A stretch of DNA of 43,940 nt, taken from contig QBLY01000023.1 of assembly GCA_003241895.1 (NCBI GenBank), forward strand, positions 1 through 43,940. Reading direction: 5' to 3'. Below the pieces are notes generated by a model, which saw nothing but the letters and a program-made list of their open reading frames with translations, ran no database searches and was not told the origin of the DNA. This document shows, in pieces, positions 1 through 43,940 of this stretch (position 1 is its first letter; each line of letters starts with the position of its first letter). The position numbers and the translations under genes were made by a program. The DNA comes from Lysobacteraceae bacterium. GTDB taxonomy: Bacteria; Pseudomonadota; Gammaproteobacteria; Xanthomonadales; Xanthomonadaceae.

Positions 1-3582
<3,582 letters not shown>

Positions 3583-3661
3583 GCCGAGGTCCTGTCAGGG
3601 CACGGACGCCTGGTTGGGCCGCCGCGCCGTGGAATTGCCAATGACCCAACGGTTCCGGGCA

Positions 3662-5707
3662 TCAGCCCGGCAGCTTGAAGTCCGCGACCGAGCGACGCAG
3701 GTCGGCAGCCAGTTGGGCGAGGTTTCCGATCGACTCCGCCGTCTGGTTCGCGCCCTGCGACGTCTGGGACGTGATCTCCTGAATCACGCTCATGGTGGCC
3801 GTGATGCTGGTTGCCGCGTTGGACTGCTGGCGCGCCGCCTGGGAGATGTTCTGGATGAGGTCGGCAAGGTCGTTGGAGACCTTTTCGATTTCGCCCAGCG
3901 CCAGGCCAGCGTCCTCGGCCAGACGGGCACCGGCAACCACTTCCGCGGTCGTCTGTTCCATCGAGCTGACGGCTTCGTTGGTGTCGGACTGAATGGTCTG
4001 CACCAGGGCCTCGATCCGCTTGGTCGCGTTCGAGGCGCGTTCGGCGAGTCGCTGCACTTCGTCGGCCACCACCGCGAAGCCTCGGCCGGCTTCACCGGCA
4101 GAGGCCGCCTGGATGGCGGCGTTCAGCGCCAGGATGTTGGTCTGCTCGGAGATGTCGTTGATCAGTTCCACGATCGAGCCGATTTCCTGCGAGCTTTCGC
4201 CCAGGCGCTTGATTCGCTTCGAGGTCTCCTGGATCTGGTCACGGATGTTGTCCATGCCCTGGATCGTCTGGCGCACCACTTCGGCGCCCTTGGCGGCGAT
4301 CTGCACGGAGCGCTGCGCCACGTCGGCCGATTCGACCGAGTTCTTGGACACCTCGTCGATGGACGAGGCCATCTCGTTGATCTGCGCCGAGGCCGAGGCG
4401 ATCTGCTGGGCCTGGTGTTCGGCGGCTTCCGCCAGGTGCATGGCGGTGGCCTGCGTTTCCTGGGCGGCGGCGGCGACCTGCACGGCCGTCTCGTTGATGG
4501 TGGACACCAGGGATCGCAGCGCTTCGACCGCGAAGTTGATGGAGTCGGCGATGGCGCCGGTGATGTCCTCGGTAACCGTTGCCTTGACCGTCAGGTCGCC
4601 TTCGGCCAGCGAACCCATTTCGTCCAGCAGCCGCAGGATGGCCTCCTGGTTGCGCTGGTTGAGCTCCTGGGTGGTGCCGAGGCGGCGGCGCTGGTCGCGG
4701 AAGATGGTGCCGAGCAGGAAGAACAGGCCGACCACGGCGCCGATGCCGCCGCCCATGGCCCAGTAGTTGTTCGGGAATACGCGCGCGAAGTTGATGTTGT
4801 CGAAGCTGGTGAACAGCGCCTGGCCGTTTTCCAGCAGCACGTTGGACTCTTCCGAGATCTGCGTGGCCGATTCCTGCACTTCGGCGAGGTCGGCCGAGGC
4901 GCCCAGAACCACGTCCAGGTCGGCCTGGGCGTCGGCCCACTGGGCCTCCACCGCGTCCAGGGCGGTCAGGCCGGCGGCGGTGGTGAGCCGGTTCACGCCG
5001 GTTTCCTCGTTGCCGTTGCGCAGGCCGTCAAGCACGTTGGCGAACACCGTGGCGTCGCGCGAAAGCGCGTCGGCCGCGGACATGGTGTTGTCGCCGCCGG
5101 CGACGATTTCCGTCACGCGGCGCGACATGCGGTCGGCGAGCACGATCTGGCGGTTGGCGATGGAAATCTGCGATGCCGAAGCGTTGGCATCCGACAGGGC
5201 CCGCACCACTTCGTCGAGTTGGAAGGCCAGTCGCGGCACGCGCGCGGTAAACTGCGCGGCGGTATCGGCGAGGTTGAGCACCTTGTCTTCGCTCTGCTCG
5301 ATGCGGGTTGCGGCCTCCGCCATCGGCTTCCAGGTCTCGGTGACCTTGCCAAGCGCGCTGCTGACGCCAAGCGCGTTGGGGTTGCCTTCATAGCCATCCA
5401 CGCCCTCGGCGGCACTGCCGGTTTGCAGCGCGGCGACGATCGAGTCGATGCGGGTCTTGGTCGCCTTGAACTCGGTGAAGGCGTCGGCGTTGCCGTCGAC
5501 GGCCTCCTGCGTGTACTTCGCCAACTGCTGCGACAGCACCTGCAGGTCGGCGGTCAGGGCCTGGGCCTTGTCCTCTCGACCGGCCAGGTAGCCGGCGTAG
5601 ATGAAGTTCGCGCCGAGTACCGCGAGCGAGACGATCAGCACAATCGCCCAGAAGCGCAGGCCGATGTTGGTAAGCGTGTCGGTGAACGAGCGCGGATTAG
5701 TGCTCAT
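3662..5707 (-). CDS. pilJ: Type IV pilus methyl-accepting chemotaxis protein PilJ
   Basis: PilJ is the inner-membrane chemoreceptor of the Pil-Chp pathway. The 681-residue protein has a short cytoplasmic N-terminus, a first membrane segment near residues 18-40, a periplasmic helical region to about 308 and a second membrane segment near 310-330. A HAMP-like linker and a long cytoplasmic coiled coil follow. The receptor tip contains NILALNAAIQAASAGEAGRG followed by FAVVADEVQRLAER, the PilJ version of the MCP hairpin in which the usual AAIEAARAGE becomes AAIQAASAGE. The ATG at 5707 has a GAGG ribosome site. It sits between pilI (56 nt upstream) and chpA (79 nt downstream). A small inverted repeat (3655-3670) overlaps its stop codon. 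Confidence 0.95.
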   Translation of the reverse strand: MSTNPRSFTDTLTNIGLRFWAIVLIVSLAVLGANFIYAGYLAGREDKAQALTADLQVLSQQLAKYTQEAVDGNADAFTEFKATKTRIDSIVAALQTGSAAEGVDGYEGNPNALGVSSALGKVTETWKPMAEAATRIEQSEDKVLNLADTAAQFTARVPRLAFQLDEVVRALSDANASASQISIANRQIVLADRMSRRVTEIVAGGDNTMSAADALSRDATVFANVLDGLRNGNEETGVNRLTTAAGLTALDAVEAQWADAQADLDVVLGASADLAEVQESATQISEESNVLLENGQALFTSFDNINFARVFPNNYWAMGGGIGAVVGLFFLLGTIFRDQRRRLGTTQELNQRNQEAILRLLDEMGSLAEGDLTVKATVTEDITGAIADSINFAVEALRSLVSTINETAVQVAAAAQETQATAMHLAEAAEHQAQQIASASAQINEMASSIDEVSKNSVESADVAQRSVQIAAKGAEVVRQTIQGMDNIRDQIQETSKRIKRLGESSQEIGSIVELINDISEQTNILALNAAIQAASAGEAGRGFAVVADEVQRLAERASNATKRIEALVQTIQSDTNEAVSSMEQTTAEVVAGARLAEDAGLALGEIEKVSNDLADLIQNISQAARQQSNAATSITATMSVIQEITSQTSQGANQTAESIGNLAQLAADLRRSVADFKLPG

Positions 5708-5763
5708 GACTGGACCTCAACCCCTGTTTTAAGACCAAAATTAAAAAAATACTAAAGAGCCGC

Positions 5764-6318
5764 TCAGGCAGTGGCCTGGCGGAATTCCGGGGTACGGGTC
5801 AACAAATTCATGTTGAACACTCCCCATGTCTGGTCGGCAAGCCGGTAGGCCTGCGCAACGAAATGACCGTAGCGTCCGTCACCCTCGCCCGCCATCTCGG
5901 CCCGGTGGGTGTCGTTGAATGTTCTTTGGCCGAACAGCTCGTCGATGATCACCGCGACGTTGCCACCGGACTGGCGCACCACCAGGCAGCGCTGCCCCTC
6001 GTGCACGACCGTGCGCTCGCCCTCCAGGAACTGCTTGAGGTCAACCACCGGCAGCAGGCTGCCGCGGACGTTGGCCACGCCAAGCATCCAAGGGTGCGCC
6101 CCGGGCACGCCGGTAACCGGCGGCAGCGGCAGGATTTCGACCACCTCGTCGAACGACGACACCAAGCGGCGCTGGCCGAGCCGGAAGCCCACGCCGCGCC
6201 AGTGCCCGGCCGCCTCCACCATCTCGGGGCGGCCCGGGTCGTGCGCCAGCGAACGGACTTCGTAGTCCAACAGCGTTTCGAAGGGCCGCGCGCGCTTTGT
6301 CTGCTGTGGCTTGGCCAT
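5764..6318 (-). CDS. pilI: CheW-like adaptor PilI
   Basis: This cytoplasmic CheW-family adaptor should couple PilJ to ChpA. The 184-residue product carries the CheW core with WMLGVANVRGSLLPVVDLKQ near residues 90-110 and a later IIDELFGQRTF segment. I start it at the ATG at 6318 (MAKPQQTK), which has a GAGGT ribosome site. A longer in-frame start at 6372 would overlap pilG and has no family support. It begins 10 nt after the pilG stop, so the two are probably co-transcribed. In P. aeruginosa pilH lies between pilG and pilI; here it does not. Confidence 0.92.
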   Translation of the reverse strand: MAKPQQTKRARPFETLLDYEVRSLAHDPGRPEMVEAAGHWRGVGFRLGQRRLVSSFDEVVEILPLPPVTGVPGAHPWMLGVANVRGSLLPVVDLKQFLEGERTVVHEGQRCLVVRQSGGNVAVIIDELFGQRTFNDTHRAEMAGEGDGRYGHFVAQAYRLADQTWGVFNMNLLTRTPEFRQATA

Positions 6319-6328
6319 GGTCGGGACC

Positions 6329-6718
6329 TCAGCCGGCGGGAACGTACTTGCGGATGGCCGAGAGCAGCTCATCGCGGGTGAAGGGCTTGGTGAGGTACTG
6401 CTCGGAGCCGACGATGCGGCCCCGGGCCTTGTCGAACAGACCGTCCTTGGACGACAGCATGATGACCGGCGTGGACTTGAACATCTGGTTGTTCTTGATC
6501 AACGCGCAGGTCTGGTAGCCGTCCAGGCGCGGCATCATGATGTCGACGAACACGATTTGCGGCTGGTGGTCGGCGATCTTGGACAAAGCCTCGAACCCGT
6601 CCGTCGCGGTGACAACATCGCAACCCTCCTTCTTGAGCAGGTTTTCTGCCGTCCGACGGATCGTTTTCGAGTCGTCGATGACCATGACCCGCAAGCCGGC
6701 CAGGTGGTTCTCTTCCAT
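6329..6718 (-). CDS. pilG: Twitching motility response regulator PilG
   Basis: A single-domain CheY-like regulator of pilus extension and twitching. Recognisable motifs are VMVIDDSKTIRR (acidic pair at 15-16), the phospho-acceptor Asp59 in FVDIMMPRLDG, and LTKPF. The stretch KSTPVIMLSSKDGLFDKA is characteristic of PilG. I choose the ATG at 6718 (MEENHLAGLRVM) because it follows a GGGGAG ribosome site and aligns with the remembered P. aeruginosa PilG N-terminus; an in-frame ATG at 6730 would add four residues. It is first in the pilG-pilI-pilJ-chpA operon. Confidence 0.95.
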   Translation of the reverse strand: MEENHLAGLRVMVIDDSKTIRRTAENLLKKEGCDVVTATDGFEALSKIADHQPQIVFVDIMMPRLDGYQTCALIKNNQMFKSTPVIMLSSKDGLFDKARGRIVGSEQYLTKPFTRDELLSAIRKYVPAG

Positions 6719-6785
6719 TTCACTCCCCATTACTATGCTTTCCCTGGCAGCGCAGGCCCCAGTCCCGGGGCCACCGGCCTATTAG

Positions 6786-6816
6786 CTTATATCCCAGCCG
6801 GGCGCGAATGTGTCAA
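6786..6816 (-). promoter_or_regulatory. Candidate sigma70 promoter of the pilG operon
   Basis: On the minus strand a perfect -35 box TTGACA (6811-6816) is followed after 19 nt by TATAAG (6786-6791), about 68 nt upstream of the pilG start. The spacer is slightly long. The region lies between the divergent pilG and gshB genes. Confidence 0.55.
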
Positions 6817-6903
6817 GCGCGTCCCACTCCCGGCGTGACCCAGCGCACGATCCGGGGACGCCCTGCTAGGCTAAGGCCCCGGACCCAGGAGTTGCAGGCG
6901 CTG

Positions 6904-7860
6904 ATGGCATTGGACGTAGCCGTGGTCATGGACCCGATCGGAAAGATCAAGATCGGCAAGGATACTAGCTTTGCCATGATGCTTGAGGCTCAGCGTCGCG
7001 GGCATCGGCTTCACTACGTGCTGCCCGGCGGCCTGTCGCTTGACGGCGCGCGGGCGATGGCGCGCATGGCAACGGCCCAGGTCCGCGACGATCCCGCCGA
7101 CTGGTTCAGCCTGGGCCCCACGGTGAATCGGCCGGTGGCGGACATGGACGTGGTGTTGATGCGGACCGACCCGCCGCTGGACGTCGACTTCCTGCACGAC
7201 ACCCACATTCTTACGGTCGCCCAGGACGAAGGCGTGCTGGTGGTGAACGACCCGCGCGGCCTGCGCGACCTGAACGAGAAGCTCGCGGCCCTGATGTTCC
7301 CCCAGTGCTGCCCGCCCACCCGCGTTTCGCGCGACGCGGCCGAGCTCAGGGCCTTCGTGGCCGAACAGGGCGAGGCCGTGCTCAAGCCCCTGGACGGCAT
7401 GGGCGGGCGCTCCATCTTCCGGGTCCGTCACGGCGACCCCAACCTGAACGTGATCATCGAAACCCTGACCGACAACGGCCGGCACCTGGCCCTGGCCCAG
7501 CGTTTCCTTCCTGAGATCAGCGCCGGCGACAAGCGCATCCTGCTGGTGGACGGGCAGCCGGTTCCCTACTGCCTGGCCCGCATTCCCCAGGGCGACGAGT
7601 TCCGGGGCAACCTGGCCGCCGGTGGCCGCGGCGAAGGCCGCGCGCTGTCCGACCGCGACCGCTGGATCGCTGCGCAGGTGGGGCCCGAACTCAAGCGCCG
7701 GGGCATGCTGTTCGTGGGCTTGGACGTCATCGGCGACTGGCTCACCGAGGTCAACGTCACCAGCCCCACCTGCGTGCGCGAGCTCGACGCCCAATTCGGA
7801 CTGAACATCGCCGGCCAGCTGTTCGACGCCATCGAGGCCCGGCGGGCCGGCCGGGACTGA
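6904..7860 (+). CDS. gshB: Glutathione synthetase
   Basis: ATP-grasp ligase that joins glycine to gamma-glutamylcysteine in the second step of glutathione synthesis. The 318-residue protein starts VAVVMDPIGKIKIGKDTSFA, the conserved GshB N-terminus. It continues with MLEAQRRGH, VLKPLDGMGGRSIFRV (ATP-grasp nucleotide loop) and GLDVIGDWLTEVNVTSPTC near the C-terminus. Length matches the proteobacterial family. The ATG at 6904 lies 12 nt after GGAG, a rather long spacing; an in-frame TTG at 6892 is an alternative start. The gene is divergent from pilG and one nucleotide from the tonB-like gene, the same neighbourhood as in Pseudomonas. Confidence 0.95.
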   Translation: MALDVAVVMDPIGKIKIGKDTSFAMMLEAQRRGHRLHYVLPGGLSLDGARAMARMATAQVRDDPADWFSLGPTVNRPVADMDVVLMRTDPPLDVDFLHDTHILTVAQDEGVLVVNDPRGLRDLNEKLAALMFPQCCPPTRVSRDAAELRAFVAEQGEAVLKPLDGMGGRSIFRVRHGDPNLNVIIETLTDNGRHLALAQRFLPEISAGDKRILLVDGQPVPYCLARIPQGDEFRGNLAAGGRGEGRALSDRDRWIAAQVGPELKRRGMLFVGLDVIGDWLTEVNVTSPTCVRELDAQFGLNIAGQLFDAIEARRAGRD

Positions 7861-7861
7861 G

Positions 7862-8725
7862 ATGGCCGCGGCGCCCACCATCGGCCCGGGCGAACGGCTC
7901 AGCGCAACGCTGGCGCTCTCGCTGGTGGTGTTCGGGGTACTGATCCTGGGCGTGGGCTTCACCCGGGACGATGCCGCCCCGGTCACCCCCACGCTGGACG
8001 TGATCCTCACCGAAACCCGCAGCGACGCCCCGCCCGAGGACGCCGACTTCATCGCCCAGGCCAACAACCAGGGCGGCGGCGAAAGCGACCGACCCGAGCG
8101 ACCCCGGGAGGAGCAGCTTGCACCGGTGCCCAAGGCCGACCCGGGCGTGGCGCCCGAGCCGCTGGTGGCCCAGGCCCCGCCGCCCGAGCCCGAGCCGATC
8201 ACTCGCGTGCTGAGCACCATCGCCCCGAGCCCGATCGCCCTGCCGGTGCCCAAGGACCAGCGCGAAACCGAGCCCAGCCTGCTGCCGCCGGGCTTGGAAC
8301 GGGTGGACCAAAGCCTGGAAATGGCGCGCCTGGCCGCCGAGATCGAACGGCGCCAGGAGCTGATGGCCAAGCGACCCAAGCGCAAGTTCATCTCCGCCAG
8401 CACGCGCGAATACGAATACGCCGCCTACCTGCGCGCCTGGGTGGCCAAGGTCGAGCGGGTGGGCAACCTGAACTATCCCGACGAGGCGCGCCGCCGCGGC
8501 CTGGGCGGGCGGCTGGTGATGACGGTGGCCGTGCGACGGGACGGCAGCATCGAGGAAATCGTGCTCAACCGCGGCAGCGGTCTGGGCGTGCTGGACCAGG
8601 CGGCGATGCGCATCGTCCGGCTCTCCGAGCCCTACCCACCCCTGCCCCGCACCAGGGACAACATCGACGTGCTGCACATCACCCGCACCTGGCAGTTCCA
8701 GAACGGCAGCGTCGCCAGCGAATAG
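7862..8725 (+). CDS. TonB-family energy transducer, TonB3-like
   Basis: A 287-residue envelope protein. It has an N-terminal membrane anchor (about residues 13-34), a Pro/Glu/Ala-rich periplasmic linker (about 50-150) and a C-terminal TonB domain (about 195-287) containing NYPDEARRRGLGGRLVMTVA and ITRTWQF. No exbB or exbD is nearby. Position next to gshB and the pil chemosensory genes matches tonB3 of P. aeruginosa, which is reported to be needed for twitching motility; that role is transferred by synteny and not shown here. It starts one nucleotide after the gshB stop, so translation is probably coupled. Confidence 0.85.
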   Translation: MAAAPTIGPGERLSATLALSLVVFGVLILGVGFTRDDAAPVTPTLDVILTETRSDAPPEDADFIAQANNQGGGESDRPERPREEQLAPVPKADPGVAPEPLVAQAPPPEPEPITRVLSTIAPSPIALPVPKDQRETEPSLLPPGLERVDQSLEMARLAAEIERRQELMAKRPKRKFISASTREYEYAAYLRAWVAKVERVGNLNYPDEARRRGLGGRLVMTVAVRRDGSIEEIVLNRGSGLGVLDQAAMRIVRLSEPYPPLPRTRDNIDVLHITRTWQFQNGSVASE

Positions 8726-8745
8726 CCGGTTTCACCCCGCGTGGC

Positions 8746-9699
8746 TCAGCCCGCCAGCAGCGCGTCCATCACCGCCATCCGCACCGCCACGCCGTTGGCC
8801 ACCTGCGCCAGCACGACCGACTGCGGCCCGTCGGCGACCGCGCCATCGATCTCCACGCCGCGGTTCATCGGGCCCGGGTGCATCACCAGCGCATCGGGCG
8901 CGGCCAGCGCCAGGCGTTCGGGGCTGAGGCCGAAATCGCGGTAATAGCCTTCCATTGAAGGCACCAGGCCTTCGTCCATGCGCTCGCGCTGCAGGCGCAG
9001 CATGATGGCCGCGTCCACCCCGGCGATGGCCTGGTCGAAATCGCCAAAGACGCGGCAGCCGCGCAGCACCTCTTCGCCCGGCAGCAGGTTGGCCGGCCCG
9101 CAGACGCGGATTTCGCCGCAGCCCAGCGCACGCAGCGCGTGCAGGTCGGACCGGGCCACGCGCGAATGCTTGAGGTCGCCGGCGATCAGGACCGTGAGCC
9201 TGGAGAAATCCCGGCCCTTGCGCTGGCGCAGCGTCAGCATGTCCAGCAGGCCCTGGGTGGGATGCGACGCCCGGCCGTCGCCGGCATTGATCAGGTGCGT
9301 CCCCGGGGCGGCGCCCGCCGCCAGCTGCGCCACGGCGCCGTCGTCGGCGTGGCGCACCACGAAAACGTCAACGCCCATCGCTTCCAGCGTTCGCAGGGTG
9401 TCGAGTGCGCTTTCGCCTTTCCTGGTGGACGAACTGCCGACGTCGAAGTTCAGCACGTCCATGCCCAGGCGCGTCGCGGCCAGCTGGAAGCTGCTGCGGG
9501 TGCGGGTGGAGGTTTCGAAGAACAGCGTGCACATCGTGCGCCCCGCCCGCCGACCGCGCAGGGCGGTGCCGGCATGGGCATCGGGCAGCAGGACCTGGGC
9601 GCGATCGAGCAGGTCGTGCAGGACGCTGGCCGGCAGCCCGTCCAGGCTGAGCAGGTGGCGGAGGCCGCCATCGGGGGCTTGCTGCGGCACGTGGCTCAT
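8746..9699 (-). CDS. pyrB: Aspartate carbamoyltransferase catalytic subunit
   Basis: Catalyses carbamoyl phosphate plus aspartate to N-carbamoyl-aspartate in pyrimidine synthesis. The 317-residue protein has the carbamoyl-phosphate site FETSTRTRSSFQLAA, the mobile-loop region VGSSSTRKGESALDTLRTL, and NAGDGRASHPTQGLLDMLTL. HPGPMNRGVEID lies near the C-terminus. The start at 9699 (MSHVPQQ) overlaps the ruvX stop by 4 nt (ATGA). The same frame stays open upstream, but that stretch is ruvX in another frame. No pyrI or inactive pyrC-like partner is adjacent in this window. Confidence 0.96.
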   Translation of the reverse strand: MSHVPQQAPDGGLRHLLSLDGLPASVLHDLLDRAQVLLPDAHAGTALRGRRAGRTMCTLFFETSTRTRSSFQLAATRLGMDVLNFDVGSSSTRKGESALDTLRTLEAMGVDVFVVRHADDGAVAQLAAGAAPGTHLINAGDGRASHPTQGLLDMLTLRQRKGRDFSRLTVLIAGDLKHSRVARSDLHALRALGCGEIRVCGPANLLPGEEVLRGCRVFGDFDQAIAGVDAAIMLRLQRERMDEGLVPSMEGYYRDFGLSPERLALAAPDALVMHPGPMNRGVEIDGAVADGPQSVVLAQVANGVAVRMAVMDALLAG

Positions 9700-10163
9700 G
9701 GCGAAGGGGTTCCGGTGTCGAGGGGATGTCGGGAATCGGGCTGGGTGAGCCAGCGCTCCAGGATCACCACGGCGGCCAGCGCGTCCAGGGTGGCCGCCTG
9801 GGATTTCCTGCGCGCACCGGCCGCGCGGCCGGCGGCGAATCGCTGCGCCGCCTCGAGCGAGCTGCGGGTTTCGTCCACCTGTTCCACCGGCAGTGCGTAG
9901 CGCTTGGCCAAGGTGCGGGCGAATCCGCGCGCGCGCTGACGCGCGGGCTGGTCTCCGCCGTCCAGCGGCACCGGGTCGCCCACCACCAGGGCCTGGGGGC
10001 GCCACTCCTGCAGCCAGCGGTCGAGCCGGGCCCAGTCGGGGCCGGTGGCGTGCACTTCGAGCACGCCCACTTCCCGCGCGCTCATGGTCACGGTATTGCC
10101 CACCGAAACGCCGATGCGCTTGGCGCCGACATCAAACCCCAACAGCGTGGTGTACCCGCTCAT
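9696..10163 (-). CDS. ruvX: RuvX/YqgF, putative Holliday-junction resolvase-like nuclease
   Basis: RNase H-fold protein of the RuvX/YqgF family, linked in other bacteria to 16S rRNA 5' processing or resolution of junctions. The 155-residue sequence opens LLGFDVGAKRIGVSVGN with the first catalytic Asp. It has VVGDPVPLDGG (family VVGLPLNMDG) and VEQVDETRSSLEA with the DErlT-like acidic motif, and ends with an LDALAAVVILE segment. It overlaps both neighbours by 4 nt (ATGA), indicating a translationally coupled yqgE-ruvX-pyrB operon. Confidence 0.93.
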   Translation of the reverse strand: MSGYTTLLGFDVGAKRIGVSVGNTVTMSAREVGVLEVHATGPDWARLDRWLQEWRPQALVVGDPVPLDGGDQPARQRARGFARTLAKRYALPVEQVDETRSSLEAAQRFAAGRAAGARRKSQAATLDALAAVVILERWLTQPDSRHPLDTGTPSP

Positions 10164-10723
10164 GCGTGCCCGGCGTAGTCGGCCAACAGGGACAGGTCCA
10201 CGCCCAGGGCGCTGGCGGCCGCCTGCCAGCGGTCCTCCAGCGGCGTGGTGAAGACGATGCCCTGGTCGGCAGGAACGGTCAGCCAGCTGTTCTGCGCCAG
10301 TTCCTCCTCCAATTGGCCGGCGGTCCAGCCGGCATAGCCCAGCGCCACCAGCGCATTGCGCGGACCGTCGCCCCGGGCCATCGCCGCGAGGATGTCGCGC
10401 GAAGTGGTCACCGCCAGGCCGCGGCCGAAGCGCAGGGTGGAATTCCACTCGCGCGGGTCGTCGTGCAGCACGAAGCCGCGATCGGGATGCACCGGGCCGC
10501 CGCTGACGATCGGCAGGCCGGCCACGCGCGGATCGCCGGTGGGCAGGGACAGTTGTTCGAGCAGCTCGCCCAGGGTGTAGTCGGCGGCGCGGTTTATGAC
10601 GATGCCCATCGCGCCACTGGCGTCGTGCTGGCAGACCAGCGTTACCGACCGGTGGAAGTTCGGGTCTTCCAGGGCCGGCATGGCGATCAGGAAATGGTCG
10701 GTGAAACAGGGAGTGTCGGCCAT
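10160..10723 (-). CDS. YqgE/AlgH family protein
   Basis: A 187-residue UPF0301/AlgH-family protein of unclear molecular function. It shows the family N-terminus FLIAMPALEDPNFHRSVTLV, then ASGAMGIVINR, VSGGPVHPDRGFVLH and YAGWTAGQLEEELAQNSWL. It heads yqgE-ruvX-pyrB. The -10-like TAGACT (10730-10735) ends only 6 nt before the ATG and there is no ribosome site, suggesting a leaderless message. The name algH comes from an alginate phenotype in Pseudomonas and need not apply here. Confidence 0.92.
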   Translation of the reverse strand: MADTPCFTDHFLIAMPALEDPNFHRSVTLVCQHDASGAMGIVINRAADYTLGELLEQLSLPTGDPRVAGLPIVSGGPVHPDRGFVLHDDPREWNSTLRFGRGLAVTTSRDILAAMARGDGPRNALVALGYAGWTAGQLEEELAQNSWLTVPADQGIVFTTPLEDRWQAAASALGVDLSLLADYAGHA

Positions 10724-10729
10724 GGCGCC

Positions 10730-10735
10730 AGTCTA
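10730..10735 (-). promoter_or_regulatory. -10-like box immediately upstream of yqgE
   Basis: TAGACT on the minus strand ends 6 nt before the yqgE ATG, so a start point at the usual distance would fall on or next to the ATG. No -35 match or Shine-Dalgarno is visible. Confidence 0.4.
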
Positions 10736-10800
10736 GCGCGCCGCCCGGCCGGCTGGCCGCCGCCGCGGCACGGTCCTGGCCAAAATCCCGGACCCCAACG

Positions 10801-10829
10801 CAGGACGCCGGGCAGTGCCCGGCGTCCTG
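10801..10829 (-). terminator. Strong hairpin downstream of pilU
   Basis: A perfect 13-bp GC-rich stem with a 3-nt loop (CAGGACGCCGGGC / GCCCGGCGTCCTG) lies 18 nt beyond the pilU stop. There is no long T run, so it could act as a terminator or as a 3'-end stabiliser. It also lies in the space upstream of yqgE. Confidence 0.6.
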
Positions 10830-10847
10830 GTGGCAAGGTGCGTGCGC

Positions 10848-11978
10848 TTACTTGACCTCGGACAGCTCCACGCCGTCCAGGCCCTGGGACAGGGTGCGGG
10901 CATCGCCGCCCTGGGCCAGCTTGATCCTCAGGCGCACTTCGTTCGCGGAATCGGCGAACCGCAGGGCGTCCTCGTAGCTGATCTCGCCGGCCTGGTAGAG
11001 CTCGAACAGCGCCTGGTCGAAGGTCTTCATGCCCAGGTTGGTCGACTCCTTCATCACGTCCTTGATCTTGTGGATCTCGCCGTCGCGGATGTAGTCCTGA
11101 ATCAGCGGCGTGCCGAGCAGGATTTCCATCGCCACGCGCCGCGACTTGCCGTCCGGCGTCGGGATGAGCTGCTGGGCCACAACGCCCTTGAGGTTCATCG
11201 ACAGGTCCATCAGCAGCTGGCTGCGGCGGTCCTCGGGGAAGAAGTTGATCATGCGGTCCAAGGCCTGGTTGGCGTTGTTGGCATGCAGCGTGCAAAGCAC
11301 CAGGTGGCCGGTTTCGGCGAAGGCGATGGCGTGGTCCATGCCCTCGCGGGTGCGGACCTCGCCGATCATGATCACGTCGGGCGCCTGGCGCAGCGTGTTC
11401 TTGAGCGCCGCGTCCCAACTGTCGGTGTCGATGCCGACTTCACGCTGGGTGATGATGCAGCCCTCGTGCTTGTGCACGAATTCGATCGGGTCCTCGATGG
11501 TGATGATGTGGCCCGAGGAGTTCATGTTGCGGTAGCCGATCATGGCCGCCAGCGAGGTGGACTTGCCGGTGCCGGTGGCGCCGACGAACAGGATGATGCC
11601 GCGCTTGGTCATGGCCAGCGACTTGATCACCGCCGGCAGGTTGAGTTCCTCGACCGTGGGGATGCGGGTCTCGATGCGGCGAAGCACCATGCCGACCTGG
11701 TTGCGCTGGTAGAAGCACGACACCCGGAAGCGACCCACGCCGGACACGCCGATGGCGAAGTTGCACTCGTGGGTCTTCTCGAACTCCTCGCGCTGCGAGG
11801 GGTTCATGACGTTGAGCACCAGGTCGCGGCTCTGCTGGGGCGTGAGCGGGTTCTGGGTGATCGGCGACAGCTTGCCGTTGACCTTCATCGACGGCGGCAC
11901 GCCCGCGGTGATGAAAAGGTCCGAGGCCTTCTTGTGCGCCATCAGCTTCAGGAACGAGGTGAAGTCGATGCTGCTCAT
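10848..11978 (-). CDS. pilU: Type IV pilus retraction ATPase PilU (PilT paralogue)
   Basis: Hexameric AAA-type secretion ATPase that assists PilT in pilus retraction. The 376-residue protein has Walker A GATGTGKSTSLAAM, the Asp box with ITIEDPIEFVHKHE, Walker B MIGEVRTREGMDHA and the His box TLHANNANQALDRM. PilU rather than PilT is indicated by TPLIQDYIRDGEI in place of AIRNLIRE and by the longer C-terminus (DGVELSEVK). It lies 84 nt downstream of pilT on the same strand. Confidence 0.94.
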   Translation of the reverse strand: MSSIDFTSFLKLMAHKKASDLFITAGVPPSMKVNGKLSPITQNPLTPQQSRDLVLNVMNPSQREEFEKTHECNFAIGVSGVGRFRVSCFYQRNQVGMVLRRIETRIPTVEELNLPAVIKSLAMTKRGIILFVGATGTGKSTSLAAMIGYRNMNSSGHIITIEDPIEFVHKHEGCIITQREVGIDTDSWDAALKNTLRQAPDVIMIGEVRTREGMDHAIAFAETGHLVLCTLHANNANQALDRMINFFPEDRRSQLLMDLSMNLKGVVAQQLIPTPDGKSRRVAMEILLGTPLIQDYIRDGEIHKIKDVMKESTNLGMKTFDQALFELYQAGEISYEDALRFADSANEVRLRIKLAQGGDARTLSQGLDGVELSEVK

Positions 11979-12062
11979 GCGTGCTCCTGTGCAGGGTCCC
12001 TGGCGTTACCTCGGGCCCGATGTTGATGCGGCGTCCTGCCGGCCCCCCGACCGGCGTCGGGG

Positions 12063-13100
12063 TCAGTCGAACAGCTTCTTGTCCTTGGCGTATTCCTTGG
12101 CCTGCTGCTTGGTCACCAGGCCACGCTTGGCCATGTCCTGCAGGCACTGGTCGAGCGTCTGCATGCCGTACTGCTGGCCGGTCTGGATCGAGGAATACAT
12201 CTGGGCGACCTTGTCCTCGCGGATCAGGTTGCGGATGGCGGGGGTGGCCACCATGATTTCATGCGCGGCGACGCGACCGCCGCCGACCTTCTTGAGCAGC
12301 GACTGCGAAACCACCGCGCGCAGCGACTCGGAAAGCATTGACCGGACCATCGGCTTTTCTCCGGCCGGGAACACGTCGATGATGCGGTCGATGGTCTTGG
12401 CCGCCGAACTGGTGTGCAGGGTGGCGAACACCAGGTGGCCGGTTTCCGCGGCGGTCAGCGCCAGGCGGATGGTTTCCAGGTCGCGCATTTCGCCGACCAG
12501 GATGAAGTCGGGGTCTTCACGCAGGGCCGAGCGCAGCGCTTCGTTGAAGCCGTGGGTGTCGCGGTGCACTTCGCGCTGGTTGACCAGGCACTTCTGCGAG
12601 GTGTGCACGAACTCGATGGGGTCCTCGACCGTCAGGATGTGGCCGAACTCGCTTTTGTTGACGTGGTCGACCATGGCCGCCAGCGTGGTGGACTTGCCCG
12701 AGCCGGTCGGGCCCGTGACCAGGATCAGGCCCTGGGGCTGGTCGATCAGTTCGGCGAAGATCTTGGGCGCGGCCAGTTCCTCGAGCGTCAGGATCTGGCT
12801 GGGAATGGTGCGGAACACGGCGCCGGCGCCGCGGTTCTGGTTGAAGGCGTTGACGCGGAAGCGGGCCAGGCCGGGGATTTCGAACGAGAAGTCAACCTCG
12901 AGGAATTCCTCGAAGTCGCGCCGCTGCTTGTCTGACATGATGTCGTAGACCAGCGCGTGCACCTGCTTGTGGTCCAGGGCGGGGATGTTGATACGGCGCA
13001 CGTCGCCGTCCACTCGGATCATGGGCGGCAGGCCGGCCGACAGGTGGAGGTCGGAGGCCTTGTTCTTGACCGAGAATGCCAGTAGTTCGGCGATGTCCAT
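12063..13100 (-). CDS. pilT: Type IV pilus retraction ATPase PilT
   Basis: The main retraction motor of type IV pili. The 345-residue protein starts MDIAELLAFSVKNKASDLHL. It has Walker A GPTGSGKSTTLAAM, Asp box LTVEDPIEFVH, Walker B LVGEMRDLETIRLA, His box FATLHTSSAAKTIDR and the PilT signature ATPAIRNLIRE. The start at 13100 has a GAGGGG ribosome site. The frame is open further upstream, but that region codes yggS on the other strand. It is followed by pilU, and together with pilG-chpA it makes twitching a theme of this region. Confidence 0.97.
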   Translation of the reverse strand: MDIAELLAFSVKNKASDLHLSAGLPPMIRVDGDVRRINIPALDHKQVHALVYDIMSDKQRRDFEEFLEVDFSFEIPGLARFRVNAFNQNRGAGAVFRTIPSQILTLEELAAPKIFAELIDQPQGLILVTGPTGSGKSTTLAAMVDHVNKSEFGHILTVEDPIEFVHTSQKCLVNQREVHRDTHGFNEALRSALREDPDFILVGEMRDLETIRLALTAAETGHLVFATLHTSSAAKTIDRIIDVFPAGEKPMVRSMLSESLRAVVSQSLLKKVGGGRVAAHEIMVATPAIRNLIREDKVAQMYSSIQTGQQYGMQTLDQCLQDMAKRGLVTKQQAKEYAKDKKLFD

Positions 13101-13153
13101 TGTGTGAATCCCCTCAGCACGTCTACGGATAGGCGACCGCGTGTCCCCGAGGC

Positions 13154-13159
13154 AGTATA
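13154..13159 (-). promoter_or_regulatory. Candidate -10 box for pilT
   Basis: TATACT on the minus strand lies 53 nt upstream of the pilT start, in the 87-nt space between divergent pilT and yggS. No good -35 box is seen. Confidence 0.35.
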
Positions 13160-13187
13160 GCCCTATCCCCGAAGGTGAATACCCCCC

Positions 13188-13871
13188 ATGGAAAGGCTGC
13201 ACCAGACCCTGCACGGCATCCTGCAAAGTATTGAAAACGCGGCAACGCTGGCGAGCCGGCCAAATGCCGTGCGGCTGCTTGCCGTGTCCAAGACGCGCCC
13301 CCCGGAGGCGGTGCGTGAACTGGCGCAGGCAGGCCAGCGCGCCTTCGGCGAGAACTACGTCCAGGAAGCCCTGGCCAAGATTGGCGCCCTGCCCGGGCTG
13401 GGGCTGGAGTGGCACCTGATCGGGCACCTGCAGTCGAACAAATGCCGCGAGGCCGCCGAGCACTTCGATTGGGTGCAGTCGGTGGACCGGGCCAAGCTGG
13501 TGGACGCCCTGGACCGGGCCCGCCCCGAATCGATGTCGCCGCTGAACGTACTGGTGCAGGTGAACGTGGACGGCGAAGCCGGCAAGTCCGGCTGCCGGCC
13601 CGATGACGTGCCGGTGCTGGCCGACCACATCGCCGCGTCGCCGCGGCTGCGCCTGCGCGGCCTGATGGCGATCCCCGAGCCGCATCCCGACCCCGACCAG
13701 CGGCGCGACGCTTTCCGGCGGCTCAAGGCGCTGTTCGACGCCGTCGCGGCCCGCCATCCGGGCGTGGACACGCTGTCGATGGGCATGAGCGAGGATTTCG
13801 AACTGGCCATTGCCGAAGGTTCCACCCTGGTGCGCGTGGGTACGGCGCTGTTCGGCGCGCGTGGCCAATGA
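13188..13871 (+). CDS. YggS/PLPBP family pyridoxal-5'-phosphate homeostasis protein
   Basis: Single-domain alanine-racemase-fold PLP-binding protein involved in vitamin B6 homeostasis in studied bacteria. The 227-residue sequence has the PLP lysine Lys35 in LLAVSKTRP, then FGENYVQEALAK, WHLIGHLQSNKC, LVQVNVDGEAGKSG, LRGLMAIPE and SMGMSEDFELAI. VRVGTALFG is near the end. All family landmarks are present. It is divergent from pilT and 25 nt upstream of proC, the usual yggS-proC pairing. Confidence 0.95.
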   Translation: MERLHQTLHGILQSIENAATLASRPNAVRLLAVSKTRPPEAVRELAQAGQRAFGENYVQEALAKIGALPGLGLEWHLIGHLQSNKCREAAEHFDWVQSVDRAKLVDALDRARPESMSPLNVLVQVNVDGEAGKSGCRPDDVPVLADHIAASPRLRLRGLMAIPEPHPDPDQRRDAFRRLKALFDAVAARHPGVDTLSMGMSEDFELAIAEGSTLVRVGTALFGARGQ

Positions 13872-13896
13872 ACGCGCCATCCTTTACGGTGGGCAC

Positions 13897-14721
13897 ATGA
13901 CCTGCGCTTCTTCCATCGCATTCATCGGCGGCGGCAACATGGCCCGCAGCCTCATCGGCGGCCTGGTCGCCCGCGGCCAGGCGCCGGGATCGCTGCGCGT
14001 GGCTGAACCGGTGCCGATGCTGCGCGACGCCCTGGCGGCCGACTTCGGCGTGCACGCCCATGCCACCGCCGCCCAGGCGGCCGACGGCGCCGGCACCTGG
14101 GTGCTGGCGGTCAAGCCGCAGGTGCTGCGCGAGGTCTGCGAGTCGCTGGCGCCGCTGGCCCGGGGGCATCGGCCGCTGGTGGTGTCGATCGCGGCGGGCA
14201 TCACCACCGGGCAGATCGATCGCTGGCTGGGCGGCGGCCAGGCGGTGGTGCGCACCATGCCCAACACGCCGGCCCTGCTTGGGGCGGGCGCCACGGGCCT
14301 GTACGCCAACCCGGCCGTGGACGCGGACCGGCGGCGCGCGGCGGAAACCCTGATGCAGGCCACCGGCATCACCGCCTGGATCACCGACGAGGCGCTGATG
14401 GACGCCGTAACGGCGGTGTCTGGCAGCGGCCCGGCCTATGTATTCCTGCTGGCCGAGGCCATGCAGGCCGCGGGCGAAGCCCAGGGCCTGTCGCCGGAAA
14501 CGGCGCGCCGCCTGGTCGTGCAAACCTTGCTGGGCGCCTCGCGCATGCTCGATGAGTCGTCCGACCCGGCGGCGGTGCTGCGCCAGCGCGTCACCTCACC
14601 GGGCGGCACCACCCAGGCCGCCATCGAAAGTTTCGAAGCCGGCGGTTTCCGCACCCTGGTCGACCAGGCCGTGGCGGCGGCCACCCGCCGCGGGCGTGAA
14701 CTGGCCGCGGGCACCCGGTAG
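13897..14721 (+). CDS. proC: Pyrroline-5-carboxylate reductase
   Basis: Catalyses the last step of proline synthesis, NAD(P)H reduction of pyrroline-5-carboxylate. The 274-residue product opens with the Rossmann motif SIAFIGGGNMARSLIGGL. It contains VLAVKPQVL, SIAAGITTGQI, VVRTMPNTPALLGAGATG, DAVTAVSGSGPAYVFLLAEA and the C-terminal VTSPGGTTQAAIESFE. The start at 13897 is preferred over upstream in-frame codons because the Rossmann motif normally lies a few residues from Met and GGTGGG precedes it. It follows yggS on the same strand. Confidence 0.96.
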   Translation: MTCASSIAFIGGGNMARSLIGGLVARGQAPGSLRVAEPVPMLRDALAADFGVHAHATAAQAADGAGTWVLAVKPQVLREVCESLAPLARGHRPLVVSIAAGITTGQIDRWLGGGQAVVRTMPNTPALLGAGATGLYANPAVDADRRRAAETLMQATGITAWITDEALMDAVTAVSGSGPAYVFLLAEAMQAAGEAQGLSPETARRLVVQTLLGASRMLDESSDPAAVLRQRVTSPGGTTQAAIESFEAGGFRTLVDQAVAAATRRGRELAAGTR

Positions 14722-14799
14722 CCCCGCCTGCACGCAGTCTTGATGGACTCGACACAGCGGCGGGGCGATGATGCAGCCAGGTTCCACGGAGATTTGTCC

Positions 14800-15246
14800 A
14801 TGCATCGTTCACCGGTTCGCACGAGTGCCTTGGCGCTGCTCGCGCTTTTACTGGCGCTGCCCGCCTTTGCCGACAACTCCACCCGGGCCGGCGGCTACGT
14901 GGTGCACCACAACGCCGTGCCAACGACCAGCCTGACGCCCGACGTGGCGCGCCAGTACGGCATCACCCGCTCGGCCAACCGCGCCTTGGTGAACATCTCG
15001 GTCCGCCAGGGCGAGCCCGGCGCCGACCGCGCCGTGCAGGCATCGGTGACGCTGGTGGCCACCAACCTCAACGGCCAGCGCCTGGACCTGCGGGCCCGCG
15101 AAGTGCGCGAGGGCGACGCCGTGTACTACCTCGCCGAGGCCCGCATCACCGGCAACGACACCCTGGTCTTCGAACTCGAAGTGACGCCAGAAGGCGCCAG
15201 CGCGCCGATCAGGGCCAGCTTCCGCCAGGAATTCTTCGCCCGGTGA
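14800..15246 (+). CDS. DUF4426 domain-containing secreted protein
   Basis: A 148-residue protein with a clear signal peptide (cleavage likely after ALPAFA near residue 24), so probably periplasmic. The mature part has GGYVVHHNAVPTTSLTPDVA and YGITRS, typical of DUF4426, whose function is unknown. The ATG at 14800 has a GGAG ribosome site 8 nt upstream. In Pseudomonas a DUF4426 gene sits a few genes after proC with yggT, metX and metW between; those are absent here. Its stop overlaps the GTG of the next gene. Confidence 0.8.
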   Translation: MHRSPVRTSALALLALLLALPAFADNSTRAGGYVVHHNAVPTTSLTPDVARQYGITRSANRALVNISVRQGEPGADRAVQASVTLVATNLNGQRLDLRAREVREGDAVYYLAEARITGNDTLVFELEVTPEGASAPIRASFRQEFFAR

Positions 15247-15926
15247 GCCTGCTGCTGGTGCGCCATGGCCAGGCGAGCTACGGCGCCGCCGACTACGACA
15301 ACCTGTCCGAACGCGGGCAGCTGCAGTCGCGCCTGCTCGGCCAGTGGCTGGCCCGCGGCGGCCACCGCTTCAAGGCGGTGGTGGTGGGCGGCATGCGCCG
15401 GCACCGGCAGACCGCCGACGGCGTCGCGGCCGCCTTCACCGAACAGGGGCTGGCCCTGCCCGAGTTCGTCGCCGACGAGGGCTTCGCCGAGTTCGACCAC
15501 GAAGCCGTGTTCGGCGCCTACCTTCGCCGCGATCCCTCCGACCCGATCGTGGTGGCCAGCCGCAGCGGCAAGCCGCGCGACGTCGGCCTGATGCTGCAGG
15601 CGGCCCTGCTGGCCTGGGCGCGCGACGAACTGCCGGGGCTGCCCGAATCCTGGACGGCGTTCGGCCAGCGCGTGCAGTCGGCGGGTGATCGGCTGGAAGC
15701 GCTGGCCGGGGACGACGAAGTGCTGGTGCTCAGCTCGGGCGGCGTGATTTCCCGGCTGGCACAGATCGCGCTGGACGTACCCGACCACCGGGCCGTCGAA
15801 CTCAACCTGGCGCTGCGCAACAGCGCGCTGTCGGAATTCCATCCGCATGGCGGTCGCCTGCGCCTGGGCTCGTGGAACGCGCTGCCGCACCTGCACGGCG
15901 AGCGCGAGCTCTGGACCCATTACTGA
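15243..15926 (+). CDS. Histidine phosphatase family protein (phosphoglycerate mutase-like)
   Basis: A 227-residue cytoplasmic phosphatase-fold protein. It opens LLLVRHGQASYGAADYDNLS with the catalytic RHG motif, followed by LSERGQLQSRLLGQWL, and a second histidine lies in the VLSSGGVISRLAQIAL region. In that last motif the usual GH is replaced by GG, so the second catalytic residue may be altered or supplied elsewhere. The start is GTG at 15243, overlapping the previous stop (GTGA). It precedes an ACAD11-like dehydrogenase and an APH-type kinase; the substrate is not known. Confidence 0.85.
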   Translation: MSLLLVRHGQASYGAADYDNLSERGQLQSRLLGQWLARGGHRFKAVVVGGMRRHRQTADGVAAAFTEQGLALPEFVADEGFAEFDHEAVFGAYLRRDPSDPIVVASRSGKPRDVGLMLQAALLAWARDELPGLPESWTAFGQRVQSAGDRLEALAGDDEVLVLSSGGVISRLAQIALDVPDHRAVELNLALRNSALSEFHPHGGRLRLGSWNALPHLHGERELWTHY

Positions 15927-15969
15927 ACCCCCTGCCCTTGCCCCGGGCCGCCCCGCCAACGAGACGCCG

Positions 15970-17190
15970 ATGAATCCCGAACGCCCCGCCACGCTGTTCC
16001 CCTTCTCCGATCGCTCGCGAGAGCTGCAGGCCCAGGTCGCCGCCTTCGTTGCCGACAAGATCATCCCGGCCGAGTCGGAATTCGCCGCGCACGACGCCGA
16101 CCCGGCCACGCGATGGACCCTGGTGCCCCGCATGCAGGCGCTCAAGGCCGAGGCGAAGACCGCCGGCCTGTGGAACCTGTTCCTGCCCGACGCCCGCCTG
16201 GGCGCCGGCCTGAGCAACCTCGACTACGCGCCCATCGCTGAACTCACCGGCCGCTCCCTGCATGCCCCCGAGGCCTTCAACTGCAGCGCGCCCGACACCG
16301 GCAACATGGAAGTGCTGGCCCACTTCGCCTCGCCCGAACAGCAAGCGCCTTGGCTGCCGCGGCTGCTGGCCGGCGAAATCCGCTCGGCCTTCGCCATGAC
16401 CGAGCCCGACGTGGCCAGCTCCGACGCCACCAACATCGCCATGCCGATCGTGCGCGAGGGCGACGAGTTCGTGATCAACGGCCGCAAGTGGTGGACCACC
16501 GGCGGCGGCCACCCGCACTGCGAGATCCTGATCGTGATGGGCGTGACCGACCCCGACGCGCCCGCGCACCGCCGCCAGTCCATGGTGCTGGTGCCGATGG
16601 CCACGCCGGGCGTGCGCGTGGTGCGGCCGCTCACCGTGTTCGGCTACGACGATGCGCCGCATGGCCACGTCGAAATGGCGTTCGACAACGTGCGGGTGCC
16701 GGTGGCCAACCTGCTGCGTGAGCGCGGCAGCGGCTTCGAGATCGCGCAGGCGCGGCTGGGACCTGGCCGCATCCACCACTGCATGCGCCTGATCGGCCTG
16801 GCGCAGCGCGCGCTGGAAATGATGGTGGCGCGCGCCAAGAGCCGGGAAGCCTTCGGCCGTCCCCTCGGCGGCCACGGCATGGCGCAGGAAGCCATCGCGC
16901 TGTCGCGCTGCGAGATCGAACAGGCGCGCCTGCTGACCCTGCAGGCCGCGGCGGCGCTGGACGCCCACGGCAACAAGGGCGCCAAGGACCTGATTGGCAT
17001 GATCAAGATCGTCGCCCCGCGCATGGCCTGCGCGGTGATTGATCGCGCCATGCAGGTGCACGGCGGCGGAGGCCTGTCGCAGGACCACTTCCTGGCCCAG
17101 GCTTACGCCGGCGCGCGCTCGCTGCGCCTGGCCGATGGCCCGGACGAAGTGCACATCGCCTCGCTCGCCCGATCGATGCTCAAGGCCTGA
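15970..17190 (+). CDS. Acyl-CoA dehydrogenase, ACAD11/LvaC-like
   Basis: A 406-residue FAD-dependent acyl-CoA dehydrogenase. The FAD/substrate motif is FAMTEPDVASSDATNIAMPI. It also has INGRKWWTTGGG, SMVLVPMATPGVRVVRPL, the distinctive RLGPGRIHHCMRLIGLAQRA and C-terminal LRLADGPDEVHIASLA. These segments resemble the dehydrogenase half of eukaryotic ACAD11. The ATG at 15970 follows a short spacer after the phosphatase gene, and the kinase gene begins 2 nt after its stop. This pairing suggests oxidation or dehydroxylation of hydroxyacyl-CoAs, which is an inference. Confidence 0.93.
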   Translation: MNPERPATLFPFSDRSRELQAQVAAFVADKIIPAESEFAAHDADPATRWTLVPRMQALKAEAKTAGLWNLFLPDARLGAGLSNLDYAPIAELTGRSLHAPEAFNCSAPDTGNMEVLAHFASPEQQAPWLPRLLAGEIRSAFAMTEPDVASSDATNIAMPIVREGDEFVINGRKWWTTGGGHPHCEILIVMGVTDPDAPAHRRQSMVLVPMATPGVRVVRPLTVFGYDDAPHGHVEMAFDNVRVPVANLLRERGSGFEIAQARLGPGRIHHCMRLIGLAQRALEMMVARAKSREAFGRPLGGHGMAQEAIALSRCEIEQARLLTLQAAAALDAHGNKGAKDLIGMIKIVAPRMACAVIDRAMQVHGGGGLSQDHFLAQAYAGARSLRLADGPDEVHIASLARSMLKA

Positions 17191-17192
17191 CC

Positions 17193-18212
17193 ATGGCGCA
17201 TCCGCTGGATCTGCCCCTTGATTCGCTGGCCGCGTACCTGGAACACCACGTGCCCGGATTCCGCGGTCCGCTGACGGCCACCAAGTTCACCGGTGGCCAG
17301 TCCAACCCGACCTATCGGGTGGAAGCCGCCAGCGGCCGCTACGTGCTGCGCCGCAAGCCGCCTGGCCAACTGCTGCCTTCGGCGCACGCGGTGGACCGCG
17401 AGTTCCGCGTGCTGCAGGCGCTGCACGGCACCGCGGTGCCGGTGGCGCAGCCGCTGCACCTGTGCACGGACGAGTCGGTGGTCGGCTCGATGTTCTACCT
17501 CATGTCGTACGTGGACGGCCGCATCTTCTGGGACCCGTCCCTGCCCGAGGCCACGCCGGCGCAGCGCGCCGACATCTACACGGCGATCATCGACGCCATG
17601 GCCGCCCTGCACAAAGTGGATCCCGCCGCGGTCGGCCTGGCCGACTACGGCAAGCCGGGCGGCTACTTCGAACGCCAGCTCAAGCGCTGGGGCGAACAGT
17701 ACCGCGCCAGCGAAACGCGGCCGATCGCCGCCATGGACGCCCTGATCGAGCGCCTGCCCGCGCGCTGCCCGGCCGACGACGGCAGCGTGGCGCTGGCGCA
17801 CGGCGACTTCCGCATCGACAACCTGATGTTCCACCCCAGCGAGCCGCGCGTGATCGCGATCGTGGACTGGGAGCTGTCGACGCTGGGCCATCCACTGGCC
17901 GACCTGGGCTACTTCTGCATGGCGCTGCGGCTGCCGCGCAATCCCGCGCTGCCCGGCCTGGCCGGCCTGGACCGCGCGGCGCTGGGCATTCCCGATGAAG
18001 CGGCGCTGCTGGCGCGCTACTCGCAGCTCACCGGCCGGCCGATACCGGCCGACTGGCCGTTCGTGCTGGCCTTCAGCTTCTTCCGGCTAGCGGCCATTGC
18101 CCAGGGCGTGGCCAAGCGCGCCGAACAGGGCAATGCCTCCAGCGAACAGGCGGTGCAGGCCGGGCGCATGACCGGGATGCTGGCCGAACTCGGACTCGAA
18201 GTCCTGGGCTGA
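17193..18212 (+). CDS. APH-type phosphotransferase, ACAD10/11 N-domain / LvaA-like
   Basis: A 339-residue kinase of the aminoglycoside-phosphotransferase fold. It shows FTGGQSNPTYRV (nucleotide loop), YVLRRKPPGQLLPSAHAVDR, MSYVDGRIFWDP, the catalytic loop LAHGDFRIDNLMFHP and the metal-binding IVDWELSTLGHPLADLGYF. This subfamily is fused to an acyl-CoA dehydrogenase in human ACAD10/ACAD11 and is encoded beside one in the levulinate pathway of Pseudomonas putida (LvaA), where 4-hydroxyacyl-CoA is phosphorylated. Here the two are adjacent separate genes with a 2-nt gap. Antibiotic resistance is not implied. Confidence 0.92.
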   Translation: MAHPLDLPLDSLAAYLEHHVPGFRGPLTATKFTGGQSNPTYRVEAASGRYVLRRKPPGQLLPSAHAVDREFRVLQALHGTAVPVAQPLHLCTDESVVGSMFYLMSYVDGRIFWDPSLPEATPAQRADIYTAIIDAMAALHKVDPAAVGLADYGKPGGYFERQLKRWGEQYRASETRPIAAMDALIERLPARCPADDGSVALAHGDFRIDNLMFHPSEPRVIAIVDWELSTLGHPLADLGYFCMALRLPRNPALPGLAGLDRAALGIPDEAALLARYSQLTGRPIPADWPFVLAFSFFRLAAIAQGVAKRAEQGNASSEQAVQAGRMTGMLAELGLEVLG

Positions 18213-18215
18213 GGC

Positions 18216-19196
18216 TCAGCGCGCGGCGCAGCGGGCCGGGTCGGTGGCGGTAGCCGGCAGCGGGTCGCGCGACGCGATGAGCGCGGGCCGCCAGGGCGAG
18301 TCCGGCGGCAGCACTGCCAGCGCCTCGTCCAGCACGCGGCGCGCGTTCCCGCGGCAGCCGGTTTCGGCCAGCACGCTGGCGTAGTTGTTCGACAACACCG
18401 GCTCGCGCGGCGACAGGGCCAGGCCCCGCTCGAACGAGGCCAATGCGGCCTCGCGGTCGCCTGCGGCGTAGTCGAGGTTGCCCAGCGCCAGGTAAGCCCG
18501 GTGGTCGTCGGGCCAGCGCTGCCGTCCCGCCTCCCAGGCCACGCGCGCCGCCGCCGGGCCACCCACCGGCTCGAAATCGGCCACGGCCTCGGCGTAGCGC
18601 AGCGGCTGCGCGCGCGCCGGCAGTTCACCCGGCCTCAGCGCAACGATGCCCCACCGGTCCGCCCAGTCCCAGGTCCGCAGGAAACTGCGGGCGCGCACGG
18701 CCCTGGCTTCATGCGTGCCGGTATTGAGCAGCAGGCGATTGCGGGCCGGGTCGCTGCCCACGACCACGGCGTAGTGCCAACGAGGAACGCTGGGCGTGAG
18801 CACGTTCTGCAGCACCAGCACCGGGCGGGCGGCGGACAGCTCGGCCAGCACCGCCACGGGCTCCCGGTCGATGACGTAGGGGATGCGGCCGGCCCGGCGC
18901 GTGGCGCCCAGCAGTTCAAGCTGCAGGCTGCCTTGGCGTTTGGGAAGGTAGACCTGCGGCTCCAACTGCGCAGGCGTGATGGCCACGCCGCTGGCGCCCA
19001 GCAGGCCGGCCAGCGCGGCCGGGCCGCACTGGTATTGGGTTTGCGGGTGGAAGGGCACGCCGCCCAGCAGCACGGCGTCGCCGGCGGGCAGCGCCAGCTT
19101 CGGGTTCAACGAACAGGCGGCCAGGCCCAGCAGCGCCAGCAAGGAAAAAGCGCGCACTGGACCAGCCAGCGCGCGCCCCGTTTCGGCCAAGGTCAA
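18216..19196 (-). CDS. PA2778-type C39-like cysteine peptidase lipoprotein with TPR region
   Basis: A 326-residue predicted lipoprotein. It has a hydrophobic signal ending in the lipobox LGLAAC (Cys28) and a papain-like C39 domain with nucleophile Cys57 in YQCGPAAL, His141 in RWHYAVVVG and Asn158 in LLLNTG. TPR-like helices follow at about 205-305 (YLALGNLDYAAGDREAALAS). The open start is a TTG at 19196 that overlaps the upstream stop; its ribosome site is too close, and a GTG at 19157 would give a shorter, more typical lipoprotein signal. It is coupled to the small protein upstream, the same pair as PA2778/PA2779 in Pseudomonas. Function is unknown. Confidence 0.85.
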   Translation of the reverse strand: MTLAETGRALAGPVRAFSLLALLGLAACSLNPKLALPAGDAVLLGGVPFHPQTQYQCGPAALAGLLGASGVAITPAQLEPQVYLPKRQGSLQLELLGATRRAGRIPYVIDREPVAVLAELSAARPVLVLQNVLTPSVPRWHYAVVVGSDPARNRLLLNTGTHEARAVRARSFLRTWDWADRWGIVALRPGELPARAQPLRYAEAVADFEPVGGPAAARVAWEAGRQRWPDDHRAYLALGNLDYAAGDREAALASFERGLALSPREPVLSNNYASVLAETGCRGNARRVLDEALAVLPPDSPWRPALIASRDPLPATATDPARCAAR

Positions 19197-19561
19197 ACCT
19201 TCTTGAAGATATCGATCGCGCCGGTGAGCTCGAGCACGATCAGGATCACCAGGATCAGGCCAAGCACGCCCAGGAAGCCGCCGGCCGGGGCCTGCTGCAT
19301 TTCGCTGTGCAGCTGGGCCAGTTCGGCGTCGCTGAGCGAAGCCACGCGCGAATCGACGTCGGCCAGGTCAACGCCCATCTCGACCATCATCTTGGCGACG
19401 TCGGCGCGGGCCAGGGTGGCGCGCACTTCGGTTTCGAGCTCGACGCGCGACTCTACCGCGACCGCCTGCTGGGTGGAGATCATCGTGGCGTTGGCCAGCG
19501 ACGTAGTGCCGACGAAAACGAGGGCAACGGACAGTGCGAACGCAAGGATCTTAGAGGCCAT
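19193..19561 (-). CDS. PA2779-type small membrane protein
   Basis: A 122-residue exported protein of unknown function. It has an N-terminal signal peptide (about residues 1-25, ending SLANA) and a charged helical middle part (about 35-88, with SLSDAELAQLHSEM). A Gly-Gly at 94-95 is followed by a 27-residue hydrophobic tail that ends in FKKV. The ATG at 19561 has an excellent AAGGAG ribosome site. It overlaps the start of the cysteine peptidase gene, so the two are made together. The GG followed by a hydrophobic segment could be a cleavage site for the neighbouring peptidase, which is my inference. Confidence 0.85.
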   Translation of the reverse strand: MASKILAFALSVALVFVGTTSLANATMISTQQAVAVESRVELETEVRATLARADVAKMMVEMGVDLADVDSRVASLSDAELAQLHSEMQQAPAGGFLGVLGLILVILIVLELTGAIDIFKKV

Positions 19562-19643
19562 GGTGGGCTCCTTCAGGGGGTGGAGGGTCACTTATCGCAC
19601 ATAAGCGTTGGGCGGAGTGCGCGCGAGCGCACACAGGGCCCGG

Positions 19644-20444
19644 TCAGCTTCGGGCGGCTGCCCAACGGTGGATGTGCCGGGCCAGTTCGGCCACGCCGTC
19701 GGTGAGGGCCGCGGGCCCGGGCTGCAGGATGATCGGCGACTTGATCTCGTGCAGTTCGCCGTCGCGCACGGCCGGCACCCCGGCCCAGCCGGCGCGCGCG
19801 GCCACCTTGCCGGGCTGGAACTTCTTGCCGCACCACGAGCCGAAGACGATGTCGGGCGCGCGGGCGATGATCTCGTCGTCGTCTGCCAGGATGCGGTACT
19901 TGGCCAGCGACTGCGCCGCCAGCTCGGGGAAGATGTCGTCGCCGCCGGCAATGCGAACCAGCTCGGCCACCCAGCGGATGCCGCTGATGCGCGGCTCGTC
20001 CCATTCCTCGAAGTACACCTTCGGGCGGCATGGCAGCCTGGCCGATGCTTCGGCGACGGCATCGACGCCCGCCTGCAGCGCATCGGCATAGGCGTTGGCG
20101 CGATCGGCGGCGCCCACCAGGGCGCCGAGGCGGCGCACATAGTCGACGATGTCGGCAACGCTGCGGTGGTTGCTGATCCACACTTCCACGCCTTGGCGGA
20201 TCAGCTCGGCGGCGATGTCGGCCTGGATGTCGGAGAAGCCGACCACGAAATCGGGCTGCAGCTTCAATATCTCGCCCACCTTCGCCGAAGTGAAGGCGCT
20301 GACCTTGGGCTTCTCCTTGCGCGCCCGGGGCGGCCGCACGGTGAAGCCGGAGATGCCGACGATGCGGTCCTGTTCGCCCAGGGCGTACAGGACTTCGGTG
20401 GGTTCCTCGGTTAGGCAGACGATGCGGCGTGGGCCGAAGCTCAC
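19644..20444 (-). CDS. BtuF-like substrate-binding-fold protein lacking a signal peptide (cobalamin-binding family)
   Basis: A 266-residue protein with the periplasmic-binding fold of the BtuF/FepB class. It starts [20 protein letters not shown], then [50 protein letters not shown] and [14 protein letters not shown]. The GTG at 20444 overlaps the pdxH stop by 4 nt and the conserved domain begins within six residues, leaving no room for a signal peptide. It is therefore probably cytoplasmic and not a classical transporter component. No permease or ATPase gene is adjacent. Confidence 0.8.
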
Positions 20445-21034
20445 GGATACAGCATCCGCAGGGTCCACTGGCCGTCCACGCGCTGGTAGTGGTGGCGTTC
20501 GTGCAGGCGGAAGCGCGCGCCGTACCAGAACTCGATGCGCTCGGGCACCACCCGGAAGCCCGACCAATGCGGGGGCCGCGGCACGTCACTGCCCTCGAAC
20601 TTCGTCTCGAAGGCGGTGATGCGCGCCTCGAAGGACTCGCGGGCATCGAGCGTCTGCGACTGGATCGAGGCCCAGGCGCCGACCTGGCTGGGTCGCGGGC
20701 GCGAGGCGAAGTACTCGTCGGCTTCGACCACCGACACCGGTTCCACCGTGCCTTCTATCTTCACCTGCACCTGTTCGCGCAGGGTCTTCCACAGGAACAG
20801 CAGCGCCGCCTGCGGATTGCCGGTTAGCTGATGGCCCTTGCGGCTTTCGTAGTTGGTGTAGAACACGAAGCCGCGCGCATCGAAGGCCTTCAGAAGCACG
20901 GTGCGCGCCGAGGGCCGGCCGCTGGTGTCGGCGGTGGCCAGGGTCATGGCGGTCGGCTCGGGATCGCCTCCCTCGGTGGCTTCCTTGAGCAGGCCGGCGA
21001 AGGTGTCCAGCGCTTGGGCGTACAGGTCGGTCAT
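20441..21034 (-). CDS. pdxH: Pyridoxine/pyridoxamine 5'-phosphate oxidase
   Basis: FMN enzyme that oxidises PNP or PMP to pyridoxal 5'-phosphate. The 197-residue protein contains [66 protein letters not shown] and the C-terminal [17 protein letters not shown] with RMLYP. Length matches the family. It starts 10 nt after the dodecin stop and its own stop overlaps the BtuF-like gene start. Confidence 0.96.
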
Positions 21035-21044
21035 CGGCGAATCC

Positions 21045-21251
21045 TCAGGTCACCACGAAGCTGACGCGCATGTTGACGCGCCACTCGGTGATGGTGCCGT
21101 CATCTTCGCAAAGGACCTTGATGTCGTTCACCCAGGCGCCCTTGATGTGCTTGACGCTTTTGGCGACCTTTTTCAGGCCGCCCTGGACGGCTTCATCGAT
21201 ACCTTTCTTTGACGCGGAGGAAACTTCGATCACCTTGGTGACAGTAGCCAT
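21045..21251 (-). CDS. Dodecin family flavin-binding protein
   Basis: A 68-residue protein with the dodecin pattern: [33 protein letters not shown] with the flavin-stacking Trp, and [12 protein letters not shown]. Dodecins form dodecamers that store or buffer flavins. The ATG at 21251 has an AGGAG ribosome site. The next gene downstream is pdxH, an FMN enzyme, which fits a flavin theme. Confidence 0.93.
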
Positions 21252-21289
21252 GACGTTCTCCTGGGGAATGGCCCGGTGCGGGCAAAATC

Positions 21290-21295
21290 ACTATA
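21290..21295 (-). promoter_or_regulatory. Candidate -10 box for dodecin-pdxH
   Basis: TATAGT on the minus strand lies 38 nt upstream of the dodecin ATG and overlaps the stop codon of the upstream SDR gene. The -35 region is poor. Confidence 0.35.
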
Positions 21296-22103
21296 CCCCC
21301 GCGCCGTCCAGCAGGCCGGCGTAGCCGGACCGGTAGTCGGGATGGGCCGGAACCCAGCCGCTGGCGCGCAGGCGCGCGTTGCGCACGCGGCGGCCGCGCC
21401 CGGGGGCCGCTTCCGGGGCGACGGGCGGCAGGCCTTCGCCGGCGCGCACCCAGGCCAGAACCTCGGACTCCAGCGCGGGCTGGTCGTCATTGCCCAGGTA
21501 AACCGGCTGCGGATGGGCCAGGTCCAGCAGGTGCGACAGCGCCGAGGCGGCGTCGTCGACGTGGATACGGTTGGTCCAGCGCGACGTGCCGGGGTCACCG
21601 CTGCGCGCCTTGCGAAGCAGCGCGTCGCGGCCCGGCCCGTAAAGCCCCGACAGCCGAAGCACGACGCCACCGGGCGAGTCGGACAGCACCCGCTCGGCGT
21701 CCAGCAGCACCCGCCCGTTGAAGGCCGGCGGCCGCGCCGGCGTGCCTTCGTCCACCCATTCGCCGGCGTCCTGGCCGTAGACGGCCGTGGAGGAGACGAA
21801 CAGCACGCGCGGCGCGCGGCAGGCATCGAGCAGCCGCCGCAGACCGTCGTGGAACAGCGCGCGGTAAGCGGCTTCGTCCCGCTGGTCGGGCGCGGCGCAG
21901 AACACCAGCGACACCGCTTCGCGCGGCAGTGTGGACAGCCCCTCGCCAGTGGCCAGGTTGGCACGATGGCGGCGGACCCCTTCGCCCGCGTCGGCGTCGC
22001 TGCGGCGCAATGCAATGACGTCGTCGCCGAGGGAGATGCGCAGCGCCGCCAGCCGGCTGCCGACGTCGCCGGCACCGGCAACAATCACCAGGCCCCTGCT
22101 CAT
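21291..22103 (-). CDS. NAD(P)-dependent epimerase/SDR family protein (YeeZ-like)
   Basis: A 270-residue extended short-chain-dehydrogenase-fold protein. The nucleotide motif is [15 protein letters not shown] at the N-terminus. [20 protein letters not shown] holds the Ser-Thr-Tyr region, and [15 protein letters not shown] and [13 protein letters not shown] follow. The canonical YxxxK lysine is not obvious, as in YeeZ-like proteins, so catalytic activity is uncertain. I start at ATG 22103; the longer open frame has no family support and crosses the aroK start region. It is divergent from aroK. Confidence 0.85.
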
Positions 22104-22166
22104 GGGCCCGGGTGGCGGCGAACGGGCGCTGCGTTGCTGCGCGAAGACGATGCAATCATGCGGGGA

Positions 22167-22175
22167 TGCTAGCAT
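22167..22175 (+). promoter_or_regulatory. Extended -10 box directly upstream of aroK
   Basis: TGCTAGCAT (extended -10, TGn plus TAGCAT) ends 8 nt before the aroK ATG. No Shine-Dalgarno is visible in the intervening CGTCGCCC, so a leaderless or nearly leaderless transcript is likely. Confidence 0.4.
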
Positions 22176-22183
22176 CGTCGCCC

Positions 22184-22726
22184 ATGAATCCCGCCCCGAA
22201 CCTCGTCCTGGTCGGCCCGATGGGCGCCGGCAAGACATCCATCGGAAAACGCCTCGCCGCACGCCTGGGCCTGGCCTTCGTCGACTGCGACCACCGGCTG
22301 GAGGAAGTCACCGGCGCACCCGTGCCGCTGATCTTCGAATGCGAGGGCGAGGCCGGCTTCCGCGCCCGCGAAACCGCGCTGGTGGCCGAACTCATGCGCG
22401 GCAGCGGCCAGCTGGTGGCGACGGGCGGCGGCGCGGTGCTGGCCGAAGCAAACCGTGCGCATCTCAAGGCCCGCGGCTTCGTCGTGCACCTGCAGGTAAG
22501 CGTGGACCAGCAGATCGAGCGGCTGGCGCGCGACCGGTCCCGCCCGCTGCTGGCCGTGGGCGACAAGCGCGCCAGGCTCGAAGCCATGGCGATCGAACGC
22601 GGCCCCATCTACCGCGACATCGCCGACATGGCCTTCGAGGCCGACGGCCTGGCGGTGGCAGTAGCCGCCGAACGCCTGGGCGCGCTGCTCGAACAGCGCT
22701 GGCAGCGCGCGGCGGTGACGCCATGA
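22184..22726 (+). CDS. aroK: Shikimate kinase
   Basis: Phosphorylates shikimate in aromatic amino acid synthesis. The 180-residue P-loop kinase has [29 protein letters not shown] (shikimate-binding Asp), [23 protein letters not shown] and the lid region RDRSRPLLA. The ATG at 22184 gives [17 protein letters not shown]; an in-frame ATG at 22166 would overlap the putative -10 box. Its stop overlaps the aroB start (ATGA). Confidence 0.95.
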
Positions 22727-23799
22727 CCTGGCGCGAGCTGCAGGTGGATCTGGGCGAACGCACATACCCGATCCACATCGGCCGTGGCCTGCTCGACGAG
22801 CCCCAGGCGCTTGCGGCGCTGGTCACCGGCCGGCATGCCCTGGTGGTGACCGACAGCAATGTGGCGCCGCACTACCTGGCGCGCGTGCAGGCGGCGCTGG
22901 CCGGCAAGACCACCGGCACGCTGGTGCTGCCGGCCGGCGAGCAGGAAAAAACCTTGGCGCGCTTCGGTGAAGTGATGGCCGCGTTGGCGGCGCTGGGCGC
23001 CAGCCGCGACGCCACGGTAGTGGCGCTGGGCGGCGGCGTGGTGGGCGACCTGGCCGGCTTCGCGGCGGCGTGCTGGATGCGCGGCGTGCGCTTCGTGCAG
23101 TTGCCCACCACCCTGCTGGCGATGGTGGATTCGTCGGTCGGCGGCAAGACCGCCGTGGACCTGCCGCAGGGCAAGAACCTGGTCGGCGCCTTCCATCAGC
23201 CGGCCGCCGTGCTGGCTGACGTGGCCACGCTCGACACCCTGCCCGCGCGCGAACTGAGCGCCGGCCTGGCCGAGGTGGTGAAGTACGGCGCCATCGCGGA
23301 CGAAAACTTCTTCGGCTGGCTGGAAGCCCATGCCGAGGCGCTGCTGGCGCGCGATCCCGCTGCCCTGGCCCACGCCATCTTCACCAGCTGCGCCCACAAG
23401 GCCGGCATCGTTGCGCGCGATGAAACCGAGCAGGGCGAACGCATGCTGCTCAATTTCGGCCACACCTTCGGCCACGCCGTCGAAACCGAACAGGGTTACG
23501 GCGGCCTGCTGCACGGCGAGGCGGTGGCGGTAGGCATGGTGCTGGCGGCACGGCTGTCGGCCGACCTGGGCCGGGCGCCCTGGTCGGACACCGCGCGGCT
23601 GGCCGCCCTGCTCGAGCGCCTGGGCCTGCCCGTGGCGCTGCCTGCGGGCCTGTCGGGCGAGGCGCTGCTGGGCCGCATGAAGCTCGACAAGAAGGGTGTC
23701 TCGGGCCGGATACGGCTGATCCTCTGGGCCGGCCTGGGCCGGGCCGAGATCGTGACCGACGTGCCCGAAGACGACATCCTCGCCATCCTCGAGGGTTGA
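22723..23799 (+). CDS. aroB: 3-dehydroquinate synthase
   Basis: Second enzyme of the shikimate pathway, NAD and metal dependent. The 358-residue protein has [48 protein letters not shown], the metal ligand region [11 protein letters not shown], and the [13 protein letters not shown] and [11 protein letters not shown] histidines. [15 protein letters not shown] is near the C-terminus. Full length and all signature motifs are present. It is translationally coupled to aroK. Confidence 0.97.
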
Positions 23800-23834
23800 T
23801 GGCCAGCGGGTAGGTGGGTCTTCGCCGGGCAGGC

Positions 23835-23840
23835 TAGAAT
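23835..23840 (+). promoter_or_regulatory. -10-like box upstream of the WGR-like gene
   Basis: TAGAAT ends 9 nt before the ATG at 23850. The intervening GCGGCACCT has no ribosome site. A similar TAGAAT lies upstream of sdaA (29051). Confidence 0.4.
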
Positions 23841-23849
23841 GCGGCACCT

Positions 23850-24104
23850 ATGCGCCTACTGATGCAGCAAAAACCCGCCGCGGGCGAAGCCCCCAGATAC
23901 GTCCAGCTGATGCTTCAGCAGGACCTGCTGGGCAGCTGGACGCTGCTGCGTGAAACCGGCCAGATCGGCGGCAAGGCGTCCCTCAAGCGCGAGCTGTACC
24001 TCGAGCGCGACGCCGCCCTGCTGGCCTTCGAAAACGCCCGCGACGCCCAGGTCCGCAAGGGCTTCCTGGTGATGTTCGCCCAAGGTGCCGACGCACCCCG
24101 TTGA
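23850..24104 (+). CDS. Small WGR-like domain protein
   Basis: An 84-residue cytoplasmic protein that consists of little more than one WGR-type domain. It shows [52 protein letters not shown]. The eponymous W-G-R is degenerate (the position reads ETGQIG). WGR domains occur in PARPs and in small bacterial proteins and are thought to bind nucleic acid; the role of this one is unknown. It sits between aroB and hemE, 4 nt before the hemE start. Confidence 0.75.
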
Positions 24105-24108
24105 TGGA

Positions 24109-25188
24109 ATGACCGCCTTGACCCTGAAAAACGACCGATTCCTGCGCGCACTGCGCCGTGAGCCCGTGGACTGCACGCCGGTGTGGCTGATGCGCCAGGC
24201 CGGCCGCTACCTGCCCGAGTACCGCGCCACCCGCGCCAAGGCCGGCAGCTTCATGGGCCTGGCCACGAACCCCGAGCTGGCCTGCGAGGTCACGCTGCAG
24301 CCGCTCCGCCGCTTCGATCTCGACGCGGCCATCCTGTTCTCCGACATCCTCACGGTGCCCGATGCGATGGGCCTGGGCCTGTATTTCGCCGACGGCGAAG
24401 GCCCGAAGTTCGAACGGCCGGTGCGCACTCCGGCCGACATCGCCAGGCTGGCCGTGCCCGACATGGGCAGCTCGCTGCGCTACGTGATGGACGCGGTGAG
24501 CCTGATCCGCCGCGAACTGGACGGCAGCGTGCCGCTGATCGGTTTCTCCGGCAGCCCGTGGACCCTGGCCTGCTACATGGTGGAAGGCGGCGGCAGCAAG
24601 GACTTCGCCCGCATCAAGTCCATGGCGCTCAACGAGCCGGCCGCGCTGCACCGCCTGCTTGAAGTCACCACCGACGCCGTCATCGCCTACCTCGCCGCGC
24701 AGCGCGCCGCCGGCGCGCAGGCGCTGCAGGTGTTCGACACCTGGGGCGGCGTGCTTGCGCCGCATATCTATCGCGAATTCTCGCTGCGCTACCTGCAGCG
24801 CATCGCCGCCGAGCTGCCGCGCGGCGAAGGCGAAGATCGCACGCCGCTGATCCTGTTCGGCAAGGGCAACGCGCCCTACCTCGAGGAGCTGGCGGCCTGC
24901 GGCGCCGAGGGCCTGGGCGTGGACTGGACGGTGTCGCTGGGCGAGGCCCGCCGCCGCACCGGTGGCCGCGTCGCGCTGCAGGGCAACCTCGACCCGACCA
25001 CGCTGTACGCCTCGCACGACGTGATCCGCGCGCAGGCGCGGCTTGCGCTGGACGACTACGCCGCGGCCAACGGCGGCTCCCGCGCCGGCCACGTATTCAA
25101 CCTCGGCCACGGCATGTCGCCCGACATGGACCCCGAAAGCGTGCGCGTGCTGGTGGACGCCGTGCACGAGATCAGCCGCGCCGGCTGA
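24109..25188 (+). CDS. hemE: Uroporphyrinogen decarboxylase
   Basis: Converts uroporphyrinogen III to coproporphyrinogen III in haem synthesis. The 359-residue protein has [16 protein letters not shown], the signature [55 protein letters not shown] and [25 protein letters not shown] is near the C-terminus. I use the ATG at 24109, which matches family N-termini; an in-frame GTG at 24085 would overlap the preceding gene. Confidence 0.97.
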
Positions 25189-25196
25189 GCGGCCGC

Positions 25197-25216
25197 AGCC
25201 GCTGGAAACGGCGGCT
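25197..25216. terminator. Weak hairpin between convergent hemE and the histidine kinase gene
   Basis: A 6-bp stem AGCCGC/GCGGCT with an 8-nt loop lies 8 nt after hemE and overlaps the kinase stop codon. There is no T tract, so the terminator call is tentative. Confidence 0.25.
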
Positions 25217-26873
25217 AAGCGAGGCGCACCCCGGCCGCGATCGCCTCGGCCAGGATGTCGCCCGTCACCGGTTTGCGCAGGAAGCCGTCCATGCCGGCGG
25301 CGCGCGCCGCCGGTTCGGCTTCGGCGTCGGCACGCGCGGTCAGTGCCACCAACGGCAGCGCCAGGCCCTTGGCGCGGATCAGTCGCGCCAGCGCCAGCCC
25401 GTCGATGCCCGGCAGGTCCAGGTCCAGCAGGGCCAGGTCGAACCGGGCCAGCTCCAGTTCGGCCAGCGCCGCCAGGCCGTGCGGCGCATGGACAACGCCA
25501 TGGCCCAGCCGCGCCAGCAGGCCGCAGACCACTTCGGCCACTACCGCATCGTCTTCCACCAGCAGCAGCTCGAGCTTGCCGGCCGTGGCCAGCGCGGCGG
25601 TGCGGGCGCCGACCGACGACGGCAGCCCCGAAGCCGCGGCCAGCGGCAGTTCGACCACGAACACGGCACCGTGGCCGGTTTTGCTTTGCACCTGGATGAA
25701 GCCGCCCATGGCCGCCGCCAGCTCCCGGCAAATCGCCAGTCCCAGGCCGCTGCCGCCGCCGTGGTCGCCGTCGCGAAGCGACCCGCGCTCGAATCGGCGG
25801 AACAGCCGCGCCTGCTGTTCGTCGCTCAGGCCCGGCCCGCTGTCGCGCACCTGCAGCACCAGCCCGCCGGCCGGCCGCGCCGACACGTCCAGGGCGACCT
25901 CTCCGTGCTCGCAGAACTTGATGGCGTTGTGGCCCAGGTTGAACAGGATCTGCCGCACCCGGGTGGCGTCGCCACGCAGGGTCACCGGCAGCCCCGGTTC
26001 GCACTGCAGCGAGAATCCCAGCCCCTTGGCCTGGGCCAGCGGCTGCAGCAAGCCGGCAACGTCCTCGAGCAGCGGCGACAGTTCGAACGGCGCATCGTCG
26101 AGCACCAGCTTGCCGGCCTCGATGCGCGCCAGGTCCAGCGCATCGTTCACCAGGCGAAGCAGGTGCCGGCCGGCGCGCTGGATGGCCTCCACCTGGTGGC
26201 GCTGCAGCGGATCGAGATCACTGCCCTGCAGCAGCTCGGCCATGCCCAGCACGCCGGTCATCGGCGTGCGTATCTCGTGGCCCAGCGTGGCCAGGAAGCG
26301 GCTCTTGGCCTCGCTGTGCTGTTCGGCCAACTGCTGGCGCGCCTGCGCCAGCTGCCAGGACTGCCGACGCCGAAGGCGGATGCGCCGCACCCACGCCACC
26401 CACGCCACGGCCGCCAGCAGCAACAGGCCGGCGGACGCCAGCGCGGCCTGGCTGCGCCACCAGGGCGGCTCCACCAGCAGCACCAGGCCGGCGCGTTCGG
26501 TCCAGCGGCCATCGGCACCCATCACCGCCAGGCGCAGCCGCAGGCGGCCCGGCGCCAGGCGCGGATACACGCGCTCGCCCGAGGCAGGCAGGTCCCGCCA
26601 GCCGAGGTCTTGGCCCTGCAGCCAAAGGCGCTGTGCCGCCGCGGCCTGCCCGGGCGGCCCGGACGCGGGGCGCACGCGCAGGTGCAGGTCACGGTCGCTG
26701 GCGAACAGCCGCAGCATCGGGCTGGAGGGGTCCAAGGCAAGCTCACGCCCGTCGCGCTGGACGTGCAGTGATTCCATCGCCGGCGCGGCCGCCGCGGCTG
26801 CCGACCAAAGCAGGCCCAGCAGCAGCGCAAGGCCGCAACGCAACCGACCTGCAACATTGGGTTTCGCCGCCAT
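25215..26873 (-). CDS. Hybrid sensor histidine kinase with Y_Y_Y-like periplasmic domain and C-terminal receiver
   Basis: A 552-residue inner-membrane hybrid kinase. After a signal or anchor segment (about residues 12-32) comes a short periplasmic domain resembling Y_Y_Y, with YPRLAPGRLRLRLAVMGADG and LVEPPWW at its end. A membrane helix follows at about 140-160, then HisKA with His199 in FLATLGHEIRTPM. The ATPase has ILFNLGHNAIKF, VRDSGPGL and GGGSGLGLAICREL, and the receiver has probable phospho-acceptor Asp484 (LLDLDLPGIDG) and LRKPVTG. The ATG at 26873 has an AGGGGG ribosome site. Such kinases usually carry beta-propeller repeats before Y_Y_Y; none are present here. The stimulus and output partner are unknown. 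Confidence 0.88.
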   Translation of the reverse strand: MAAKPNVAGRLRCGLALLLGLLWSAAAAAAPAMESLHVQRDGRELALDPSSPMLRLFASDRDLHLRVRPASGPPGQAAAAQRLWLQGQDLGWRDLPASGERVYPRLAPGRLRLRLAVMGADGRWTERAGLVLLVEPPWWRSQAALASAGLLLLAAVAWVAWVRRIRLRRRQSWQLAQARQQLAEQHSEAKSRFLATLGHEIRTPMTGVLGMAELLQGSDLDPLQRHQVEAIQRAGRHLLRLVNDALDLARIEAGKLVLDDAPFELSPLLEDVAGLLQPLAQAKGLGFSLQCEPGLPVTLRGDATRVRQILFNLGHNAIKFCEHGEVALDVSARPAGGLVLQVRDSGPGLSDEQQARLFRRFERGSLRDGDHGGGSGLGLAICRELAAAMGGFIQVQSKTGHGAVFVVELPLAAASGLPSSVGARTAALATAGKLELLLVEDDAVVAEVVCGLLARLGHGVVHAPHGLAALAELELARFDLALLDLDLPGIDGLALARLIRAKGLALPLVALTARADAEAEPAARAAGMDGFLRKPVTGDILAEAIAAGVRLA

Positions 26874-26941
26874 GCACCCCCCTTTCACCCACACGGCCTA
26901 GACTAGCCAGGCCCCCTCACCAAGGGAGTAGGAGAAACACC

Positions 26942-27586
26942 ATGCCGCCCCTGCTGCGCCCCGTGCTCGCCTGTGTGCTCATCGCCGCCGCCGGATGGGT
27001 GCAGGCCAAGACCCAGGTGTTCGAACTCGATCCGGTGCACACGCGCGTGGCCTTCCGCGTCGACCACGCCGGGTTCTCGAACGCCATCGGAACGTTTTCG
27101 GGCAGCACCGGCACGCTGGGCTTCGACCCCGACGACTGGGCCGGCGCAACGCTGGACGTGACGATTCCCTTGGCGTCACTGGACATAGGCAGCGAAGACT
27201 GGCGCAAGAAGGTGCTCGGTCGCGCCTTCCTGGACGCCGACGACCAGCCCACCGCACGCTTCGTCTCCACCCGCGTCGAGCCCGGCGAAGCTGGAGAGCC
27301 CGGCACGGCCAGGGTGTTCGGCCAGTTGACCCTGCGCGGCGTCAGCCGCGAAGTGGCGCTGGACGTGCAGCTCAACGCGCTCAAGCGCCATCCGCTGACG
27401 CTGCGCCGCACCGCCGGCTTCTCGGCCACCGCCACGCTCAGCCGGAGCGATTTCGGCATGACCGCCTGGCGCCGGCTGGTCGGGGACGAGGTGCAGCTGA
27501 TGATCGAAGTCGAGGCGACGCGCGGCCGCGACGACACCCCTTCCGCCACACCGGAGCCGGACGATGCCGATCAAGAACCTCGCTGA
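26942..27586 (+). CDS. Secreted YceI family protein (first copy)
   Basis: A 214-residue lipocalin-like YceI protein, expected to bind isoprenoid or other lipids in the periplasm. The signal peptide ends near GWVQA (about residue 23). YceI landmarks are FELDPVHTRVAFRVDHAGFS, GFDPDDWAGATLDVTIPLAS, FLDADDQPTARFVS, GQLTLRGVSREVALDV and SRSDFGMTAW. An acidic Asp/Glu/Pro-rich tail of about 18 residues is added at the C-terminus. An AGGAG ribosome site precedes the ATG. It overlaps the cytochrome b561 gene by 23 nt. Confidence 0.92.
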   Translation: MPPLLRPVLACVLIAAAGWVQAKTQVFELDPVHTRVAFRVDHAGFSNAIGTFSGSTGTLGFDPDDWAGATLDVTIPLASLDIGSEDWRKKVLGRAFLDADDQPTARFVSTRVEPGEAGEPGTARVFGQLTLRGVSREVALDVQLNALKRHPLTLRRTAGFSATATLSRSDFGMTAWRRLVGDEVQLMIEVEATRGRDDTPSATPEPDDADQEPR

Positions 27587-28151
27587 CCGCTGGGGCGGCG
27601 TCAGCATCACCCTGCATTGGCTCACCGCGCTGATGATCGTGGGCCTGGTAGTGGTGGGACTGCTGATGCAGGAGCTGGCCAATTCCCCGACCAAGATCCA
27701 GGTCTACGGCCTGCACAAGAGCATCGGCCTGACGGTGCTGGCGCTGACCGTGCTGCGGCTGCTGTGGAGGCTGTTCGCCGGCGTTCCGGCGCCCGTGCCG
27801 GGAACGCCGCGCTGGCAGCTCTGGGCGGCCAACGCCACCCACGGGGCGCTTTACCTGATCCTGCTGGCGATGCCGCTGAGCGGCTGGCTTTACAACTCGG
27901 CATCGGGCTTCCCGCTCAAGTGGTTCGGCCTGTTCTCGCTGCCCAAGCTCAGCGGCTACGACGCGCAGGTGAAGGCGTTTGCGCTGGGCGCGCACGAAAC
28001 CTTGTTCCTGGTGCTGGCGGCCATCGTCACCGTGCATGCACTGGCGGCACTGAAACATCACTACTTCAACCGCGACCGCACCCTGGTGCGGATGCTTCCC
28101 CTGCTTGCGCCGCCGGCGCCCGCCGCGCGCGACACTGACCCCGGAACCTGA
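27564..28151 (+). CDS. Cytochrome b561 family di-haem membrane protein
   Basis: A 195-residue four-helix inner-membrane cytochrome b561 (CybB/YceJ type). Candidate haem ligands are His18 (SITLHWLTAL), His51 (YGLHKSIGL), and histidines in GAHETLF and VTVHALAALKHHY. It probably passes electrons between quinone and a periplasmic partner. The gene lies between two yceI genes, overlaps the first by 23 nt and is 2 nt from the second, an arrangement also found in related bacteria and reminiscent of E. coli yceJ-yceI. Confidence 0.93.
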   Translation: MPIKNLADRWGGVSITLHWLTALMIVGLVVVGLLMQELANSPTKIQVYGLHKSIGLTVLALTVLRLLWRLFAGVPAPVPGTPRWQLWAANATHGALYLILLAMPLSGWLYNSASGFPLKWFGLFSLPKLSGYDAQVKAFALGAHETLFLVLAAIVTVHALAALKHHYFNRDRTLVRMLPLLAPPAPAARDTDPGT

Positions 28152-28153
28152 CC

Positions 28154-28702
28154 ATGCGCGCATTCCTGCTGTCCTCCCTGCTGCTGGCCGCGACCGGCGT
28201 TGGCGCCGCCGACTACGTGGCGCAGCCTGGTTCGACCCTGGGCTTCACGGCGACCTACCAGGACGAAGCCTTCGAAGGCTCGTTCGCGAAGTTCACGCCC
28301 ACCCTGCGCTTCGACCCCGCCGACCTGGCCGGCAGCCGCCTGGACGTGAGCATCGCGCTGGCCAGCGCCAACACCGCCAACGCCGAGCGCGACGAGATGC
28401 TGCTGGGCAGCGAGTTCTTCGATGCCGCCGGCCTGCCCGAGGCACGCTACGTGGCGACGGTTTTCCGCGCGCTGGGCGGCAACCGTTTCATCGCGCAAGG
28501 CACGCTGAGCCTGCGCGGCGTCAGCAAGCCGGTGCCGCTTGCCTTCACCTGGACGCCGGGTGCCAAGCCCGTGCTGGCGGGCGAAGCCACGCTGAGCCGC
28601 CTCACCTTCAAGGTGGGTACCGGTGACTGGACCGACACCGATCTGTTGCCCGACGAAGTAAAGGTCAGCACGCGCCTGGTGCTGCTGCCCAAGGCCAACT
28701 GA
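28154..28702 (+). CDS. Secreted YceI family protein (second copy)
   Basis: A 182-residue YceI-fold protein with a signal peptide ending near TGVGA (residue 18). Motifs are GSTLGFTATYQDEAFEGSF, RFDPADLAGSRLDVSIALAS, FFDAAGLPEARYVA, GTLSLRGVSKPVPLAF and TDLLPDEVKVS. It is clearly divergent from the first YceI copy, so the two may bind different ligands. It is the last gene of the yceI-b561-yceI operon. Confidence 0.92.
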   Translation: MRAFLLSSLLLAATGVGAADYVAQPGSTLGFTATYQDEAFEGSFAKFTPTLRFDPADLAGSRLDVSIALASANTANAERDEMLLGSEFFDAAGLPEARYVATVFRALGGNRFIAQGTLSLRGVSKPVPLAFTWTPGAKPVLAGEATLSRLTFKVGTGDWTDTDLLPDEVKVSTRLVLLPKAN

Positions 28703-28723
28703 GCCGATCGCCCCGAGCCCAGG

Positions 28724-28743
28724 GGGCCGGGCAAGACCGGCCC
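28724..28743. terminator. Hairpin between convergent yceI and glutaredoxin genes
   Basis: A perfect 7-bp stem GGGCCGG/CCGGCCC with a 6-nt loop lies 21 nt after the second yceI stop. No T run follows on either strand, so termination is plausible but unproven. Confidence 0.4.
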
Positions 28744-28771
28744 GTGACGCAACGGGCCATCCAGCGCCGCG

Positions 28772-29002
28772 CTACCGGATGGCGATGAACCCGCGCACGG
28801 CCTGGGCATCGAAAGGCCAATCCAACTCCACGCCGGTGTCCTCGCGGCGCAGGACCGGGATGCGCTCGCCATAGCGGGCCTGCAGGCCCAGGTCGTCGTC
28901 AATCCACAGCGGGGCGAAGTCGGGCACGCCGGCCGCGGCCAACACGTCCCATGCCTGGTCGCACAGTTGGCAGTTGTCGCGCTGGATCAAGGTGAGCTTC
29001 AT
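28772..29002 (-). CDS. Small glutaredoxin-like protein
   Basis: A 76-residue thioredoxin-fold protein that starts MKLTLIQRDNCQLCDQAWDV with a CxxC redox motif at residues 11-14. It continues with ERIPVLRREDTGVEL, containing the cis-proline region. This short DUF836-type glutaredoxin is common in gammaproteobacteria. The ATG at 29002 is used; the upstream open frame is antisense to sdaA. It is divergent from sdaA. Confidence 0.88.
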   Translation of the reverse strand: MKLTLIQRDNCQLCDQAWDVLAAAGVPDFAPLWIDDDLGLQARYGERIPVLRREDTGVELDWPFDAQAVRGFIAIR

Positions 29003-29050
29003 CGGGTGGCGCCGTTCGCCGGCGTACAGTCTGGTTTGCGGCAAGGCGCA

Positions 29051-29056
29051 TAGAAT
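29051..29056 (+). promoter_or_regulatory. Candidate -10 box for sdaA
   Basis: TAGAAT lies 27 nt upstream of the sdaA ATG, within a TAGAATACGCC context similar to the WGR-gene box. A -35 match is not seen. Confidence 0.3.
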
Positions 29057-29083
29057 ACGCCGTCTTCCCCGGAACCCGTGACC

Positions 29084-30466
<1,383 letters not shown>

Positions 30467-30496
30467 GTCCGCCCGCACCGGCAAACGGGGCTTGCC

Positions 30497-33400
30497 TTGT
30501 CCCGGCGCTGGGTTGATATTCAAAGCCGACCCCAATCCGCGCTGGTCCCCGCCTTGTCAGTCCCGCGTTGTGCCGCACCGCTGATTGCCACGCTCCTGCT
30601 CGCCGCAGGCAGCGAGCCCGCCAACGCGCTCGATCCGGACAAGGCCTTCCACCACTACGTCCGCAACACCTGGAGCATTGAACAGGGCCTGCCGCAGATC
30701 AGCGCCCTGGCCATCGCCCAGGACCGGCAGGGCTATCTGTGGGTGGGCACCCAGGCGGGGCTGGCGCGCTTCGACGGCGTGCAGTTCACCAGCTTCAATC
30801 CCGAGACCACGCCCGGCCTGGCCGGCATCTGGATCAGCGACCTGCACGTGGACCGGGCCAACCGGCTGTGGGTGGCGACCTACCGGGGCCTGTCGGTGTA
30901 CGAGGACGGCAAGTTCCGCATCGTCCCCGTGGTGGGCGCGGCGGCCGGCAACAGCCTCGATACGCGCGACATCGAGCCGATGGCCGATGGCCGGCTGATG
31001 GTGGCGGCCCCCGAGGGCGTCTACGAGGCCACCGAAAACGGCCTGGTGCTCAGGCAGCGGCTGGCCTACCCGGCGAGCGTGCTGATGGCGCGCGAGGACG
31101 AGCTCTGGGTGGGCAGCCGCGGCAGGGTTTACCGCATCGCCGGCGATACCACCGCGGTGATGCCGCTACCCGAGGGCGACGGCGACACCGTGGTCACCCA
31201 GCTGCAAGAGTCACAGGGCCGGCTGTGGGCCGGCACCAGCGCCGGCCTGTTCTACCGGCAGGGTGACGCCTGGCTGCGGCACGAGGGCGGCGCGCCGCTG
31301 TCGTCGTCGCCGATCGAATCGATGCTCGAGGACGCCGACGGCAACCTGTGGGTCGGCATGGTGCAGGACCTGGCGCGGCTGCAGGCGGGTCGGCTGAAGG
31401 AACTGGTGAAAAGCCCCGGCGCCGGCCCGTCGGTGCGGGCGCTGTTCGAGGACCGCGAAGGCAACTTGTGGTTGGGCAGCCAATGGGAAGGCCTGACCCG
31501 GATGTGGAACGGCTGGACGCGGCGCTACGGCCCACGCGAGGGCCTGGAAGACTCCACCCTGTGGTCGGTGGCGCGCGGGCCCGACGGCCGCACCTGGGCC
31601 GGCACCAACAGCGGCCTGAGCGTTCTGGAGAACGGCCGCTTCCGGCAGGTGGTCGCGGGCGGCGACCTGCCCCATCCCAACGCCTATACCCTGCTTGCGG
31701 AAGACAACGCGGTGTGGATCGGAACGCGGCGCGGCGTGGCGGTATTGCACGGCGACCGGCTGGAAACGCCCGACATCCTGGCGCCGATGCGCAGCGCCCA
31801 GATCAACGGCATGGTGCGCGACCGCGCCGGTGCGCTGTGGTTCGCCACCACCCAGGGACTGTTCCGGCTGCAGCGTGAGCAACTGACTCAGTTCGGCGTT
31901 GCCGAGGGACTCAGCGATCCGCGCACGCGCGTGCTGCTTGAAACCCGCGACGGCCGGCTGCTGCTCGGCACGCAGTCGGGGCTTTACGAGGTTTCGGGTG
32001 ATCGGGTGCTGCCCATCGGCCGGGACGGTGGCCTGCGCGCCGACCTGGACATCACGGCCATCTACGAACTCGATGACGGCAAGCTGGTGGTCGGCGCGCT
32101 GTCGGAGGAAATATTCCTGTTCGACGGCCAGGGCTGGACGGCGTTCGGCCTCGATTCGGGCATGCCCTTGAACTCCGCCTTCTTCATCACCCAAGACCGC
32201 AGCGGCTTCCTTTGGGTAGGCGGCATCCGCGGCATTTACCGGGTGCCGTTGGCGGACATGCTGGCGGTGGCAGCGGGCAGCGCCCAGCGGGTGCGCGGCG
32301 AAATGCTGCTCAACGAACGCGGGGACCGCCGGGGTGGCCAGAAAGGCTACTGCTGCAACGGCGCCGGCAACGCCAAGGGCTTCCAGTTCGACGGCGAGCT
32401 GTGGCTGCCGACCCGCGACGGCGTGGTGGTGATGTCCACCACCAACATCATCAAGAACCCGGTGGCGCCGCGCACCCTGATCGAACGCATCCGCGTCGGC
32501 GACCAGTGGCGCGACGCCGACCCCACGGCCAACTGGCAGCTGCCGCCTGAAAGCCGCGACCTGAGCTTCCAGTTCACCGTGCTGAGCTTCCAGGATCCCA
32601 ACAGCGTCGAACTGCGCTACCGCCTGGTGGGTTACGACCAGGACTGGCGCACCCTCGACGACACCAGCCGCCGCATCGTGAACTACACCAACCTGCCGCC
32701 GGGCGCCTATGTGTTCGAGGCGCTGGGCTCCAACAACGCCGGGGCGTGGAGCAAGGCGCCGGCGCAGCTGGGCTTCCGCATCCAGCCGCGCTTCCAGGAA
32801 ACGCCGCTTTTCTATCTGCTGCTGGCCGCCCTGCTGGGCAGCGTGGTGTACGCCGGCTACCGCCTGCAGCTGTCGGCCCACCGCCGCCAGCGGCTGGCGC
32901 TTGAACAGCTGGTTGGCCAGCGTACCGAGGCGCTGGAAGTGGCCAACGTGCGGCTGGAGGAGGCCAGCCAGACCGACCCGCTCACCGGACTGCGCAACCG
33001 CCGCTACCTGGCGACCCAGATCCCGGCCGACATCGCCTTCTACGACCGGGAGTCGGTGCGCCGCGGCACCCCGGGCGAAGTGATGGTGTTCGCGCTGGTG
33101 GACATCGACTACTTCAAGGCCGTGAACGACCGGCACGGGCATGCCAGCGGCGACCGGCTGCTGCAGCAGTTCGCGCAGGTGCTGGGCCAACTGGTGCGCA
33201 CCGGCGACTACGTGGCGCGCTGGGGCGGCGAGGAGTTCCTGGTCGTGTTCCGGCCCATGCAGAACCGCAACATCCCGATCCTGGGCGAACGCATCCGCGA
33301 CGCCGTGGCGCGGCATCGCTTCGCCGTGGGTACCGACGAGCCGCTGTCCATGACCTGCTCGGTGGGCCTGGTGGAATGCCCGCTGTTCCGCGACGCCCGC

Positions 33401-33640
33401 GGCAGCCTGGGCTGGGAACAGGTGGTCGAAATAGCCGACCAAGCGCTTTATTTCGTCAAGAACCACGGGCGCAACGGCTGGGCCGCGTTCCGGCCGCGGG
33501 TGGGCAGCGACCTGCCCGAGCTCGCCCAGGCACTGGCGCAGGACCCGGCCAGGCAGGTGGTGTTGGGCCGCGTGCAGCTGATGGCTTCGACCACGCTGTC
33601 GGGCCTGCCGGCCCCGCCGACGCAAGCACCGCGCCCCTAG
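30497..33640 (+). CDS. Periplasmic beta-propeller/Y_Y_Y sensor diguanylate cyclase
   Basis: A 1047-residue membrane protein predicted to make c-di-GMP in response to a periplasmic signal. After a signal peptide ending near EPANA (about residue 45) come at least 13 Reg_prop-like blades (pattern xLWVGTxxGL), enough for two seven-bladed propellers. A Y_Y_Y domain lies at about 685-760, a membrane helix at about 770-791, then a coiled linker and GGDEF. The active motif is GGEEF at 910-914 with an intact inhibitory RxxD site (RTGD, 901-904). An adjacent Cys pair (619-620) lies in the propeller. The TTG at 30497 follows ACGGGG, but a possible promoter overlaps it and a TTG at 30554 would give a cleaner signal peptide, so the start is uncertain. 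Confidence 0.92.
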   Translation: MSRRWVDIQSRPQSALVPALSVPRCAAPLIATLLLAAGSEPANALDPDKAFHHYVRNTWSIEQGLPQISALAIAQDRQGYLWVGTQAGLARFDGVQFTSFNPETTPGLAGIWISDLHVDRANRLWVATYRGLSVYEDGKFRIVPVVGAAAGNSLDTRDIEPMADGRLMVAAPEGVYEATENGLVLRQRLAYPASVLMAREDELWVGSRGRVYRIAGDTTAVMPLPEGDGDTVVTQLQESQGRLWAGTSAGLFYRQGDAWLRHEGGAPLSSSPIESMLEDADGNLWVGMVQDLARLQAGRLKELVKSPGAGPSVRALFEDREGNLWLGSQWEGLTRMWNGWTRRYGPREGLEDSTLWSVARGPDGRTWAGTNSGLSVLENGRFRQVVAGGDLPHPNAYTLLAEDNAVWIGTRRGVAVLHGDRLETPDILAPMRSAQINGMVRDRAGALWFATTQGLFRLQREQLTQFGVAEGLSDPRTRVLLETRDGRLLLGTQSGLYEVSGDRVLPIGRDGGLRADLDITAIYELDDGKLVVGALSEEIFLFDGQGWTAFGLDSGMPLNSAFFITQDRSGFLWVGGIRGIYRVPLADMLAVAAGSAQRVRGEMLLNERGDRRGGQKGYCCNGAGNAKGFQFDGELWLPTRDGVVVMSTTNIIKNPVAPRTLIERIRVGDQWRDADPTANWQLPPESRDLSFQFTVLSFQDPNSVELRYRLVGYDQDWRTLDDTSRRIVNYTNLPPGAYVFEALGSNNAGAWSKAPAQLGFRIQPRFQETPLFYLLLAALLGSVVYAGYRLQLSAHRRQRLALEQLVGQRTEALEVANVRLEEASQTDPLTGLRNRRYLATQIPADIAFYDRESVRRGTPGEVMVFALVDIDYFKAVNDRHGHASGDRLLQQFAQVLGQLVRTGDYVARWGGEEFLVVFRPMQNRNIPILGERIRDAVARHRFAVGTDEPLSMTCSVGLVECPLFRDARGSLGWEQVVEIADQALYFVKNHGRNGWAAFRPRVGSDLPELAQALAQDPARQVVLGRVQLMASTTLSGLPAPPTQAPRP

Positions 33641-33661
33641 TTCCGGCGCGAGCGTCAGCCT

Positions 33662-35884
33662 ATGCTGGCTTCAATGCAAGCACCCCCGCGCTTACCGCTG
33701 ATGTTCTTCCTGCTGGTGGCGCTGTATGCCGCGGGCGGCGCCTATTCCAGCTTCCTGCTCGATGGCCCCGGCGAAGTGGCGCTGTTCTGGCCGGCTTCGG
33801 GCGTGGCGCTGGCGGGCGTGGTGCGATTCGGACTGCGCTGGGCCCTCTTCGTGCCGCTGGGCGGCCTGTTGGTGCACCTGCTGTTCGATCCCGTGTCCAT
33901 GGTCTTCCTGCCCTATTCGCTGGCCAGCAATTTCATCGGCGTGCTGGTCGGCGGTTGGCTGGTGCTGCGGCAGCCGCGGCAGGCGCCGCTGACGGTGATG
34001 TTCGGCCTGCGCGCGCTGCTGGGCGGCGTGGTGATGGCGCTGCTGTCGGCCAGCATTGGCGCGTTCGGCCTGCTGCAGGCCGGGGAGGTAACGCTCGACG
34101 TGCTGCCCGCCGCCGGCCTGCGCTGGTTCCTGGGCGACCTGCTGGGCGTGGCCAGCGTGGCGCCCGCGATGATGATCGCCCTGTCGCACAACGACCCGCG
34201 CATGCCCCGCGCCGATCGCGCCGGCTACGCCCCCGAAACCGAACACCTGCTCTGGAACATCTCCATCACCGCCAGCTTCCTGCTGATGGCGTGGGCCGGC
34301 AGCAGCGGCGGCCACTACGCGCTGGGCCTGGTGGCGCTGCCGCTGGGCGTGCTGGTCTGGAGCGCCATCCGCTTCCCGCCGCTGCACACGGCCGTGGCCA
34401 TCGCCATCACCATGCTGCTGATCGCCGGCATGGCCGGCCTGGGCCTGGCCGGATACCCGGCCCCGGAGGCCACGCGCGACGCCCTGAACCTGCTGGCCTT
34501 CCTGATCGTGGTGGCGGTGCTGCCGATGATCCTGGCCTTCGCCATGCACCAGCAGCGCGTCACCGCCGCCACGCTGACCTATCGCGCCAACATAGACCCG
34601 CTCACCGGGCTGGCCAACCGCAATGCCTTCGAGGAAAAGGTGCGTGCGGAGCTGGCCAATCCCTCCGCCCTGCCCATGGCGCTGGCCTACCTGGACCTGG
34701 ACCACTTCAAGCTGATCAACGACACCGCCAGCCACGTGGCCGGCGACGCGGTGATCCGCGGCGTGGCCGGCATCATCGAGGCGCACCGCCACCGCGACGA
34801 CCTGCTGGCGCGGACCGGCGGGGACGAATTCGCACTGCTGCTGCGCAACTGCTCGCCGATGGTGGCCGAGGACCGCGCACGCGCCCTGCTCCGCGCCATC
34901 GAAGGCTACCGCTGCGGCTGGGACGGCCAGATGCTGGCCAGCACCGCCAGCGTCGGCCTGGTGGCGTTCCTGCCGGGCCAGGCCGAATATGCGCAGCTGT
35001 TGTCGCAGGCAGACGCGGCCTGCTTCACCGCCAAGGAACAGGGCGGCAACCGGGTCTGCCAAGCCAGCCTGGACGGCGGTGAAATGCTCGACCGCACGTC
35101 GGCCATGCGTTGGGTGGTGCGCATCCGCGAAGCACTCGAACACCATGCAATGGAATTGCACTGCCAGAGCATCGTCCCACTGCGCGACAACGGCGACCGT
35201 GGCCGCCACTTCGAGGTACTGGTACGCCTGCGCGACCCGCGCAGCGGCCAACTGATGATGCCGTCCGAATTCATGCCCGCCGCCGAGCGCTTCAACCTGG
35301 TGACGCGCATCGACCGCGAGGTGATCGGCCTGACCCTGGCCTGGCTGGAGGCCAACCCGGTGGCGGCGGCATCGGTGTCCACCTGCTGCATCAACCTGTC
35401 GGGCGACGCGCTGATCGACGAGGGTTTCATCGGCTTCGTCGCCGAGCGCCTGCGCCGCAGCAGCTTCCCCGGCGAGCGGCTGTGCTTCGAAGTCACCGAA
35501 ACCAGCGCGGTGCGTGACCTGGCGCGCGCGCAGCGCTTCATCACCGAGATGCGCGCACTGGGATGCCGGTTCGCACTGGACGACTTCGGCACCGGGTTCT
35601 GTTCGTTCAACTACGTGCGCGCGCTGGACGTGGACTACTTCAAGATCGACGGCAGCTTCGTGCGCGACATGGATTCCTCGCCGCTGGCCGAGGCGGTGGT
35701 GCGTTCGATCAACGAGATCGCCCACGTGCTGGACAAGCGCAGCATCGCCGAGCACACCGAATCCGAACGCGATCGCCAGGCCCTGATCGCGCTGGGCGTG
35801 GACTATGCGCAGGGCTTCGGCATCGACCGCCCCATGCCGATCGCCGACTATTTCGCCAAGCCGTTCCCGGGCCTGATGCCGTGA
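33662..35884 (+). CDS. MASE1-GGDEF-EAL c-di-GMP signalling protein
   Basis: A 740-residue inner-membrane protein. The first 300 residues hold about eight hydrophobic helices of MASE1 type. The GGDEF domain has a full GGDEF motif (386-390) but the inhibitory site reads HRDD in place of RxxD. The EAL domain reads EVL at 518-520 instead of EAL, while other catalytic landmarks are kept: CINLSGDAL, CFEVTETSAV, ALDDFGTGFCSFNYV, DYFKIDGSFV and AQGFG. Phosphodiesterase activity is therefore plausible and cyclase activity possible. It starts 22 nt after the previous diguanylate cyclase gene; ATG 33662 or 33674 could be used. Confidence 0.92.
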   Translation: MLASMQAPPRLPLMFFLLVALYAAGGAYSSFLLDGPGEVALFWPASGVALAGVVRFGLRWALFVPLGGLLVHLLFDPVSMVFLPYSLASNFIGVLVGGWLVLRQPRQAPLTVMFGLRALLGGVVMALLSASIGAFGLLQAGEVTLDVLPAAGLRWFLGDLLGVASVAPAMMIALSHNDPRMPRADRAGYAPETEHLLWNISITASFLLMAWAGSSGGHYALGLVALPLGVLVWSAIRFPPLHTAVAIAITMLLIAGMAGLGLAGYPAPEATRDALNLLAFLIVVAVLPMILAFAMHQQRVTAATLTYRANIDPLTGLANRNAFEEKVRAELANPSALPMALAYLDLDHFKLINDTASHVAGDAVIRGVAGIIEAHRHRDDLLARTGGDEFALLLRNCSPMVAEDRARALLRAIEGYRCGWDGQMLASTASVGLVAFLPGQAEYAQLLSQADAACFTAKEQGGNRVCQASLDGGEMLDRTSAMRWVVRIREALEHHAMELHCQSIVPLRDNGDRGRHFEVLVRLRDPRSGQLMMPSEFMPAAERFNLVTRIDREVIGLTLAWLEANPVAAASVSTCCINLSGDALIDEGFIGFVAERLRRSSFPGERLCFEVTETSAVRDLARAQRFITEMRALGCRFALDDFGTGFCSFNYVRALDVDYFKIDGSFVRDMDSSPLAEAVVRSINEIAHVLDKRSIAEHTESERDRQALIALGVDYAQGFGIDRPMPIADYFAKPFPGLMP

Positions 35885-36669
35885 GCAGCAGGCGCTGGTC
35901 GGCGCTGCTGCTGGCGCTTTGCCCCTGTTTTGCGCTGGCGCAATCCGAAGGCCCGGTAGGGCTGGTGATGGTGCGTGAGGGCCAAACGTGGGTGGCCTAC
36001 GCCGACAACCGCCTCGGCGGCCCGGTGGAAGTGGAGCTCAGTGCCAGCGAGCTGACCGGCATGGACACCGACGCGGCCCTGCCGCTGCGCCGGGTGTTGC
36101 CGCCGCGGCAGCGGGTGGCGCTGCTGCGCATGACGGCCGGCGGATCGGGCGGACGCCATGCACTGCAGCTTGACGCGACGCCCGGCGAGCCCGGCCAGGT
36201 GGCGCGCGACGTGGTGTATTCGCTGCCCGTGGACGAAGCGCGGTTCGAACTGGGCCAGGGTTTCCACGGCGGCTTCAGCCACCAGGACGAAGCCAACCGC
36301 TACGCGGTGGACCTGATCGTGGCCGAGGGCACCCCGGTGCTGGCCGCCCGCGACGGCGTGGTGATGCAGGCCATTTCGGGATTCCGCGAAGGCGGTGCCG
36401 ACGTGGCGCTGGCAGACCGCGCCAACCAGATCCGGGTGCTGCACGAAGACGGCAGCATGGCGCTGTATGCGCACCTGCAGGAAGCGGCGGTGTTCGTGCG
36501 CACAGGCGACCGGGTCACGCTGGGCCAGGTGATCGGCCGCACCGGCAGCACCGGCTTTTCCACCGGGCCGCACCTGCACTTCGCAGTGCAGGTGAACGGC
36601 GGCATGCGGCTGGTGTCCATTCCCTTCCGCATGATCGGGCCCGACGGCTTCCTGCCGCTGCGGCGCTGA
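35881..36669 (+). CDS. Secreted M23 family metallopeptidase
   Basis: A 262-residue exported LytM/M23-domain protein with a signal peptide ending near FALA (residue 20). A beta-rich domain covers about 25-115 and the peptidase domain about 120-255. Zinc-site motifs are GGFSHQDEANRYAVDL, GTPVLAARDGVVMQ, MALYAHLQE and the second metal/catalytic motif TGPHLHFAVQ. It may cut peptidoglycan cross-bridges. The GTG start at 35881 overlaps the stop of the GGDEF-EAL gene (GTGA), so its production is coupled to that signalling protein. Confidence 0.9.
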   Translation: MSSRRWSALLLALCPCFALAQSEGPVGLVMVREGQTWVAYADNRLGGPVEVELSASELTGMDTDAALPLRRVLPPRQRVALLRMTAGGSGGRHALQLDATPGEPGQVARDVVYSLPVDEARFELGQGFHGGFSHQDEANRYAVDLIVAEGTPVLAARDGVVMQAISGFREGGADVALADRANQIRVLHEDGSMALYAHLQEAAVFVRTGDRVTLGQVIGRTGSTGFSTGPHLHFAVQVNGGMRLVSIPFRMIGPDGFLPLRR

Positions 36670-36682
36670 GGCCGCGGCGGGG

Positions 36683-38962
36683 TCAGAAGGCGTAGCGCAC
36701 CACGAACTGGTACACGCGGCCGGCCGATTCGGTTTCGATCTCGTACTCGTCGTAGTCGCGGTTGACCTGGTCGTCGAAGGTGTTGAACTTGTCGAAAATC
36801 TCGTCCTTGGAGCTATCGAGCAGGTTCGACCCGGTCAGGCGCAGGGTCCACTGGTCGCCCAACCGCTTCTCGATGAACATCTCCAGGTCGCCGCCGTACG
36901 AAGTGACGATCTCCCTGCCCACGATGCGCCCGAACGCTTCGCCCTGCTTGCGGTAGCTGGCGCCGAACGAAGCGGCCAGCGTCGGCAGCTGCTGGATGAA
37001 ACCGGCGTTGAAGACGTGGTTGGACTGGTCGTTGAACTTGCGCTTGCCGAACAGGTCGTCGATCCCGGAGTCGAGCCAGGAGTAGTTGAAGAAGACACCG
37101 GTATTGTCCAAGCCCAGCGCCGTGAGCGGCGTGGACAGGTCGAGTTCGACGCCCCACACCTCGCCGTCGCCGGTGTTGCGCGGCTGCAGCACGAAGGTGC
37201 CCGGGCCTTCGTCACCCTCCACACCCGTATTGGCGATCTCGATCAGGTTGCTGATGTCGCGGTAGAAGGCGTTGACGCCCACCACGCCGCGGCTGCCCAG
37301 GCGACGCTCCCAGCCCAGGTCCAGGCCCCAGGCGGTCTCGGGCTCGAGGTCGGGGTTGCCCAGCAGGTCGTTGTCGCCCAGCTCGGCCAGGATCAGCGCC
37401 GGCGAGATCTGGTCGAAGCCGGGGCGACGCATGGTGCGCGCGACCGACGCGGTGATGCGTTGGGTATCGTCAAGGTTCCAGCGCAGGTGCGCCGACGGGA
37501 GGAACACGCCGTAGTCGTTCTCGGCCAGGGCGTCCGCCGGCGCCACGGTGAGATCGTTGATCTCCACGTCGGTCTGCTGGTAGCGCAGGCCCGCCTCCCA
37601 TTCCATCGCGCCCGACTCGCCGCTGAGCTTCGCGAACGGTTCGATGCGGGTTTCCGTGATGGTGTTCAGGCCACCGTCCAGCGGCAGGAACGGGCCGAAG
37701 GTGCCGGGGATCACCGGCGAAGGCGCCGGGGCATTGGGGATGGTGATGCGATTGCGGTCGGCGGTGATCGACGTGTCGCGGTCCTTGCGCGTGGCCTCCA
37801 CGCCCAAGCGCAGCTCGGCGCGACCAACGTCGCGCGTGTGGCGGACCTCACCCGACAGTTCGCGGTCCTGGATGTCCACGTAGGTGCGGTCGCCGGTGTA
37901 GCGGTCGGCTTCGGGGAACGGATTGGCGTCGCGCAGGTATTCGAACTCGTCCTCGAGCTCGTACTGCTCGTCGTCGATGCCGGCATAGCCCAGGCGCACG
38001 CGCGTTTCGCCGCCGGCGGCCTGCCATTCGTACTGGGCGCCGACCTGGTAATTGTCGGTGCGGATGTCGAGGTCGTTGACGTTCACGCTGATGAGGTTGG
38101 CCTGGGTCTCGATGCCGCCGCGATACTCCAGCGAGTCCTCGTCCTGCAGGCGATCGGTGCGCACGAAGAAAGCATTCAGGCCGAGCTTGCCCGGACCGAC
38201 GTCGGCGGTGTAGTCGAGGTTGAGCGAATAATCGTCTCCGCTGCGGGTGTCGGTCTGCACTTCGGTGTTGTCCAGCGTGCCGCCCGGCGCGTCGTAGCGT
38301 TCGCTGAACTTGAGCTTGGGGTTTCGCCGGCCCTGGGTGCTGGCGCCCACCAGCAATTGGCCACCCAGGGCTTCGCCGCCCCAGACCACGCCCAGCGTCG
38401 GCTCGATCTCGTCGTCCGGGTACAGGGCGGCGCCGGCGCGGATGTAGCCGCCGTCCAGTGAATAGCCGTCGCGCAGCACGATGTTGAGCGCACCGGCGAT
38501 GGCGTCACCGCTGCGGTCGGCCGAGGACGAGCGCACGATCTCGATGCGGTCCACCAGCTCGGCCGGGATGCGGTCCACGAAGAACGAGCGGTCGAAGCCG
38601 GCGCCGGGCACGCGGTTGCCGTTGATCAGGATCTGGGTATAGCCCGGGTCCAGGCCGCGCAGGCGCACGCCGTCGTATTCCAGGACGTCCGAGAGGAAGG
38701 CCACGCTGGGGACGCGCTTGAGCATGTCGCCGACGGTGACCGGCTCGAAGGCCTGGAAGAACTCCAGATCGTAGACCAGGGTGGCGGGCTCTTCGGTGCG
38801 GTCGCGGTAGATGATCTCGCCGCGCACTTCCAGCGCATCCAACTGGGCGGTGGAGCCGTCGGGCGAGGCAGACGCAGTGTCCTGCGCGGCGGCGGCGCCG
38901 GCGATGAGCAGGGCGCTGGCGATGGCGCGCGAAAGGCCGATGGCGAGAAGATTCTTTTTCAT
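36683..38962 (-). CDS. TonB-dependent outer-membrane receptor
   Basis: A 759-residue outer-membrane transporter. The signal peptide (MKKNLLAIGL to about residue 26) is followed by a plug domain (about 45-160) with VTVGDMLKRVPSVAFLSDV, GYTQILINGNRVPG and IEIVRSSSADRSGDAIAGAL. A 22-strand barrel follows and ends in the Phe-terminated VVRYAF, typical for BAM substrates. There is no N-terminal STN signalling extension. The ATG at 38962 has a GGGG-type ribosome site. It is divergent from a phytase-like lipoprotein gene, and both upstream regions carry a Pho-box-like element, so a phosphorylated organic ligand is a reasonable guess. Confidence 0.92.
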   Translation of the reverse strand: MKKNLLAIGLSRAIASALLIAGAAAAQDTASASPDGSTAQLDALEVRGEIIYRDRTEEPATLVYDLEFFQAFEPVTVGDMLKRVPSVAFLSDVLEYDGVRLRGLDPGYTQILINGNRVPGAGFDRSFFVDRIPAELVDRIEIVRSSSADRSGDAIAGALNIVLRDGYSLDGGYIRAGAALYPDDEIEPTLGVVWGGEALGGQLLVGASTQGRRNPKLKFSERYDAPGGTLDNTEVQTDTRSGDDYSLNLDYTADVGPGKLGLNAFFVRTDRLQDEDSLEYRGGIETQANLISVNVNDLDIRTDNYQVGAQYEWQAAGGETRVRLGYAGIDDEQYELEDEFEYLRDANPFPEADRYTGDRTYVDIQDRELSGEVRHTRDVGRAELRLGVEATRKDRDTSITADRNRITIPNAPAPSPVIPGTFGPFLPLDGGLNTITETRIEPFAKLSGESGAMEWEAGLRYQQTDVEINDLTVAPADALAENDYGVFLPSAHLRWNLDDTQRITASVARTMRRPGFDQISPALILAELGDNDLLGNPDLEPETAWGLDLGWERRLGSRGVVGVNAFYRDISNLIEIANTGVEGDEGPGTFVLQPRNTGDGEVWGVELDLSTPLTALGLDNTGVFFNYSWLDSGIDDLFGKRKFNDQSNHVFNAGFIQQLPTLAASFGASYRKQGEAFGRIVGREIVTSYGGDLEMFIEKRLGDQWTLRLTGSNLLDSSKDEIFDKFNTFDDQVNRDYDEYEIETESAGRVYQFVVRYAF

Positions 38963-38995
38963 GATCGTGGTTTTCCCCTGGAGTTGACCCAAGGC

Positions 38996-39029
38996 TTTGT
39001 ACGCCCCAACCATGGAGGAATTATGACGG
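38996..39029 (-). promoter_or_regulatory. Pho-box-like element and -10 box for the TonB receptor
   Basis: On the minus strand CCGTCAT-AATT-CCTCCAT (39012-39029) matches the PhoB direct-repeat layout 7+4+7. The first half has 6 of 7 and the second 4 of 7 matches to CTGTCAT. Ten nucleotides later comes TACAAA (38996-39001). No conventional -35 is present, as expected for a PhoB-activated promoter. Confidence 0.45.
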
Positions 39030-39036
39030 CACCCCT

Positions 39037-39070
39037 CTGTCACAAGACCGACGCCAAAGGGCGATATAAA
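39037..39070 (+). promoter_or_regulatory. Pho-box-like element and -10 box for the phytase-like gene
   Basis: CTGTCAC-AAGA-CCGACGC (39037-39054) has a perfect first PhoB half-site and a weak second one (4 of 7). After exactly 10 nt comes TATAAA (39065-39070), the same geometry as the E. coli phoA promoter as I recall it. It lies 37 nt upstream of the lipoprotein ATG. Confidence 0.5.
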
Positions 39071-39107
39071 CGTCATGCCCTTCTTCCCCGCCACCACGGA
39101 GCCAACG

Positions 39108-40232
39108 ATGCGCGCAACGACCCTCGCCCTTTGCCTGATCCCGCTGCTGCTGGCCGGCTGCGCCAGCACGCCGGACCGCGAGCCCGACGAGGTCGAAGGT
39201 GCGGACCCGCTGCTCAGTGCGTCGGGCGAAGCGCACGTCACGGTGGCCGAGGCCTTCGTCACCACGCTCACGCCCAAGGACAACATCGACTCGCCCGCCG
39301 CCTGGCGCGCGCCCGACGGCAAGACCTGGCTGTTCGCCACCGCCAAGGAAGGCAAGGGCCTGGTGGTCTACGACGGCGACACCGGCGCCACCCTGCGCAC
39401 GGTCGGCACCGAAGGCCGCCGCCCCGGGCAGTTCAAGCGAGCCAATGGCGTTGCGGTGAGCGGCAACCATCTGTTCGTGGTGGAGCGCGACAACCAGCGC
39501 GTGCAGGTGCTTTCGCTGCCGTCGCTGGCCACCGTGGCCACGTTCGGCGAGGCCGAGCTCAAGAAGCCCTACGGCTTGTTCATCCGCGAACACGCTTCGG
39601 GTGAACTTGAAGTGCTGGTGACCGACGCCTACATGATCGGCGAGGACGCCAAGGGCGACGACATCCCGCCCCCACTGGCCGAACTGGATCGCCGCGTGCA
39701 GCGTTACCTCGTGCACACCGACGGGGACGCCGTGTCGGCCGTGAGCAGCGGCGCGTTCGGCGACACCACGGAAGCAGGCGCCATCCGCGTGCCGGAATCG
39801 ATCTGGGGCGACGTCGCCAACGATCGCCTGCTGATCGCCGAGGAAGACGTGGCCACCGGCACGGCCTACCGCGAGTATTCAATGGCCGGCGTGTTCCGCG
39901 GCAAGACCCTGGGCCTGGGCCGCTTCAAGGCGCAGGCCGAAGGCGTCACGCTGTGGTCCTGCCCGGACGGCAGCGGCTATTGGCTGACCACCGACCAGTT
40001 CAAGGACCTGAGCCTGTTCCATGTCTTCGACCGCCAGTCGCTCGCGCACCTGGGCGCGTTCGCCGGCAAGGCCGTGGCAAACACCGACGGCGTGTGGCTG
40101 CAGCAGGCGGGCACCGGGCGCTTCCCCCAAGGGGTGTTCTACGCCGTGCACGACGACATGGCGGTCGGCGCGTTCGACTGGCGCGACATCGCGGCGGCGC
40201 TGAAACTCCGCGTCACGTGTGGGGGCGCTTGA
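39108..40232 (+). CDS. Phytase-like beta-propeller lipoprotein
   Basis: A 374-residue predicted lipoprotein (lipobox LLLAGC, Cys near residue 17) that aligns along its length with beta-propeller phytases. Corresponding segments are NIDSPAAWRAPDGKTWLF, KPYGLFIREHASGELEVLVT, DRLLIAEEDVATG, AEGVTLWSCPDGSGYWLTT and ANTDGVWLQ followed by FPQGVFYAVHDD. The phytase hallmark NNVDxR is not kept (RANGVAV at that place) and DDPAxW reads DSPAAW, so calcium sites and activity may differ. The ATG at 39108 has GGAG 6 nt upstream. The divergent TonB receptor gene supports a nutrient-scavenging role. Confidence 0.75.
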   Translation: MRATTLALCLIPLLLAGCASTPDREPDEVEGADPLLSASGEAHVTVAEAFVTTLTPKDNIDSPAAWRAPDGKTWLFATAKEGKGLVVYDGDTGATLRTVGTEGRRPGQFKRANGVAVSGNHLFVVERDNQRVQVLSLPSLATVATFGEAELKKPYGLFIREHASGELEVLVTDAYMIGEDAKGDDIPPPLAELDRRVQRYLVHTDGDAVSAVSSGAFGDTTEAGAIRVPESIWGDVANDRLLIAEEDVATGTAYREYSMAGVFRGKTLGLGRFKAQAEGVTLWSCPDGSGYWLTTDQFKDLSLFHVFDRQSLAHLGAFAGKAVANTDGVWLQQAGTGRFPQGVFYAVHDDMAVGAFDWRDIAAALKLRVTCGGA

Positions 40233-40294
40233 TTTTCATCGCACTGCACCCATCCGCTTCCGGCGGCCCTGATCCGTGGCCAAACCGCTCCAGC

Positions 40295-41344
40295 TCACCC
40301 CAGCACGCGCAGAATGTCGTCAAGCAGCGCCGCGGCGGTAACTTCGGCGCCAGCGCCGGGCCCCTGGATCTGCAGGGGCCGGTCGCGGTAGCGGCTGCTC
40401 CAGATGGCGATGCGGTTGTCGCAGCCGCGGCCGACGGCGATCGGGTCGTCGGGCGCCAACGCTTCCAGGCCGATGCGCGCCCCGGCCGCATCCAGCCGCG
40501 CCACGTAGCGCAGCACCTTGCCGTCGCGCGCGGTGCGCGCGGCGCGTTCGGCCAGCGGGCCGTCGAGTGAGGTGAGCGCCTGGGCAAGATTTTCGATGGT
40601 TGCGGATTCGATGGCGGGCGTCAGCAGCGAGTCCACCCTCACTTCAGCGTCTTCCAGCGCGTAGCCGGCGGTGCGCGCCAGGATCAGCAGCTTGCGCTTC
40701 ACGTCCTCGCCCGACAGGTCCACGCGTGGGTCGGGCTCGGCGTAGCCCTGGGCCACCGCCGACAGCACGCGCTGTGAAAACAACTCACTGCCGTCGTAGC
40801 CGTCGAACAGCCAGGCCAGCGTGCCCGACAGCACGCCCACGATGGCGCCGATGCGGTCGCCGCCCGCGCGCAGTTCGCGCACGGTGCGCAGCACCGGCAG
40901 TCCGGCGCCTACGGTGGCCGCGTCGCCGTAATGGCGGCCTTCGGTGGCCAGGCTGCGGATCTCGTGTTGGCGCAGCAGCGGCCCGCCGAGCCCGAGCTTG
41001 TTGGCGCTCACCACGTTCAGGCCCTGGCGCAGCCAGCGTGGGTGCCACGCGGCCAGTTCGGCGCTGGCGGTGGCGTCCACCACGATGTCGCCGGCGCGCA
41101 GCGCGTCGGGCAGCGCGCCGGAGCCATCGTGCGAGTCGCCGCCGGACCAACTCCCGGCCAGCGCCAGGCCGTCGGCACCCAGCCAGCGCCGGCGCGAATT
41201 GGCGGCCAGGCACAGCTGCAGGCGCGGATGCTGCAGCGACTGCAGGCGCACAAGCAGTGCGCGTCCGACGGTGCCTACGCCCAGCAGGGCCACGCGCCGG
41301 ACGCCCGCCTGCTGCCCCGGCAAGGCCAGCGGCAGCACGCTCAT
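40295..41344 (-). CDS. Homoserine dehydrogenase, short form
   Basis: NAD(P)-dependent reduction of aspartate semialdehyde to homoserine. The 349-residue protein has the Rossmann motif RRVALLGVGTVGRALLVRL, VVDATASAELAAW, VVSANKLGLGG, the family motif YGDAATVGAGLPVLRTVREL, GVLSGTLAWLF and the catalytic region AEPDPRVDLSGEDVKRKLLIL. The C-terminus stops without the ACT domain of typical Hom proteins and there is no aspartokinase fusion. The start at 41344 overlaps the metB stop (ATGA), so it is the last gene of a methionine operon. Confidence 0.93.
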   Translation of the reverse strand: MSVLPLALPGQQAGVRRVALLGVGTVGRALLVRLQSLQHPRLQLCLAANSRRRWLGADGLALAGSWSGGDSHDGSGALPDALRAGDIVVDATASAELAAWHPRWLRQGLNVVSANKLGLGGPLLRQHEIRSLATEGRHYGDAATVGAGLPVLRTVRELRAGGDRIGAIVGVLSGTLAWLFDGYDGSELFSQRVLSAVAQGYAEPDPRVDLSGEDVKRKLLILARTAGYALEDAEVRVDSLLTPAIESATIENLAQALTSLDGPLAERAARTARDGKVLRYVARLDAAGARIGLEALAPDDPIAVGRGCDNRIAIWSSRYRDRPLQIQGPGAGAEVTAAALLDDILRVLG

Positions 41345-42534
41345 TTCGCCAGCTCGCTGGCGGCGGGCGAGGAAACCTGCAGCGCGCGGTCCAGCGCGGC
41401 CGAGATATCGGCCTCCAGGTCCTCCAGCGCCTCGATGCCTACCGACAGGCGCAGCAGCCCTTCGCCGATGCCCGCCACTCGGCGCGCCTCGTCCGACATG
41501 GCGGCATGGGTCATCGTGGCCGGATGCGCCACCAGGCTCTCCACGCCGCCCAGGGATTCGGCCAGGGTGAAGTGCTCGAGCCCGTCGAGGAAGGCGCGGA
41601 CCGCAGGCAGGCCGCCGGCCAGGTCGAACGAGATCATGGCGCCGAATCCGCGCTGCTGGCGGGCGGCCAGCGCATGGCCCGGATGGGTCGGGAGGCCGGG
41701 GTAGTGCACCGCCGACAGCGCGGGATGGCGCTGCAGCCGCTCCGCCAGGGCCGAGGCATTCTCCTGGTGCACGCGCAGGCGCGCATCCAGCGTGCGCAGG
41801 CCGCGCAGGGTGAGGAAGCTGTCGAAGGGCGAGCCGGTCAGGCCCAGCGCATTGGCCCACCAGGCAAGCGATTCGTTGAGCGCCGCGTCGCGCGACACCA
41901 CCGCCCCGCCCACCACGTCGCTGTGGCCGTTGATGTACTTGGTGGTGGAGTGCAGCACCAGGTCGGCGCCGAACTCGATCGGCGTCTGCAGCGCCGGCGA
42001 AAGGAAGGTGTTGTCCACCAGGGCCAGCGCGCCGGCCTGGTGCGCGGCTTCGATCACATGGTGCAGGTCGGTGATGCGCAGCAGCGGGTTGGACGGGGTT
42101 TCGATCCACACCAGCCTGGTCGGCTGCGACAGCGCCGCCGCCAGCGCGATCGGATCGGCCAGGTTGGCCAGCACCAGCTCGAAGCGGCCCTTGCGCGCCA
42201 GCACATCGAACAGGCGCCAGCTGCCGCCGTAGCAGTCGTGCGTCACCACCAGGCGGTCGCCTGGCTGCAGCAGCGCCTCCAGCACCAGGGTGATCGCCGC
42301 CATGCCGGTGGCGGTGACCACGGCGCCGGCGCCGCCTTCAAGCTCCGCCAGCGCATCCGCCAGTTGGTCGCGGGTTGGGTTGCCGCTGCGGGTGTAGTCG
42401 TACTTCCGCTTCTGGCCGAAACCGGCGAAGCTGAAGTTGCTCGACAGCACCAGCGGCGGCGTGACGGCGCCAAAGGCCGTGTCGGCGTCGATGCCGGCGC
42501 GCACGGCGGCGGTGGCGGGGCAGCGCGCGCTCAT
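41341..42534 (-). CDS. metB: Cystathionine gamma-synthase / O-succinylhomoserine sulfhydrylase family PLP enzyme
   Basis: A 397-residue Cys/Met-metabolism PLP enzyme. It shows YDYTRSGNPTRDQLADALAE, ATGMAAITLVLEAL, WIETPSNPLLRITDL, VDNTFLSPALQTPIEFGADL, the PLP lysine motif HSTTKYINGHSDVVGG and SLGGVESLVAHPATMTHAAM. A metZ-type direct sulfhydrylation activity cannot be excluded by sequence alone. It overlaps metX at its start and hom at its end, both by ATGA. Confidence 0.9.
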   Translation of the reverse strand: MSARCPATAAVRAGIDADTAFGAVTPPLVLSSNFSFAGFGQKRKYDYTRSGNPTRDQLADALAELEGGAGAVVTATGMAAITLVLEALLQPGDRLVVTHDCYGGSWRLFDVLARKGRFELVLANLADPIALAAALSQPTRLVWIETPSNPLLRITDLHHVIEAAHQAGALALVDNTFLSPALQTPIEFGADLVLHSTTKYINGHSDVVGGAVVSRDAALNESLAWWANALGLTGSPFDSFLTLRGLRTLDARLRVHQENASALAERLQRHPALSAVHYPGLPTHPGHALAARQQRGFGAMISFDLAGGLPAVRAFLDGLEHFTLAESLGGVESLVAHPATMTHAAMSDEARRVAGIGEGLLRLSVGIEALEDLEADISAALDRALQVSSPAASELAK

Positions 42535-43583
42535 GCCGCACCTCCGGTACACGCCGCCAAGGCCTCGCGAAGCAGCGCGTCCACGGCGACCTCTTCTTTC
42601 AGGAACGCGTCGTGGCCGAAACGCGAGCGCAGCACGCACAGCCGCGACGGACCGCCGAGCGATTCCACCAGGGCCTGCAGGTCCGACAGCGGCACCAGCC
42701 GGTCTTGCTCGATGGCGACCACGGTGGTGGGCACGCGTACGTCGGCCGGGTCCACGCGGTGCAGGTCGATGGACTCGGACAGGCGCAGGAAGGCGGTGCT
42801 GGTCCAGCGCGCCGCATAGCGGCGGCCGCAGCTTTCCAGGTAGTCCTGCGCGGCGCAGCGGGCGACGCCGCCGTCAAGCACGGCGGGCGCATCGAAACGG
42901 TCGGCGAACTCCTCCGGAGTGCGGTAGCTCAGCATCGCCCACTGGCGCGCCAACGCCAGGCCCTGGCTGACGCCGCCCTCGCTGCGGCCCAGCGCCACGC
43001 ACTGCCGCTGGAGTGCGCGCCAGGCGCTGGCGTAGGGGTGCGGCCGGTGGGCGCCGGAGATCGCGACCAGGCGGTCCAGGCGCGCGCCGTGGCGGGCGGC
43101 GAACTGCAGGCCCACCATGGCCCCGTAGGACGCCCCCACGAAAGCGGCGACGCGATCCACACCGAGGCGATCGAGCACGCAAGCCAGCACGTCGGCCTGG
43201 TCGGCACTGTCGATCGGGGCGTCCAGGCCGCCGTCGGCGCCCAGCCAATCGATGGCCAGTACGCGCAGGCGGCGGGTGTCGATGGCGCGGCCCGGGCCCA
43301 CCTGGGCTTCCCACCAGCCCGCCTCGGCGTTGCCCGGGCCGGCGGCGACGTGGCGGTTGGCGGAGATGCCGCCCGCGACCACCACCAGCGGCGCGTCCAC
43401 CGGACCCAGCCACTCCCCGCGCACCACGACGCTGCGGATGCCGGCATGCCGCAGCGGCAGCTGCAGGTCCAGCACGAAGCGCCGCGCGTGCCGCGCCGGC
43501 ATCGACGCGCCGGCGTCGTAAGCGCAGGCGTCGGCCGCGTTGGCAGCAAGGGCTTCATGGGCGGGGGAAGGGGTGAGGCTCAT
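42531..43583 (-). CDS. metX: Homoserine O-acyltransferase (MetX family, probably O-succinyltransferase)
   Basis: An alpha/beta-hydrolase acyltransferase that activates homoserine for methionine synthesis. The 350-residue protein has VVVAGGISANRHVA, WLGADGGLD, the nucleophile elbow FVGASYGAMVGLQFAARHG, the Asp region VPTTVVAIEQDRLVPL and the catalytic His in SRFGHDAFLKE. Xanthomonad MetX enzymes of this kind are known to use succinyl-CoA; I apply that by relatedness. The ATG at 43583 has AGGAG 8 nt upstream. The frame is open further upstream, but that stretch is the riboswitch leader. It heads the metX-metB-hom operon. Confidence 0.92.
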   Translation of the reverse strand: MSLTPSPAHEALAANAADACAYDAGASMPARHARRFVLDLQLPLRHAGIRSVVVRGEWLGPVDAPLVVVAGGISANRHVAAGPGNAEAGWWEAQVGPGRAIDTRRLRVLAIDWLGADGGLDAPIDSADQADVLACVLDRLGVDRVAAFVGASYGAMVGLQFAARHGARLDRLVAISGAHRPHPYASAWRALQRQCVALGRSEGGVSQGLALARQWAMLSYRTPEEFADRFDAPAVLDGGVARCAAQDYLESCGRRYAARWTSTAFLRLSESIDLHRVDPADVRVPTTVVAIEQDRLVPLSDLQALVESLGGPSRLCVLRSRFGHDAFLKEEVAVDALLREALAACTGGAA

Positions 43584-43673
43584 CGCACGGCTCCTGGTGG
43601 GCGTTGGGCCCAGCGAGGTTCCTGCGGTCAAAAGCCGGCGTCGAATGCCCCCGGTGTTTCGGGAAGCGATACG

Positions 43674-43789
43674 ACCCATCTCTCGGCGGACAGATGTCCC
43701 CGCAGGAATTGGCACCTTCATGCAGGATTGCTCCTGCATGGGTTGCCCCGGCGTCTTCGGGCCTATCCCCTCAGCCGGTCTCGATGGGT
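43674..43789 (-). ncRNA. SAM-I (S-box) riboswitch aptamer upstream of metX
   Basis: On the minus strand the leader folds as an S-box. P1 pairs ACCCATC (43783-43789) with GATGGGT (43674-43680). P2 has CCGGC (43774-43778) with GCCGG (43748-43752), enclosing TGAGGGGATAGGCCCGAAGA. P3 is a perfect 9-bp stem with a GCAA tetraloop (43719-43740). The conserved AAGGTGCCAATTCCTGC covers 43703-43719, P4 covers 43686-43703, and GAGA closes the junction. The aptamer should bind S-adenosylmethionine and repress the metX operon. The 90 nt between P1 and the ATG lack a clear T-tract terminator, so control at translation is possible. Confidence 0.92.
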
Positions 43790-43801
43790 GTTGCGAGGCC
43801 A

Positions 43802-43830
43802 AGACTGCCCCGGTTTCCGACGCATGTCAA
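43802..43830 (-). promoter_or_regulatory. Promoter of the metX operon
   Basis: A perfect -35 TTGACA (43825-43830) and a weak -10 CAGTCT (43802-43807) are separated by 17 nt on the minus strand. They place the transcript start just before the SAM-I aptamer. The space 43584-43909 has no gene; it holds the riboswitch, this promoter and the divergent -10 box. Confidence 0.55.
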
Positions 43831-43895
43831 TCCCTTCATGCGGATGAAGCGATAGATACCGCTGGCCGGGCCGCGTGGGGCGGACGCGGCTGCGG

Positions 43896-43901
43896 CATAA
43901 T
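43896..43901 (+). promoter_or_regulatory. -10-like box directly upstream of the right-edge gene
   Basis: CATAAT (5 of 6 to consensus) ends 8 nt before the ATG at 43910, with no ribosome site in GCCGACCC. This is another possible leaderless start. Confidence 0.4.
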
Positions 43902-43909
43902 GCCGACCC

Positions 43910-43940
43910 ATGAATCCCCTTTCCCTGCGTTTTCTCGCCC
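43910..43940 (+). CDS. Start of an unidentified gene (partial, cut by window edge)
   Basis: Only the first ten codons (MNPLSLRFLA) are visible, divergent from the metX operon. A -10-like box lies 8 nt upstream. The basic and hydrophobic beginning could be a signal or membrane segment, but too little is seen to identify the product. Confidence 0.45.
   Translation, partial: MNPLSLRFLA

Follow-up and report, generated by a model that had tools for sequence, protein, structure and literature searches.

Phytate is a large phosphorus store of soil and plants. In Escherichia coli, the Pho box of the pstS and phoA type is a 7+4+7 direct repeat with a TGTCA core, followed by a -10 box 10 nt downstream. 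A neighbourhood of genes for a beta-propeller phytase (BPP) and a TonB-dependent receptor (TBDT) was reportedly noted by Lim et al. in 2007, and PhyA of Xanthomonas oryzae pv. oryzae is said to have been described by Chatterjee et al. in 2003. According to the accessible parts of the papers, TBDT/phytase neighbourhoods and phosphate-responsive pairs are already known in other groups: a TBDT gene adjoins a phytase gene in Citromicrobium (PMC3400609), phosphate depletion induces the phytase and TBDT pair Fjoh_1367/Fjoh_1368 of Flavobacterium johnsoniae (PMC8115612), and the PhoB regulon of Caulobacter crescentus includes PhoB-controlled TBDTs and a phytase (PMC11208175). In Xanthomonas, again as far as the available text goes, PhyA of X. 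oryzae pv. oryzae is a 373-aa BPP (via PMC5866894, PMC5735085, PMC9403785), and XanT/XanP are a TBDT and a phosphoesterase serving uptake of a phosphorylated compound, with xanT/xanP induced by sucrose (PMC12807533). In a literature search with subscription journals largely outside its scope, no paper among the matches listed dealt with a divergent TBDT/phytase pair carrying Pho boxes in Xanthomonadaceae; PMC9414882, PMC11677812, PMC7137328, PMC5439949 and PMC6213323 contributed no decisive point.

Here we analysed such a pair in the window, the whole 43,940-nt stretch of DNA, which forms contig C15 in a genome of 3.1 Mb. A plasmid origin was rejected, as the plasmid collection searched gave no match. 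To the right of the phytase-like gene, at 40295-43802 on the minus strand, lie genes for ordinary biosynthesis, a homoserine dehydrogenase and a MetX-like homoserine O-succinyltransferase.

Two back-to-back promoters in a 145-nt spacer

The receptor gene (36683..38962, minus strand, 759 aa) and the phytase-like lipoprotein gene (39108..40232, plus strand, 374 aa) diverge from a spacer of 145 nt, in which two promoters at 38996-39070 point in opposite directions, to the receptor on the left and the lipoprotein on the right. On the minus strand, the TBDT promoter runs from 39029 down to 38996, with the box CCGTCAT-AATT-CCTCCAT (39012..39029), 10 nt and the -10-like box TACAAA (38996..39001; TAnAnn in relatives), which is 33 nt 5' of the receptor ATG. 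On the plus strand, the phytase promoter (39037-39070) consists of the box CTGTCAC-AAGA-CCGACGC (39037..39054), 10 nt and the -10-like box TATAAA (39065..39070; TAnAAn in relatives). Letters, coordinates and spacing thus agree with an earlier note on this DNA, which had claimed 7+4+7 elements with first halves CCGTCAT and CTGTCAC on both strands, each exactly 10 nt from its -10 box. At both sites the two 7-bp half-sites are spaced by 11 bp and the second half is weak. The match of 4/7 that had been claimed for both second halves holds against CTGTCAT on the TBDT side, but the phytase side reaches 3/7, and 4/7 only if the final C of CTGTCAC is counted as a match.

The earlier note had proposed scoring both sites with a matrix from pst boxes of the family. 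The half-site matrix was built from pstS upstream regions only, those of 30 relatives and the genome's own; 24 of these 31 regions gave distinct boxes, four repeats and three boxes with fewer than 10/14 consensus letters being dropped. A composite score was formed by adding generic weights for a -10 box, always placed 10 nt from the box. The phytase-side site scored 16.5 and the TBDT-side site 14.0, ranking first and second among ~87,800 composite positions when the two strands of the window are counted together (third, 12.9). By box score alone, seven window positions equalled or exceeded the phytase-side site and six the TBDT-side site, the sites themselves included, so the box alone is less special and a correctly spaced -10 box counts. 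When the spacer was shuffled 2000 times with dinucleotides preserved, no shuffle reached 16.5 on the plus strand, two reached 14.0 on the minus strand, and none did both. A degenerate composite pattern, composed after the relatives' sites had been seen, found just these two places at one mismatch in the 3.1-Mb genome; counts at two or three mismatches were uninformative, with nine matches at up to two mismatches and no excess over the reversed control (eight). The two boxes are confirmed, at the level of sequence, as Pho-type promoter elements, more than chance matches.

The genome encodes PhoB (G000:C21:23674-24348, 369.8 bits against a cut-off of 296.2). Its own pstS is preceded by a box of the same kind, CTGTCAT-GCCC-TTGTCAT, and CTGTCAC-GACC-CGGTCAC lies ~50 nt 5' of the PhoB match. 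When the 700 nt before the Plug was searched for the genome's 15 Plug-bearing receptors, such a site was found only here (14.0) and for one receptor on contig C49 (15.5); the other 13 scored at most 2.7 within this distance, from which promoters farther upstream would escape. The C49 receptor (Plug at G000:C49 83522-83797) looks Oar-like, and its upstream Pho-type promoter reads TTGTCACCTGAATGACAT, 10 nt and TAGCGT (914-947 of the fetched locus L176).

Conservation and layout in the family

The phytase-like protein was matched in 194 of the 247 genomes of the family. A first set of 80 loci was fetched together with the protein's alignment. An orthologous, divergent receptor, 46-89% identical, was present in 43 of them, including Arenimonas, Luteimonas, Lysobacter, Thermomonas, Pseudoxanthomonas and Stenotrophomonas records, and another TBDT hit in 34, so that 77/80 loci have some TBDT hit; the remaining three (L070, L081, L084) gave none in the stretch covered. 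One locus, L082, is titled Tolypothrix, a cyanobacterium, and carries a xanthomonad-type locus with a receptor 52% identical; it is probably a contaminant contig.

Scored over the entire locus (6-11 kb), the top composite site falls in the spacer in 39/43 divergent loci on the plus strand and in 40/43 on the minus strand, the top site lying elsewhere in four and three, respectively; a few loci (e.g. L079, L108, L139) have their top minus site in a different register. The 43 loci cannot be counted as independent: the initial 44 loci of the spacing test below form 24 sequence clusters. The phytase-side site scored at least 10 in 35/43 loci. A further 42 non-duplicate divergent loci were taken from other genomes in batches of 20 and 22. 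Their spacers contained a TBDT-side site of at least 10 in 20/20 and 21/22 loci (41/42) and a phytase-side site in 13/20 and 17/22 (30/42); for shuffled first-set spacers the rates were ~1% and 0.5%. Both elements are therefore kept in orthologous spacers, the comparison on which the earlier note had staked its proposal. Of 40 fetched receptors of the group, 10 had no phytase hit within the ~700 nt covered upstream, and of 80 phytase-like loci outside the first set, 14 had no TBDT hit within the ~900 nt covered upstream.

Read by the most frequent letter at each position, the TBDT-side box of relatives is CTGTCAT-nTTT-CCGCCAT. The second half-site is mostly CCGCCAT, and the C at its fourth position, found in 31/39 distinct sites, is kept although the matrix penalises it. 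Since sites were picked by score, per-position conservation is inflated in the half-sites, position 15 excepted. On the phytase side, 10 of 32 distinct sites carry an inverted core (GAC for GTC) in the first half-site, so that PhoB may be arranged there in some way other than a plain direct repeat. Sites of this side in L096, L120, L121, L123 and L135 have TGACA in the first half-site, which is TGTCA on the opposite strand.

The two boxes of the window are separated by 39030-39036, and the gap in the 43 first-set loci is near 6, 16, 28, 39, 50 bp and onward. A phasing of ~6 modulo 11 bp was proposed from the first-set loci and then tested on held-out loci. The test kept 61 of 85 non-duplicate rows, with one median value per cluster; rows were dropped when either site scored below 10, when sites overlapped (negative gap), as duplicates, and for L148 (best gap 11 nt). 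All 61 loci, as 22 sequence clusters, gave R 0.57 and phase 6.0 (p 0.0008). The first held-out batch (12 loci, unclustered) gave R 0.49 and phase 5.7 (p 0.057), and the held-out loci alone (29 in 11 clusters) were not significant (R 0.41, phase 6.4, p 0.15). An ~11-bp phasing of the two boxes is thus suggestive, not confirmed.

Loci of Xanthomonas and of some Pseudoxanthomonas and Stenotrophomonas display another layout, in which the phytase-like gene follows, in the same orientation, the gene of a different receptor; in the loci measured, this receptor is 23-27% identical to the window receptor across a section of the barrel. Among these 34 loci, many of them close relatives, 29 have a long receptor frame, with the top plus site at its upstream end in 28; in the remaining five, the top site scores 19.5-20.8 at a comparable position in three and no more than 8.1 in two.

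The receptor and the phytase-like lipoprotein

The receptor matches Pfam PF07715, PF00593 and PF14905 above cut-off, with Plug (51 bits) and beta-barrel (120 bits) and no N-terminal signalling (STN) domain in its Pfam list. It scored 191 bits against TIGR01782, under the cut-off of 310. Among solved structures, its sequence matches the colicin I receptor at E 3.7e-16 and BtuB at a best E of 2.8e-06, with no match to a receptor for a phosphorus ligand.

For the lipoprotein, the start at 39075 in the open reading frame list was rejected because it lies only 5 nt past the -10 box. The likely start is ATG 39108, with a probable ribosome-binding GGAG at 39098..39101 and a lipobox ending at C18, a residue invariant across 48 aligned sequences. 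The PF02333 score is low, 29.7 bits against a cut-off of 21, and in a six-frame search was 20.2, below that cut-off. Its structure model (pLDDT 91) has the phytase propeller fold, and the best structural matches in Foldseek are Bacillus phytases. D61, K80, E230, E246, E278 and D327 align with Bacillus D55, K76, E211, E227, E260 and D314, which are metal and phosphate ligands, and all six are invariant in the 48 sequences; S62 stands in place of Bacillus D56. Of the BPP motifs DDPA[I/V]W and NN[V/I]D[I/L/V]R given in the available part of PMC4017775, the first reads D61-S62-P63-A64-A65-W66, keeping the first D, P, A and W with S for the second D. The other is absent from the whole protein; its likely counterpart reads RANGVAV. 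Fold and the six active-site residues support the view of the lipoprotein as a predicted divergent relative of beta-propeller phytases. An assignment as an NHL protein, suggested by top sequence hits to the NHL domains of Thin and TRIM71, was set aside because structural comparison puts phytases first, with NHL propellers close behind.

In three of three genomes examined of the Xanthomonas genus group, the only PF02333 place belongs to the lipoprotein's family, and the X. vasicola relative (L112) has 373 aa with the start chosen for it. PhyA of X. oryzae probably belongs to this family. Elsewhere, three genus relatives (G103:C1, G076:C23, G164:C26) have a second phytase-like copy, 53-58% identical, ~4.5-6.6 kb off. 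Three genomes (G010, G063, G072) have two adjacent PF02333 stretches (~100-120 and 305-315 bits) in one frame of ~700-770 aa; these two-domain phytases stand apart from the lipoprotein's family.

A probable phosphate-scavenging locus among known systems

Since most relatives examined keep both boxes, the locus is very probably a phosphate-scavenging one, of a general type already known. The boxes, their geometry, their conservation and the six active-site residues are sequence-based, and the phytase fold comes from a predicted model. From these we infer PhoB binding and regulation, the ligand, activity and location of the products, and cooperation between receptor and lipoprotein. Low phosphate would activate PhoR and PhoB, and phosphorylated PhoB would bind both boxes and bring RNA polymerase to the -10 element that lies 10 nt from each. 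Both genes would then be switched on, the TBDT leftward and an outer-membrane phytase-like lipoprotein rightward. The lipoprotein probably dephosphorylates phytate or lower inositol phosphates. What the receptor takes up is probably the ligand with its phosphates or a product that has lost some of them, and released phosphate would enter via the Pst system. We consider it likely that the locus belongs to the Pho regulon in this way, PhoB switching on receptor and lipoprotein for phytate or inositol phosphate use. The dedicated PhoB-controlled organophosphate uptake locus that the earlier note had suggested thus finds support in the conserved boxes, the fit to the pstS matrix, the encoded PhoB and the phytase-type lipoprotein.

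Box scores that are not unique in the window, and genome matches at up to two mismatches no commoner than in the reversed control, would suit chance matches in a GC-rich spacer; shuffles and conservation speak against this, and we rejected it as having next to no chance. The boxes might be real and yet serve a different response regulator of the OmpR/PhoB type, one that binds similar direct repeats and answers to another signal. Regulators of this family commonly use direct repeats of about 10-11 bp, and in this genome the PhoB model finds, in addition to PhoB, at least four more matches of nearly full length. However, the matrix came from pstS promoters only, yet ranked these sites first and second, and a phytase-like product fits phosphate; another regulator seems very unlikely.

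Turning to the products, the receptor could import something else, e.g. a metal chelate or other phosphoester, with phosphate control secondary, as its matches to the colicin I receptor and BtuB might suggest; against the conserved Pho-type control elements on both sides, we regard this as unlikely. It is distinctly improbable that the lipoprotein is a non-enzyme binding cap using a phytase fold for ligand capture, in the manner of SusD or BtuG. A cap would fit a lipobox protein that shares its locus with a TBDT hit in 77/80 first-set loci, S62 for D56 and a missing BPP motif. Against it, none of the six metal- and phosphate-binding residues varies, and PhyA, which is probably the Xanthomonas homologue, is reported in the available text to aid growth on phytate (PMC5866894, PMC5735085, PMC9403785). 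BtuG2 reached only Foldseek rank 46 (TM 0.36), and the lipoprotein matched just PF02333 and NHL (E 0.001), no SusD family. Quite unlikely, too, is a catalytic phytase lid on the TBDT that trims phytate and hands on inositol phosphates, with both promoters forming one helically phased PhoB operator (gap ~6 modulo 11 bp); if true, the SusD/BtuG-like cap would itself be the enzyme.

Should the preferred working, a PhoB-controlled receptor and phytase-like lipoprotein, be true, it would provide a testable phosphate-controlled pair in environmental Xanthomonadaceae (Arenimonas, Lysobacter, others), tie a receptor group to a phosphorus ligand, not iron, and supply a Pho-box model for the family.

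Compared with the E. coli Pho box, the window has the same 7+4+7 repeat, TGTCA core and 10 nt to the -10 box, but a degenerate second half-site, mostly CCGCCAT on the relatives' TBDT side. XanT/XanP likewise pair a TBDT with a phosphoesterase-type partner; in the accessible description, however, XanP is a 2H phosphoesterase, induction is by sucrose and the ligand differs. Xanthomonas (PhyA-type) loci differ by their TBDT-then-phytase layout. As in Citromicrobium, the neighbourhood suggests phytate as TBDT ligand, regulation not being among the features described in the part available. The Caulobacter PhoB regulon shares TBDT and phytase, and a shared divergent spacer is not among the features in its accessible text. 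Fjoh_1367/Fjoh_1368 resemble the window pair in placing a PF02333 protein of the outer membrane beside a TBDT, both being phosphate-responsive there according to the available text; unlike that Bacteroidetes pair, the two genes of the window diverge from a spacer with two Pho-type boxes set back to back.
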